Positions 1-64,000 of a stretch of DNA of 64,000 nucleotides are shown here, one piece after another. A model generated the notes under the pieces. It was not told the origin of the DNA. It searched no databases and saw nothing but the letters and a program-made list of their open reading frames with translations. A program made the position numbers and the translations under genes. Numbering within the stretch: position 1 is the first letter of the stretch; every line of letters starts with the position of its first letter. Origin of the DNA: Bacteroidales bacterium (GTDB lineage Bacteria > Bacteroidota > Bacteroidia > Bacteroidales > UBA932); NCBI GenBank assembly GCA_012728975.1, contig JAAYDZ010000006.1:28753-92752 (forward strand). Reading direction: 5' to 3'.

Positions 1-13
1 TCAAAGCCTTAAA

Positions 14-259
14 GTGCGTATTCTTGAGGATACCGGCCATATGTCAAACGATCAGACGGCATCTCTGGTCAGAAGAGCTTTTCATCCTGAACTCAAAAGC
101 ATACATCTAGCTCATCTTAGCCGCAATAATAACACACCAAAACTGGCATTTCAAACAGTCAGCGATGCGCTTCTCGAGATGGGTGTCAGAGTGGGAGAGG
201 ATGTCATTCTCAACTGTCTGCCACGTACAGATTCTTCGGAAATTATGGAATGTTCATAA
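14..259 (+). CDS. C-terminal part of an MBL-fold metallo-hydrolase (YycJ/WalJ-like); 5' end outside window
   Basis: ORF with LAHLSRNNNTPKLAFQTVSDAL motif typical of the C-terminus of YycJ-like MBL hydrolases; upstream part truncated by window edge. Confidence 0.6.
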   Translation: MRILEDTGHMSNDQTASLVRRAFHPELKSIHLAHLSRNNNTPKLAFQTVSDALLEMGVRVGEDVILNCLPRTDSSEIMECS

Positions 260-344
260 CTTGTTTGTCAGATTTATCAAATCGGCATAATTTTGGTTAT
301 ATTTGCACTGATACTCGCAATTTGAAACAACTAAACGATAGGAT

Positions 345-743
345 ATGAAAAAAATTACTCTGATTTTGTCGCTCTTTTTTGCCACAACCCTATTGAATTC
401 GTGCAATGATCTCTACCCTGACTCAGAACTTTTATTGGGTGCATGGTCTTCATATGAGTGCTTTAAACAGGGCGGTCAGCCTTTTTCTTATACACTCGAG
501 AGATATCTATTTACTCCGGATGGTTATGTGGCCTTTTACGACACCAGTGTATTCCAGTTCAAGCTTCCTTATGGTTATAATGCCACTACAGGTATCCTGG
601 CAATTCTGGATGGTACCGATGAAGAGGGCAATAAATTAACCATAGAGTATCCTGCTGTAATCGAATATGTCGAAGCGGTCAAATCGAATGTTTTGACCAT
701 CACTTACAATGATGGATATACAATACGCTATCGCAAACGATAA
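345..743 (+). CDS. small lipoprotein, hypothetical (lipocalin-like LLGAW motif)
   Basis: ORF 132 aa; signal peptide with lipobox LLNSC. Confidence 0.65.
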   Translation: MKKITLILSLFFATTLLNSCNDLYPDSELLLGAWSSYECFKQGGQPFSYTLERYLFTPDGYVAFYDTSVFQFKLPYGYNATTGILAILDGTDEEGNKLTIEYPAVIEYVEAVKSNVLTITYNDGYTIRYRKR

Positions 744-746
744 GTC

Positions 747-817
747 CGGGGTGCGTGTTGCACGTTGCAGGGTGCGAGGTGCAACACGCACCCCGTAACC
801 ATTACCGCGTAACACTA
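747..817. repeat. heptanucleotide array A with orientation switch; forms a 17-bp perfect hairpin
   Basis: CGGGGTG CGTGTTG CACGTTG CAGGGTG CGAGGTG CAACACG CACCCCG TAACCAT TACCGCG TAACACT in exact 7-nt phase; CGGGGTGCGTGTTGCAC (747-763) pairs with GTGCAACACGCACCCCG (779-795). Confidence 0.9.
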
Positions 818-2482
818 ATCAACAAATTGCATTTTATAATAAGCCGCTGTGAGTTTTTCTCCGGTGGCTTTTTCTATCATTTCATTCCATTCGTAACGCA
901 TTCCGGGATTGAAAACATATTCCTGAAGCCATTCTCCCACCTCTTTGCTGCCTACATAACAATCGTTTGCCATGTCTTGGCTTTTGGTAACATTGGTCAC
1001 AATATAGTGGTGTAGCTGTGAAGCCAGAAGGGCTCCGAGCTGATAGTTATGATAATAACAGGGATAGAGTGCAATATGAATTTTTGATGCCCAGTCGGGC
1101 TCGTCACGACCCTCCGGACGGGTGAGAAGCTGATATTTTTCCACAAGATTCCACCAAAGAGTATTGAGATCCTGTTCGGGGTTAGCGTACATCTCCTTTT
1201 CGAATCGGTACATTACCTGTGTCCAGCGGCTGAAAACAAGTTGCTGGAGTCGGAGTGAACGGATGCAATCTTCATTGATAGTTGCTGCTTCCTCGTCGGA
1301 AAGATCCACCATAACTTTCATCCATTCCGTATTACGGGACAACCTATCAAACATCATTGCCACCGCTTCTGTAGTGAAACTATGTGCTGCCTCGCGGAGG
1401 AAGAGAGGATTGCCTGCAGCATCGTGTCCTACTGCATAGACAGCGTGTCCAAATTCGTGGAGCATGGTCGACATCCATTGTTCGGTGTCAGAGATGTTAC
1501 AGAGGACACGTACATCTCCGTTATGATCAATATCTATACAGTAGGCGTGCTGATTTTTGCCATCACGGGGATAGAGGTCGCTGTTCATCATGATTGTGCT
1601 TACATTGAGACCTATGCTGTTATAGAAATCGGTAGTCAGAGTTTCAAGATTACGTCCTTTGTAATATTTGTCAAGATCTACGGGGTAAAGATCGGGTGCT
1701 TCCTGGAAAAACCTTCCCTGGTAATGCCAGGGCATCAATTTTTCTACGGGTATCCTATATCTCGCGGAGAACATTTTATCCATATCGGCTTTTAGTACGG
1801 CAAATCCTTCACTTGTCATTTCGTCAAGTTCATTAAAGAGTGCTGAGATTTCTTCCGGATCTTGTTCCGAAAAGGTTAGGGACATCGTGTAATAATTGTC
1901 AAATCCCAGCGATTGTGCCAGGGTATTGCGAAGGCGTACAATTTCCAGAACATCTTCGGCCACGTAAGGTCCTATTGCCTTGTGAGCATTCCAGATCTCC
2001 TCCAAAGCTTTGTTGTCTGTTGAGGTCCGGAGAACCTCTTCTACATAATTGTCGTTTACCTTTTCGCCGCGAAATTCAGCTCGGAAACTGGCATATTTCT
2101 GTTCCAGAAGACTCTCTTTCTCTATAATTTGATTTTGCAGTGTTGTATCTGCCTGTCCCTTGAGAAAAGAGAGGTATAGTATATCCAATTGCCTTTTGAG
2201 CAGAGGGTTGTTGACTCTACCGCCTTTTTTCATTCGGTTGAGTTTGTCAAATATAACTTTGTCCGAATATATTTCGGCGATTTTGATACTTGCCTGGGCG
2301 TATCTTTGAAAATCTTCGGGATTACCGGTTGTAGTACCGGTCCAGTAACTTTTTGATGATTCTACATAAAGAGGCAGGAGCGTGCCCTCGAGTTCGGATA
2401 TGAGGGATTTGAGCTCTTTCTCAGGGTTGCAGCTTGTCAACATAACGAGTGAAAGTAGCAGGAAAGTGTATAGTTTTTTCAT
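815..2482 (-). CDS. M2/M3-like zinc metallopeptidase, lipoprotein
   Basis: 555 aa; HEFGHA zinc motif (TMLHEFGHAVYAVGHD); lipobox LTSC. Confidence 0.8.
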   Translation of the reverse strand: MKKLYTFLLLSLVMLTSCNPEKELKSLISELEGTLLPLYVESSKSYWTGTTTGNPEDFQRYAQASIKIAEIYSDKVIFDKLNRMKKGGRVNNPLLKRQLDILYLSFLKGQADTTLQNQIIEKESLLEQKYASFRAEFRGEKVNDNYVEEVLRTSTDNKALEEIWNAHKAIGPYVAEDVLEIVRLRNTLAQSLGFDNYYTMSLTFSEQDPEEISALFNELDEMTSEGFAVLKADMDKMFSARYRIPVEKLMPWHYQGRFFQEAPDLYPVDLDKYYKGRNLETLTTDFYNSIGLNVSTIMMNSDLYPRDGKNQHAYCIDIDHNGDVRVLCNISDTEQWMSTMLHEFGHAVYAVGHDAAGNPLFLREAAHSFTTEAVAMMFDRLSRNTEWMKVMVDLSDEEAATINEDCIRSLRLQQLVFSRWTQVMYRFEKEMYANPEQDLNTLWWNLVEKYQLLTRPEGRDEPDWASKIHIALYPCYYHNYQLGALLASQLHHYIVTNVTKSQDMANDCYVGSKEVGEWLQEYVFNPGMRYEWNEMIEKATGEKLTAAYYKMQFVD

Positions 2483-2484
2483 GG

Positions 2485-2955
2485 TTAGAATTTTTTATTC
2501 ATTTCCCATGTAGAGTTGAGATTGAAAATTGCAAGCTCGTCTTCCTCAATGACATCGAGCAGCAGACGTTTGAGAGTCAGTTCCTTGACCTGGAACTGAG
2601 TAACAATGTTCGTGTTGAAATCCTTTTTGCCTTGGAGAAGCCCATCTATAGGGAAACTTATGTTTAGAATGTAATTATCCTGGTCGTAAGAAAATGTTCC
2701 GGTGTAACTGGCAATAACCATCTTAGCGCGACCTACATCTTCCCATATTTGGAATTTGAATGTGTCGTCTTTTTCGAACACGAAAGAATAACGTGTTTCA
2801 GCATAATTGAGTTCGATCTCTCCCACATAGACTTTAGCGACATCCCACTGGCCATAAAGAAGAGACTTTTCGCTCATCAAATCCGCGAGATACTGACATC
2901 CTGAAAGGGAAATCAGAGCTGCCGCTACAAGCGAAAAGAGAGTCAATTTTTTCAT
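2485..2955 (-). CDS. small lipoprotein, hypothetical
   Basis: 156 aa, lipobox SLSGC; adjacent to the peptidase gene. Confidence 0.65.
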   Translation of the reverse strand: MKKLTLFSLVAAALISLSGCQYLADLMSEKSLLYGQWDVAKVYVGEIELNYAETRYSFVFEKDDTFKFQIWEDVGRAKMVIASYTGTFSYDQDNYILNISFPIDGLLQGKKDFNTNIVTQFQVKELTLKRLLLDVIEEDELAIFNLNSTWEMNKKF

Positions 2956-3009
2956 AATCTGGGTCTTAGTAACACACGAAGATAATAAAAAAAAATAAAA
3001 CGTACCTTT

Positions 3010-3768
3010 TTATTCAAAAAACAGAAGTCCGAAATGTTCAGGAGTATGGAAATTTGGAGAGGGAATCGGTATCGGATGCCAGCTCAGATAGTGTGGAACA
3101 GGCATGTCATCCCCACATTTGTAAAAATTTGCGGTAACGGTGCGTCCTGACAGATCTGAGAACTCTGAAAGAGAGTAGAGGGATTTAGGAATAGCTATTG
3201 TTAGAGTCCATTCATGTTCACCCGCACGTTCACCAAAGGGTTCACAGCCTAGAGTTGATTGGCGTCTTATCTGGTTCATTACATCATCTCCGAAACGGAT
3301 TCGCTGCTTACGGTCAGGACCTCCGGCAAATGTGCCGTGACCTATACAGTTCATCTCCAGATTGTAGTAGATAGAATCTTTGTCGGATGGGATTATGAAA
3401 AATTCCACACATGAGTCGGTGTAGGGTTTAGATCCGGCGTCATATCCAAAGGTTGCCCTGACACCATTCTCTTTCACGACATACTGGAGATAGATTTCTT
3501 CCTCTGAATGGGCTATTCGGAATTTAACTTCCGGTTTGTAACTATAGTCCTCCCAGTTGACCACATCTATGGATTGGAATGCTATTTTTTTCCTGTCGAA
3601 CATGGCGGCTACTTCAGCTACGGAGGGCTTTAATGACTCGAAAACTACTTTTTTGACTCTTAATACTTGCATATTATCTGAAGTTTCTGTGTTATCTCTA
3701 TTTGTTCTGCATCCGGTTATGACACCTAGATTCAACAGAACTATGGCGTAACAGATAATTTTTCTCAT
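3010..3768 (-). CDS. carbohydrate-binding family 9-like lipoprotein
   Basis: 252 aa; CBM9-like features (KVEFRIAHSEEEIYLQYVV..., DSCVEFFI, YYNLEMNCIG..., FGLLFFE C-terminus). Confidence 0.7.
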   Translation of the reverse strand: MRKIICYAIVLLNLGVITGCRTNRDNTETSDNMQVLRVKKVVFESLKPSVAEVAAMFDRKKIAFQSIDVVNWEDYSYKPEVKFRIAHSEEEIYLQYVVKENGVRATFGYDAGSKPYTDSCVEFFIIPSDKDSIYYNLEMNCIGHGTFAGGPDRKQRIRFGDDVMNQIRRQSTLGCEPFGERAGEHEWTLTIAIPKSLYSLSEFSDLSGRTVTANFYKCGDDMPVPHYLSWHPIPIPSPNFHTPEHFGLLFFE

Positions 3769-3773
3769 GATTT

Positions 3774-3781
3774 CAAAGGTA
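3774..3781 (-). promoter_or_regulatory. putative Bacteroidota -7 box TACCTTTG
   Basis: TAnnTTTG match on minus strand 5 nt upstream of the ATG at 3768. Confidence 0.5.
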
Positions 3782-3824
3782 TAAAAAAAGTACTAATAGC
3801 GTTGCTATTGTCCTACATTTTTAT

Positions 3825-3832
3825 TATTTTTG
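3825..3832 (+). promoter_or_regulatory. putative Bacteroidota -7 box TATTTTTG for ppdK
   Basis: TAnnTTTG with TTG about 20 nt upstream. Confidence 0.5.
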
Positions 3833-3895
3833 CAGATTACTATCATAAAAGTAATAATTTGTCAAATTACAAAAAATTAAAATATTAAATTATCT

Positions 3896-6613
3896 ATGAC
3901 AAAAAGAGTTTACCGCTTTGGCGGAAAGAGTGCCGAAGGTGATGGCACGATGAAAAACCTCCTCGGAGGCAAAGGAGCTAATCTTGCAGAGATGTGTACC
4001 ATGGGTATTCCCGTTCCCGCAGGTTTTACAATCACAACTGATACTTGTACTGAGTATTTCGCACTCGGTGGCAAGTATCCTGAGGAACTTAAGGAAGAAG
4101 TTGCAGCAGCTCTCAAGGCCACTGAAGAGACTATGGGAATGAAATTCGGTGATAGCAAGGATCCTCTCCTTCTATCCTGCCGTTCAGGTGCAAGAATGTC
4201 AATGCCCGGTATGATGGAAACAGTTCTCAATATCGGTCTTTGCTCCAAGACGATTCCCGGAATTATTGAAAAGACTAAAAATCCCCGCTTTGTATATGAT
4301 GCTTACCGACGTCTGATCATGATGTATTCAGACGTTGTGATGGAGAAAGCTGAAGGCATTGAGCCGGAAGATGGCAAGGGTATTCGCGTACAGCTTGATA
4401 ATATGCTTCAAGATCTTAAGACTAAGAAGGGTTACAAGGGTGATACCGACCTCACTGAGGAGGATCTGAAATCACTTTGCGAGCACTTCAAGGTGCGAGT
4501 AAAAGAGGTTCTCGGTCAGGAATTCCCCGATGATGCACAAGCACAGCTTTGGGGCAGTATAGGTGCAGTATTCAAATCATGGAATGGCAAGAGAGCTATT
4601 GCTTATCGCCGTATAGAGGGTATTCCCGATGAATATGGCACTGCAGTTAACGTGCAGGCAATGGTATTCGGCAATATGGGTTCTAATTCTGCTACAGGCG
4701 TTGCATTCTCCCGTAACCCTGCTACAGGTGAGCACACATTTTACGGTGAGTGGCTCATTGATGCACAGGGTGAAGACGTAGTTGCGGGTATCCGTACTCC
4801 CAATCCTCTTAATGAGTCTACCAAGACCGATCATAATAAGCACCTTGTTTCTCTTGAGACAGCGATGCCGGAGGTGTATAAGGAGCTTGACAAGATCCAG
4901 GATGACCTCGAGCACCACTTCAAAGATATGCAGGATATAGAGTTTACCATCCAGGACGGAAAACTCTGGTTACTCCAGTGCCGCGTTGGCAAGAGAACCG
5001 GTTTTGCAGCGCTCAATATGGCTATGGATATGATTGAAGAGGGTATGATCGATGAGAAGACTGCAGTGATGAGAGTTGCTCCTAAGCAGCTTGACGAGAT
5101 ACTTCACCCTATTCTCGATCCCGAGTCAGAGAAGAAGGCTAATGTAATCGCAAAAGGTCTTCCAGCAGGTCCAGGCGGAGCCGTAGGTAAGATTGTCTTC
5201 ACTTCGGAGGCTGCAATTGAGGCAGCGTCAAGAGGTGAGAGGGTAATCCTGGTTCGAGAAGAGACCAACCCTGAAGATGTGGAAGGTATGCGTGCCGCTG
5301 TTGGATTGCTTACTTCACGCGGAGGTATGACCTCTCATGCTGCTCTTGTAGCCCGCGGATGGGGCAAATGCTGCATCGTAGGTTGCGATGCTATCAAGTT
5401 TGCAACTATCGATGGAAAGAGAGTGATGAATATTGGTGACAAGTGCTATAAAGAGGGTGCTATTTTCTCTCTCAATGGCACAAGAGGTCACGTGTATGAT
5501 GTAGCAGTCAGCACAGTAGATGCCTCCGAGAATCCTCGATTTGTAGAGTTTATGACTATGGTTGATAAATACCGTAAACTGGGTGTTCGTACCAATGCCG
5601 ATACCCCTGAGGATGCTCTTAAGGCAATTGAATTCGGTGCAGAAGGTATCGGTCTCTTCCGTATTGAACACATGTTCTACGGTAAAGACTCTGAGGCACC
5701 TCTTTCTAAGCTTCGCAAGATGATCCACGCGACCAATCTCGAGGAGAGAGTTGATGCTCTCAACGAACTTGAGCCCTATGTTGTGGATGCCACTAGGGAG
5801 ACAATGCGAGTTATGAATGGCAGACCTGTGACATTTCGCCTCCTAGATCCACCCTTGCATGAGTTTGTACCTCAGACTGTTGAAAAACAGCAGGAACTTG
5901 CAGACGAACTCGGCATTACCCTTGACGAGATCAAGGAGAGGGGAGAACTCCTACACGAGGTCAACCCCATGATGGGGCACCGTGGAGTACGTATCGGTAT
6001 TACTTATCCTGAGGTGAGTTATATGCAATTCAAGGCTATTTTCACAGCAACAGCTCAGTTGCTCAAGGAGGGTCTCAAGCCGCTCCCTGAGATTATGATT
6101 CCTGTAACAATTTCAGCAAAGGAGCTTGACTTCCAGAAGGCTATTTGCGAAAAAGCGCTTGCAGAGGTTGAAAAAGCTGAGGGTGTAAAGATTAATTACC
6201 TGTATGGTACAATGATCGAGATCCCCCGCGCTGCAATCCTTGCACCCGAGATGGCTAAGTCTGCGCAGTTCTTCTCATTCGGTACTAATGACATGACACA
6301 GATGACTTACGGTTTCTCAAGAGATGACATCGGTTCCTTCATGAATGACTATATGGAGCACGGAATTCTAGACTTTGACCCCTTCCAAACTCTTGACCTG
6401 GGCTCTGTTGGAAAGCTTGTTAAGCTAGGTCTAGATGGAGGTCGCTCAACAAGTCCGAAACTCAAGGTAGGTATTTGTGGCGAGCATGGTGGTGATCCTG
6501 ATTCAGTGCATTTCTGTCATAAGATAGGAATGGACTATGTTTCATGTTCTCCTTTTCGCGTACCTATTGCAAGACTTGCAGCTGCTCAGGCAGCCATTGC
6601 TGACAACAAGTAA
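3896..6613 (+). CDS. ppdK: pyruvate, phosphate dikinase
   Basis: 905 aa; GGKGANLAEM N-terminus, RGGMTSHAALVARGWGKCCIVGC catalytic-His region, EIMIPVT / GTNDMTQMTYGFSRDD / CGEHGGDP C-terminal motifs. Confidence 0.97.
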   Translation: MTKRVYRFGGKSAEGDGTMKNLLGGKGANLAEMCTMGIPVPAGFTITTDTCTEYFALGGKYPEELKEEVAAALKATEETMGMKFGDSKDPLLLSCRSGARMSMPGMMETVLNIGLCSKTIPGIIEKTKNPRFVYDAYRRLIMMYSDVVMEKAEGIEPEDGKGIRVQLDNMLQDLKTKKGYKGDTDLTEEDLKSLCEHFKVRVKEVLGQEFPDDAQAQLWGSIGAVFKSWNGKRAIAYRRIEGIPDEYGTAVNVQAMVFGNMGSNSATGVAFSRNPATGEHTFYGEWLIDAQGEDVVAGIRTPNPLNESTKTDHNKHLVSLETAMPEVYKELDKIQDDLEHHFKDMQDIEFTIQDGKLWLLQCRVGKRTGFAALNMAMDMIEEGMIDEKTAVMRVAPKQLDEILHPILDPESEKKANVIAKGLPAGPGGAVGKIVFTSEAAIEAASRGERVILVREETNPEDVEGMRAAVGLLTSRGGMTSHAALVARGWGKCCIVGCDAIKFATIDGKRVMNIGDKCYKEGAIFSLNGTRGHVYDVAVSTVDASENPRFVEFMTMVDKYRKLGVRTNADTPEDALKAIEFGAEGIGLFRIEHMFYGKDSEAPLSKLRKMIHATNLEERVDALNELEPYVVDATRETMRVMNGRPVTFRLLDPPLHEFVPQTVEKQQELADELGITLDEIKERGELLHEVNPMMGHRGVRIGITYPEVSYMQFKAIFTATAQLLKEGLKPLPEIMIPVTISAKELDFQKAICEKALAEVEKAEGVKINYLYGTMIEIPRAAILAPEMAKSAQFFSFGTNDMTQMTYGFSRDDIGSFMNDYMEHGILDFDPFQTLDLGSVGKLVKLGLDGGRSTSPKLKVGICGEHGGDPDSVHFCHKIGMDYVSCSPFRVPIARLAAAQAAIADNK

Positions 6614-6627
6614 AAAACTTTTAAAGA

Positions 6628-6666
6628 ACTCCCGAATACCTTTTTGTGTTCGGGAGTCTTTTTTGC
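6628..6666 (+). terminator. rho-independent terminator after ppdK
   Basis: ACTCCCGAA (6628-6636) / TTCGGGAGT (6649-6657) followed by CTTTTTTTG. Confidence 0.85.
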
Positions 6667-6681
6667 TTTATTGGCGCACAT

Positions 6682-7176
6682 ATGAGACAACCTGTACTGA
6701 AACCTTTCAATGACGCCCGTTCAATTGGTGTAATTCTGAACCTCAGCAACTTCAATTGTCACGATACTGTCGCTTTTCTCAATCAGGAAGCCGCCAGACA
6801 CGGGATTGAGATACACTATCTTTTGGTCAACCTAAACAGGCAGCCTATACCACAGTGGTGTCTTGACTCGAGGATGACTGTAATAAACTATCGTCGTGAC
6901 TTCACGCATAGGGGTAAACTTAAGTCTACTGTTGCAGAGCCTTTTGTTAATACTGAATTTGATTTTTTATTCGCTGTGTCAAACCATTTTCACCCTGTTG
7001 TGAATAGATTGTCACAACTTTCCAAAGCGGGGTTTAAAGTGGGCAAATATTTCTCAAGGAACAATCCGTATGATCTTACATACAGACCCTCATTTTCTGA
7101 GAGAGATCTGGAACTTTCAAAAGAGTATGTGGCGAACATACACCTAATCACATTACCTGACAATTCTGACAATTGA
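6682..7176 (+). CDS. DUF6913-like conserved hypothetical protein
   Basis: ORF track starts at 6646, which lies inside the terminator; ATG at 6682 (MRQPVLKPFNDARS) is the more plausible start. Confidence 0.6.
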   Translation: MRQPVLKPFNDARSIGVILNLSNFNCHDTVAFLNQEAARHGIEIHYLLVNLNRQPIPQWCLDSRMTVINYRRDFTHRGKLKSTVAEPFVNTEFDFLFAVSNHFHPVVNRLSQLSKAGFKVGKYFSRNNPYDLTYRPSFSERDLELSKEYVANIHLITLPDNSDN

Positions 7177-7179
7177 TAT

Positions 7180-8079
7180 ATGTCAAAAATAGGACACTAC
7201 CTTCTCGTTACCCTCAAAGGGCTCTGTATGGGAGCAGCTGATGTAATTCCAGGAGTTTCAGGTGGTACAATCGCCTTTCTCACCGGTATATATGGGGACC
7301 TCATCAACTCTATTAAGTCCATCGATCTCGAGGCACTCAAACTCCTCTTTACCGGAAAATTTCGCAAGTTCTGGATTAAAATAAATGGCAATTTTCTCTT
7401 TTCACTTGTGCTGGGCATCCTGATAAGCATCTTTTCTTTAGCAAAGGTGATGCAATATTTGCTGGTGAACCACCCGATACCTTTGTGGTCCTTTTTTTTC
7501 GGACTCATTTTGGCTTCGCCTGTCTATATTCTTAAAGGAATTGAAATTAAGAAACTTATCCATCTGATTCCGGCTATTGTCGGAATGGCAGTAGGAGTGC
7601 TTATTTGTCTTATCTCACCTACCGAGACCACAGATGCGCTTTGGTTTATATTCCTTTGTGGTGCCATTGCTGTCTGTGCGATGATACTTCCGGGTATCTC
7701 CGGCAGTTTTGTTTTGCTCCTTCTCGGGAAGTATGCCTACATAATCGGTGCTGTAAGTGATCTGAATATTTCGGTTCTTTTGGTTTTTGCAGTAGGTGCC
7801 ATTATCGGTATTATCCTTTTTTCAAAATTTCTCTCGTGGCTCCTCAAAAAGGTTTACAACGGCACATTGTTTTTCCTTTCAGGTCTGATGATCGGTTCTC
7901 TTGTAAAGGTATGGCCTTGGAAAAGAGTTCTGGAAAGCGGTGTGGACCGTCCGGTGCTTCCAGGAGATTACAGTGGAGATCCCCAATTGCATCATGCAGT
8001 AATATGGTTTGCGGTGGGAGTACTCCTCTTGTTTGGAATTGAGTATCTCGCAAAAAGATTAAAATCCGCAAATCCATAA
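7180..8079 (+). CDS. DUF368 family membrane protein
   Basis: 299 aa; KGLCMGAADVIPGVSGGTIAFLTGIY signature; multiple TM segments. Confidence 0.9.
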   Translation: MSKIGHYLLVTLKGLCMGAADVIPGVSGGTIAFLTGIYGDLINSIKSIDLEALKLLFTGKFRKFWIKINGNFLFSLVLGILISIFSLAKVMQYLLVNHPIPLWSFFFGLILASPVYILKGIEIKKLIHLIPAIVGMAVGVLICLISPTETTDALWFIFLCGAIAVCAMILPGISGSFVLLLLGKYAYIIGAVSDLNISVLLVFAVGAIIGIILFSKFLSWLLKKVYNGTLFFLSGLMIGSLVKVWPWKRVLESGVDRPVLPGDYSGDPQLHHAVIWFAVGVLLLFGIEYLAKRLKSANP

Positions 8080-8165
8080 GTTGGTCAAATCTGAGTTAGG
8101 AATCTGATTATAGGCTGTTTTGTGGAAAAAAGTGCGTAAAAATTTGTACGTTGTGAAAAAATATG

Positions 8166-8173
8166 TACTTTTG
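8166..8173 (+). promoter_or_regulatory. putative -7 box TACTTTTG for rplS
   Basis: TAnnTTTG with TTTG (8143-8146) 19 nt upstream. Confidence 0.6.
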
Positions 8174-8256
8174 CAATCCCAAAACGAAAAGCAACCTCTT
8201 GGTATAGGACTCGGAGACTTCCGTAGCAGCAACGTTGCGCTAAAACATTAATAAAA

Positions 8257-8628
8257 ATGGATTTAATGAAGATCGCACAGGAGGCCTGTGCACAGGAACT
8301 AAAGCAGTTGCCGGATTTCAAAGCCGGTGACACTGTTACCGTTACTTACAAGATTAGAGAAGAAAACAAAGAGCGCTTCCAAAAGTTTCGTGGTATAGTG
8401 ATCCAGAAACGTGGTGAAGGTGCTACAAAGACTTTTACAGTACGTAAAATTTCAAATGGTGTTGGTGTAGAGAGGATTTTTCCGCTTTCCTCACCTCTCA
8501 TTGAGGATATTGAGGTAAACAAGATCGGTGCAGTACGCAGAGCACGCATATTCTACCTCAGAAAGCTCACCGGTAAGAAGGCACGCATCAAAGAGAAAAG
8601 AGTGGCTCGTCAGACACCCAAAGAGTAA
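8257..8628 (+). CDS. rplS: 50S ribosomal protein L19
   Basis: [35 protein letters not shown]...[40 protein letters not shown]. Confidence 0.97.
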
Positions 8629-8645
8629 TAACAGTTTTTTCATAA

Positions 8646-8719
8646 GGCCCCATAGCTCAACTGAATAGAGTATTTGACTACGGATCAAAAGGTTACAGGT
8701 TTGAATCCTGTTGGGGTCA
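8646..8719 (+). tRNA. tRNA-Arg (anticodon ACG)
   Basis: GGCCCCA acceptor, D arm AGCTCAACTGAATAGAGT, anticodon arm TTTGA-CTACGGA-TCAAA, T arm ACAGGTTTGAATCCTGT, TGGGGTC acceptor. Confidence 0.93.
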
Positions 8720-8756
8720 CAAAAAAGAGGAACGAATTCGTTCCTCTTTTTTGTGA
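8717..8756 (+). terminator. 40-nt perfect palindrome acting as terminator of tRNA-Arg
   Basis: TCACAAAAAAGAGGAACGAATTCGTTCCTCTTTTTTGTGA is its own reverse complement; T-tract on both strands. Confidence 0.85.
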
Positions 8757-8845
8757 CAGTCGCTTCGCTCCTTATATACCCTGTCTCGTCCTAAAAAAAG
8801 TTGACACATTTTGTTAAACTTAATTGTCTTCACTTTTTCTTTTAT

Positions 8846-9640
8846 TTATGCCACTTTTGTCTGACTGTAAACTTGAGACGGAGTTTGCAGATCTAATGAC
8901 CAATGCGGGCGTTTTTCATTATAATTTTTTATCCCTGAGCCTACGGCTGAAAGGGCTTGTTCAAAAGTGTTAAACGTATTATCTAAATAAAATTCATTCT
9001 TCAATATGCCGTTCACACGCTCTGCAACGGCATTTTCATAACAATGGTTATCCTCGGTCATGCTAATGTCGATCCCTGCTTCCTGAAGCGTTTTCACATA
9101 GTCTTTGCAACAATATTGTATGCCTCTGTCAGAGTGATGAATAAGCGATTCAGTTGTGCTGCCACGAGAAGAAAGAGCCATTTTTAGAGCTTGGAGTCCA
9201 CCTTCGATGCCCAAACTGCGATTTAACGACCAGCCTAATATTTTCCTGGAATACAAGTCAGTAGTTAAAAACAGATAGGCAAAGCCACTAAGCGTTCTGA
9301 TGTAAGTTATATCGCTTACCCACACTTGATTTACCCGTGTTATGGATAAATCCTTTATCAAGTTTTTCCACTTGTAAAAGTAGTGAAAAGAGTTTGTTGT
9401 CCTGGTGAAACTCTTCTTGGGTTTCACAAGCAAATCGTGTCGACCGAGTATATCAAAGAACTTGTCTCTTCCGATCCTACCTATTTTAGACAAATCATCC
9501 TTTAGCAAATAGTAGAGTTTTCTTTCACCTAAACGGGGCAATTCCCGTCTCTTCTCTTGAACTAATTCAACTGCCATATGTTCATTAAGAGCCTCGTTTT
9601 CAACATGTTTTCTGCTCTTATAATAGGCTTGACGAGTCAT
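8846..9640 (-). CDS. IS3-family transposase OrfB (DDE integrase core)
   Basis: WVSDITY...HHSDRGIQY...ENAVAERVNGILKNEF DDE signature. Confidence 0.95.
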   Translation of the reverse strand: MTRQAYYKSRKHVENEALNEHMAVELVQEKRRELPRLGERKLYYLLKDDLSKIGRIGRDKFFDILGRHDLLVKPKKSFTRTTNSFHYFYKWKNLIKDLSITRVNQVWVSDITYIRTLSGFAYLFLTTDLYSRKILGWSLNRSLGIEGGLQALKMALSSRGSTTESLIHHSDRGIQYCCKDYVKTLQEAGIDISMTEDNHCYENAVAERVNGILKNEFYLDNTFNTFEQALSAVGSGIKNYNEKRPHWSLDLQTPSQVYSQTKVA

Positions 9641-9663
9641 TCCAAAGTAGGCACAAGTGGACG

Positions 9664-9864
9664 TTACTGTTGCTTCTTCTTGAAGTAATGCGATAACTCT
9701 TGTTCGTACTTTTTTTTTAGATCCATGTCAAAAAGCTCGTCGGCTACTTCTATAACCTTTTCCGAGCATTTGTGATGCAGAGCAAGTTCTGCATAGGCTT
9801 CTTTCAAGGCTTCATTTTCTGCTCGAAGGCGTTTCAATTCGTCTATTTCATCTATTGTTTCCAC
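9664..9864 (-). CDS. IS3 transposase OrfA, C-terminal (leucine-zipper) part, contains -1 slippery A9G tract
   Basis: ELKRLRAENEALKEAYAELALHHK...; CTA AAA AAA AAG at 9710-9718. Confidence 0.75.
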   Translation of the reverse strand: METIDEIDELKRLRAENEALKEAYAELALHHKCSEKVIEVADELFDMDLKKKYEQELSHYFKKKQQ

Positions 9865-9878
9865 GCGGACTATTTTAT

Positions 9879-10052
9879 TTAATAAGTGTTGTTGCCATAT
9901 TTACGAAGCCATTTATGAATGGTGTCTCCGCCTGTAATGCCATATTTGCGACGACAATCCTCCATAGTTAAACCATTCTTTTCAATTTCTTCTACTACTT
10001 GTAATTTAAAGCAATCGCTGTACCGTGTTGTTGTTCTCTGAACTTTTGTCAT
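9879..10052 (-). pseudogene. IS3 transposase OrfA, N-terminal HTH part, frameshifted from the C-terminal part
   Basis: Hand translation MTKVQRTTTRYSDCFKLQVVEEIEKNGLTMEDCRRKYGITGGDTIHKWLRKYGNNTY*; the -1 frame continues as QHLLNKIVRVETIDEIDELKRLR, joining 9664-9864. Confidence 0.75.
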
Positions 10053-10095
10053 AATTTTTCCCGATTTAAATGTAAACCTATTTCAGGACATGACA

Positions 10096-10178
10096 CTTAC
10101 CCCGTACCCCGCACTACGAAACCCGTATCACGCAACCCGAAATACCCCGTACCACGAAACTCGCATCACGCAACACTA
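10096..10178. repeat. heptanucleotide array B (CGNANCM type)
   Basis: CGTACCC CGCACTA CGAAACC CGTATCA CGCAACC CGAAATA (CCC) CGTACCA CGAAACT CGCATCA CGCAACA CTACACA; last unit contains the purL stop codon. Confidence 0.9.
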
Positions 10179-13100
10179 CACATTCTCAATACACCAATTC
10201 CTTGCATTTACAAACATTTCCACCCAAGGGGTAACTACATCTTTGCGGTGTCCGTGAGGATAATATGCCCAGTTCCAGGGACGCACGCAGCGCTCCGGAT
10301 GGGGCATCATGGCTAGGTGGCGTCCATCTTTGCTGCAAACTCCGGCAATAGCTTCAGGAGAGCCGTTTGGATTGGCAGGATATGCGTCATAACTATATCT
10401 GAGAGCTATATTGTATTCTGATATCGGTCTGGGGAACTCAAATTGACCCTCGCCATGGGCAATCCATACTCCAAGTTTGCAACCCTGGAGGGACTTGAGC
10501 ATAATAGCAGGTGACTCAGGGATAGTAACTCCCACAAATCCGCTCTCAAACTTGTTCGAGGCATTATGGCGGAGCTTAGGAGCAGCTGATCTATCGGAAA
10601 GGGTGATGAAACCGAGCTCTCCCATCAGCTGGCAACCATTGCAAACACCAAGGCTAAGCGTATTGTTACGTGCATAGAAACGTTCAATGGTCCCCTTAGC
10701 CTTTTTATTGTACATCAATGTGCCTGCCCAGCCTTTGGCCGATCCAAGAGTGTCAGCGTTGGAGAATCCTCCCACGAACACAACCATTTGCACTTCATCC
10801 AAAGTTTCTCTTCCGCTGGTCAGATCGGTGGTATGTACATCTTTAACATCGAAACCGGCTAGATAGAGTGCCCAGGCCATTTCTCTCTCTCCGTTGGAGC
10901 CTTTCTCTCTGATAATAGCTGCTATGGGACGCTTTATTGGCTCTTCAGGCCTTTTACCGGAGAATCCATTAGGAAAACGGTAGGTGAGGGGCTGGAGTTT
11001 GTATCGAGAATATCTCTCTGTAGCTTTCTCTTCACCCGACTGCAGTTTATCGAAGTGATATGAGGTTTTATACCAGACATCACGCATTTTGTCGATATCA
11101 ATATCAAGAGTGTATGAAGAGAGTTTGAGAGTCATTTTACGCTCCTGCTGCCATTCTCCGATCTCGTAGAAATTGATTCCTTTGCGGGTAAGCAGTGAAG
11201 CAGCCTGACCTCCCGCGGTCTGTATGATGACTCCTGGAGCTTCGCAGAAGAGAGCATCCGATGAGGTAAAACTCAGATCTATGTAAAGGCCTCCTGTAGC
11301 GTTGGGGAAGCAGGATTCGAGCAGAGTGGTAATCAGGCCTCCGGCCGAAATGTCATGTCCTGCAAGGATGTGGCCTTCACTAATTAGAGACTGAAGGGTA
11401 TCGAAGCATTTTGTAAAATATCCGGCATCATCCACATCCGGAGTGTTGTTGCCAAGATAACACATTGTTTGCGCGTAAGCAGAGCCTCCCAGAGGGTGTC
11501 CCTGGGTATGAGTGAAGGGTATCCAAATAATATCGCTACGTCTGGAAGCGAGGTTGGGGTGAATCGTCTTGCGGATATCTTTTGCAGGTCCCACAGTGGA
11601 GATGATCAGAGTGCCGGGGGAGAGCACTTGTGTGCCGTCAGGATACCTCTGGGTCATTGACAACGAGTCTTTACCGGTTGGTATGTTAATACCAAGTGCT
11701 ATTGCAAAATCAGATGCAGCGCGTACAGCGTTGTAAAGACGTCTATCCTCACCTTCATTTTTACAGGGCCACATCCAGTTGGCACTCAAGGAAACGCTCT
11801 TTATACCCTCCTCTATAGGGGTCCACACCATATTGGTGAGTGCCTCGGCAATCGCCATTCTGGAACCGGCTTCAGGGTCTATTAATGCTACTGCGGGAGC
11901 GTGGCCAATGGAGGTAGCGATACCTTCGATGTCATCATAACCTATGGCTGTCACGCCAAGGTTGTTGAGCGGAAGTTGGATTTCACCGGTGCTTTGTTGG
12001 CAGGCAATCAGTCCGGTAACCGAACGGTCAACCTTGTTGATGAGCCAGTCTTTGCAGGCTACAGACTCCAGCTGGAGTACCTTTTCTATAGAGGCTATAA
12101 GCTCCTCTGCAGTGAGGTTGATGGTGGAAGGTACACTTTTGTATTGATAGGTAACGGTGGTGTCCTCCATTACCGTACCGGGTGTCGTCCCCAGCATATC
12201 TTCAATTTTGAGGTCTATGGGTACCTCGCCGGTTTGAAAGTTCTTTAGGGTGAAGTTTTGTTCTCCTGTGGTTTTACCTATTCTGTATAGAGGAGCACGC
12301 TCCCTTTCGGCTATTCTTATGAGTTCATCCACATCTTTGCTTTTCATAACCAGGCCCATACGTTCCTGTGATTCGTTACCGATAATCTCTTTGGCTGAAA
12401 GTGTAGGATCGCCGATGGGGAGACGGCTGATATCGATGGTTCCCCCGCTTTCCTCCACGAGTTCAGAAAGACAGTTAAGGTGCCCGCCGGCGCCGTGGTC
12501 ATGAACTGATACGATAGTATTGTGTTCTTTCTCTGCAATAGCCCTGATGGTGTTGTAGACACATTTCTGCATCTCAGGGTTGGAGCGCTGAATGGCATTG
12601 AGCTCAATATCACTTGCAAATTCACCCGTATCTACCGATGATACAGCCCCACCGCCCATTCCAATACGGTAGTTATCGCCTCCTAGAAGAATAATCTCGT
12701 CACCCGCTTTTGGGGAATCTTTCAGAGCGTCTTTTCTTTTGCCAAAACCTATACCTCCCGCGAGCATTATCACCTTATCAAAGCCATAGTCACGCCCCTC
12801 TTCCGAGTGCTCAAAGGTATAAAGTGAGCCGCAGATTAGAGGTTGTCCAAACTTGTTGCCGAAGTCGGATGCGCCGTTGGATGCCTTGATGAGGATCTCT
12901 AGGGGAGTTTGGTAGAGCCACTTTCGAGGAGGTCTACACTCCCATGCCCTCTGAGGTTCATCTTTAAATCGGGGATAGGAGGTCATATAGACGGCAGTTC
13001 CTGTGATGGGAAATGAGCCCTTGCCACCAGCTATGCGATCCCTTATTTCACCTCCGGTACCTGTGGCTGCTCCGTTGAAAGGTTCCACCGTCGTAGGGAA

Positions 13101-13850
13101 ATTGTGTGTTTCCGCTTTCAGCGAAATGACAGTCTCATTCTTGCTTTTTACAAAGAAATCCGGCTTGTCGCCCGACGCGGGATGGAAAAGATGTACCAGA
13201 GGACCCTCGACAAATGCGCAGTTGTCCCTATATGCGGAGACAATCCTGTTGGGATTAAGTTTAGAAGTCTTCTTGATCATGCTGAAAAGGGATGAGGGCA
13301 TCTCTTTTCCGTCAATAACGAATGTGCCATTGAATATCTTATGGCGACAATGCTCAGAATTGACCTGAGAAAAACCGAATACTTCGGAATCGGTCAGAGG
13401 TCTGCCGATACGGTCGCTAAGATCATGCAGGTAGCCAATCTCTTCATCTGAAAGCGCCAGTCCTTCTTCTATATTGTATGTTTCCAAATCGGTAATGTTT
13501 TTAACCGGCTCGAAAGTATTGTCTGTTGTGAAAATGTTCTGGTCAAGTCCATTATAGAGTCGCTGAAGCATCTTATCGATATTCGCTTCGGGTCCCGATA
13601 CCGGAAAATACTCTTCCATTCTTTCAATACCTTCAACATTCATATTGTGTGCAATCTCTGTGGCAGTAGTGCTCCAGGGAGTCACCATTTCTCTTCTGGG
13701 GCCTGCAAAATAACCCTTCAAATTGCCCGTACCCAAGGGTTCTGCTCCTGAGAAGAGCCATTGGAGTGCCTGAATATCGTCATCGCTGAGTGAATTTTTG
13801 CTTTTAACGGCAACAATAGTACCTGTAGTACATCTGAAGAATGAAATCAT
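10176..13850 (-). CDS. purL: phosphoribosylformylglycinamidine synthase (large, GATase-fused type)
   Basis: GFSQVNSEHCRHKIFNG, C-terminal GATase SLGVCNGCQLMGELG, HPERC. ORF track start at 13880 is a TTG inside a -7 box; ATG at 13850 (MISFFRCTTGTIVAVKSK) preferred. Confidence 0.96.
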   Translation of the reverse strand: MISFFRCTTGTIVAVKSKNSLSDDDIQALQWLFSGAEPLGTGNLKGYFAGPRREMVTPWSTTATEIAHNMNVEGIERMEEYFPVSGPEANIDKMLQRLYNGLDQNIFTTDNTFEPVKNITDLETYNIEEGLALSDEEIGYLHDLSDRIGRPLTDSEVFGFSQVNSEHCRHKIFNGTFVIDGKEMPSSLFSMIKKTSKLNPNRIVSAYRDNCAFVEGPLVHLFHPASGDKPDFFVKSKNETVISLKAETHNFPTTVEPFNGAATGTGGEIRDRIAGGKGSFPITGTAVYMTSYPRFKDEPQRAWECRPPRKWLYQTPLEILIKASNGASDFGNKFGQPLICGSLYTFEHSEEGRDYGFDKVIMLAGGIGFGKRKDALKDSPKAGDEIILLGGDNYRIGMGGGAVSSVDTGEFASDIELNAIQRSNPEMQKCVYNTIRAIAEKEHNTIVSVHDHGAGGHLNCLSELVEESGGTIDISRLPIGDPTLSAKEIIGNESQERMGLVMKSKDVDELIRIAERERAPLYRIGKTTGEQNFTLKNFQTGEVPIDLKIEDMLGTTPGTVMEDTTVTYQYKSVPSTINLTAEELIASIEKVLQLESVACKDWLINKVDRSVTGLIACQQSTGEIQLPLNNLGVTAIGYDDIEGIATSIGHAPAVALIDPEAGSRMAIAEALTNMVWTPIEEGIKSVSLSANWMWPCKNEGEDRRLYNAVRAASDFAIALGINIPTGKDSLSMTQRYPDGTQVLSPGTLIISTVGPAKDIRKTIHPNLASRRSDIIWIPFTHTQGHPLGGSAYAQTMCYLGNNTPDVDDAGYFTKCFDTLQSLISEGHILAGHDISAGGLITTLLESCFPNATGGLYIDLSFTSSDALFCEAPGVIIQTAGGQAASLLTRKGINFYEIGEWQQERKMTLKLSSYTLDIDIDKMRDVWYKTSYHFDKLQSGEEKATERYSRYKLQPLTYRFPNGFSGKRPEEPIKRPIAAIIREKGSNGEREMAWALYLAGFDVKDVHTTDLTSGRETLDEVQMVVFVGGFSNADTLGSAKGWAGTLMYNKKAKGTIERFYARNNTLSLGVCNGCQLMGELGFITLSDRSAAPKLRHNASNKFESGFVGVTIPESPAIMLKSLQGCKLGVWIAHGEGQFEFPRPISEYNIALRYSYDAYPANPNGSPEAIAGVCSKDGRHLAMMPHPERCVRPWNWAYYPHGHRKDVVTPWVEMFVNARNWCIENV

Positions 13851-13877
13851 ATCGTTATAGATTTTAGAAATATCACA

Positions 13878-13885
13878 CAAAAGTA
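13878..13885 (-). promoter_or_regulatory. putative -7 box TACTTTTG for purL
   Basis: TAnnTTTG on minus strand, 28 nt before ATG 13850. Confidence 0.5.
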
Positions 13886-13952
13886 GTGCTTTTTGAGAGA
13901 TATATCAGTTTTATTCCCCAATTTTGTGGTAAGAATATAAGCAAGATATCAA

Positions 13953-15284
13953 ATGAAATATTCTGACGTTGCATACGAAGAGATGCTAGAGTGGCTTTTT
14001 ACTCGTTTCCCCTCTTATCAGAGAGTAGGGGACAGGGCTTTCAAGCCGGGTATTGATACAATGCGCAAATACATTTCTCGGTTGGAATATCCTCACTTAC
14101 AATATAAGGCAATCCATATAGCAGGTACAAACGGTAAAGGTTCAGTATCTCATATGACTGCTTCTGCTCTTGCCTGCTGCGGAGTGAAAGTTGGACTCTA
14201 CACATCGCCGCATCTGACTGATTTTCGTGAGAGGATGAAAATAATATCACAAGGAGATGCGGGATGTACTTATGAGATGATTTTAAAAGAAGAAGTCTTT
14301 GCTTTTATGGAGCGATGCCGCGAATTTCTTGATAACTACAATCCCTCATTCTTCGAAATTACAACGGCGATGGCACTTGACTGGTTCCGTAGCCGGGATA
14401 TTGATGTAGCAGTAATTGAATGTGGCTTAGGAGGTCGTCTGGACTCCACTAATATTGTCACTCCCATCCTTTCGGTAATCACCAATATAGGGCTGGAACA
14501 TTGCGAATATCTCGGCCATACGATTGAAGAGATAGCGCGTGAGAAGGCAGGTATTATAAAAGCCGGAGTCCCTGCACTTGTAGGGGAGAGTACACCGGAG
14601 ACACGCGTTGTTTTTGAACAAGTGGCTGCGGAAGTGGGAGCTTCGGAACTTTTCTTTGCCGAGGAACTTCCACCCTTTTTTACTCTATCTCTTGATGAAA
14701 TTGATCTTAAAGGGGATTGTCAGCAGCGCAATCTGAGGACAGTTTCGGCTATCTTGTCATTGATGTCTACGAAAGGATTGTTGAATACCAAATGTGATAT
14801 AAACGAGCTTTCTAACGGTGTCTCAAATGCTGCCGCCTTTACAGGGCTACGTGGAAGATGGGAGAGACTCAGAGAGCCGGCAAACAACGGCGGTATTCAG
14901 GGCAAGGCTCCAATCATTTGTGATACGGCTCATAATGCTCACGCAATGCGATGGGTACGTGAACAGATAGATAAGATTTCGTGTGAATATGAGAATATAT
15001 TTCTTATATTGGGCGTTGTCGCTGACAAGGATTTAGATAGCATAGCCTCATATCTTCCAAGGGATGTTCACTTTATTTTGACCAACAGTACTGGGGAGAG
15101 AGCTCTGCCTGCGGTAAAACTGGCGAACTGTCTTTCAGATCATGGTATCAACGGTCACATAACAGCTTCCGTGAAGGAGGCACTGGAGAAGGCCGATTCG
15201 CTGGCCGGAGAAGAGGACCTGATATTTATCTGCGGTAGCAATTTCGTCGTAGCTGAAGTGTTGGAGATAGTAAGTAGTGTGTAA
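13953..15284 (+). CDS. folC: bifunctional folylpolyglutamate synthase/dihydrofolate synthase
   Basis: HIAGTNGKGSVSHMTAS, GLYTSPHLTDFRERM, ECGLGGRLDSTN, VITNIGLEH motifs. Confidence 0.95.
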   Translation: MKYSDVAYEEMLEWLFTRFPSYQRVGDRAFKPGIDTMRKYISRLEYPHLQYKAIHIAGTNGKGSVSHMTASALACCGVKVGLYTSPHLTDFRERMKIISQGDAGCTYEMILKEEVFAFMERCREFLDNYNPSFFEITTAMALDWFRSRDIDVAVIECGLGGRLDSTNIVTPILSVITNIGLEHCEYLGHTIEEIAREKAGIIKAGVPALVGESTPETRVVFEQVAAEVGASELFFAEELPPFFTLSLDEIDLKGDCQQRNLRTVSAILSLMSTKGLLNTKCDINELSNGVSNAAAFTGLRGRWERLREPANNGGIQGKAPIICDTAHNAHAMRWVREQIDKISCEYENIFLILGVVADKDLDSIASYLPRDVHFILTNSTGERALPAVKLANCLSDHGINGHITASVKEALEKADSLAGEEDLIFICGSNFVVAEVLEIVSSV

Positions 15285-15480
15285 TGTGTAGTGTTACGTG
15301 TTGCGGGGTGCGTGGTACGAGGAAGTATTGAGTTTTAAGTGAGTAGTGTGGAGTAATGTGTAATGAGTTCTGAGTATGGAGTATGGAGTATGGAGTATGG
15401 AGTATGGAGTAGTGAGGAGTAGGTATGGGGTACGAGAAAGTTTAGAGTAAGTAAAGTAAATAATAAGTAATTATAGTAAG
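15269..15480. repeat. heptanucleotide array C (long, three unit types in one array)
   Basis: AGTAAGT AGTGTGT AATGTGT AGTGTTA CGTGTTG CGGGGTG CGTGGTA ... (AGTATGG)x5 at 15373-15407 ... decaying into AT-rich AGTAAGTAA; starts inside the last folC codons. Confidence 0.9.
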
Positions 15481-15525
15481 TAATAAATAGATTTTAGTAA
15501 GTAATATTTAATATAATAAACAGTA

Positions 15526-16614
15526 ATGCAAAAAAGAAGATTTTTTTCGGTGGCTTTATTGCTCTTGGTAACCTTTTTTTCTTTAGGATGTACTGAAGAA
15601 ACGCTTGAGGCGAGGATTGAGCGTCTGCACAAAAAGATGTTCACGATTGATACTCACAACGATTATTCAATGTGGCTTGAGAATCCGGATGGGGATTACG
15701 GCGTTAAGGGAGGGCAGGTTTCATTTCAGCAGATGCATGATGGAGGGTTGGATGCTGCTTTCTTTGCGGCGTATCAGGACCAGGGTCCTATTGATCCAGA
15801 GTTCCACCGTTTTGCGCGTGAATATGCTGACACTTTGATATTACTACTCAAGCAATATGCTGAACAGAATAGCGAACTCGGTGCAATTGCCACTTCTATA
15901 AAGGAGATGAAGGCCCTCAAGAAGGCCGGTAAGGTTTCTCTCTTTCTTTCAATAGAGAATGCCTGTTGTCTGGGTGATTCACTACCGCTGGTTAAATACT
16001 ATTATGATCAAGGTGTGAGAATGATAGGGCTTACACACAACGGCAATAATGCTATAGCTGATGCCGGCACTACCAAGATAAAATTACATGGAGGCCTTTC
16101 AGACTTTGGCAAAGCGGTGATTGCCGAGATGAATCGTCTAGGTATTGTGGTTGACCTCTCGCATGCCTCCAGAGATGCAACACTCCAGGCCGTACAGGTG
16201 AGCAAAACACCAATTATCGCCAGCCATTCCTGTGCTTTTGCCGTTCGCGAACTTTCACGCAATCTTTCCGATGAAGAGATTATAGCAATTGCAGAAACGG
16301 GCGGTGTAGTACACCTTGCCCTGGATGCCTGGTTACTCCGTTATGGTCCTGATTTCAGTGCCGCTTCGTTAGATGATTTCATGAAACACCTGCATTATAT
16401 CATCGATCTGGTGGGAATAGATCATGTGGGAGTAGGCAGTGACTTTGACGGAGGTGGTGGATTGGTTGACTGCAAGGATATGAGCAAGTATCACAATCTT
16501 ACGAAACGCCTTATCGAAGAGGGGTTCTCCGATGAGGATATAATAAAAATATGGGGAGGCAATTTCCTCCGTGTCTTTGAAGAGGTAGAACGTTACGCTG
16601 CAGAGCAGCGATGA
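15526..16614 (+). CDS. membrane dipeptidase (renal dipeptidase, M19 family), lipoprotein
   Basis: FTIDTHNDYSMWLEN, MIGLTHNGNNAIADAGTTKIKLHGGLSDFGK, DLSHASRDAT, IASHSCAFAV, VGVGSDFDGGGG. Confidence 0.93.
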   Translation: MQKRRFFSVALLLLVTFFSLGCTEETLEARIERLHKKMFTIDTHNDYSMWLENPDGDYGVKGGQVSFQQMHDGGLDAAFFAAYQDQGPIDPEFHRFAREYADTLILLLKQYAEQNSELGAIATSIKEMKALKKAGKVSLFLSIENACCLGDSLPLVKYYYDQGVRMIGLTHNGNNAIADAGTTKIKLHGGLSDFGKAVIAEMNRLGIVVDLSHASRDATLQAVQVSKTPIIASHSCAFAVRELSRNLSDEEIIAIAETGGVVHLALDAWLLRYGPDFSAASLDDFMKHLHYIIDLVGIDHVGVGSDFDGGGGLVDCKDMSKYHNLTKRLIEEGFSDEDIIKIWGGNFLRVFEEVERYAAEQR

Positions 16615-16690
16615 TAGTTCAGAGTTCTGAGTATGTAGTCCTGAATCCTGAGTTTTGAGTTTTGAGTTTCGAATTTCGAATTTCGAGTTA
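16614..16690. repeat. heptanucleotide array D (TGAGTTT type) filling a convergent intergenic gap
   Basis: ATAGTTC AGAGTTC TGAGTAT GTAGTCC TGAATCC TGAGTTT TGAGTTT TGAGTTT CGAATTT CGAATTT CGAGTTA, 11 units in exact phase between two stop codons. Confidence 0.9.
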
Positions 16691-18040
16691 GAGAGCCCAG
16701 AGTAATAATCCCAAGCTGATAATTATGCCTGATATCAAAAGATTTATCAGGCAGTAGCCCATGATATCCCTCGCTCCAAGTTTGGCTATTGCGAGCGCAG
16801 GAATAGCCCAGAAAGGCTGTATTAGATTGGTCCAGGCATCACCCCAGGCGATAGCCATTCCTGTGATAGCAGGAGCCACGCCCAAGGTGGCTCCTGCAGG
16901 CATCATTATGGGGCCCTGAACGGCCCATTGACCTCCGCCCGAAGGTACGAATATATTGACCAGTCCTGCGCTAAGGAAGGTCAGAAGTGGGAAAGTGTGT
17001 TCATTGGAAATGCTGACGCAAAGATGGCTGATCTCTCCCGCAAGCGAAATACCTTCTACAGAAGTTCCTGTCATTATGCCCATAATACCGGCATAAAAAG
17101 GGAATTGTAACAGGATGCCCGCACTGCCTACTGCTGCTTTGTTAAGCGATTTGACATATGCGATAGGCGTTTTGTGAAACAATATTCCGAGGAAAAGGAA
17201 TAGCATTATCACAGAGTTTAAATCTAGAGATTCACCACGTACGAAGAGCTTCATTATCAGGAAGGCAAAACCCATTAAAGATATGATAATGGAAATCACC
17301 ATACTGTTTTCGGTCTTCTCGGCAGGGGTTGAAGGTTTGAATGATCTCTCGTCTTCTTCCTCTTCAAGCAGTTTGGGGTCAACTTCTACCACCTCTTTGC
17401 CTTTTGGATGCATAAGTGAATTGACCACGACCAGCGAAATTATTACAAGTCCTGAAATTGCCAGGTTGTAGATAGATAAAATGGTATTGCTGATCGCAAT
17501 TGGCTCTGTAACCACACCCATAGTGACAGTAGACAATGCTGCACCCGGAGTGGCGAGTGCCAGAGGAATGGAACCGGATATTCCTCCGTGCCATACCACA
17601 AAGCCGCTATATGCAGATGCAATCAGTAAACGATAATCGACACCGCGCATCTTCCTTGCAATGGATTTGGCGAATACGACTCCGATAATAAGACCGAAAC
17701 CCCAGTTGATCCAGCAGGCCAGTGCCGAAACTAAAGAAACCAAGGCAATCGCTCCAACCGGTTTTTTGGGCATTGAAGCCAGTTTGTCAAGTCCCTTTTT
17801 TATGGTAGGGGCATCGGCCAAAGTAGAACCGCATACCAGTACGAGTGCCATTTGCATAGAAAAGGCAAGCAATCCCCATACACCATTACCCCAATTGGTC
17901 AATACTTCCAGCGGTGTCTGTCTACATACGGGTATAGCCACCGCAAATGAAATAAAAGTCAGAAGCAGAGCGAAAATAAAGGGCTCCGGCAAATATCTTT
18001 GTACTACGCGTACACTGGCGTTGACTATTTTTCTGAACAT
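16688..18040 (-). CDS. short-chain fatty acid transporter, AtoE family
   Basis: Multi-TM; FVPSGGGQWAVQGPIMMPA, AIAWGDAWTNLIQPFWAIPAL. ATG at 18040 (MFRKIVNAS) preferred over the TTG at 18058. Confidence 0.9.
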   Translation of the reverse strand: MFRKIVNASVRVVQRYLPEPFIFALLLTFISFAVAIPVCRQTPLEVLTNWGNGVWGLLAFSMQMALVLVCGSTLADAPTIKKGLDKLASMPKKPVGAIALVSLVSALACWINWGFGLIIGVVFAKSIARKMRGVDYRLLIASAYSGFVVWHGGISGSIPLALATPGAALSTVTMGVVTEPIAISNTILSIYNLAISGLVIISLVVVNSLMHPKGKEVVEVDPKLLEEEEDERSFKPSTPAEKTENSMVISIIISLMGFAFLIMKLFVRGESLDLNSVIMLFLFLGILFHKTPIAYVKSLNKAAVGSAGILLQFPFYAGIMGIMTGTSVEGISLAGEISHLCVSISNEHTFPLLTFLSAGLVNIFVPSGGGQWAVQGPIMMPAGATLGVAPAITGMAIAWGDAWTNLIQPFWAIPALAIAKLGARDIMGYCLINLLISGIIISLGLLLWAL

Positions 18041-18065
18041 GATACCGGCTTTTGACAATTAATTT

Positions 18066-18073
18066 TCAAAGTT
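18066..18073 (-). promoter_or_regulatory. putative -7 box TAACTTTG
   Basis: TAnnTTTG on minus strand upstream of the AtoE-family gene. Confidence 0.5.
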
Positions 18074-18085
18074 AGTTTAAATTAA

Positions 18086-18093
18086 ATATTTTT
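18086..18093 (+). promoter_or_regulatory. putative -7 box TATTTTTG
   Basis: TAnnTTTG upstream of the SulP gene. Confidence 0.5.
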
Positions 18094-18137
18094 GTGCACT
18101 AAATCCAAAAGATAACCGACCTAATTTAACATTTCAG

Positions 18138-19862
18138 ATGAAAACCAGACTGACACAGCTCTTCAGACCTAAGTTTTTTGAACTTTTCAAGAAAGGTAAT
18201 TATAGTAAAGAGACCTTCATACAGGATTTTATTGCAGGTGTAATAGTGGGTATTGTTGCTTTGCCGTTGGCAATTGCTTTCGGTATTGCCTCCGGAGTTA
18301 CTCCTCAACAAGGTCTGATTACTGCTGTTGTTGCCGGTTTTCTTACCTCCTTACTGGGAGGTTCCAATTTTCTGATTGGGGGTCCTACCGGAGCATTCAT
18401 CGTAATTGTAGCCGGTATTGTTGGTGACTTCGGAATTCAGGGTTTGATAATATCCACCATTTTGGCCGGAATAATGCTTGTCCTGATGGGTGTGTTCAAG
18501 CTGGGTACTTTGATTAAGTTCATACCGTATCCCATTGTTATAGGCTTTACATCAGGTATTGCCGTGACTATCTTCTCCACCCAGATTAAAGATTTCTTTG
18601 GGTTGACCATAGCTGAGGTTCCTTCCAGTTTTATCGCTAAATGGGGTTGCTATTTCAGCAATCTGGGTTCGATTTCCATTGCAGAGACCTTGATGTCACT
18701 CTTTTGCCTTGCAATAATTATTTTCTGGCCACGAGTGACGAAAAAAGTTCCAGGATCACTTATTGCAATTATTGTTGGAACATTTATTTCGCTACTGCTT
18801 TCCCGTTTTGCAGGCATCGAATTTGCCACAATCGGCAGTAAATTTCCCGAACTGGCGGGAGGAATAGCTATTCCCCAGCCTGTAGCTCCAAAAATCACTC
18901 TTGATACTGCTGTCAAACTCTTTCAACCCGCATTTACCATTGCCTTTCTCTGTGCAATAGAGTCGCTTCTTGCTGCAATGGTTGCAGATGGTGCCACCGG
19001 CAAACGTCACAACTCCAATACCGAGCTTATAGGACAAGGTATAACAAACATTATAACTCCTCTTTTCGGCGGTATCCCGGCAACCGGAGCCCTTGCACGT
19101 ACAATGACCAATATCAATAACGGTGGAAAAACTCCTGTTGCAGGTATTATTCACTCCCTCGTGCTGCTGTTGATTTTCCTATTCCTCATGCCCTATGCTG
19201 TATATATTCCTCTCTCTTGCCTTGCTGCAATCCTTGTGATGGTGGCCTACAATATGAGTGAGTGGAGGACATTCAAGTATCTGCTCAAAGGAGACAGAGC
19301 GGATGTGATAGTGTTATTGATTACTTTTTTCCTGACTGTTTTGGTTGATTTGACAGTTGCTATTGAGGTGGGTCTCTTGATGGCTATCATCCTCTTTGTT
19401 AAACGTGTTTCCGAGACCTCATCCATCACGGTTCTTGAGAGCGATTATTTAGCTGCAACCGAAAATGAAGAGAAGGCTGTGCTTGAGAATATAGAACAAC
19501 TTAATGTTCCTAAAAGCGTAGAGATTTTTGAAATAGACGGACCCTTCTTTTTCGGGCTTGCAAACAAGATGGACGAGCTCGACCGCCAAACCAAAGAAGA
19601 TGTTGTCAAAGTACGTATTATACGTATGCGCAAGGTGCCTTTCATTGATTCGACAGGAATCAATAACCTTCGCAGCCTTTACCAACGTTCAAAAAAGTCC
19701 GGCATCCAGGTTATTCTCTCCGGAGTCCAGGAGACCGTATATGACTCAATAGAAAAGTTCGGCCTACTTCATGAAATAGGGCAAGAGTATGTTTTTCCCC
19801 ATATTATCCCTGCTTTGGCCAAAGCCACAGAGATGGTGATGGTGAGCGAACAGAAAGAGTAA
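18138..19862 (+). CDS. SulP family inorganic anion transporter with STAS domain
   Basis: FIAGVIVGIVALPLAIAFGIASGVTPQQGLITAVVAGFL; C-terminal STAS region VRIIRMRKVPFIDSTGINNL. Confidence 0.95.
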   Translation: MKTRLTQLFRPKFFELFKKGNYSKETFIQDFIAGVIVGIVALPLAIAFGIASGVTPQQGLITAVVAGFLTSLLGGSNFLIGGPTGAFIVIVAGIVGDFGIQGLIISTILAGIMLVLMGVFKLGTLIKFIPYPIVIGFTSGIAVTIFSTQIKDFFGLTIAEVPSSFIAKWGCYFSNLGSISIAETLMSLFCLAIIIFWPRVTKKVPGSLIAIIVGTFISLLLSRFAGIEFATIGSKFPELAGGIAIPQPVAPKITLDTAVKLFQPAFTIAFLCAIESLLAAMVADGATGKRHNSNTELIGQGITNIITPLFGGIPATGALARTMTNINNGGKTPVAGIIHSLVLLLIFLFLMPYAVYIPLSCLAAILVMVAYNMSEWRTFKYLLKGDRADVIVLLITFFLTVLVDLTVAIEVGLLMAIILFVKRVSETSSITVLESDYLAATENEEKAVLENIEQLNVPKSVEIFEIDGPFFFGLANKMDELDRQTKEDVVKVRIIRMRKVPFIDSTGINNLRSLYQRSKKSGIQVILSGVQETVYDSIEKFGLLHEIGQEYVFPHIIPALAKATEMVMVSEQKE

Positions 19863-19878
19863 TCTACTCTTTCAGGAA

Positions 19879-21165
19879 TTACTTAAATAGATTTTCAACT
19901 CTGGTGATTATCCCTTTATCTGAGGCCATGCCGATAAGGGATGGCTTGAGGTAAACAACCCTGTGGTCACGTTTGAAACGCTCTTCTCCTCCGCCTGTAA
20001 TATTGAGCATGGTAATCGCATCTTTCGGCATTTTGCCTGCATTGAAAGCATTGATCATACCTTTCGTAGCAACGGCAGAGGCAGGATGGATGTCAATTCC
20101 CTCGGTACGCAGGAAAAGTGCCTGCATCTCTTTTATATCATTGTTATCCGCCAGCTCAACATCGCCTCCTGCATCGCACATTGCATCATAGAGGCCTCCG
20201 CACACTGCGTATGGGGGTCTTCTATTGGAAAGCACCTTGGCATCTATTGCTGTCGCTTTGATGCGTGCCTCTTCGTCATCCATTGGCAGAAGGGTTTTGC
20301 TTCCGGCTTTCCATGCATCATACATGGGAGTGAAAGGAATATTTTGAGAAGGGAAAAGCTTCATCTTATGGTTACCGAAACGGCCATCCTCTATCAAACG
20401 CAGATTGGCTTCCCATGCAGCAATAGCACCCGTACCGCTACCTATTGATTGGAAATAACAATCGGGAATACGGCCGATTACTTCGGCTGCGGAAAGCACA
20501 GTCGTAGCCATACCATCTCTGCGGGCTACATTCTTTGCCCCGCCCTCGGCAAAAAACATTTCGGATGTACAGACTTTGTCGGCAAGTGCAATAGCGTCAT
20601 AATAGTCGCTCCCTTTTGGTGAGCAGATAAGTTTAACACAGTCGTTGATCGGCTTATCAAACCACAAAGCATCAATATTGTCTTCAGGAACACTTAAGAG
20701 TAACGGAATGTTGTTTTCAGAGCAGACTTTTGCAAATGCTCTAGCCGTGTTACCTGCCGAAGCCACTACCAATACTCCTTTCTTATTGTGAGAGAGTCTG
20801 CCACATACGGAATAGGCCTCTGTCTCCTTAAATGAACCTGTAGTCATGAAGGCATTTTTTTCAGGCCAATAGCCTGAAAAAGAAATATAGAGATTGGGAA
20901 GACCAAGCTCCGAAGCAAGAGCTTCGCTTTTATAGGTCTGAGTAGCAGAGGAACCTTTAAGTGTATGATTTATTGGAAGCCAGTCGGCAAAACGGTAGAT
21001 GCCCTCTTTCTGATCTCCAAAGTCTATCTGTTTTTTTTCATAAATAGCTCTTATGAGTGAGGGCTCCGTACCCTGCGGGTCTGAAAGTAGCCATCCCGTA
21101 TCCTCAAATCTGCGGCCTGTAGCCAAATTTTCAAGTACGTACTTTGTGGGTTTGAAATTTTTCAT
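19879..21165 (-). CDS. thrC: threonine synthase
   Basis: ATGSFKETEAY-like PLP region (GSFKE), VVASAGNTARAF, FAEGGAKNVARRDGM, LNITGGGEERF. Confidence 0.85.
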   Translation of the reverse strand: MKNFKPTKYVLENLATGRRFEDTGWLLSDPQGTEPSLIRAIYEKKQIDFGDQKEGIYRFADWLPINHTLKGSSATQTYKSEALASELGLPNLYISFSGYWPEKNAFMTTGSFKETEAYSVCGRLSHNKKGVLVVASAGNTARAFAKVCSENNIPLLLSVPEDNIDALWFDKPINDCVKLICSPKGSDYYDAIALADKVCTSEMFFAEGGAKNVARRDGMATTVLSAAEVIGRIPDCYFQSIGSGTGAIAAWEANLRLIEDGRFGNHKMKLFPSQNIPFTPMYDAWKAGSKTLLPMDDEEARIKATAIDAKVLSNRRPPYAVCGGLYDAMCDAGGDVELADNNDIKEMQALFLRTEGIDIHPASAVATKGMINAFNAGKMPKDAITMLNITGGGEERFKRDHRVVYLKPSLIGMASDKGIITRVENLFK

Positions 21166-21217
21166 ATCTCTCTTATTTTATTACACATTACTTTATCTTT
21201 TCATCCTTTCCTTTGAT

Positions 21218-21280
21218 TCTACATACTACCCACTACATACTACCCACTACACACTACCCACTACCCACTACATACTATAT
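21218..21280. repeat. heptanucleotide array E (ACTACCC/ACTACAY)
   Basis: TCTACAT ACTACCC ACTACAT ACTACCC ACTACAC ACTACCC ACTACCC ACTACAT ACTATAT; the last 3 units lie in or over the 3' end of the Hdr-like CDS. Confidence 0.93.
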
Positions 21281-23090
21281 TGTCGGCAATAACCTGGGCA
21301 AAGTCGACTACTTTAACCTCCGATTGCCTGCTGAAGGTCTTCATACAGAGCGGGCAGGCAGTCACAATCCTGTCGGGAGAGTTGGCCATAAGATTGCGGA
21401 TGGAGTTTTCCGTGATACGCCCTCTCTCTTCATGTGTGAGAGTGAGACTGCCAAGAGAACCGCCACAGCATATGCTCTCTTTGCGCTCTTTAGCAGCCGG
21501 TACCAGGTCGGCGACCCTTGCCAGAGCCTTGCGGGGAGCATCATAAATACCGCAACCACGTCCAAGCTCACAGGGATCATGGTACACATATTTGAGCTCC
21601 TGTTTCTTCAAATTTATGACTCCTTCGGCAGCCAGTTGCTCGAAGTACTCAGTATAGTGCAGCACCTGCACTCCTTGCAGTTCATATTCCTCCTTGAATA
21701 TTCTGTAACAGATAGCACAAGATACTAATAGTATCGGCGCACCGCTTTCCTTTATAATCTGAGTATTCTTCTCTATGAGTGCCTTTGCCTCTTCGGTACG
21801 ACCCGAGAGCAGCAGCGGTCTTCCGCAACAGACAGTCCCATTCGCATCCATCAGCGTGAAATCTATCCCAGCCGTTGTGAGCACTTTCTGTATTGATTGT
21901 GATATCGTCGGTGTTAAAGAGCTCATACAGCCTGCATAATAGAGCACTTTCTCTCCACCTACCGAGATCGCCGATGTCAGAGCATCGTTGGGGATTTTAT
22001 CCAGATAGCTGAAATCTTGTTCTATATTGTAGTGCTGTTGTTTGCGGAGTGCAAGGCGCAGGTCAATGGCAGATATGTTTATAGGGCATAGGACTGAACA
22101 CTTGCCACACATCAGGCACTTGTCAGCAATGGCAAGCGCACGCGGTTGGTTTCTTCGTTTGACCTGCCTTACGTAATAGACAGTAGTATTTTTGAGTCCA
22201 GCCTTGTCTACGCTCATTGGGCAAGCGTCCAGACAGACTCCACAGCTTGGGCAGGAGTATAGCTCTGCCAGAGCATAGCCCTTGCGCGGTCTGCGTACTC
22301 TGATACCTGCATTCTTGAGAGGAATCAGGAAGAATTCCGCGGGAATATGCATATATCGGGTAAATGGCAGTACCATCATAAAGGTACCCAGTGCTATAGA
22401 GTAGGCCCACCAGGCGATCGTAAAGTTCTCCGGTTTGCTGAGAATGCTGGCAAAGAGCCAATTGACAGGTACAGTGAGAAAACTGCCTCCGCCGACACCT
22501 GCGGTAAATCCTTCGGCTATCAGCCTCAGTGGAAATATTGCCCAAAGAGAATAGAGTCCGACCCGATCCAAAAGGGTCAGCTTTGTGGTCCTCCTCATTC
22601 CCATCAGTTGGGAACGGAAACGCTTGATGATTGCCAGAATTATACCGCTGAGTACTACCAGAAGGAAAAAGTCCATAAGGAAGAAGAGTAGTGAACCCTT
22701 TAAAGTTGTACTCTCAACTGCCATGAAATAGCGGAAAAATATAGGATAGTAAAACAATCCGCCCCTTTCGGGAATATACAGGAAGGTCTCAATATGCCCG
22801 ATTACGATGAGCATAAACCAGCCGAAAGCTATACTGGAGTGCATATATCCCAGTACCTTGTTACGTCTCCAGAGCTTAACGTGCAAAAGACAATCGCCGA
22901 ACCAGTCACGAATATTCTTTCCCATTATCACAGGATTAACCAATGACTTGTAGAATTTGATACGATCTTTGCGTTCGAGCTGGACCATTATCTTTAAAAC
23001 GCCGATAATGCACCATAGTAGAACGAATATCATCCCCACCATGAAAGGGAGTACAAAGTGGTCAAACCCTGATATGAACCTCTCTCTCAT
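21261..23090 (-). CDS. HdrDE/DsrMK-like fusion: membrane (NarI/HdrE-like) domain, two 4Fe-4S clusters and two CCG domains
   Basis: N-terminal TM segments; CPSCGVCLDACP and CLMCGKCSVLCP; GCMSS...CCGRP..., DPCELGRGCG...CCGG...CPLC. Confidence 0.85.
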   Translation of the reverse strand: MRERFISGFDHFVLPFMVGMIFVLLWCIIGVLKIMVQLERKDRIKFYKSLVNPVIMGKNIRDWFGDCLLHVKLWRRNKVLGYMHSSIAFGWFMLIVIGHIETFLYIPERGGLFYYPIFFRYFMAVESTTLKGSLLFFLMDFFLLVVLSGIILAIIKRFRSQLMGMRRTTKLTLLDRVGLYSLWAIFPLRLIAEGFTAGVGGGSFLTVPVNWLFASILSKPENFTIAWWAYSIALGTFMMVLPFTRYMHIPAEFFLIPLKNAGIRVRRPRKGYALAELYSCPSCGVCLDACPMSVDKAGLKNTTVYYVRQVKRRNQPRALAIADKCLMCGKCSVLCPINISAIDLRLALRKQQHYNIEQDFSYLDKIPNDALTSAISVGGEKVLYYAGCMSSLTPTISQSIQKVLTTAGIDFTLMDANGTVCCGRPLLLSGRTEEAKALIEKNTQIIKESGAPILLVSCAICYRIFKEEYELQGVQVLHYTEYFEQLAAEGVINLKKQELKYVYHDPCELGRGCGIYDAPRKALARVADLVPAAKERKESICCGGSLGSLTLTHEERGRITENSIRNLMANSPDRIVTACPLCMKTFSRQSEVKVVDFAQVIADNIVCSG

Positions 23091-23097
23091 AATAACG

Positions 23098-23424
23098 TCA
23101 GATATTGTATATTTTACAAATTGAAAGAATCAGGTGCCGTGTATTGATACCTCTCGGGCATACGATATAGCATTTGCCGCAAAGCATACAGGACTTGAGT
23201 TGTGGAAGCACATCCTCCTGCTGTCCGCGTTGAAGGCAGAGCAAGACTTTTCTCAGATTGACATCTGTAAAAACACCTGCAGTACAACTGGCAGCGCAAG
23301 ATCCGCATGACATACATTTTATGGCATCAGGTTCTAAGGCACACAATTCATCAAACAGACTCAGGTCTGCATCGTCGATTTCAATTGTCGAGCTCGGTGT
23401 GAGACTATATCCGAAATCTATCAT
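23098..23424 (-). CDS. HdrC-like 4Fe-4S dicluster protein
   Basis: CMSCGSCAASCTAG and CMLCGKCYIVCPRG. Confidence 0.85.
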   Translation of the reverse strand: MIDFGYSLTPSSTIEIDDADLSLFDELCALEPDAIKCMSCGSCAASCTAGVFTDVNLRKVLLCLQRGQQEDVLPQLKSCMLCGKCYIVCPRGINTRHLILSICKIYNI

Positions 23425-24437
23425 TTGGCCTTTTGTTTGAAATAGTTGTCAATGGCCATAGCTGCCACCCTGGCTTCGTTTAGCGTTTCAGGAATAGTTT
23501 TGGGTCCGGTAGCAGCACCGGCAAAGAAAATGCCCTTGCTGTGGCTCTCTGTGGTTCGGCAAAGCAAATCCCGAGGCATGAAAAATCCATCTTCTCCGGT
23601 ATGGACTCCTGTCATTGAAGCAATCTCCGGAGTTTCGACGCAGGGAGACATGCCTGCCATAAGCACAAGCAGATCCATAGTTATGCGCAAAGGTTTGCCT
23701 ACAAGAGTATCTTCGGCTTTCACGACAAGTTTTCCATCTATATCTTCGGAGACCTCTGAAACCCTGCCACGAACAAAGAAGATCCCATATTTACGTTGGG
23801 CGTTGAGATAGAGGTCCTCATATTTGCGACCGAACATTCTCAAGTCCATATAGAAACAATATATGGTAGCATCCGGATAGAGTTCTTTCATCTCGCAGGC
23901 CTGTTTGATAGCTGTTGCACAGCACACTTTGGAGCACTGGCGGTTGCCCGCTTTTTCATCTCTGGAACCTACACAGTGGACAAATCCTATAACTTTTGGG
24001 TCTTGGATCCTTGGGTCTTTCCCTGTGTTGAAAAAATTCTCGAGATCGGCATTTGTAATAACATGGTTATATATGCCGTAGCCATATTCTTCTTTCTTTT
24101 CGGCGGGGAACATTGAAAATCCCGTAGCGAAAAGAATGGCATCCGCTTGTACTGAAATGCCATTGGAGAAGATGGCTACATATAGATCCTTTAGTTTGTT
24201 GATTGAGATGATATTGGTATCTGTAAAGCAGTTAATTCCTTCCAGATCGGATGTAAGTGAGGTTAGGAGTTCCTTGGTAGACTCTCCATCCGGAAAGAGT
24301 TTGTGCCATTTTGCAAGATGTCCTCCCAGACGGGGCTCTTTTTCTATGAGGATCGGTGTGTGGCCGTAATCGCGTATTCTGTGAGCAGCTTCAATACCGG
24401 CAGGACCTCCGCCAATTATAAGTACATTTCGTTTCAT
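23421..24437 (-). CDS. HdrA/QmoA-like FAD-binding subunit
   Basis: IIGGGPAGIEAAHRI FAD motif; HCVGSRDEKAGNRQCSKVCC HdrA signature. Confidence 0.85.
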   Translation of the reverse strand: MKRNVLIIGGGPAGIEAAHRIRDYGHTPILIEKEPRLGGHLAKWHKLFPDGESTKELLTSLTSDLEGINCFTDTNIISINKLKDLYVAIFSNGISVQADAILFATGFSMFPAEKKEEYGYGIYNHVITNADLENFFNTGKDPRIQDPKVIGFVHCVGSRDEKAGNRQCSKVCCATAIKQACEMKELYPDATIYCFYMDLRMFGRKYEDLYLNAQRKYGIFFVRGRVSEVSEDIDGKLVVKAEDTLVGKPLRITMDLLVLMAGMSPCVETPEIASMTGVHTGEDGFFMPRDLLCRTTESHSKGIFFAGAATGPKTIPETLNEARVAAMAIDNYFKQKAK

Positions 24438-24453
24438 TGAGTCATTTATTATA

Positions 24454-25545
24454 TCAACAACACTTGATGTTCATAGGAAATTCCGGCATTTGCAGGAGTT
24501 TACCTCCTTTGCCTTTATATTTATCTTTTTTGTTGTATTTGATTCCCATTTTGTCCAGTAGAGGCTCTACAGCCACCTGGTGCAATTGAAGTCCCAGGTC
24601 CCATGGGTCATATCCCAACACCAGACCGGCAACCTCCTCGTAAGTGAACACCGGAATGCCATATCCGTTTTCACCATAGGTCTTACCAGTCTGCTCGGCT
24701 ATCACATATTGCCATCTGTCCATGAAATAGGGGCATCCGGGACAGTTGGTGATAATCATGTCGGGCTTGTAGGGTTCCATGGATTCAAACTTTTTGTAGG
24801 TATTGGACATTGAATAACCGCGATTGGCTTTAACCAGATATTGTCTGAAACCAAATCCGCAGCAATGTCTGCGTTCAGGGTAATCTATTACCTCTCCAGC
24901 CCATGAATCAATCATGCCGGCAAGAACATAGGGATATTCTGCACCACCTACACCTTTTGAGGGAAACATTTTAGAATAATGGCATCCTATATGTTCAACA
25001 ACCCTCAGCGGTTCACCTGTAAATTTGTTGACAAGACGGTGCTTTGCCCTAGCAGCTATCTCGTTGCGGAACTTGTAGATGATGTCACTTGCGTGAGCCA
25101 GGTATTCCGGCTTCGTCAATTCTCGTCTGCATGATTTCCATAGATGTTCCCGGATTTTTGCTTCTAAATCGGGAAAAGTTCTCCAGTCTTCAAGCACTTC
25201 GGTATAGAGACCGAATGAGGTTATACAGGAGCAAACATAGTTTTTGTAGCCGTGTTCACCCATCAGAGCAAATTGGCGCGCGATAATGGTCATCATCGTT
25301 TCTTGTGGTAGGGCCTCTGCGTGGTATGCAATGCCTCCGCAAGTAGTGTGGTGTTCAGTTTCGAAGAAGTCTTTCTCCAGTTTGTTGCGACAAATATCAA
25401 GAAATGCAACTTCAGATCCCGGGAAAAACCCTTGTCGTATGCAGCTTCTCACATAGAACCAGTGGTCATCAGGAATCTCTTTCTGATAGTCTGACCATAT
25501 TTTCTGTTTTCCTTGAAATATCATTTCAATGCTGTTTAAAATCAA
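24454..25545 (-). CDS. HdrB-like CCG-domain protein
   Basis: HIGCHYSKMFP ... RRHCCGFGF ... NCPGCPYFMD. Confidence 0.85.
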   Translation of the reverse strand: MILNSIEMIFQGKQKIWSDYQKEIPDDHWFYVRSCIRQGFFPGSEVAFLDICRNKLEKDFFETEHHTTCGGIAYHAEALPQETMMTIIARQFALMGEHGYKNYVCSCITSFGLYTEVLEDWRTFPDLEAKIREHLWKSCRRELTKPEYLAHASDIIYKFRNEIAARAKHRLVNKFTGEPLRVVEHIGCHYSKMFPSKGVGGAEYPYVLAGMIDSWAGEVIDYPERRHCCGFGFRQYLVKANRGYSMSNTYKKFESMEPYKPDMIITNCPGCPYFMDRWQYVIAEQTGKTYGENGYGIPVFTYEEVAGLVLGYDPWDLGLQLHQVAVEPLLDKMGIKYNKKDKYKGKGGKLLQMPEFPMNIKCC

Positions 25546-26237
25546 TGGTTAAGATGGTCCTTTTCAGTATCTTCAAATGCCTTCCTCTCATATTCGTCGA
25601 AGGGGAGGCCCATCTCTTTTGCTTTTCGTTTAGATACCTCTTCTATTATCTCCATACGGCGCGTGGCACCAGTCTCATCGAAGATAGCCTTGAGTTCGGC
25701 AAGTGATTCATCGGGAATTTTTCTCAAAATTCCCGGCCCTTTCCCGTCCAGATTTGCCCCTAGGCGTTCATAGACATCTTCCATGTTTTCATTGACCCAT
25801 TTGCCGGTCAGGCCATATTCGGGATGATCCTTGTAGAGAAATGTACGTGGATAGACACAGTAGCCATAGTTAAGGATATTGCTTTGCATTCGGCGTGTGA
25901 GAGGGAGCATCTGTCGTCCTTTTTCGCTTTCCACAAAATAGCCCAAATCAATAGAGAGTGATCTTAGCGCCATGACAACAAGACCGGGAGCATTACGCCT
26001 GGGACATCGTGTCACGCAAGACATACACTCACCGCAGTACCAGATTTGTTCGCCTTTGAGTAGTTCCTCAATCCTGGCGTCATCCTGGCTTTGGACGATG
26101 TTGACTATGTTTTTGGGATTGTATTGGTAGAATTCGGCGGCAGGGCAGATGGCCGTGCAGGTACCGCAGTTTATACAAGCTTTTAATCCTTCTTTAATGC
26201 GATAATCCTGGATTAATTTTTCGTATAGTTTGCCCAT
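25542..26237 (-). CDS. HdrC-like 4Fe-4S dicluster protein
   Basis: CINCGTCTAICP and CGECMSCVTRCP. Confidence 0.85.
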   Translation of the reverse strand: MGKLYEKLIQDYRIKEGLKACINCGTCTAICPAAEFYQYNPKNIVNIVQSQDDARIEELLKGEQIWYCGECMSCVTRCPRRNAPGLVVMALRSLSIDLGYFVESEKGRQMLPLTRRMQSNILNYGYCVYPRTFLYKDHPEYGLTGKWVNENMEDVYERLGANLDGKGPGILRKIPDESLAELKAIFDETGATRRMEIIEEVSKRKAKEMGLPFDEYERKAFEDTEKDHLNH

Positions 26238-26385
26238 ACTAGTTTGGTTTTAGTACAACAAAGTTAACAAAAAACTATAACAAACACATAAAGAGAGATA
26301 AAATGACGTAGGCGATTATGTCAGAAGTGAATCCAATTGACAAAAATCAACCCAATTACAATGTTGTAAGAAAAATCTGTCTCAG

Positions 26386-29300
26386 CTATGAAGTATATTC
26401 ATCCCAGCTCTTGATCTGTATCTCATCTATGGGCAGGTTGCAGAAAGAGATGATAAATGCAGTTGCCAGTCTGGTGTTCGTTATCAAAGGTATGTTGAAG
26501 TCCACTGCTGCGCGGCGTATCTTGTAGCCGTTACTCAATTCGGATTCGGTTAGGTTTTTAGGTATATTAACCACGAAGTCTATCTCTTTGTTCTGTATCA
26601 TCTCCAATGCACTTCGCTCTTCTCCGTCCTCGCTGGGCCAGAGCACTCGGGTAGCGGGAACATTGTTCTCAATAAAAAATTTATAGGTACCATCCGTTGC
26701 AAAGAGTTTATAGCCGTGTTGTACCAGCAGACGGGAGGCATTTAGCATTTCTGCCTTTTGACGAGCATCACCGGTAGAGAGCAGGATGTTCTTTTTTGGA
26801 ATGGTGTATCCTACGGAGAGCATAGATTTGAGGATAGCTTCATTTGTGTCATCGCCGATACAGCCGACCTCACCGGTAGAGGCCATATCCACTCCCAGTA
26901 CAGGGTCTGCTTTCTGCAGACGCGAAAAGGAGAACTGAGAGGCCTTGATGCCTACATAATCAAGGTCAAAGGCACTTTTTGATGGGGGTACCGGATTTTC
27001 TCCCATCATAACCCTGGTGGCAAGCTCGATAAAGTTGATCTTGAGTACCTTGGATACGAAGGGGAAACTTCTGGATGCGCGAAGGTTGCATTCGATTACC
27101 TTTATATCGTTCTCTTTTGCAAGGAACTGGATATTGAATGGACCAGAAATATTGAGTTCGTTAGCTATCTTGCGGGCAATCTTTTTAATCCTCCTGGCGG
27201 TTTCAACGTAGAGTTTCTGAGGAGGGAACTGAATAGTTGCATCTCCGGAGTGAACTCCGGCAAATTCTATATGTTCTGAAATTGCGTAGGCTATTACTTC
27301 TCCACGGTTGGCCACGGCATCAAACTCTATTTCCTTGGCATGTTCTATAAATTCGCTGACTACAACAGGATGTTTCTTGGAAACATTTGCTGCCAGGGAG
27401 AGGAATCTCTCCAATTCGCCCTCGTTGGAGCAAACATTCATGGCCGCACCGGAAAGCACATAAGAGGGGCGTACTAAAACAGGGAATCCTACTGACTCCA
27501 CAAATTGGTTGATGTCCTCAAGGGTTGTAAGTTCCTGCCATTTGGGCTGGTCAACTCCAATTGAATCCAGCATAGAGGAAAATTTGTGTCTGTCTTCGGC
27601 TCTGTCGATGCTGGATGCGGCGGTTCCAAGGATATTGACGCCATTCTCGTCAAGTCGAAGGGCGAGATTGTTGGGAATCTGTCCTCCTACGGAGAGAATA
27701 ATGCCGTGAGGCTCTTCCAGCTCATATATATCCATTACCCTTTCAAATGTGAGTTCGTCAAAATAGAGACGGTCACATATATCGTAGTCAGTAGAAACTG
27801 TTTCGGGGTTATAATTTATCATTATACCTCTCCATCCCGACTTGCGGATAGTCTGGAGTGCATTGACACTGCACCAGTCAAACTCCACTGAGCTGCCTAT
27901 GCGATAGGCTCCGGAACCAAGTACAATAACGGATCTACGGTCTTTTTCATATTCTATATCGTGCTCTTGCCCGTTATATGTTAGGTAGAGGTAGTTGCTT
28001 TGAGCAGGAAATTCACCGGCAAGAGTGTCAATTTGTTTTACATAAGGGACAATGCCAAGGGATTTACGGTATTTGCGGATGCGGATGACTTGTTCTTCAG
28101 TTTCCAGTTTATCTTTAAATACAAAGCGTCCAATCTGGAAATCGGAAAAACCGAGCTGTTTGGCTAGTTTTAAGAGTTCAACATCTAACTCCTGCGGCTT
28201 GTCGGCTTTTTCTAACTCTTTGGAGACAAGCACTATGTTATATAACTTTTCAAGAAACCATTTATCGATTTTAGTCAGATCGCACACCTCATCCACTGTG
28301 TAACCTTTCTGGAAGGCCTTTGAGATGACAAAGATGCGGTTGTCGGTAGGTTCCCGCAACGCCTTATTGATGTCAGGTACCACAATCTCCTTGTTTGCAA
28401 CAAATCCGTGAGCTCCCTGTCCAATCATTCGCAGACCCTTCTGCATCGCCTCTTCAAAATTCCGGCCGATAGCCATTACCTCTCCGACGCTCTTCATGCT
28501 ACTGCCGATCTCCCTTGAGACTCCATGGAACTTGGAAAGGTCCCAACGTGGAATCTTGCAGATCACATAATCGAGAGCAGGCTCGAAAAATGCTAAAGTG
28601 GTATGTGTGACAGAGTTTTTGAGTTCAAATAGTCCGTAGCCTAGAGCGAGTTTTGCAGCAACTGTGGCCAGGGGATAACCTGTGGCCTTGGATGCGAGTG
28701 CGGAACTCCTGGATAGACGTGCGTTGATCTCAATGACGCGGTAGTCGTCGGATAGAGTGTCGTAAGCAAACTGTACATTGCATTCTCCAATGATACCGAC
28801 ATGACGCGCTATCTTTATTGCCAGTTCCTTAAGCATAGAGATATCGTGATTGTCCAGAGTCTGACAGGGGGCCACCACAATACTTTCTCCTGTATGAATA
28901 CCGAGGGGATCGAAATTCTCCATATTGGCTACTGTGATGCAGTTGTCATATTTGTCGCGCACTACCTCATACTCAATCTCCTTCCACCCTTTTAGTGATT
29001 TCTCCACCAATACCTGTGGGGAGTAGGAGAATGATTTTTCCGCAAGGAGGTTGAGCTCTTCTTCATTGTCACAAAATCCGCTGCCGAGGCCTCCGAGCGC
29101 ATACGCTGCCCTAAGAATAACCGGATAGCCAAGCTCTGAAGCCGCTTTGCGTGCATCTTCAATATTGTCCACAGCGTGGCTTTTGATAATCTTAACGCCA
29201 ATCTCCTCCATTTTCTTGTTGAAGAGATTCCTGTCTTCAGTATCTATAATTGCCTGAACGGGCGTTCCCAGTACCTTTATGCCGTATTTTTCAAAAACTC

Positions 29301-29613
29301 CTGTCTGATAAAGTTTTACCCCACAATTGAGGGCAGTCTGACCACCAAATGCCAGCAGGATACCTTGGGGACGCTCTTTCTCTATTACTTTCTCTACGAA
29401 ATATGGGGTTACGGGGAGGAAATATATTTTGTCTGCAACACCTTCGGATGTCTGAACTGTGGCAATATTGGGGTTGATGAGGACTGTATGTATTCCCTCT
29501 TCTTTCATGGATTTTAGGGCCTGTGAACCCGAATAGTCAAATTCGCCCGCCTCACCGATTTTGAGTGCGCCTGAACCCAGCAGGAGGACTTTCTTGATAC
29601 TTGTATCTATCAT
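26386..29613 (-). CDS. carB: carbamoyl-phosphate synthase large subunit
   Basis: 1075 aa duplicated ATP-grasp; [52 protein letters not shown], C-terminal MGS-like domain. Confidence 0.96.
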   Translation of the reverse strand: [1075 protein letters not shown]

Positions 29614-30704
29614 AGTGCTGTCAGAAAAATGTCAAAAAGATAACTGGTGTCTTTGGGGTTTCCGGTCATCTCAGGAAAGAACTGGGTAGAGAAAAACTTT
29701 TTACTCTTGTGTCGGATCCCTTCGTTAGTACCATCATTCAGGTTGGTGAAAATGGGTTCCCAATCCTTGCCGAGTGTGGTTGTGTCCACAGCATAACCGT
29801 GGTTCTGTGTAGTGATGTAGCATCTCTTGCTATCGGTAGCCTGTACGGGCTGGTTGTTGCTACGGTGACCATATTTGAGCTTGAATGTCTCTGCTCCCGC
29901 AGCCCTTGCAAGTAGCTGGTGCCCCATACAGATGCCAAATATAGGTTTGCCGAGAGTCATTGTATGGCGAATATGGCCAATCGTGGCAGTGCAAAATTCA
30001 GGATTTCCCGGGCCGCTGGATATAAGCAGACCGTCGTAACGGCCGACCGATCCCTCGTTGAAATTATAATCCCAGGGGACTCTGATTACTTCGATGTTTT
30101 TGGATATGAGATAACGAAGTATGCTATGTCTGATTCCGCAATCTATAAGTACCACTCTCTTTGAGCGGATGGGAGCAGGGTAGGTGATGACCTCCTTGCA
30201 GCTTACTTTGGCCACCAGGCTGGTGGTATTTGGATCTTCCACATCCCATTCGGGTGATGAGCCCTCGGGAATAATCCTTCCGAGCATCGATCCATTGTCG
30301 CGGATAACTTTTGTGAGTTCCCGGGTATCGACTCCGTAAATGGCAGGTATCCTATTTTCGCGAAGCCACTGGTCAAGACTTTTAACTGCGCTCCAGTGAC
30401 TGTATTTCAGTGAATAGTCGGATATTATCAGCCCACGGACGTGAATTCTCTCAGACTCGAAATGTTGCTGAATTCCTCCAATAGTTATCGCTTCAGGAAC
30501 TCCGTAATTACCTATCAGAGGATAAGTTGCACAGAGTATCTGACCTTCGTAAGAGGGGTCGGTCAACGCCTCAGGATATCCAGTCATAGTAGTGGAAAAT
30601 ACCACCTCGCCATCCGCAGGTGCCATATAACCAAACGAATAGCCCTGAAATTCAAGGCCATTATCCAATTGAACGCTAGATAGGGATCTGTTGAGCAGTT
30701 GCAT
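29610..30704 (-). CDS. carA: carbamoyl-phosphate synthase small subunit
   Basis: FQGYSFGYMAPADGEVVFSTTMTGYPEALTDPSYEGQI, GICMGHQLLARAAGAETFKLKYGHR; ATGA overlap with carB. Confidence 0.96.
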   Translation of the reverse strand: MQLLNRSLSSVQLDNGLEFQGYSFGYMAPADGEVVFSTTMTGYPEALTDPSYEGQILCATYPLIGNYGVPEAITIGGIQQHFESERIHVRGLIISDYSLKYSHWSAVKSLDQWLRENRIPAIYGVDTRELTKVIRDNGSMLGRIIPEGSSPEWDVEDPNTTSLVAKVSCKEVITYPAPIRSKRVVLIDCGIRHSILRYLISKNIEVIRVPWDYNFNEGSVGRYDGLLISSGPGNPEFCTATIGHIRHTMTLGKPIFGICMGHQLLARAAGAETFKLKYGHRSNNQPVQATDSKRCYITTQNHGYAVDTTTLGKDWEPIFTNLNDGTNEGIRHKSKKFFSTQFFPEMTGNPKDTSYLFDIFLTAL

Positions 30705-30727
30705 GTATGATGCGTTTTAAGATTGTG

Positions 30728-30735
30728 CAAAGATA
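30728..30735 (-). promoter_or_regulatory. putative -7 box TATCTTTG for carAB
   Basis: TAnnTTTG on minus strand. Confidence 0.5.
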
Positions 30736-30768
30736 GTCATTTCATTGTGACTTGTGTGATTTTTTCAC

Positions 30769-30776
30769 TATTTTTG
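30769..30776 (+). promoter_or_regulatory. putative -7 box TATTTTTG
   Basis: TAnnTTTG with TTG about 21 nt upstream. Confidence 0.5.
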
Positions 30777-30817
30777 CCCACCTATCAGTTTACCACTAAT
30801 TAGAAAAATACTGCGAT

Positions 30818-32431
30818 ATGAAATTTAATAATTCCACATTATTGCTTATATCACTCCTTTTCCTGAGCACGAATCTCTACGCACAGGAGCTTTACGATCG
30901 TATGGATGATCAGTACAAGGAGAGTTGTACCTCCATTATGGTAGCCTCCGGAGCTTCATCCGACGGCTCAGTGATGATAGGGCACACCTGTGATTCCAAC
31001 TACCGCACCTGGCTTACTATCGAGCCACGAAAGAATTTCTCAATTGGTGATATGGAATCTGTCTATGAAGGTATGATGCATAACGAGGAGCCCTGGGATA
31101 TGCGCAATGTGGTGGAAAAGGGACGTATTCCCGTGGTTGGGACAGAGACCTATAGATTTTTGAATGTGGCTTATCCCTGCCTTAATGAAAAACAGCTTGC
31201 CATCGGTGAAACCACTACTGAGGGACGTCCTGAACTGCGCAACAAAGCCGGTATGTTTTATATTGAGGAGCTCCAAAGAATGGCACTTCAATATTGCAAA
31301 ACAGCCCGCGAAGCCATCGCATTGATGGGTCGTCTGGGTGAAGAGTATGGTTATGCAGATTGGGGAGAATGTCTTACTGTGGCTGATAAAAATGAAGTAT
31401 GGCACTTCGAAATATATGGTTCGGGCCCGGGCAACCCCAGCGCTATCTGGGTAGCACAGAGGATTCCTGATGACCACGTAGGGATATCTGCCAACATTCC
31501 CCGAATTGGAAAGGTGGATTTCAATGATAAAGAAAATTTTATGTATAGCCGTGACATAAAGGAACGAGCCAAGAAAACCGGTTTTTGGGACGGCAAAGAG
31601 GATTTTATATTTCATAAGATAGTATCGGGAAGAAAACCTTTTTCTATTCGCGAATTTTTCGTATTATCCACTCTTGCACCTTCGCTCGGCCTCACTTATG
31701 ATGCTGAAGAACTTCCCTTCTCCGTCAAACCTGACGAGAAGGTGACACCTGAAAAGATGTTTGAGCTCTACCGTTCGACCTACGAGGGCACCGAATATGA
31801 CATAGTAAAGGATCTCTCCTACACGGCACATAGACGCGTGCGCCAGACTGATGGCATATACAAGGAGTATGACGAGAAAGTCTATCCTATATCTGCATTT
31901 ATGCCGAATGATCTTCAGAATTTGCTCAACGAGATCAAACCCGGTATTGTTGGGAGATATCGTGCTATCGCCCTTGTGAGATGCTCCTATTCACATATCA
32001 TTAGACTCCGCAACTGGCTTCCGGATGAAGTCGGTGGTGTGGCTTACTTTGCCTTTGACAACCCTGCTCAAACCCCCAGAATTCCAATCTATGCAGGCGC
32101 AACTGAGCTGCCTCAGAGTTTTGGAGTATGTGGACAGCATCGCTATCGTGAAGATGCAGCGATATGGGCCTTCAGAGAGACCAATCGCATTGCCGCAATC
32201 AATTGGGACAAGACCAGAAAGATCATAGAGCCGGAGATGGCTGCCTACGAAAGAAGTATGATGGCTTCTACAATGCTGGAAGATCAGGCTGTAGCTCTAC
32301 TCAAAGAGGGCAAAAACGAGGAGGTAGAAGAGTTGCTCAATCAACATACAAGTTCGTTTGCTGCCTCCGTTATGGCCCGTTGGCGTGAGCTCAAAGGCCG
32401 AATCCTGGAAATATTTATTAGAAGTATGTAG
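30818..32431 (+). CDS. C69 family dipeptidase (Ntn hydrolase)
   Basis: Signal peptide; CTSIMVASGASSDGSVMIGHTCDSN; IGETTTEGRPEL. Confidence 0.88.
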   Translation: MKFNNSTLLLISLLFLSTNLYAQELYDRMDDQYKESCTSIMVASGASSDGSVMIGHTCDSNYRTWLTIEPRKNFSIGDMESVYEGMMHNEEPWDMRNVVEKGRIPVVGTETYRFLNVAYPCLNEKQLAIGETTTEGRPELRNKAGMFYIEELQRMALQYCKTAREAIALMGRLGEEYGYADWGECLTVADKNEVWHFEIYGSGPGNPSAIWVAQRIPDDHVGISANIPRIGKVDFNDKENFMYSRDIKERAKKTGFWDGKEDFIFHKIVSGRKPFSIREFFVLSTLAPSLGLTYDAEELPFSVKPDEKVTPEKMFELYRSTYEGTEYDIVKDLSYTAHRRVRQTDGIYKEYDEKVYPISAFMPNDLQNLLNEIKPGIVGRYRAIALVRCSYSHIIRLRNWLPDEVGGVAYFAFDNPAQTPRIPIYAGATELPQSFGVCGQHRYREDAAIWAFRETNRIAAINWDKTRKIIEPEMAAYERSMMASTMLEDQAVALLKEGKNEEVEELLNQHTSSFAASVMARWRELKGRILEIFIRSM

Positions 32432-32520
32432 TATGTAGTGTGTAGTGTGTAGTGTGTAGTGTGTAGTGTGTAGTGTGTAGTGTGTAGTGTGTAGTGTGTA
32501 GTGTGTAGTGTGTAATATGT
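32423..32520. repeat. heptanucleotide array F: 2x AGTATGT, 11x AGTGTGT, 1x AATATGT
   Basis: 14 contiguous units in perfect 7-nt phase; supplies the TAG stop (32429-32431) of the preceding gene and fills nearly the whole gap to the next ATG. Confidence 0.98.
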
Positions 32521-32529
32521 ATTTATAAG

Positions 32530-33321
32530 ATGAGTATAAAAGGACTGAAAAATTTTCGTGATCTCGGTGGTATCAAAGCTGGGGATAAGCATCTTAGAAA
32601 GGGATTTCTATTTCGTAGTGAAGTACCGGTGAAGGTCTCTGCAGAGGAGATGCTTCGATTTAGAACCCCGTTTGAGATAGATATGTTAATTGATCTTCGC
32701 ACACAATATGAAGCGGAAGAGAAGCCCTATACTCTACCCGAAGGAGTGGAGTATCTCCATATGCCTATGTTCGAAGAATCATTGATGGGCATAACCAGAG
32801 ATTCAGGCTCTAGTGTTGGTAAATATCTTATTCGCAAATATAATAGAAAGGAGATAAGGCACCATCTTCCGGATATTGAAAAACTCTACATAGATGTGAT
32901 GAAAGAAAAGTCTGTTTTGGAGATGACAGGCAAAGTCATGCGACAGGTAATTTCCAATACTCTAGAGTGGAAGTCAACTCTATTTCACTGTTCATGGGGC
33001 AAGGATAGAGCCGGGGTCCTGGCTGCTTTTCTTCTTTCCCTCTTGGGTGTTGGTATGGCGGAGATTGTGAAAGATTATACCTATACCAACAGAGCCGTAA
33101 GATCCAAAGCGATACAGTACGCTGTACTTGTATTTCTCTTCAAACAAGATAGGGTTGCCGCGAGAAAGGTGTGGCGTGGATCTCTCGCAAAGCCCAATTA
33201 TATCAGAGGCGTATTTGAGGCAATCGAGAGTGATTACGGTTCGACTGAAAATTTCTTCAGGGAAGCCCTTGGTATCAGTGACGAATTGCGTGATGCTTTT
33301 CGCGACAGGATGTTAATTTGA
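32530..33321 (+). CDS. tyrosine-protein phosphatase (Y_phosphatase3-like)
   Basis: NFRDLGGIKAGDKHLRKGFLFRSEVP; active-site HCSWGKDRAG. Confidence 0.85.
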   Translation: MSIKGLKNFRDLGGIKAGDKHLRKGFLFRSEVPVKVSAEEMLRFRTPFEIDMLIDLRTQYEAEEKPYTLPEGVEYLHMPMFEESLMGITRDSGSSVGKYLIRKYNRKEIRHHLPDIEKLYIDVMKEKSVLEMTGKVMRQVISNTLEWKSTLFHCSWGKDRAGVLAAFLLSLLGVGMAEIVKDYTYTNRAVRSKAIQYAVLVFLFKQDRVAARKVWRGSLAKPNYIRGVFEAIESDYGSTENFFREALGISDELRDAFRDRMLI

Positions 33322-34587
33322 TTCAATGAGTTCGAGAAGTCGGTCGATAGCCTCCTCCTGAGGGACAGAGCGCATTACCGGTGTTTTTCCACGGTAAAGT
33401 GTCACTTTACCGCCTCCTTCACCCACATAGCCCCAATCGGCGTCTGCCATTTCACCCGGACCGTTTACTATACAGCCCATTATTGCGATACGGACACCTT
33501 TAAGATGAGAGGTACGTCGCTTCACCTCATTGAATGTCTCTTCCAAATTGTATTGAGTACGACCACAACCCGGACAGGCAATATACTCTGGTCTGGTAAA
33601 TTTTCTGCGGCAGGCTTGCAGCAAAAGATCTCTGAAATATTCCGTTTTTTCTACTGCCAATGGCTCGCCGGCAATGGTAGCTCCGCTCAGGTCGATATCA
33701 TCAATCTTGCAGTCGAGCAGTGTCGGCCCATATTTGCAGGAGGCGCGTATTATCCATTCATTCCAGTTTTCTGCCCTCACAGGGCCCTCAGAGGCCATTT
33801 GACAGGAATTGACAATCTCTTTTCCTACAGCGATCTCATTGATCGGATTCTCGGTAAGTGATACACGTATGGTATCTCCAATGCCCTCGCTCAAAAGCGC
33901 GGAAATGCCCACAGCTGACTTGATGCGTCCTTCATCGCCGTTGCCAGCCTCGGTAACTCCCAGGTGGAGAGGATATATCCTTCCCATCTTTACCATCTCT
34001 TCATGGACAAGGCGGTATGCATCGCTCATAACTCTTGTGTTACTTGCTTTGAGCGAAATAACCACCTTATGGAAATCTTTTTCTATACACATCTGCAGCC
34101 ACTCCACCACAGCTTCCTTCATCGCAGAAGGGGTATTACCGTAGAGTTCGGTAATTCGTGTGCCGAGAGAGCCGTGATTGAGTCCGATCCTGATAGCCGT
34201 GCCATATTCTCGACATTTGTCCAGTAGTAGGGAGAACTTATTACAAGCCTCCTCATGCACCGGCGCAAAATTACCCGGATTAATACGCACCTTCTCCGCA
34301 ACTTCCGCCGCTGCAAGAGCTACATTGGCTGAAAAGTGAACATCTGCCACTAGAGGTGTCATTATGCCTTCAGAGCGCAGTATGGCTTTTATCTGACGCA
34401 GTGTTTCGATTTCCTTGAGTCCCTGAGTAGTTAGACGGATGATATCGGCTCCTGCAGCAGCCATTTCACGACACTGTGCTACGGATGCAGCGATATCCCG
34501 GGTATCGGTATTGCACATTGTCTGGACCGAAACCGGAGCACCTCCTCCGATCCGTACTCCTCCAATTTCAAATGACACTCTTTCCAT
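33313..34587 (-). CDS. ispG: 4-hydroxy-3-methylbut-2-en-1-yl diphosphate synthase
   Basis: PVSVQTMCNTDTRD, VADVHFSANVALAA, IRIGLNHGSLG, YIACPGCGRTQYNLEE, IMGCIVNGPGEMADADWGYVG. Confidence 0.95.
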   Translation of the reverse strand: MERVSFEIGGVRIGGGAPVSVQTMCNTDTRDIAASVAQCREMAAAGADIIRLTTQGLKEIETLRQIKAILRSEGIMTPLVADVHFSANVALAAAEVAEKVRINPGNFAPVHEEACNKFSLLLDKCREYGTAIRIGLNHGSLGTRITELYGNTPSAMKEAVVEWLQMCIEKDFHKVVISLKASNTRVMSDAYRLVHEEMVKMGRIYPLHLGVTEAGNGDEGRIKSAVGISALLSEGIGDTIRVSLTENPINEIAVGKEIVNSCQMASEGPVRAENWNEWIIRASCKYGPTLLDCKIDDIDLSGATIAGEPLAVEKTEYFRDLLLQACRRKFTRPEYIACPGCGRTQYNLEETFNEVKRRTSHLKGVRIAIMGCIVNGPGEMADADWGYVGEGGGKVTLYRGKTPVMRSVPQEEAIDRLLELIESN

Positions 34588-34644
34588 ATTATCCTATATT
34601 TTCGAAGAGGGACAAATGGCCCGATATTATTAATATATCTTATT

Positions 34645-34742
34645 CCACACTCACACCCGCACCCCGTAACCCGCAACGCTTAACCCACACCCCGTACCGC
34701 GCAACTCGCAACCCGTAACCTGCACCTCGTACCCCGACTCAC
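34645..34742. repeat. heptanucleotide array G (GYAACCC type)
   Basis: CCACACT CACACCC GCACCCC GTAACCC GCAACGC TTAACCC ACACCCC GTACCGC GCAACTC GCAACCC GTAACCT GCACCTC GTACCCC GACTCAC: 14 units in perfect phase. Confidence 0.95.
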
Positions 34743-35425
34743 CAAAGATGGACAAATAGTCCGACGCTTAGCATTATGTTGCGCGGATAGCACAACATCC
34801 AGTACTGGTCGCTGAATTTATTGGTATGATAGATACTGCAGAGTGAAAATTTATAGTTGCCTTCAATCTGAATTTCGAAGGGCTTGAAGACCACTGCCAG
34901 ACCTAGACCTCCCAGGATCCCATAGTCATGGCGAAGATCATACTGATCCCATCCGCTTTCCCTTGCCGTCGAGATACGGTATCCGTAATATCCACCCGCA
35001 TTCACCAATAGTCTGAATCGAGAAAAGTCTATTTTAAACTGTGAAACCAGCGGAATTTCGATAATCTCATACCTTTCACCCCACTGTTCGTATTTTGAAG
35101 AATAACCCTCCTCACCGTACTTTACACCAAACTGTATTCCAAAGTTGAAAAGCTGATCCCATAGGGCGTGGTAATAGGTGTAGAGCAGGGAGAAGTTCAT
35201 TGGACACTGAAGATATTCTTCACCGACTGTAGGGGAGGAGCTCACCGTACAGAAGCTATAACCATATCTGACTCCTAGCATATGGATGCTTTTAAATTTT
35301 TGCTGAGGTGCAATTGAGTCGATATTGGCAAAATCATCGTCTAGATCAGCGATGATTATATTTTCCTGGCTGTATGACTGGAAAAAGAGCAGTGTCGCAA
35401 ATAGTGTCAAAAGTAGCCTTTTCAT
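34739..35425 (-). CDS. outer-membrane beta-barrel-like hypothetical protein
   Basis: Signal peptide; porin-like beta-rich sequence (GVRYGYSFCTVSS..., LGLAVVFKPFEIQIEGNYKFSL). Confidence 0.6.
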   Translation of the reverse strand: MKRLLLTLFATLLFFQSYSQENIIIADLDDDFANIDSIAPQQKFKSIHMLGVRYGYSFCTVSSSPTVGEEYLQCPMNFSLLYTYYHALWDQLFNFGIQFGVKYGEEGYSSKYEQWGERYEIIEIPLVSQFKIDFSRFRLLVNAGGYYGYRISTARESGWDQYDLRHDYGILGGLGLAVVFKPFEIQIEGNYKFSLCSIYHTNKFSDQYWMLCYPRNIMLSVGLFVHLW

Positions 35426-37218
35426 TTGAACATCTCCTTAATATTGATAGTTTGCTCGAGGTCTGTCATCTCGGGAAGTGTCAAGATATAGACCCCGGGA
35501 GAGGGCTGGTACATACGTACCTTTTCCGGCTGCCTTCTATCGAGGAAGTTGCCTGAGTCAAACAATCCATTCTTGTTACGGTCTTCAGTGATTCGTATTG
35601 AATATTCCTGTGGTTTGAGATAGGGGAAAAGTAGCGAAGTGTCCCTCTCAATATTATATTTTCGGAAGACACTCTTACGATCCTTGTCCACAAGCTCTAC
35701 TATGTATCTTGTATCGACACCACTCAACACGATAGTGATGGAGCAGGCATCCTCGCTCTTTGGAAGGTTAAATTTGGTCTTTACCTCAGCATTGGGGAGA
35801 TTGTTAAGATCAAAAAAGGAGCCCTGGGGTACCGTGAGCTCATATTCGTGTCCATCCCTAATTTCCCTGTCCATGTGCATTATGAAACGTCTTATTTCCT
35901 GAGGGTCCTGTTCAAACTTAAATGAAATTGTATCTGTCTGGTGTCTGGGATTGGTCACGGTCAGAAAGAGCATTTCTTTATTCCATCGAATTATCGGAAG
36001 TGCAGAGGTGAGACTGATACCGTCTTGTGCAATGTTTTCATTTTTTGCAACGACATTAAATTTGAATACGGTATCTTTTGGCTGTTCTTGTCTCTGTTGT
36101 TGGCTGTCGGGAGTCTCCGGCAAGGGCACTGCCAGAGAGAGATTTTCTATCGTATCACGAAGATGCCCCGTAGAGTCTGTAAACTTGTAACTCAATTTTA
36201 GCAGTAAACTGTCCTCTAGCTTATAGTGTGTATTGATCCAAAAATCCAGGCTATCCTTTCTTGGGGCATATTGGATTATTATACAACTGTCCGCTACTCC
36301 GAAAAAATCCAAACCTGATATCTCGACATCAGGAGCGTTGAAAGAGAGGAATCCCGATTTTTCGCTTCTTCTGCCACTATTTTTAAGAAACTGGATGCTT
36401 TGGACTTCCGTAAACATCAAAAGTTCATACATGGAGTGTCTAGCCTGACATGCAAGCGTGTCTTTCATGTCGAAAGGTTCCAGTTCGTATATTGAGTCGC
36501 GGACTACATCTACAGGTTGGATAAGTGTGTCCAGAAAGGCAATCTGGTCTTTTGTGGGATCATATTTGCTATCATTATCGCTATCTGTAAATGCAACAAT
36601 GCGATAGAGTGTGTCTGCAATGTTTCTGATAGCGAAAAAGCCCCAATCGTCACTCTTTGCAGCTGCATCGGGAAATACATTGAAACAGGCGGAATCGGAG
36701 TGATCGGTATAGAGGGCTACAAGTGCCCTTTTAACTGGTTGAAGAGTTTGGCAGTCTATAATGTTACCGGTGATATAGAGTGAATCTATAGTATCGCCTG
36801 TCGAAAAAGCATAGACAAGTCTTGGAGCGATATTGCCCTCATTGTTGTCGGCAAGACCTTGCCCGAAATCGATTGTATAAGTCCTGTTTTCAGCAAGCGT
36901 ATCGGGAATTGAAAAAACTATACTCTTACCCTTTATCTTGTGGGTTATTCTCTTTTTCATCGGAGGAGAGAGATAGATCTCTGAGGCACTCTTCACTATC
37001 GTATATTCGTTATAGACCAAAGCGATTTTGCCATCATATCTGGGGAAATTTGTAGCATTGAAGTCGGGAGTTATCTTTAGAAGAATGGGTGGTATAGTAT
37101 CTTTAGGGCCTCCGCTAGGGGGCGTTGTGGTATTGGCGCATGATTTTGAAAATAGTAGACAAAATATAAACCCTATCAGGGCCAGCGCAGTCGTCAATAC
37201 TCTTCTATTCTCTTGCAT
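35422..37218 (-). CDS. Ig-like (SbsA_Ig type) domain lipoprotein
   Basis: CANTTTPPSGGPKDTIPPILLKITPDFNATNF; DRNKNGLFDSGNFLDRRQPEKV; ATGA overlap with 34739-35425. Confidence 0.75.
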   Translation of the reverse strand: MQENRRVLTTALALIGFIFCLLFSKSCANTTTPPSGGPKDTIPPILLKITPDFNATNFPRYDGKIALVYNEYTIVKSASEIYLSPPMKKRITHKIKGKSIVFSIPDTLAENRTYTIDFGQGLADNNEGNIAPRLVYAFSTGDTIDSLYITGNIIDCQTLQPVKRALVALYTDHSDSACFNVFPDAAAKSDDWGFFAIRNIADTLYRIVAFTDSDNDSKYDPTKDQIAFLDTLIQPVDVVRDSIYELEPFDMKDTLACQARHSMYELLMFTEVQSIQFLKNSGRRSEKSGFLSFNAPDVEISGLDFFGVADSCIIIQYAPRKDSLDFWINTHYKLEDSLLLKLSYKFTDSTGHLRDTIENLSLAVPLPETPDSQQQRQEQPKDTVFKFNVVAKNENIAQDGISLTSALPIIRWNKEMLFLTVTNPRHQTDTISFKFEQDPQEIRRFIMHMDREIRDGHEYELTVPQGSFFDLNNLPNAEVKTKFNLPKSEDACSITIVLSGVDTRYIVELVDKDRKSVFRKYNIERDTSLLFPYLKPQEYSIRITEDRNKNGLFDSGNFLDRRQPEKVRMYQPSPGVYILTLPEMTDLEQTINIKEMFK

Positions 37219-37238
37219 TACTATTGGTTTACTTGCTG

Positions 37239-39467
37239 TTAGAGGTTAAGTTCAACACGTTTGACACTTTCGATCCCCTTTATGGCCGAAAGGGACTTGA
37301 TGAGCTTGTCAAGGTCGTCTGTATTACGCACATAGAGATCGACAGTCCCTTCAAATATTTCGTCATGGGTTTCGATACATATTTTGCGCATATTTACACC
37401 GAGCTGCAGTGAGATGACTTTGGACATATCACTTATAATACCCATCCTATCCAGACCTGTAATGGAAATCCGTGCCAGATAGGACATCATGAAGTGTTTG
37501 CTCCATCTTGCCGCGACTATTCTGTCTCCTTGTTTGGCAGCCAGGTCAGTGGCTCGCTGACAGCTTTTCTTATGAACAAGGACACTTCCATCATCTTCGA
37601 TAAATCCCACAACATTGTCACCGGGAATAGGTGAGCAGCATTCGGCAATAGTAAATGTTAAAGTACCCTTGGTGAGGTCCTCCCTAAGTTCATACTCTTG
37701 TTGTTTGTCGATTTTGCCGGTATTGCGTTCAGGGGTGAGGAGTTTTACGCCCCACATCTGGACGTTACGCTTCTCTACATTGGTTTTAAGTGCAGTATCA
37801 AGATCAGAAAGGTCGATTAGGCCTATACCGATCTTGTGGTAAAGTTCGTCCTTGCTGCCTGCCTTGTAGTAGTCAATGAGTTTTTTTATCACTCGGCCTC
37901 TGACTGTGATATTCCTCTCCTTGAGTTTGGAAGTGAGGAAGTGCATTCCCTCCTTTATACTGTTTTTAGTTTCCGCCTTGATTGAGTCCAGAATAAAGGT
38001 TCGCGCCCTATTGGTGCGCACGAAGTCCAGCCACTCCCTCTTCGGTTTGCTGCTATCCGAGGTGATTATCTCCACCTGATCTCCGTTGGAGAGGACATGT
38101 GAAAGGGGTAGCAGTTTCTGATTCACCTTCGCTGCTATCGCTTTATCTCCCACTTGAGTGTGGATGTTGTAAGCAAAATCAAGTGCGGTAGAGCCTTTAG
38201 GCAGACTCTTTGATTCCCCTTTGGGCGTAAATACATAGATATCGGAACTGAGCAGTTCTTTGTGGAAGCTGTCTAGAAACTGCAGTGCATTGGAGTCGGG
38301 ATCTTCAAGTATCTCGCGTACATGCTTGAGCCATATATCGATATCCACTTCCCTGGAAGAAGAATCCTCTCCCTTTTTGTACATCCAGTGTGCGGCAACA
38401 CCTCTCTCAGCAATGGAGTTCATCCTTTCGCTGCGGATCTGTACTTCAATCCATTTGCCTCCCGGACCCATTACGGTCAGGTGCAATGCCTCATATCCGT
38501 TGCTCTTGGGTTCTTTAACCCAGTCTCGTGTCCTGTCGGGCTTGTATTGGTATTTTTCGGTGATAAGTGAAAATATTTGCCAACACTGTTCCCTCTCGCT
38601 GATACCCTGTTTTGCTTCGAAAATGATACGCACTGCATATATATCGAATATTTGCTCGAATGGAACATTCTTGGACGTCATTTTTTTCCATATAGAGTAA
38701 GGGGTCTTAAGACGTTTGAGTATCTCAACTTTGTATCCGGCTGTTTCGAGATCCTTTTTGATAGGCACAACGAAACTGTCTATGTTGCCGGAACGCTCCT
38801 CCATCACCGCTTCCAGTTTTGTTTCGATAGCTTTGTGTGCTTCCGGTTCCCTATGAATGAGCCAAATGTTTTCCATCTCTGATTTGATACTGTAGAGACC
38901 GAGGCGGTGTGCCAGAGGGATGAAGATATACATCGTCTCGCTGAGGATCTTCTCCTTTTTATATTCGGGCATGAACTGTATAGTACGCATGTTGTGCAAA
39001 CGGTCAGCTAGTTTGATGAGTACTATACGAACATCGTCATTGAGAGTTAGCAGAATCCGTTTGAAATTTTCAGCCTGCATACTCTTTGAATAGGAAATGT
39101 TGTCGCTGTCCAAAGCAGTCTTGATCTTGGTCAAACCATCAACCAGTGAAGCAATCTTTTGATCGAAATGGTTTTTGATATCTTCGACCGTATAGTTAGT
39201 ATCCTCCACCACGTCATGCAGCAATGCCGCACAGATGGATTTGCTTCCCAGTCCGATTTCTTGTACCACAATCTTTGCTACTGCAATCGGGTGAAGAATG
39301 TAGGGCTCTCCGGAGCGTCTCCGTACACCTTTGTGAGCCTCATTGGCAAAATCAAAGGCCTTGAGCACCAGTTCAAATTCCTCCTGATTGGCGCAGCGCT
39401 TCAGGCTAAACTTCTTCAGCGATTCAAATTCCTTATTTATGACTCTGTAATCCTCTTCTGTAAACAT
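37239..39467 (-). CDS. RelA/SpoT family bifunctional (p)ppGpp synthetase/hydrolase
   Basis: AALLHDVVEDTNYTVEDI, LADRLHNMRT, TPKGESKSLPKGSTALDFAY TGS domain, C-terminal ACT. Confidence 0.95.
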   Translation of the reverse strand: MFTEEDYRVINKEFESLKKFSLKRCANQEEFELVLKAFDFANEAHKGVRRRSGEPYILHPIAVAKIVVQEIGLGSKSICAALLHDVVEDTNYTVEDIKNHFDQKIASLVDGLTKIKTALDSDNISYSKSMQAENFKRILLTLNDDVRIVLIKLADRLHNMRTIQFMPEYKKEKILSETMYIFIPLAHRLGLYSIKSEMENIWLIHREPEAHKAIETKLEAVMEERSGNIDSFVVPIKKDLETAGYKVEILKRLKTPYSIWKKMTSKNVPFEQIFDIYAVRIIFEAKQGISEREQCWQIFSLITEKYQYKPDRTRDWVKEPKSNGYEALHLTVMGPGGKWIEVQIRSERMNSIAERGVAAHWMYKKGEDSSSREVDIDIWLKHVREILEDPDSNALQFLDSFHKELLSSDIYVFTPKGESKSLPKGSTALDFAYNIHTQVGDKAIAAKVNQKLLPLSHVLSNGDQVEIITSDSSKPKREWLDFVRTNRARTFILDSIKAETKNSIKEGMHFLTSKLKERNITVRGRVIKKLIDYYKAGSKDELYHKIGIGLIDLSDLDTALKTNVEKRNVQMWGVKLLTPERNTGKIDKQQEYELREDLTKGTLTFTIAECCSPIPGDNVVGFIEDDGSVLVHKKSCQRATDLAAKQGDRIVAARWSKHFMMSYLARISITGLDRMGIISDMSKVISLQLGVNMRKICIETHDEIFEGTVDLYVRNTDDLDKLIKSLSAIKGIESVKRVELNL

Positions 39468-39480
39468 ATTCTATTTTAAA

Positions 39481-40858
39481 TTAGAAATAGAGATCTCTAA
39501 TACCTTCTTTTACCATGTTAAGTCTTTGTGCGACTAGATTTTTTCTTTCACCGGCAGGCATTTTGGCGAGCTCCTTTTCAATAAGTTCATATCCCACCTT
39601 TTTCGTCTCTTCCAAACTGTAATCTTCTAGATACTCAGCAAGGGTAACGATTGCATTAGGGGTGCAGAAATTACCTATAAATCCCGGGATGGCAAATTCC
39701 ATGAAATGTTCTCCGGTACGTCCAAGACGATAGCAGGAGGTACAGAAACTGGGAATATATCCCCTCGTGAGGAGCCACCTGATCACCTGGTCAAGATCGC
39801 GTGTGTCACCAATTTGGAACTGCTCCTTGTCGAGTTGCTGCTCATATTCCTCTTTCTGGTAGCCGCCGATCTCGAGCTTGGTGCCCGCATCTATCTGGGA
39901 AACTCCAAAATCTATCACATCATCCCTAACCTTGCTGTTCTCTCTGGCGGTCATGATGAGTCCGGTATAGGGTACGCTCAGACGCAGAATGGCCACGAGC
40001 ATCTTGAACTGTTCGTCGGTTACGCGCCAGGGGAGATCCATTTCAAGTCCGTGGGCAGGCTGGATGCGGGGGAAGCTGATAGTGTGAGGCCCAACTCCAT
40101 AAGTCTCTTTGAGGTGGATTGCGTGAGCTACGAGTCCCAGTACTTCGAAGCGCCAGTCGTAGAGTCCGAATAGGGCTCCGATACCCATATCATCAATCCC
40201 TCCCTCAAATGCACGGTCCATCGCATGGAGTCGCCACATGTAGTCTCCTTTATGGGTGTTTTTCGGGTGTACCCTGGCATAGGTCTCACGGTGATAGGTC
40301 TCTTGGAATACCTGATATGTGCCGATACCTGCCTCTTTAATTATTTTGTAGCCCTCTATTTCCTGAGGTGCGGCGTTGATATTAACGCGGCGGATCTCTC
40401 CATTGCCTACCTTTGTCTGATAGCAGAGTCTTACCGTATGTGCGATAAATTCAGGGGAGTACATAGGATGCTCTCCGTATACCAGTATCAAGCGTTTGTG
40501 ACCGATATTTTCGAGATTGACTACCTCGTTTATCAATTCCTGGTCGCTAAGCGTTTTGCGCACTGCGGTACGCAGCGAACGACGGAAGCCGCAATATTTG
40601 CAATCATTGATGCAGTGGTTGCCTATATAGAGTGGTGCGAAAAGTACTATCCTGTTACCGTAAATTGATCTTTTAAGCTCCCTTGCAGTTTCGAAGAGCT
40701 CCTGTTTCATATCATCGGACTCTATTGCGAGCAGCTGTGCACATTCGTTGAGAGTTAGTGGTTCTTTTGCTTTGCTTTTGGCAAATATAGCCCTTATTGC
40801 CTCCTTGTCCTCTTTTGTTTCCCTTATCAGGGAATGAAGTTGAGCTTCATTAATGAAA

Positions 40859-40878
<20 letters not shown>
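39481..40878 (-). CDS. hydG: [FeFe]-hydrogenase H-cluster radical SAM maturase HydG
   Basis: CINDCKYCGFRR radical-SAM motif; VYGEHP; C-terminal SFCTSCYRLGRTGEHFM. Start placed at the internal ATG (MEKKYIDF). Confidence 0.93.
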
Positions 40879-43917
<3,039 letters not shown>

Positions 43918-43936
43918 TTATTTCGCTAATAACTCA

Positions 43937-43944
43937 CAAAAATA
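43937..43944 (-). promoter_or_regulatory. putative -7 box TATTTTTG for ligA
   Basis: TAnnTTTG on minus strand. Confidence 0.45.
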
Positions 43945-43966
43945 GTACAATTTTGTCAAAAAGTAG

Positions 43967-43974
43967 TACATTTG
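43967..43974 (+). promoter_or_regulatory. putative -7 box TACATTTG
   Basis: TAnnTTTG about 29 nt before the phosphofructokinase ATG. Confidence 0.5.
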
Positions 43975-44002
43975 CAACCGGAAAAACAAACACACACTTT
44001 TT

Positions 44003-45235
44003 ATGAAAGAATCTATCATAATTTTGACAGGAGGAGGACCCGCTCCCGGAATTAATACGGTTATAGGAAGCATAACAAAAGCATTTATAGCGAGAGGATA
44101 CAGGGTACTCGGTCTCCATGGGGGTTATAAAGGGCTTTTTACTCCCAATCCATCCTATACTGAGATAGATTTCGTGATGGCCGATTCGATTTTCAATAGA
44201 GGTGGCTCATACCTTATGATGAGCCGATATAAGCCCACGGAAAAGGACTATGAAGGAAATTTTAACTATAAGTTGTTTCAAGATAACAATATTAAATTGC
44301 TTGTAACGATAGGTGGTGACGATACTGCTTCTACTGCCAACAGGGTGACAAAATTCCTTCAGGCGAGAAATTACAAAATCGCAAATATTCACGTGCCGAA
44401 GACCATCGACAATGACCTTCCTCTCCCTCTTAACACACCCACATTCGGCTATCATTCAGCAAAGGCAGAGGGTACCCGTATTGCTACCACAGTGTATGAG
44501 GATGCGAGGACTTCGGGCAACTGGTTTATCGTAGCTGCGATGGGTCGTTCTGCAGGCCATCTGGCCATCGGTATCGGCTCTTCCTGCCACTATCCTATGA
44601 TCATAATACCCGAAATGTTCAACAAGTCCAAAATTACTGTTGACAAAATCATAAAACTCTCAATATCCTCAATCGTAAAGAGAAAATTGATGGGTATACC
44701 TTACGGCGGTATAATGCTCTCAGAGGGAGTATTCCACCTTCTAGATGAAGATGAGCTGAAGGCGACAGGCGTAAAATTTACATTTGACGAGCATGGGCAC
44801 CCCGAACTTGGTAAAATCTCCAAGGCCCAGCTCTTCAACGATATTCTCGAGATTGAGCTTAAAAAGCTTGGAATGAATATAAAGATGCGTCCTATTGAGA
44901 TCGGATATGACATCAGATGCCAAGCTCCAATCTCATATGACCTGCTTTATTGCACTCAGCTTGGTTGTGGAGTTTATGAGCTCTTTGCACGCGGAGAGTC
45001 GGGATGTATGGTCTATGTGGATACAATCGGTCGTATCAAGCCCCTTTATCTGAAAGACTTCCAGGACCCCAAGACCGGAAAAATCCCCCCACGTCGTGTT
45101 GACATTGAAGGTGACCAGGCACAGGGTATCTACAAACATATAGTACACTATATCACTCCCAGCGACTATGAGGCAGCGAAGGAGTATCTCAGCAATCCTG
45201 AAGAGTACGACTTCCACAAGATTCTCAATTGGTAG
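44003..45235 (+). CDS. 6-phosphofructokinase, PPi-dependent type by signature residues
   Basis: LTGGGPAPGINTVIG, GGDDTASTA (GGDD rather than GGDG), PKTIDND. Confidence 0.88.
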   Translation: MKESIIILTGGGPAPGINTVIGSITKAFIARGYRVLGLHGGYKGLFTPNPSYTEIDFVMADSIFNRGGSYLMMSRYKPTEKDYEGNFNYKLFQDNNIKLLVTIGGDDTASTANRVTKFLQARNYKIANIHVPKTIDNDLPLPLNTPTFGYHSAKAEGTRIATTVYEDARTSGNWFIVAAMGRSAGHLAIGIGSSCHYPMIIIPEMFNKSKITVDKIIKLSISSIVKRKLMGIPYGGIMLSEGVFHLLDEDELKATGVKFTFDEHGHPELGKISKAQLFNDILEIELKKLGMNIKMRPIEIGYDIRCQAPISYDLLYCTQLGCGVYELFARGESGCMVYVDTIGRIKPLYLKDFQDPKTGKIPPRRVDIEGDQAQGIYKHIVHYITPSDYEAAKEYLSNPEEYDFHKILNW

Positions 45236-46722
45236 TGGAGGGCAAGGTTGTAATATACCAATTGTTATTAAGAGCTTTCGGTAAACGTAAGTATGTTTCC
45301 GGAGGCTCTTATGATATAAATGGCAGCGGTAAGTTCGACGATATCACGGAGGATGTTCTAAAGAAATTCAAAAAACTCTCGGTAAACGCCATTTGGTACA
45401 CCGGAGTTGTTTCTCATGCCACTAAGACCCATTTTCATGGTATAAAAGATTGCAACGCTTCTATAGTTAAAGGCGAGGCGGGCTCTCCTTATGCCATCCG
45501 CAACTATTTCGATGTAAATCCGGCGCTAGCCAACAACCATGACAATCGGATGGTGGAGTTTGAGGCGCTCATCCGCCGCACCCATAAGGCGGGAATTAAG
45601 GTTATCATCGATTTTGTGCCGAATCACGTGTTTAGGCAGTACGATACCTACTTTACTCGAGACAATTTTTATATTCTGGACGGACCGCTTGTTCTACCGC
45701 AATCTCTCAATTCCGACTATGTCGAAAACCCCGCTAAAGCTACCGGTAACGATGTTTTCCATAGATCTCCCTCAATAAATGACTGGTACGATACCGTCAA
45801 GCTCAACTATGACAATCCTGATACCTGGAAAAAGATGCTGGAGGTGCTTAATTTTTGGGCAGCAAAGGGGGTGGACGGTTTCCGTTGCGATATGGTGGAG
45901 ATGGTGCCGGCGGAGTTTTTTAGCTGGGCTTTCAGTGAGATAAAGCGTATCTATCCCAATACTTTTTTTATTGCAGAGGTCTACGGTAAGGAAAATTACA
46001 GAAAGTATCATGAGACCGGAGGATTTGACCTGTTATATGACAAATCGGGTTTCTACGATACTCTGAGAGGTATCATCAGCGATGGAGCGAGTGCCAGACT
46101 GCTCACGAGAGAATGGCAATTTCTTGGTGATCTACAGCCAAAGATGCTCAATTTTCTGGAAAATCATGATGAGCAGCGTATTGCCTCGGACTTTTTCGCA
46201 GGTTCGGGCAGAGCAGCATTTCCTGCCCTTGCGGTATCATTATTATTCAACAAAGCTCCTTTTATGCTCTATTTCGGGCAGGAGTTCGGTGAACGAGGTA
46301 TGGTGAAAGAGGGTTTTAGCGGTCTGGATGGGCGCACTTCAATCTTTGATTACTGTTATGTGCCTTCGATCAGACGCTGGCTGCTTGATCGTTTGACACT
46401 GGATGAGCTGGTGGTGTATAAGGAGTATTGTCGTTTGCTTAAGATAGCTACCTCAGATGCGATTTTTGCTCATGGCGAGACTTATGATCTTATGTATGCC
46501 AATCCCGATTCGGAACTATTCGACGGCAATCGCCAATTTGCTTTTATGAGAGGTTATGAGGGCACCTGTATGCTTGTAGTGGCCAATTTTGAGGATCGAC
46601 CGGTGGAAATAGAGGTCAATATCCCTGATGAAGCTTATTCGTTTTTTGGCTTACAAAGGGAAGGTGAGAGGGTGTGCCTCAAAGTCGGCGCCCGCGATTA
46701 TATGCGGCTTAATTTGGTGTAA
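45229..46722 (+). CDS. alpha-amylase family (GH13) glycoside hydrolase
   Basis: KVIIDFVPNHV, VDGFRCDMVEMVP, FIAEVYG, NFLENHDEQR; overlaps the pfk 3' end (start uncertain, TTG 45229 or GTG 45235). Confidence 0.9.
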   Translation: MVVEGKVVIYQLLLRAFGKRKYVSGGSYDINGSGKFDDITEDVLKKFKKLSVNAIWYTGVVSHATKTHFHGIKDCNASIVKGEAGSPYAIRNYFDVNPALANNHDNRMVEFEALIRRTHKAGIKVIIDFVPNHVFRQYDTYFTRDNFYILDGPLVLPQSLNSDYVENPAKATGNDVFHRSPSINDWYDTVKLNYDNPDTWKKMLEVLNFWAAKGVDGFRCDMVEMVPAEFFSWAFSEIKRIYPNTFFIAEVYGKENYRKYHETGGFDLLYDKSGFYDTLRGIISDGASARLLTREWQFLGDLQPKMLNFLENHDEQRIASDFFAGSGRAAFPALAVSLLFNKAPFMLYFGQEFGERGMVKEGFSGLDGRTSIFDYCYVPSIRRWLLDRLTLDELVVYKEYCRLLKIATSDAIFAHGETYDLMYANPDSELFDGNRQFAFMRGYEGTCMLVVANFEDRPVEIEVNIPDEAYSFFGLQREGERVCLKVGARDYMRLNLV

Positions 46723-46757
46723 TTCCAAGTTTCCAGTTCCTAGTGTTAAGTGTGTGA
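46723..46757. repeat. heptanucleotide array H1 (short, degenerate)
   Basis: TTCCAAG TTTCCAG TTCCTAG TGTTAAG TGTGTGA directly after the TAA stop. Confidence 0.65.
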
Positions 46758-46943
46758 TGAAGCAGGTTGCAAAGAGGTGTAGCGGTACTTTGTGAAAATA
46801 TAACACTTTTGTAATATTGGATTTTCGAATTACTATTAAATATTTCGTAACTTTACTATTCAACATTCAAATAGCATGGGTGTAGCAAAATTTTGTTTTT
46901 TCAAGCCATATTATTTGAAGCATTTCCAAACAAATAATAAACT

Positions 46944-46995
46944 AACACGTTACCCGCAACCCACACTACTACACACTCATAACTCATAACTACAC
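46944..46995. repeat. heptanucleotide array H2, opposite orientation, directly upstream of an ATG
   Basis: AACACGT TACCCGC AACCCAC (ACT) ACTACAC ACTCATA ACTCATA ACTACAC then A-ATG. Confidence 0.85.
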
Positions 46996-46996
46996 A

Positions 46997-48358
46997 ATGA
47001 AGCGTTTGTTTTTAATTTCTACAATTTTATACATGCTGACGAATATCAGCATTGCCCAGGATATTAGGGGCTACTGGAAAGGTACCCTTAGTTTAGGCCC
47101 GACCGAGCTCGAACTCTATTTTGACATAAAGGAAGAAAACGGTACTATATCAGCTACACTTGATGTCCCCGCTCAGGGGGCATACGACATTCCCGTTACA
47201 TCCATTTCCTTTGATATGATGAAATTGAAAATGGAAATAGCACCTCTCAATGCTACATACGAAGGCACATTTGTGCTCAATAACATAGTGGGTGAATTTA
47301 CTCAGATGGGTATGACGCTGCCTCTTACTCTTATCAAAGGTGAAAAGGCGGCAAAACCCAAACGTCCACAGGAACCACAACCTCCCTTTCCATATAAATC
47401 GGAGGAGGTTTTTTTCAAAAATACCAGAGAAGATTTCATTCTTGCCGGCACTCTAACTATTCCCGAAGGAGAGGGTCCTTTCCCAGCTATGATATTGGTT
47501 AGTGGTAGCGGTCCTCAGAATCGTGATGAGGAATTGATGGATCACAAGCCCTTTGCCGTGATTGCAGACTATCTTAGTCGCAATGGAGTGGTAGTCCTCA
47601 GATATGATGACCGTGGGGTTGCTTCATCCGAGCCCGGTAAGTCCGATGGTACCTCTTTCGATATCTCATATGATGCGGAGGCGGCTTTTGACTATTTGCT
47701 TTCAAGAAAAGAGGTCATTCCTTCACTTTGCGGCATAACCGGCCATAGCGAGGGTGGCTATGTCAATTTTATGGTGGCTCAGAGACGCCCCGACGTTGCA
47801 TTTTTGATCTCCCTCGCCGGTCCGGCTGTAACCGGTGCAGAGGTTTTAAAACTCCAGCAGACCGAGATATATAGAGGAATGGGTATGCCCGAGCAGGCCA
47901 TTGAGCAAAACAGAGTGGTTTCAGAGCAAGTTTTTGCCATTGTGGAGCGATACGATGCTCCGGATGAGAACTTCCGTAAAGATGCTCTCGGTTATCTGGC
48001 TAAAATGGGAGTTCCGGATGATGCAGCAACCGCTATGATTGACCAGTACACTACTCCATGGATGTTTTATTTCCTAAAGTATGATCCGGCTCCGGCCATT
48101 CGCGAAGTTGCCGTACCGGCACTGATTCTCAATGGCACCCTCGACAAACAGGTGGTATCATATCAGAATATTCCGGTTTTCCGTGAAATAGCTGCGCAAA
48201 CAGGAAGGAACAATATGCAGATCGTGGAACTTGATGGCCTAAACCATCTCTTCCAGCACGCTGAAACAGGTCTTCCGACTGAATATACTACTATTGAAGA
48301 GACTATTTCAGAAGAGGTTCTGAAACTGATGCTCGATTTCGTCAAATTGATAAAGTGA
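46997..48358 (+). CDS. secreted alpha/beta hydrolase
   Basis: ILVSGSGPQNRDEELMDHKPFAVIADYLSRNGVVVLRYDDRGVASS; GITGHSEGGYV nucleophile elbow. Confidence 0.88.
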   Translation: MKRLFLISTILYMLTNISIAQDIRGYWKGTLSLGPTELELYFDIKEENGTISATLDVPAQGAYDIPVTSISFDMMKLKMEIAPLNATYEGTFVLNNIVGEFTQMGMTLPLTLIKGEKAAKPKRPQEPQPPFPYKSEEVFFKNTREDFILAGTLTIPEGEGPFPAMILVSGSGPQNRDEELMDHKPFAVIADYLSRNGVVVLRYDDRGVASSEPGKSDGTSFDISYDAEAAFDYLLSRKEVIPSLCGITGHSEGGYVNFMVAQRRPDVAFLISLAGPAVTGAEVLKLQQTEIYRGMGMPEQAIEQNRVVSEQVFAIVERYDAPDENFRKDALGYLAKMGVPDDAATAMIDQYTTPWMFYFLKYDPAPAIREVAVPALILNGTLDKQVVSYQNIPVFREIAAQTGRNNMQIVELDGLNHLFQHAETGLPTEYTTIEETISEEVLKLMLDFVKLIK

Positions 48359-48412
48359 GTGGGGCTTCTAGTAGTGCATTCTAAAAGTAATTCTATAACT
48401 CAATGAAAGCAT

Positions 48413-48442
48413 AATTGGAAATAACGGAAGTTATTTCCAATT
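48413..48442. terminator. bidirectional hairpin between convergent genes
   Basis: AATTGGAAATAAC-GGAA-GTTATTTCCAATT perfect 13-bp stem. Confidence 0.7.
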
Positions 48443-48499
48443 GTTGCTTTAGGATCATCTCACAGAATGAGGGCGCAGTCCAATCGTCAGATTTAAAGC

Positions 48500-50356
48500 C
48501 TAAAACGGATAAATAAGCGGCAATACGAAAATCATTACCACCAGGAAAAGCAATTGCAAGGGGAGGCCTACTTTGATGTAGTCCATGAAATTGTATTTTC
48601 CCGCCGACATAACCATTGCGTTGGGCGGTGTTGAGAAGGGACTGGCCAGACACATACTTGCAGCAACCGCCACACCGATAAGGAAAGGATAGGGGCTTAC
48701 ATTCATGGATATGGCTGCCTGTAAGCCTATCGGGGCAAATAGAATGGCGGTAGCGGTATTACTTATAAACATAGTCAGCAGAGAGGAAGCTGTCATAATT
48801 CCGGCAAGGACGGCATAAGGCCCGTAAGAGCCCACTGCATCCACTATACCGTTGGTTACCAATGCAGAAGTTCCTGTTTTCTCCATTGCAGTTGCCAAAG
48901 GCATCATTCCGGCAAAAAGAATAACGCTCTCCCAATTTATCGTACGATAAGCATCTCTAACCGTTCTGAAACAGCCGCCCAACACCATCAGAACAGCTGC
49001 TATCAGCACAGCGATCACAGGGGGTAACCAATTGAAAACCATAGCCAGGACCATCAATATCAAAACGATGGCTGCGTAAGGAGCTTTGTGGTCGAGAGTT
49101 ATCTTGGATGCTTCGGTCTGAGGCTGTCCAATGACAACAACATCTCTTTCAAGACGGCTGAGACGGTCTATATCCTCCCATGTTCCTTGAACCAGCAACA
49201 TATCACCGGCATGCATTTTTACATCTTTTATCTCTTGAACGATATAATGGTCTTTACGCTGGATACTCAGTATATTTACATTGTAATTGTCGCGAAATTG
49301 AGAGTCTTTTACCAATCGGTTGTGTAGGCGACTGTTTTGAAGAATAACAACCTCCGCCATTCCTATCTCATCGAACTTAAATTTACCTCCAAACTTCGGA
49401 CGCTCAATCTCTTTTTCAGTTGTAGTGTCCAGGAAAGAAAGAGCATTCTCCTCCACAAAGTTCAGCACATTTTTGTACTCACCTATGATATAGAGTATGT
49501 CATTCTCGGCCAATAAAGTCTGCGCTTTAGGCAATACGGCGCGTACGGAGCGGCTCAATGGAGAAGAAGAGCGGATATGGATCTCACTGATAATAACCGA
49601 GTATCGTTTGGATATATCAATTTCAGAAAGTTTTTTACCTGCAATGGGGGACTCTTTCGATACTACAATTCTGTATAAATTTTCAATCAAACAATAATCG
49701 GAAGCGAGTTGCTCCGGTGATTTAACGGTAGTTCTTCCATCACCCTGATCTTTCTTATCCTTTTTGTCGAGCATTTTTGACAAGGGCCAAAGCAATAAAA
49801 TTCCCAAAACCAATAGGATCATTCCTACGGGTAAAGTGGTGAAGAATTGCAATCCCTCATATCCTGCTCCAATCAAGGTGTCATGCATAATCAGAGTCGG
49901 AGGAGTACCGATCAATGTCATCATCCCTCCGATACTGCTCGCATAAGCCATCGGCATCAAAAGCCTGCTTGCACTTGTCTTTGATTTGAAAGCCATGCTT
50001 ACCACGATCGGCATCAACAGTGCTACCGTGCCGGTATTGCTCAAGAAGAGACCTATGAAAGCGGTCACCAGCATAACCAACAAAAACAATTTATAACTGC
50101 TGTTTCCTGCAAGTTTCAACAATCGGTTGCTTACCGCACCGGCGAGTCCGGTTTGTGAAAGCGCTCCTCCCACGATAAATAGAGCGGCAATCATAATCAC
50201 AACGGAATTGGAGAATCCAGCCAGAGCCTCAGTCGGTGTAAGAACCTTTGTCAGCACCAATGCCAACAAACAACAAAGTGCCACAATATCGGAGCGAATT
50301 TTACCCCAAACCAGCAGTGCAGCGGTTACGATAAGAATAATAATAGTTGCAGTCAT
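48500..50356 (-). CDS. SLC13 family permease with TrkA-C domains
   Basis: FIGLFLSNTGTVALLMPIVVSMA; MPMAYASSIGGMMTLIGTPPTLI; SNTATAILFAPIGLQAA. Confidence 0.92.
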   Translation of the reverse strand: MTATIIILIVTAALLVWGKIRSDIVALCCLLALVLTKVLTPTEALAGFSNSVVIMIAALFIVGGALSQTGLAGAVSNRLLKLAGNSSYKLFLLVMLVTAFIGLFLSNTGTVALLMPIVVSMAFKSKTSASRLLMPMAYASSIGGMMTLIGTPPTLIMHDTLIGAGYEGLQFFTTLPVGMILLVLGILLLWPLSKMLDKKDKKDQGDGRTTVKSPEQLASDYCLIENLYRIVVSKESPIAGKKLSEIDISKRYSVIISEIHIRSSSPLSRSVRAVLPKAQTLLAENDILYIIGEYKNVLNFVEENALSFLDTTTEKEIERPKFGGKFKFDEIGMAEVVILQNSRLHNRLVKDSQFRDNYNVNILSIQRKDHYIVQEIKDVKMHAGDMLLVQGTWEDIDRLSRLERDVVVIGQPQTEASKITLDHKAPYAAIVLILMVLAMVFNWLPPVIAVLIAAVLMVLGGCFRTVRDAYRTINWESVILFAGMMPLATAMEKTGTSALVTNGIVDAVGSYGPYAVLAGIMTASSLLTMFISNTATAILFAPIGLQAAISMNVSPYPFLIGVAVAASMCLASPFSTPPNAMVMSAGKYNFMDYIKVGLPLQLLFLVVMIFVLPLIYPF

Positions 50357-50458
50357 AAGAAATGAGGGCTATTAGAATACAATAAGTTTCTTAACGGCTA
50401 TTTGGCATACAAAAGAAAGATATTTTATTTAATTTTTCAAATATAGATCCAACAACTC

Positions 50459-51184
50459 TTACCTTCTCCTGAATTCCGAGCAGATGATGGCGGTGGCTAT
50501 AGCTACATTTAGAGAATCCGGCGCATTGGCTGAGGCAGGGGAGAAGCGAGGGATGGAGAGACGGTGTGTAACAAGCTTCTCCATAGCAGGAGAGATACCA
50601 TTTGACTCGGAACCCATCACTATCACTCCGCTGGAGCCCAGATTCTCCTCATAGATAGATCTCCCGTCGAGGAAGGTGCCGAATACCGGCATACCGGCGG
50701 TTCGGAATTCTGAGACAATCTGAAGAAGGTCACAATAGATAATCTTCACTCGGAAAATGGAGCCCATGCTGGCTTGTACTACCTTTGGGTTGAAACAATC
50801 GACAGTATCCTCCGACGCAAAGATTGTCCCTATTCCAAACCAGTCGGCGAGCCGAATGATAGTCCCCAGATTGCCCGGATCGCGAATAGAGTCGAGTGCC
50901 AGTGAGAGCGGTCGGGCAGCTATCAGATCGGCAATCTGAGATACGTCTGGCACCGCAGGCTTGCGCACCAAAGCCAGAGCGGGAGAAGGTGAGCTTAGCA
51001 GTGTGATGCGGGCCATTGCCTCTTCACCAATTTCAGAGATTCTGAATGCCTTGATAACCTCAAATCCCGAACGGTGCGCTTCCTCCACCGATTTTTCTCC
51101 TTCTACGACAAAAAGTTCCACTTCATCGCGGTATTTCTTGCGGTTGAGTGAACGGATGAGTTTTATTTCGTTCTTAGAAATCAT
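50459..51184 (-). CDS. TrmH/SpoU family RNA 2'-O-methyltransferase
   Basis: MISKNEIKLIRSLNRKKYRDEVELFVVEGEKSVEEA; LALDSIRDPGNLGTIIRLADWFGI; VIVMGSESNGIS. Start corrected from TTG 51199. Confidence 0.93.
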   Translation of the reverse strand: MISKNEIKLIRSLNRKKYRDEVELFVVEGEKSVEEAHRSGFEVIKAFRISEIGEEAMARITLLSSPSPALALVRKPAVPDVSQIADLIAARPLSLALDSIRDPGNLGTIIRLADWFGIGTIFASEDTVDCFNPKVVQASMGSIFRVKIIYCDLLQIVSEFRTAGMPVFGTFLDGRSIYEENLGSSGVIVMGSESNGISPAMEKLVTHRLSIPRFSPASANAPDSLNVAIATAIICSEFRRR

Positions 51185-51187
51185 ATT

Positions 51188-51195
51188 CAAAGGTA
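51188..51195 (-). promoter_or_regulatory. putative -7 box TACCTTTG
   Basis: TAnnTTTG 3 nt upstream of ATG 51184. Confidence 0.5.
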
Positions 51196-51227
51196 ACAAT
51201 TAACCTGATTATAATAATAATTTTATC

Positions 51228-51235
51228 TAAATTTG
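51228..51235 (+). promoter_or_regulatory. putative -7 box TAAATTTG
   Basis: TAnnTTTG 7 nt upstream of ATG 51243. Confidence 0.5.
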
Positions 51236-51242
51236 CAGGAAT

Positions 51243-53426
51243 ATGAAGAGGAGTCTTGCATTTATATGGATTGTGGCACTTGCTGCCGCTTCTTGCAGTA
51301 CCACAAGGATTCTGCAGGAGGATGAATGTAGACTTGTGGAGAACAAAATAGTCATAACAAATGATGCCGGCTATCCCACCTCTTCGCTTCAACCCTACAT
51401 CAAACAGAAACCGAACGATTATTATATCGGTCGGTGGAATCCCTTCCTCTATGTTTACAACTGGAGTTCCGGACGCGGTACGGGATGGGACAGATTTGTT
51501 GAGAAGCTTGGAGTTGCTCCGGTGATCTACGATTCCACCTCCATAGATGCCAGCAAAAAGGGTATGCTCTCGCACCTTGAATATTCAGGCTATTATGATT
51601 CGGATATTTCGCACTCCATACTAAAAAAGGATAAGAAAGCAAGAGTCAATTACGATGTAACCCTTGGAAAACAATATTTGATCGACAGCATAAGCTATGA
51701 AATTCCTGACACGAATATGCGCGAATTGTTGGCTGCGGACTCCGCCAACTTTACTGTAAATGTGGGTGATATCCTTTCTGAGAAGCAATTGGAGGAGGAA
51801 TCGGAACGTCTCGCCGGTCTCTATCGTAGCAACGGCTATTATGGTTTTACAAAAAACTATTTTTTCTTCTATGCAGATACAGTAAGGCAGAAGGATAAAG
51901 CTGATCTTATCGTATCTCTAGAAAACTATACTCGCAACGAATCGGAAGAGAGTGCAAGGCCTCATAAACAATATAACATCGGATCAGTCTCAATTACCCC
52001 GATGGCAGGACTTAAGGTGCGCGAGAAGTTTCTCTGGCAGATTAATACTGTAAAACCGGGTGAACTCTACAATGAACAGGTAATTAATACCACTTACGAA
52101 CGTTTCTCCAGCATCCGGCTCTTCAGCAGTGTCAACATGCAACTTAGTGAAGCAGATTCTTCGATGGTGGATTGCCGTATAATGCTCTCTCCCTCCAAAC
52201 TTCAGGGGGTGAGGGCTAATCTTGAGGGGTCGTTCAACTCATCAGGACTTTTTGGAGTAACTCCTTCTCTCTCATATTATCACAAGAATATCTTTGGTGG
52301 AGGAGAGTACTTTTCTCTCGGATTTAGGGGCAACTTTCAGTTCAAATTCAAGGATCCCACGCGCTCCAACGAGTTTGCAATCTCATCCTCCATAACCTTC
52401 CCAAGGTTTCTTTTCTTGCCTGTAAGCCTATTCCAGCAAACACTCCCGCGTACTGACATCAATCTTTCCTATAACTATCAGAATCGACCGGAGTACACCC
52501 GTATAATTGTTTCCACAGCTTACGGCTATAACTGGAATCGCAATAAGAGATTTTATTACCAGATAAACCCTCTCCAGTTTAATGTGGTGCGTATTTACAA
52601 TATGGATGAGGATTTCTACTCAAACCTCAGGGACCCTTATCTGATCAACTCCTACCGCAACCACTTTGACTTCGGCGGTGGAGGAATGTTGTACTTTACC
52701 ACCAATAGCGCAACCAATCCTAAGGATACATACTTTTACCTCAGATTGCAAACAGATTTTGCGGGCAATATGCTATCGCTCTTCAATAGCGGGCTGAAAA
52801 AGGATGAAAAGGGCTTCCATCTGATCTGGGGAGTACCCTATTCACAATATGTCCGCAGCGAGATCTCATTGGTTGAGACTCTGCGCTTCGGTCAACAAAA
52901 GAGGCTCGCTCTGGCAGGAAGATTCCTTGCCGGAGTCGGTTATGCCTATGGTAACTCCAATGTACTTCCTTTCGAAAAATTCTTCTATGCCGGAGGCTCA
53001 AACAGTATGAGGGGATGGCAGTCCCGTTCTGTGGGCCCGGGATCTGCGCCTATGGACTCCACTTTTGCTATTGCCAATCAGACCGGTGATATGCGCCTGG
53101 AGGCTAACCTCGAATTTCGTTTCCCCCTTTTCTGGAAGTTGCAAGGCGGACTTTTCATAGATGTAGGTAATGTCTGGAATCTTCAACGTGCATCGCTGGA
53201 CGGAGTGGCCAGGGATGAGCGCGGTATTTTTACAGCTGAGAATTTTGGTAAGAGTATTGCTGCTAACTGGGGAATGGGCTTACGTTTGGATTTCGATATG
53301 TTACTGATACGTTTGGATGCCGGTATAAAGGCATACGATCCGGTTACGCAGCAATGGCATACCCCAAATATGTGGTTCCGGAAAAATGGTTATGCCATCC
53401 ATTTCGGTATAGGATATCCTTTCTAA
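51243..53426 (+). CDS. BamA/TamA-family outer-membrane assembly protein (lipoprotein)
   Basis: Lipobox AAASC; POTRA-like N-terminus; C-terminal barrel with FYAGGSNSMRGWQSRSVGPG and ...GFGIGYPF ending. Confidence 0.9.
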   Translation: MKRSLAFIWIVALAAASCSTTRILQEDECRLVENKIVITNDAGYPTSSLQPYIKQKPNDYYIGRWNPFLYVYNWSSGRGTGWDRFVEKLGVAPVIYDSTSIDASKKGMLSHLEYSGYYDSDISHSILKKDKKARVNYDVTLGKQYLIDSISYEIPDTNMRELLAADSANFTVNVGDILSEKQLEEESERLAGLYRSNGYYGFTKNYFFFYADTVRQKDKADLIVSLENYTRNESEESARPHKQYNIGSVSITPMAGLKVREKFLWQINTVKPGELYNEQVINTTYERFSSIRLFSSVNMQLSEADSSMVDCRIMLSPSKLQGVRANLEGSFNSSGLFGVTPSLSYYHKNIFGGGEYFSLGFRGNFQFKFKDPTRSNEFAISSSITFPRFLFLPVSLFQQTLPRTDINLSYNYQNRPEYTRIIVSTAYGYNWNRNKRFYYQINPLQFNVVRIYNMDEDFYSNLRDPYLINSYRNHFDFGGGGMLYFTTNSATNPKDTYFYLRLQTDFAGNMLSLFNSGLKKDEKGFHLIWGVPYSQYVRSEISLVETLRFGQQKRLALAGRFLAGVGYAYGNSNVLPFEKFFYAGGSNSMRGWQSRSVGPGSAPMDSTFAIANQTGDMRLEANLEFRFPLFWKLQGGLFIDVGNVWNLQRASLDGVARDERGIFTAENFGKSIAANWGMGLRLDFDMLLIRLDAGIKAYDPVTQQWHTPNMWFRKNGYAIHFGIGYPF

Positions 53427-53460
53427 AGAGAATATAAATTAAAACAGATATAAAATAATT

Positions 53461-55104
53461 ATGAAGTATTTAAAACTCTTCTTTCTTGTAGTAACTACTT
53501 TTGTTGCAGTTTCTTGCAATTTTGAAAGGGGAGAGGCGGACTATGATGTCGTTCCTCTTCCTCAATCTATAAACGAACTTGATGGTGAAGACTTTGTTCT
53601 CAACTTCAGGACAAAGATCCTCTATGATGCAAATGACCCTCAGATGGAGCGTAACGCTGCTTTTCTTTCAGAATATATTAGAGAGATTACCGGCTTAAAT
53701 CTCAAATGTGTTGCCGCTGATGGCTCAAATTTGGGTAACAATATTGTTATATCAGTTGATGCAGAGGCATCTATGCCGTCTGATGAGAGTTATACTCTGA
53801 CAGTTGATCAAAACGGAATCTCCATTGTAGCCAAGGCTCCGGATGGCGTTTTTTACGGTATCCAGACCCTTAGGAAGTCCCTTCCCATAGGCAGATTCGG
53901 CAGTGTTGGGTTCGATCCGGTAGAAATCAATGACACTCCTTTGTTCGGTTACCGTGGAATGCACCTTGATGTTTCACGTCATTTCTTCGATAAAGAATTT
54001 GTAAAGAGATATATTGATATCATAGCTCTTCATAACATCAATACATTCCACTGGCATCTGACCGATGACCAGGGCTGGCGTGTGGAGATTAAAAAATATC
54101 CCAAACTGACTGAGATCGGCTCTATGAGAAGTCATACTGTAGTCGGAAAGGATTTCGAGTCGAGCGACGAGACACCTCACGGAGGATTTTATACTCAGGA
54201 TGATATAAAGGAAGTGGTGGCCTATGCTGCAGAGCGTTATATCACCATTATCCCTGAAATAGACCTTCCCGGTCATATGCTGGCGGCTCTGGCTGCATAT
54301 CCGGAACTCGGCTGTACAGGCGAACAATACGAAGTTTGGCCTCGCTGGGGTATTACTGAGAAGGTGCTTTGCCCGGGTAAAGACCATACCGTACAGTTTT
54401 TAAAGGATGTCATGGATGAGATAATGGCTCTATTTCCTTCGGAGTATATCCATATAGGAGGTGATGAGTGTCCCAAGGATCACTGGAAGGTTTGTCCCGA
54501 CTGCCAGGCTCGTATTAAGGCGGAGAAACTCTTCGCAAAGGATGGCCATACCGCTGAGCAGCGTCTTCAGAGCTGGCTTACATCGGAGATTGAAAAATAT
54601 ATCAATGACCACGGTCGCAGAATTATCGGATGGGATGAGATCCTCGAGGGCGGACTCGCTCCAAATGCTACAGTAATGTCCTGGAGAGGTATTACCGGTG
54701 GTGTAACCGCTGCAAATATGGGACACGATGTAATTATGGTTCCCTATTCCCACTTCTATTTTGACTATTATCAGAGTGAAGATAGAGACAACGAGCCTTT
54801 GGCTATTGGAGGATTTATCCCTGTGGAGAAGGTTTATGAGTTCAATCCTTTCCCCGAGGAGGTAGATCCTTCATTACACGGTCATATACTGGGTGTTCAG
54901 GCCAATGTCTGGTGCGAATATATCAAGACTACCGACCATGTAGAATACATGGCTTTGCCCCGTATGGCTGCCCTATGTGAGGTACAGTGGCGTCCCGCAG
55001 AGGTTCGTGATTATGAGGACTTCTTAGATCGTATGGAGCATCATCTGGCACTTTACGACCATCTGGGCTACAATTATGCCAAGCACATTGTTCCTAGTCT
55101 TTAG
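53461..55104 (+). CDS. beta-N-acetylhexosaminidase (GH20), lipoprotein
   Basis: YRGMHLDVSRHFF, NTFHWHLTDDQGWRVEIKKYP, IPEIDLPGHMLAALAAYPELGC, IHIGGDECPK. Confidence 0.95.
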   Translation: MKYLKLFFLVVTTFVAVSCNFERGEADYDVVPLPQSINELDGEDFVLNFRTKILYDANDPQMERNAAFLSEYIREITGLNLKCVAADGSNLGNNIVISVDAEASMPSDESYTLTVDQNGISIVAKAPDGVFYGIQTLRKSLPIGRFGSVGFDPVEINDTPLFGYRGMHLDVSRHFFDKEFVKRYIDIIALHNINTFHWHLTDDQGWRVEIKKYPKLTEIGSMRSHTVVGKDFESSDETPHGGFYTQDDIKEVVAYAAERYITIIPEIDLPGHMLAALAAYPELGCTGEQYEVWPRWGITEKVLCPGKDHTVQFLKDVMDEIMALFPSEYIHIGGDECPKDHWKVCPDCQARIKAEKLFAKDGHTAEQRLQSWLTSEIEKYINDHGRRIIGWDEILEGGLAPNATVMSWRGITGGVTAANMGHDVIMVPYSHFYFDYYQSEDRDNEPLAIGGFIPVEKVYEFNPFPEEVDPSLHGHILGVQANVWCEYIKTTDHVEYMALPRMAALCEVQWRPAEVRDYEDFLDRMEHHLALYDHLGYNYAKHIVPSL

Positions 55105-55205
55105 TCGGGAGTTAGTAGTGTGGAGTTGGTTGGTGCGAGGTACGAGTTACGTATTGCGAGGTAAGTTCCGAGTATTGAGTTGTTGAGAAATGCGAGTTTA
55201 CTTCT
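55105..55205. repeat. heptanucleotide array I (GAGGTAC/GAGTTAC type)
   Basis: ...TTGGTGC GAGGTAC GAGTTAC GTATTGC GAGGTAA GTTCCGA GTATTGA GTTGTTG... Confidence 0.85.
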
Positions 55206-55231
55206 GACTTGAAAGTATTAAATATGTAGTT

Positions 55232-55909
55232 ATGAAAAGAGTTTTATCGTTTCTTACGGATCTTGTTCCGAATAACAACAAACCCTGGTTTGATGCCAAT
55301 AAGGCACGTTATAAGGAAGCACAGGCGATTTTCAACGATTTCGCCTCAGATCTTTTGGAGCGTGTGCAGAGTTTTGACCCCGAAGTCAGAGGTCTCACTC
55401 TAAAGGATTGCACCTACCGTTTCTATAGAGACTTAAGATTCAGTAAGGACAAAACTCCATACAAGAAGCATTTCGGCATTTTCATTGCTAAAGATGGTAA
55501 ATGCAGCGGCCATTCCGGTTACTATTTCCATATAGAACCCCCTCATGCGGGCTACCTGGGCGGTCATTTGATGTGCTGCGGTGCCTACGCTCCGGAGCCA
55601 AAGGTGATGCGCAGCATTAGGGAAGAGTTTATGCTCAACGGTGAAGCTCTGGTGAAAGCAATGTCAAAGGCCAAAGGATTTGAAATGGAATGGGACGGAG
55701 CCCTGAAGAAAATCCCCCGGGGTTTTCCGCAGGACTCCCCATATGCCGATTATTTCCGACTGAAGAAAATACTTATTACACGCTATTTGGATGATGCTTT
55801 TATCCTGGAGCCCGATCTCGCAAAACGTGCTGCCGACCTATTTGCCACCTGCACCGAATTCAATACCATTCTCAACCGAGCCATTGACTACGCCTACGAA
55901 GAATATTAG
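55232..55909 (+). CDS. DUF2461 family protein
   Basis: LTDLVPNNNKPWFDANKARYKEA, YRFYRDLRFSKDKTPYKKHFGIFI. Confidence 0.92.
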   Translation: MKRVLSFLTDLVPNNNKPWFDANKARYKEAQAIFNDFASDLLERVQSFDPEVRGLTLKDCTYRFYRDLRFSKDKTPYKKHFGIFIAKDGKCSGHSGYYFHIEPPHAGYLGGHLMCCGAYAPEPKVMRSIREEFMLNGEALVKAMSKAKGFEMEWDGALKKIPRGFPQDSPYADYFRLKKILITRYLDDAFILEPDLAKRAADLFATCTEFNTILNRAIDYAYEEY

Positions 55910-55911
55910 GG

Positions 55912-56015
55912 TAGTTCTGAGTTCTGAGTGTGTAGTGTGTAGTACCCCGTACCACTTACCCAACAACATTTAAGAATACCACGTACCTCGGAACGCGTAC
56001 CTTTCACCACTCACT
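55912..56015. repeat. heptanucleotide array J with mid-array strand switch between convergent genes
   Basis: TAGTTCT GAGTTCT GAGTGTG TAGTGTG TAGTACC | CCGTACC ACTTACC ... ACGTACC TCGGAAC GCGTACC TTTCACC ACTCACT. Confidence 0.9.
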
Positions 56016-57348
56016 AGTCCATCAGAAAAATAAAGGTCGTAATCGCAGCTATAGTCTCTTTGAATGTATCCGGATTGATGTTTTCAAAGTTGTCCAGTGA
56101 GCCATGGTGATATTTGAAATAGTCGGTCCTGTCTGCTATGAATGAGTAATAAGGCTTTAGGGGCCAGTTTCTCTCTCCAGTATTGAGTGTCAGTGTCAGA
56201 CCGCGAGGCTCAAGGTAGGGGTTAAGAACCTCTTCCATTTGCTTGAAATAGAACTTATCCTCCGTAATGTAGAATCCGGCAGGTTTACCAGCTCCGGCAT
56301 CTATCTCAAGGTCAAAGAGAAAACCTTCGTGTTTTTCTTTGGAAAGACGTGCAAATTCTTTTAGGCCTGAGAGGTTCATTTCCTCATCCTGATAGAGTAC
56401 TATACGGAGGGTGTTTCTCGGCTTCATACGGAGTTCTTTGTATGCACGAAGTACCTCAATGGCGGCAACACAACCTGCTGCATTATCATGAGCTCCCTGG
56501 CTATTGAACCAGCTGTCAACATGCGCAGAAAGAAGTATGATGTGGTCAGGATTTACTTTACCGGGGATTTCAGCTACAATATTGCGTCCGATTGCCGGTT
56601 CGGGTAGGTTGCGAGCTGTGGAGTTGATGGTAACAGTAAGTTTTTTGTCCTGTTTGAGTATTTCTGAGAGTCTATCAGCAGCATTAGTGGAGATTGCTAC
56701 TGCCGGAACAGAGACAATAGATTCGCCATCGTGGCAGGCACCTGTGTGGGGAGTATCTCCCGGATGGTTGCTTATTGAGCGGACCAGGACGGCTTTAGCA
56801 CCTTTATCGGTAACAAGCGAGGCGCCTCTGGAGCGTTGCCACGCATGTTTACTGTAACTGTTACCGTCTTCCATCGTACCGTTGAAGAAGACAATCTTGT
56901 CTTTGCAGCGGAGAGTTTCCAATTCTTCACGGCTAGTCACCTCTACCACTTGTGCGATGATATCCTCGCCAGAGGTGCCGTTATTTAGTCCGAGGGCAAT
57001 AGCAGGGAGTTCGACTGATGTGCCGTCAGAAAGATTCATAGTGACTTTCGTCACCCCGGGATCCCAGTTAGGTACCTCTACTTCCTGGTGCCAGATATGT
57101 TTAATACCAACCTCTTCTGCCAGAACATATGTAAAGTAATCGATTACTTCATCATTGTTTTCGCTACCGGACATTCTTGCAGGATAATCCTTGCAGACCC
57201 TTTCCAGAGTAGCGACGGCGGTTGTGTTTTCATTCTGAAAATAGTTGTAGATCTTGTCGATCTGTTGCTCAATAGTGACCTTTTTGCAGGAAACTGCAGT
57301 AAGGACAACGAAAGTGAGCAGGATGATTCTCTGAATCTTGGAATGCAT
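56014..57348 (-). CDS. M28 family peptidase, lipoprotein
   Basis: HVDSWFNSQGAHDNAAGCVAAIEVLRAYKEL, RIVLYQDEEMNLSG. Internal ATG 57348 (MHSKIQRIILLTFVVLTAVSC) removes the overlap with the upstream gene. Confidence 0.9.
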   Translation of the reverse strand: MHSKIQRIILLTFVVLTAVSCKKVTIEQQIDKIYNYFQNENTTAVATLERVCKDYPARMSGSENNDEVIDYFTYVLAEEVGIKHIWHQEVEVPNWDPGVTKVTMNLSDGTSVELPAIALGLNNGTSGEDIIAQVVEVTSREELETLRCKDKIVFFNGTMEDGNSYSKHAWQRSRGASLVTDKGAKAVLVRSISNHPGDTPHTGACHDGESIVSVPAVAISTNAADRLSEILKQDKKLTVTINSTARNLPEPAIGRNIVAEIPGKVNPDHIILLSAHVDSWFNSQGAHDNAAGCVAAIEVLRAYKELRMKPRNTLRIVLYQDEEMNLSGLKEFARLSKEKHEGFLFDLEIDAGAGKPAGFYITEDKFYFKQMEEVLNPYLEPRGLTLTLNTGERNWPLKPYYSFIADRTDYFKYHHGSLDNFENINPDTFKETIAAITTFIFLMD

Positions 57349-57362
57349 ATTAGGTTCTATAA

Positions 57363-58223
57363 TTAAAGTGATGAATAAGCAGGGGAGAAGGTGTCTCCAT
57401 CGGAGATTCTGCCTGTGGTAATGCCCTTTTTGAGCCAACGCATACGTTGTGCGGAGGTGCCGTGGGTAAATGAGTCGGGAACGGAGTAGCCTCTGGCCTT
57501 TTTCTGGAGATAGTCGTCGCCGATCTTGGATGCAGCGTTGATGCCCTCTTCTATGTCTCCATCTTCAAGTGATTGGAAACGGCGATTTTCGTAATGAGCC
57601 CAGATACCGGCGTAGAAGTCGGCCTGTAACTCAAGACGCACCATTATCTCGTTGGATTGCTTCTGGCTAACATTTCGCATCTGCGAGTGTGCCTGTTGCA
57701 ATGTGCCCAGCAGATATTGGACATGATGTCCCACCTCGTGTGCAATCACATATGCATAAGCAAAATCGCCGTCAGCGCCAAGTCGTTGTTTCATATTCAT
57801 GAAGAATGAAAGATCGATATAGACAGACTGGTCAGCTGAGCAGTAGAAAGGACCACATTCGGCTGATGCACCACCGCAACCTGAAGTCACCTGATCTGTA
57901 TAGAGAACAAGTTTGGGAGGGGTATAGGTATGACCGTTTTGCCTAAAAATTTCACTCCAAACATCCTCTGTAGAGGCCAGTATCTGTGCTGAAAATGTAG
58001 CCAGTGCCTCTTCTTCCGCTGAAGGAATATACTCAGTCTGCTGGGTGTTGGTCGTCATATTTGAGACTTGATCAACAACCTCTGCGGGATCACCTCCCAT
58101 GAGCCAGGCAATGAGGCCTATAATGATGATACCACCAAGGCCCAGTCCGCCTGCTTTCATAGCGCGGCTGGAGCCGCGTCTGTCGTCAACATTGCTGCTG
58201 ACCCTTCTTCCATCGAGTTTCAT
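57363..58223 (-). CDS. neutral zinc metallopeptidase (YpfJ family)
   Basis: MKLDGRRVSSNVDDRRG, YVIAHEVGHHVQYLLG, RLELQADFYAGIWAHY. Confidence 0.95.
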   Translation of the reverse strand: MKLDGRRVSSNVDDRRGSSRAMKAGGLGLGGIIIIGLIAWLMGGDPAEVVDQVSNMTTNTQQTEYIPSAEEEALATFSAQILASTEDVWSEIFRQNGHTYTPPKLVLYTDQVTSGCGGASAECGPFYCSADQSVYIDLSFFMNMKQRLGADGDFAYAYVIAHEVGHHVQYLLGTLQQAHSQMRNVSQKQSNEIMVRLELQADFYAGIWAHYENRRFQSLEDGDIEEGINAASKIGDDYLQKKARGYSVPDSFTHGTSAQRMRWLKKGITTGRISDGDTFSPAYSSL

Positions 58224-58394
58224 AAATATCTAAATTAGATGATCGTACTATTTATCTGACAAAGGTACGAATAAAACCGCTCAAATCGTTTTCATTGTTA
58301 ATCAAAAAGTACACCAGAGTGATTCACCAACGGCAATGAAGAATAAAGAGTTTAAAAAGAGAGCCGCATACTTCTATTGGGTAAAATGTTTTTA

Positions 58395-59582
58395 CTAGCG
58401 CTGACTCAAGGGATTTTGGGCCATTTGAGGCTTGTTTGATTCCTCAGAGGATTCCAACATCTTGACATACTCCTCCAAAATTCTGTAAACTTCCTCAATA
58501 TCGTCTGATAATGAAAGGCGTAGATTGGCGTAACTCTTGATCTCAAGGCAATCCTGAAGAAATTGGTAAACAGGAATCTTGTTTGTCCAGTAATCAGTGT
58601 CGAAAAATATCATTGGAGCCGACTCATCATCCATAAAATAGTGATTTTGGGCCGCATCCTGGAATATCTCCTGCATTGTACCGGCACTACCGGGTGTATA
58701 AATGATACCACCGTGTGCAATGGTGATGATACCATCTTCACGTATACTGTTGGCAAAATATTTTGCAATGTGAGTGGAGAAGATACAGGCGGGTTCGTGA
58801 CCGTAAAACCAGGTAGGTACACCAAGACTCCTGAATTGTGTCTGTGGATACTTTTCAAGCACTTCAAATGCTGTCTTAAGCCAATTACGGTCCCTGTATG
58901 AGGGTGCTTTTACCACCATACTGATGGCATCCTCCACTTCCCAATTGCTTCTGCCGGCCATCCATGCACCAAGGTGAGCTGCCTCCATAGCGCCGGGACC
59001 ACCACCAGTCACTATAAGACGCCCTTTTTCGGTAAGCAGCTTGCCCAAATAGACAACCCTTCTGTAAATGAGATCGGAGCGAAGGATTGCGTGTCCGCCC
59101 ATTATTGCAACTACCATTTTAGGGTCGTATTGATCGATCAGATCGTACATTGCGTCTGTTATGGCATGGTCGTGGATCGAACGTGCGAGAGTCTCATAAA
59201 TGTCACGTCCATATTTGCCTTTTGCTATGTAGCGCTGATAAGCACGTTTATCGTAACTCGTGGCCAAAGTATCATAATCCTCGATATCATACCCTTCGTA
59301 TAATGAATAAGGATTGTAGAGTTCGCTGGTGTAGATCCTGTAAGGCACATTCATCTTGGGGAAGATAACGCAGGTCTGATCAATATTATCTTTCACCTCC
59401 TTGGGAATCTCACATCCAAGGAACATACAATCGGAAAATTTAAAATCCTTAATCTGCTTATATATTTGAAAGAAGTCTAGAGTATTAAAAACGCAATGGA
59501 CGATAATGTCGTCTTTTTTTACCTTTAGCAATCTTTCCAGATCTTCTATATTGTCAATATCTTTTAGTGGATACTTTGTCAT
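58395..59582 (-). CDS. LOG family (lysine-decarboxylase-like Rossmann) protein
   Basis: GGGPGAMEAAHLGAWMAGR; IIYTPGSAGTMQEIFQDA. Confidence 0.85.
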   Translation of the reverse strand: MTKYPLKDIDNIEDLERLLKVKKDDIIVHCVFNTLDFFQIYKQIKDFKFSDCMFLGCEIPKEVKDNIDQTCVIFPKMNVPYRIYTSELYNPYSLYEGYDIEDYDTLATSYDKRAYQRYIAKGKYGRDIYETLARSIHDHAITDAMYDLIDQYDPKMVVAIMGGHAILRSDLIYRRVVYLGKLLTEKGRLIVTGGGPGAMEAAHLGAWMAGRSNWEVEDAISMVVKAPSYRDRNWLKTAFEVLEKYPQTQFRSLGVPTWFYGHEPACIFSTHIAKYFANSIREDGIITIAHGGIIYTPGSAGTMQEIFQDAAQNHYFMDDESAPMIFFDTDYWTNKIPVYQFLQDCLEIKSYANLRLSLSDDIEEVYRILEEYVKMLESSEESNKPQMAQNPLSQR

Positions 59583-59604
59583 CTTGTTTACATTTTTTTA
59601 TTTA

Positions 59605-59652
59605 TACTACATACTTAATACTTTACCCCGCACCCCGGAACTCGCAACACTA
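59605..59652. repeat. heptanucleotide array K
   Basis: TACTACA TACTTAA TACTTTA (CCCC) GCACCCC GGAACTC GCAACAC then the CTA (TAG) stop. Confidence 0.8.
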
Positions 59653-61311
59653 TTTTACATGATAACCTGTGGGGAATCCTCCTGCAGCTGCCGGAAGCAC
59701 TCCATGGGCTTCAATTATTCCCCGAAACACTTTGTCGGCTGCCGAAAGATTGGCCTCTGATGAACTATAGCCCACCAGGATGCCTTCAAAAGCCTTTATA
59801 TCAATTTTGTCAAGTGCGTAGGGATTGTCCATAATGGCCAGAATTACTTTTTGTTCGCGTGCCCACGCTGAAATAAAGTCGTAAATCTCCTGAGGTGGGA
59901 TAGTTGCATAATTTTCCCTGTCATTTTTCGGAGCTCTCATTTCCGGAAGATAGAGTATAACAAATTCCAGACCTTCGGTCCGCTGGCGCGCATTTTCAAG
60001 GAGCTCTTTCGTAATTTTCCTAGGTAAAATTATGGTATCAGCATCTCCATTGGCGGTGAGAGTTTCAAGGTTTTGGTCAGGGTCCCAGTCGGGATGTTTG
60101 ACAAGAGTCATCGACTCCTCTGCCACTCTATTTATGATATCCAGTACTTCTTGAGTTTCTACCTGGGTAAAAGCATCATCCGGATCAATATAGGGAGTGC
60201 CGTCAAGGAGGCCTACCTGCTCTTTCATCTTTAGAATTTTGCGCAGACTCTCATCGAGACGCTCTTTTGAGATCTCTCCTTTGCGAATGGCTTTGCGGAA
60301 AGCAGCTATGGACTTGCGTTTATCTCCTGGAGGCATAAGGAGGATGTCTGATCCCGCTTTGAAAGACTCTATTGCTACCCTCTCTTTAGAGACATGTTCC
60401 ATGACACCCTTCATACCAAGGGCATCTGTCACCACTACTCCCTCAAATCCAAGCTCATCTTTAAGCAATTCGGTGATGATGGGGTAAGAGATGGAGCTGG
60501 GGACTCCGGTGGAGTCTAGCGAGGGGACGCTAAGGTGGGCTACCATAACCATCGCCACACCTTCTTTTATTGCATGTTTAAAGGGATAGAGCTCCAGAGA
60601 ATCAAGGCGCATATGATCAAAGGCAAGCACCGGCAGTGATTTGTGTGAATCTATTTCGGTATCTCCGTGACCCGGAAAATGCTTCGCTGAAGTCAGTATA
60701 CCGCCATCCTGCAACCCTTTTATTATAGCAGCTCCGTAGAGTGCCACCTTTTCACGGTCATCACCGAATGAGCGCTGTCCGATAACGGGATTGAGAGGGT
60801 TGTTGTTGATATCAATAGTGGGTGCATAGTTGATATGAATACCCAGGCGTACAAACTGTTTTGCCATTGTGCTACCCACTTGATATACTAGGTCGGGTGA
60901 GGAGAGGGCTCCCAATTGCATATTGCGGGGGAACTGGGTAAGAGTATCGAAGCGCATTGAGGCTCCCCATTCTCCGTCCACTGAAATGAATAGAGGGATT
61001 TTCGATATTTTCTGGAATCGGTTCATTCTCTCTATATAGTTGTCGATATCCATCTCCATAAGTATCAGTCCACCTATTTTGTCCTTTTTTATGAGTTTGT
61101 CAAAATAGGGATCTTCAAGATCATATCTGTCGCTGTATTCTATAATGAAGAGCTGTCCCACTTTCTCTCGAAGGGACATTTTCTCTATAATCATTTCTAC
61201 CCTGTCAGGTTCAACTTTTTCAGGTTCCACCTTTTCCTGCCTTTTCCCTGAAACGAATGCCACAAAAATGGCCAAAACCGCTACGATAAGTGTTATATTT
61301 CTTTTATTCAT
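59650..61311 (-). CDS. GH3-family beta-N-acetylhexosaminidase-like hydrolase
   Basis: TSAKHFPGHGDTEIDSHKSLPVL; VVTDALGMKGVMEH. Confidence 0.93.
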   Translation of the reverse strand: MNKRNITLIVAVLAIFVAFVSGKRQEKVEPEKVEPDRVEMIIEKMSLREKVGQLFIIEYSDRYDLEDPYFDKLIKKDKIGGLILMEMDIDNYIERMNRFQKISKIPLFISVDGEWGASMRFDTLTQFPRNMQLGALSSPDLVYQVGSTMAKQFVRLGIHINYAPTIDINNNPLNPVIGQRSFGDDREKVALYGAAIIKGLQDGGILTSAKHFPGHGDTEIDSHKSLPVLAFDHMRLDSLELYPFKHAIKEGVAMVMVAHLSVPSLDSTGVPSSISYPIITELLKDELGFEGVVVTDALGMKGVMEHVSKERVAIESFKAGSDILLMPPGDKRKSIAAFRKAIRKGEISKERLDESLRKILKMKEQVGLLDGTPYIDPDDAFTQVETQEVLDIINRVAEESMTLVKHPDWDPDQNLETLTANGDADTIILPRKITKELLENARQRTEGLEFVILYLPEMRAPKNDRENYATIPPQEIYDFISAWAREQKVILAIMDNPYALDKIDIKAFEGILVGYSSSEANLSAADKVFRGIIEAHGVLPAAAGGFPTGYHVK

Positions 61312-61401
61312 AATACATATATGCTACACACTTCACAATTCACAATAAAACTTACTTAATGATCACAATATTTAAACGAATATTACCCCTTAATTAATCA
61401 G

Positions 61402-61507
61402 CTACACACCTCTCAACAACCCAAAACCCAGAACTATACCACGTACCACGCACCCCGTAACCCACAACCTGCAACACGTAACTCGTAACCCGCAACTCGT
61501 ACCACTA
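61402..61507. repeat. heptanucleotide array L (CGYAACY type)
   Basis: CGTACCA CGCACCC CGTAACC CACAACC TGCAACA CGTAACT CGTAACC CGCAACT CGTACCA (61442-61504) in perfect phase, ending at the CTA (TAG) stop. Confidence 0.95.
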
Positions 61508-63724
61508 TTCTATTCTAAGGTTTTGGAAACAGCAGGTGGATCCGTCGTTGGGCATTGTAATAACAATGCGAACCGCCTTTACCGGTGCTTCGAATCCACT
61601 GATTTCCGCATAATATCTCACAAATTCAGGCCCCTTTATAAAGGTTTCTCCATCGTAGGAGTACTCTACGTAGCCGTCACTTACACCATAAAAGGGAATA
61701 TGGGCATATCCTGTGGGAACTCCGATCTTGCTGCACTCTACCGGCTCGTCGAAAATATATGTAAGAGTCTGCCCGGCCTCCAAACGCTTGTCACTTCGCG
61801 CTATCTGACGGAAATTGTAACCTGTAATATTAGTGAGCGGATTGTTGATTTTCATCTTGATATCGGACTCTACCCTTACTGCCGGTTTGAGCCAATGATT
61901 AAGCACCACACCTTCGGGAGCCACGGAAATACTCTGTAAATTGTCACCCCAGAAGGTCGCAAAACGGAACTTTTCAGGTGAGTCAGTGACGATGGTGCCG
62001 CTTACTACTTTCGAAGTGCGTACAGGGTCGCTGCCGTCGGTTGTGTAACGTACAACTGCTCCCTGATAGGGTAGGAGAACATCTATCTCTTGGTCGTTAT
62101 ATTTCACAACAGGAGGCTCAACACGGAAAGCGATACCCATTTTGTCAAGACGGCGATAGTGACTGCTTACAAGACGGCGGTGGAAATCCTCATAATCCCT
62201 CTTCTCCCTGCTGCTCCAGCCTACCTCGGCAAGTGCTGCTAAACGGGGGAATACCTGATATTCTGCAAATCGGGGAGGATACTGCATCAATTCAGTCCAG
62301 AGACCTCCCTGTGGCCCGAGTACGAGCTTTTCCTGCTCAGGAGTAAGTTCTCCCAGACCGGAGGTAGGGTCATAATTGTATACGCGGTCGAGCGGGATGA
62401 CTGCAGCCCAGTTGTGACCTCTCTCAGTCGGTGAATGTTGCATGTCAAGATAACAGTACTCGCTGAGCTGCATCACAGTGGGATAACCCTTGCCAACAGA
62501 CTCCTTAGCCTTCTTATAGCCTCTCCAGGCTACTACCAGCGCATCCGTGCCGACTCCACCTGCATCTTGAATATCATCAAAGCCGGCAAGACGTTTACCA
62601 TGTTTATTTATAATTTTTTCCATCCTGCGGACAAAATGGCCCAATAGCTCAGGAACTTCTGTATAGCCCTCTTTCTCCATAAGAGCACGGCAGTTGGGGC
62701 ACTGTGCCCAATAGTCCCACACCACTTCGTCGGCTGCAATGCTTATATAGGGACCGGGGAAGAGCGCAGCTATCTCCTTAAAGATATTATCGAGGATTTT
62801 ATAATTGGATTCTTTGCTTACACACCATACATTGTCAAACTCTCCACAGGCACTTGCCTTGTCGGTCTTCGTACCACAGGTTACACCATCCAGAACGGCG
62901 GTAGAGGAGAGTGCATGCCCTGGAAGATCGATTTCCGGAATAATGGTGATATTGCGCTGTGCAGCGTAGGTCACGATTTCTTTGATATCTTTTTGAGAAT
63001 AATAACCCCCATAGCGTTCGTTACCCGAAAGATAGGTGGGAGGAATAACTTCGTTGCGCCCTCGCCAGGCACCCTTTTCAGTCAATTGCGGGTATTTTTT
63101 TATTTCTATTCTCCACCCATTGTCATCCGTGAGGTGCCATTGGAAAAAATTGAGCTTATGAATAGACATCCAATCAATGAACTGTTTGACATACTCTTTA
63201 TCGAAGAATGTTCGGGAGACATCAAGCATAAAGCCTCTGTGAGGAAATCGCGGTGAGTCTTTAATAATGACTTTTTGCAACGGATATTCGCGCAAACGAA
63301 GCTTATCACCGTTGTAGACCTCCTGAGGGAACATCTGGAGCAGAGTCTGGACTCCATAAAAAAGTCCGGCATCATCTGATGATCTAATTGTCACACCTTT
63401 ATTACATATAGTAAGCGAGTAGCTCTCCGGCTTAAACCCCTCTGATTTGCTTAGCACAATGGCATTCTCCCTTGGAGGGGTAGAGGCCTTGGCAAGTGCA
63501 ATGCCGTACTCAAATATAGGGCTGATGTGTTGCTGAAGATACGATGCACTAAAGCTCCCTTCACTATCGGGGATAATGATAGTGTGTCTATCTACAATAA
63601 AAAATCCCTCCTGTTTAATGACATTTTGGGGAACGGGAACTATTTCCGATACGCTCTGCGCTTGGAGCAAAGCGGCAGAGGCTGTCAGTAGTGCCGCGGT
63701 GATCATGAGTTTGAAATAATTCAT
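61505..63724 (-). CDS. beta-N-acetylhexosaminidase (GH20)
   Basis: HRGFMLDVSRTFFDKEYVKQFIDWMSIHKLNFFQWHLTDDNGWRIEIKKYP, IPEIDLPGHALSS, ISIAADEVVWDYW. Confidence 0.95.
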   Translation of the reverse strand: MNYFKLMITAALLTASAALLQAQSVSEIVPVPQNVIKQEGFFIVDRHTIIIPDSEGSFSASYLQQHISPIFEYGIALAKASTPPRENAIVLSKSEGFKPESYSLTICNKGVTIRSSDDAGLFYGVQTLLQMFPQEVYNGDKLRLREYPLQKVIIKDSPRFPHRGFMLDVSRTFFDKEYVKQFIDWMSIHKLNFFQWHLTDDNGWRIEIKKYPQLTEKGAWRGRNEVIPPTYLSGNERYGGYYSQKDIKEIVTYAAQRNITIIPEIDLPGHALSSTAVLDGVTCGTKTDKASACGEFDNVWCVSKESNYKILDNIFKEIAALFPGPYISIAADEVVWDYWAQCPNCRALMEKEGYTEVPELLGHFVRRMEKIINKHGKRLAGFDDIQDAGGVGTDALVVAWRGYKKAKESVGKGYPTVMQLSEYCYLDMQHSPTERGHNWAAVIPLDRVYNYDPTSGLGELTPEQEKLVLGPQGGLWTELMQYPPRFAEYQVFPRLAALAEVGWSSREKRDYEDFHRRLVSSHYRRLDKMGIAFRVEPPVVKYNDQEIDVLLPYQGAVVRYTTDGSDPVRTSKVVSGTIVTDSPEKFRFATFWGDNLQSISVAPEGVVLNHWLKPAVRVESDIKMKINNPLTNITGYNFRQIARSDKRLEAGQTLTYIFDEPVECSKIGVPTGYAHIPFYGVSDGYVEYSYDGETFIKGPEFVRYYAEISGFEAPVKAVRIVITMPNDGSTCCFQNLRIE

Positions 63725-63863
63725 TATATAAATTAATATTTCTTTAATAAATAGTATGGTAAAGTTGCGAAAATAGTCCTTTTTTCCGACAAAAGTTACA
63801 TCATATTAGTTTTTTTTCTATTTTCGCCGCTAATATTAACCAATGTTCTTTTTATGGACTCAA

Positions 63864-64000
63864 ATGAAGAAACTACTAATTTCCTTCGTGGCCTTGATGT
63901 TATGCTTCCAGGCCTTCTCTCAGGACTCTGAGTCGTCGGCAAATTATGCCGGACTGACTCTCATTCCGCGTCTTGATCTTACACCGTATTATAGCAAAGC
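63864..64000 (+). CDS. partial secreted protein (signal peptide), truncated by window end
   Basis: Hand translation MKKLLISFVALMLCFQAFSQDSESSANYAGLTLIPRLDLTPYYSK... Confidence 0.6.
   Translation, partial: MKKLLISFVALMLCFQAFSQDSESSANYAGLTLIPRLDLTPYYSK

Follow-up and report, generated by a model that had tools for sequence, protein, structure and literature searches.

The gene encoding a C69 family dipeptidase (Pfam PF03577, E 2.9e-56; 30818..32431, plus strand) is followed on the same strand by a gene encoding a member of the tyrosine phosphatase family (Y_phosphatase3, Pfam PF13350, E 2e-48; 32530..33321). An array of heptamers is found at their junction, at positions 32423-32520 of the window, i.e. 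the whole stretch of 64,000 nucleotides analysed. On the plus strand the array is made of two AGTATGT (32423-32436), eleven AGTGTGT (32437-32513) and one AATATGT (32514-32520) units. This composition had been indicated in the original prediction, and both the reading of the sequence and TRF agree with it. The TRF call (32423-32514, period 7, 98% matches, score 170) is the top-scoring array of the window. The heptamers had also been described as filling the gap between the dipeptidase stop and the ATG at 32530. This is correct for 89 nt, but the first 9 nt (32423..32431) are coding, as they read AGT ATG TAG and correspond to the Ser-Met-stop end of the dipeptidase ORF. A 9-nt spacer (32521..32529) separates the array from the phosphatase start, and the stop-to-start gap measures 98 nt. 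On the sense strand of the array each of the three frames meets a TAG triplet every 21 nt. Because the array starts at the dipeptidase stop and carries stops in all frames, no reading frame is shifted. The complementary unit ACACACT is stop-free in every frame, and the antisense ORF at 32341..32592 (minus strand, 83 aa, composed of TTHYTLH repeats) is therefore a by-product of the array, dismissed as spurious already in the original prediction.

The array had been singled out as a candidate hypervariable VNTR. It is not a single special case but one of many degenerate heptamer arrays dispersed in the genome. Eight clear period-7 arrays were found in the window; at the same threshold, no arrays were found there for the other periods from 4 to 12. 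Two arrays (15268-15322 and 15353-15420, plus strand) are located at the 3' end of a plus-strand gene ending at 15284, and one (16639..16689, plus) is in sense to a plus-strand gene ending at 16614. The array at 21216..21280 (minus) lies over the stop, at 21261, of a minus-strand gene, to which it is in sense. The array at 34656..34720 (minus), made of GGTTRCG units, is found beyond the stop (34739) of a minus-strand gene, again in sense orientation. The array at 55913..55943 (plus) starts 3 nt past the stop of a plus-strand gene ending at 55909, and that at 61437..61499 (minus) is in sense to a minus-strand gene and 5 nt past its stop at 61505; a further weak array (61324-61346) is found near the latter. 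In 464 kb of the same genome 19 arrays of period 7 were counted, along with 10 of period 9 and 9 of period 14, a multiple of 7; the remaining periods tested gave 0 to 3 arrays each. The pattern (RGTNNNK)x4 has 149 matches in the genome, versus 5 for the reversed control. Units can be assigned to the classes AGTRTGT, AGTGGGT, AGTTCYG and GGTTRCG.

A dinucleotide Markov shuffle of the 464 kb yielded no period-7 arrays at the same threshold, and a chance origin of the array as low-complexity sequence can thus be excluded. An assembly artefact is conceivable in principle, the genome being a draft MAG and repeats assembled from short reads being prone to mis-sizing, but heptamer repeats are carried at the same site by the independent assemblies of sister species. 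Taken with the shuffles, this refutes an artefact as the explanation of the existence of the array, and artefact or chance are together extremely improbable. Several arrays are located at about 200 nt or less from a contig end (C5, C53 and C62 in this genome, C53 in genome G105, C60 and C113 in genome G306), which suggests that arrays break short-read assemblies, and are hence under-counted. One long palindrome (attcaaataacacgggc ... gccgtgttatttgaat), a candidate dispersed hairpin element or terminator, occurs past two arrays of the genome (loci L098, ~15100-15180, and L112, ~1118-1220). In the gene ending at 15284 of the window (14326 at locus L118), the array encodes the final residues of the protein (IVSSV, IVCSV), which are unlike the C-terminus of array-free relatives. 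Arrays may hence rewrite protein ends.

The position of arrays relative to genes was assessed in 1.36 Mb sampled from this species and four sister species, each represented by one draft MAG, in which a copy number possibly reflects a consensus. Gene calling relied on a plain longest-ORF script, and 59 intergenic arrays were compared with simulated arrays, set at random position and orientation within the same gaps. The sampled stretches were partly picked for holding arrays, which affects density, and the orientation and distance tests less so. A gene in sense is found on the 5' side of 45 of the 59 arrays (27.9+-3.7 in simulations). As many as 34 (8.8+-2.8 in simulations) start at most 30 nt past the stop of the upstream sense gene, or overlap it. 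Divergent gaps are depleted, as they hold 2 arrays versus the 16.0+-3.4 simulated. No bias was observed for the gene on the 3' side (32/59, simulated 31.4). The same tendency towards a 5'-side gene in sense recurs in three other families of the order (23/31, 8/11 and 16/24). Placement tracks the upstream gene, by its stop and its strand, and not the downstream gene; the array is therefore a feature of the upstream gene end.

Genes hosting arrays often terminate with TAG (23/33, versus 238/988 of the others; OR 7.2, p 8e-8). By a slightly different rule, which led to count 39 hosts, the stop codon falls inside the array in 19, and is TAG in 17 of these. About half of the arrays begin past the stop, yet keep the sense orientation, which the stop-codon constraint alone does not force. 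Replication strand was discarded as the cause of the orientation, since plus and minus arrays coexist within the same 64 kb, each following the strand of its own upstream gene. A role as antisense insulators of convergent genes was similarly rejected: array rates per gene 3' end do not clearly differ between convergent and co-directional gaps.

Heptamer repeats were found in the dipeptidase-phosphatase gap in all of the five sister species examined, but the units are different. The gap measures 81 nt in UBA1392, 199 in UBA3543, 115 in Go_SlDig_bin_255 and 87 in USDV_maxbin.150. At the protein level, identity to these four species is about 62% for the phosphatase, 86-89% for the dipeptidase and 89-91% for IspG. 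In UBA3543 AGTGTGT is replaced by units of the GGTTGCG class, and degenerate heptamers of the AGTTCTG class are found in the fifth species, G013. Array and phosphatase start are separated in the sister species by a non-repeat leader, much longer than the spacer described above; among the species compared, a distance of 9 nt between array and ATG is found only here. Recent expansion and variable length, both envisaged in the original prediction, thus find correspondence across species, in the differing units and in gaps ranging from 81 to 199 nt, and the comparison supports a fast turnover of repeats at the site. In array-free relatives the dipeptidase end RSM* is kept, often as AGTATGTAG or AGTATGTAA, and is followed by ordinary sequence. 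Because these relatives share the RSM* end, the first unit is coding sequence of ancestral origin and probably acted as the seed of the repeats, and the array was probably nucleated on the Ser-Met-stop end of the dipeptidase gene.

Conservation of sites is not peculiar to this locus. In a comparison of orthologous 3' ends, to which a small number of orthologs contribute from more than one species, an array is present in both members in 7 cases, in one member in 5 and 1, and in neither in 42 (OR 59, p 3e-5). Some of the single-presence pairs still show degenerate heptamers, and shared sites often change unit vocabulary. Pattern matches are numerous in 8 of 40 genomes of the genus, and just 2 occur in a ninth. 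No arrays were found in the gaps of 400 kb from four array-free congeners. Array-bearing species cluster in an IspG tree (0/500 shuffles as low), but one, G009, groups weakly with the array-free G028 and G029; because of this the tree is compatible with one or two origins.

Arrays with other vocabularies are widespread across Bacteroidales. The AGTRTGT, AGTTCYG and GGTTRCG units found here have counterparts in AGTTRAG and AGTCYAG in G009, and in AGTGTTK and AGTTTTT in G306. In G009, a distant congener (IspG 73%), arrays are sometimes arranged head-to-head, as inverted tracts a few nt apart (loci L129-L136). In many Bacteroidales genomes (e.g. G061, G092, G108 and G085) matches to the reversed control pattern equal or exceed those to the forward pattern, which suggests that heptamer arrays with yet other vocabularies are abundant there. 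In G306 (L225, corresponding to G306:C82:20300-24000; L218 and L224) heptamer arrays are spaced about 600 nt, all in one direction. Past each of them lies a similar GC-rich segment that terminates with a TAACT...TGATTATCA-like sequence, an arrangement reminiscent of an array of cassettes or of a longer element in dispersed copies. As they partly look like copies of a longer element, the G306 arrays were weighted as weaker evidence.

The closest known kind is represented by the GGGNATC and GGGGA(C/T)T heptameric repeats of Xanthomonas and Nostoc (Rehm et al. 2015, PMC4692102). These are dispersed and degenerate, are located on the coding strand within 50 bp of stop codons, or overlap stops, and are under-represented between divergent ORFs; related species carry them at the same gene pairs, but length and sequence vary (PMC4692102). 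Their G3 tracts have been proposed to form G-quadruplexes, four units being preferred, and no role was found for them (PMC4692102). The Bacteroidales arrays are similarly dispersed, degenerate period-7 arrays, stop-proximal on the sense strand and rare in divergent gaps. In contrast, AGTGTGT, AGTATGT and AGTTCTG units have no GG or GGG tract, TAG or TGA occur at unit junctions, and vocabularies are diverse and lineage-specific. Because no GG is found at 32423-32520, the array can be assigned to this wider kind only, and not classed as a GGGNATC repeat. TAACTGA direct repeats, described in Beggiatoaceae, cyanobacteria and five Bacteroidetes (MacGregor 2015, PMC4679880), are also intergenic and dispersed, and form long arrays in some Bacteroidetes, but are mostly located a few nt upstream of start codons (PMC4679880). 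They feature one fixed unit, whereas many units are found here, and neither TAACTGA nor its complement occurs in this array; the present arrays, moreover, are anchored at stops, and their association to 3'-side genes equals simulation. Phase-variable simple sequence repeats, such as the AGAT tract located between promoter and start of Moraxella uspA2 (PMC4679880), are like this array short, perfect tandem repeats in an intergenic gap, changeable in length by slippage, but here the geometry does not seem suited to promoter spacing or frame switching, and placement follows the upstream stop. The short tandemly repeated repetitive heptanucleotides of Calothrix, a cyanobacterial intergenic family (cited in PMC4692102), are comparable by description as intergenic heptanucleotide tandem families, but units differ. 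The open-access papers searched contain no report of the present Bacteroidales heptamer family.

Taken together, the data fairly favour the view that the array was expanded by slippage and belongs to a lineage-specific heptanucleotide family, which prefers gene 3' ends, in sense orientation, at or just past the stop. Most likely the upstream gene end gave rise to the array, which would not serve as a switch of the downstream gene. A heptamer at the conserved Ser-Met-stop end of the dipeptidase (AGTATGTAG) would have provided the seed. Repeat slippage would have extended it downstream, the eleven identical AGTGTGT units marking the latest expansion, and the growing array would have displaced most of the leader known from sister species. 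The position would be tolerated because a TAG-bearing heptamer stops all three frames, and leaves the upstream protein essentially unchanged; promoters, as found in divergent gaps, and coding interiors would be avoided. Growth by slippage, in the only orientation that maintains stops in every frame, would account for position, stop overlap, TAG excess, avoidance of divergent gaps, length change and runs of identical copies. Position, orientation, stop overlap and the persistence of the site in several species with changing units are direct observations. We infer both the slippage mechanism and the nucleation at a native stop, as well as the lack of a regulatory role dedicated to the phosphatase. 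Slippage from independent seeds leaves unaccounted the vocabulary common to unlinked loci, and the differences in vocabulary from one lineage to another. To explain these vocabularies one may have to invoke a trans-acting factor, or copying from one locus to another. Slippage by itself does not account either for the sense orientation of arrays beginning past the stop, which leaves room for such copying or for a 3'-UTR function.

The original prediction had assigned to copy number a possible influence on the phosphatase. That the array is a contingency VNTR, copy number tuning spacing, expression or coupling of the phosphatase, would fit both the variation of the gap between species and the close approach of the array to the ATG, but seems improbable. 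Relative to downstream genes arrays are placed at random, they track the upstream stop, and the many arrays preceding convergent genes cannot serve a downstream start. A link to the phosphatase is also unsupported in that array frequency per gene end is about equal before convergent and co-directional genes. Sister species, furthermore, retain the non-repeat leader between array and start, and a scan of the sigma-70 type, which does not cover Bacteroidota promoters, gave no promoter-like site in or beside the array. No match to transcription terminators or Rfam families was found at the array either, nor any RNA structure or hairpin above shuffles, and a classical regulatory element at the locus has no support. 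A local effect on phosphatase translation may nonetheless occur, because only 9 nt lie between the array and the ATG.

Site conservation across species could equally denote selection for a 3'-UTR function. The array would act as an element of the upstream gene, whose sense RNA, rich in G/U and poor in C (C-rich in antisense), affects the stability of mRNA 3' ends, the action of Rho or antisense transcription, perhaps via a protein reading the heptamers. The sense, stop-proximal placement of even those arrays that begin past the stop argues for this, as do the similar rules holding in Xanthomonas and Nostoc (PMC4692102) and the sharing of ortholog sites while units change, as if presence of an array outweighed its exact letters. 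Still, such a function is rather unlikely: just about one tenth of the 3' ends with usable gaps carry an array, the four congeners sampled have none, convergent neighbours are not preferred over co-directional ones, RNA structure does not exceed shuffles, and no regulatory role was seen in the Xanthomonas study (PMC4692102). Unlikely to a higher degree is that lineage-specific heptamers are written by a mobile or copying process, such as template switching, ectopic gene conversion or a dedicated enzyme, slippage being secondary. A vocabulary common to unlinked loci within a lineage, and different between lineages, would be so explained, as would the change of unit class at the same gene end (AGTGTGT here, the GGTTGCG class in UBA3543). 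However, the first unit at the dipeptidase locus is native coding sequence and needs no insertion, and an unsystematic inspection showed neither an enzyme next to the array nor a duplicated target or the boundary of an element. More speculative still is that Bacteroidales lineages keep each their own 3'-end heptamer vocabulary through a trans-acting factor, or through a dedicated copying process, recognising transcribed DNA or RNA close to stops; in either case sites would persist, and units would be replaced.

From a single eye-catching VNTR the analysis leads to a rule that can be tested order-wide: heptamers at stops, on the sense strand, in which the gene is kept, the letters change and vocabularies belong to lineages. 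The same placement is found here in the absence of G-tracts, which suggests that formation of G-quadruplexes, stressed in Xanthomonas and Nostoc, does not define placement. Why the period is 7, and why stop codons and the sense strand are involved, are questions testable with these genomes.
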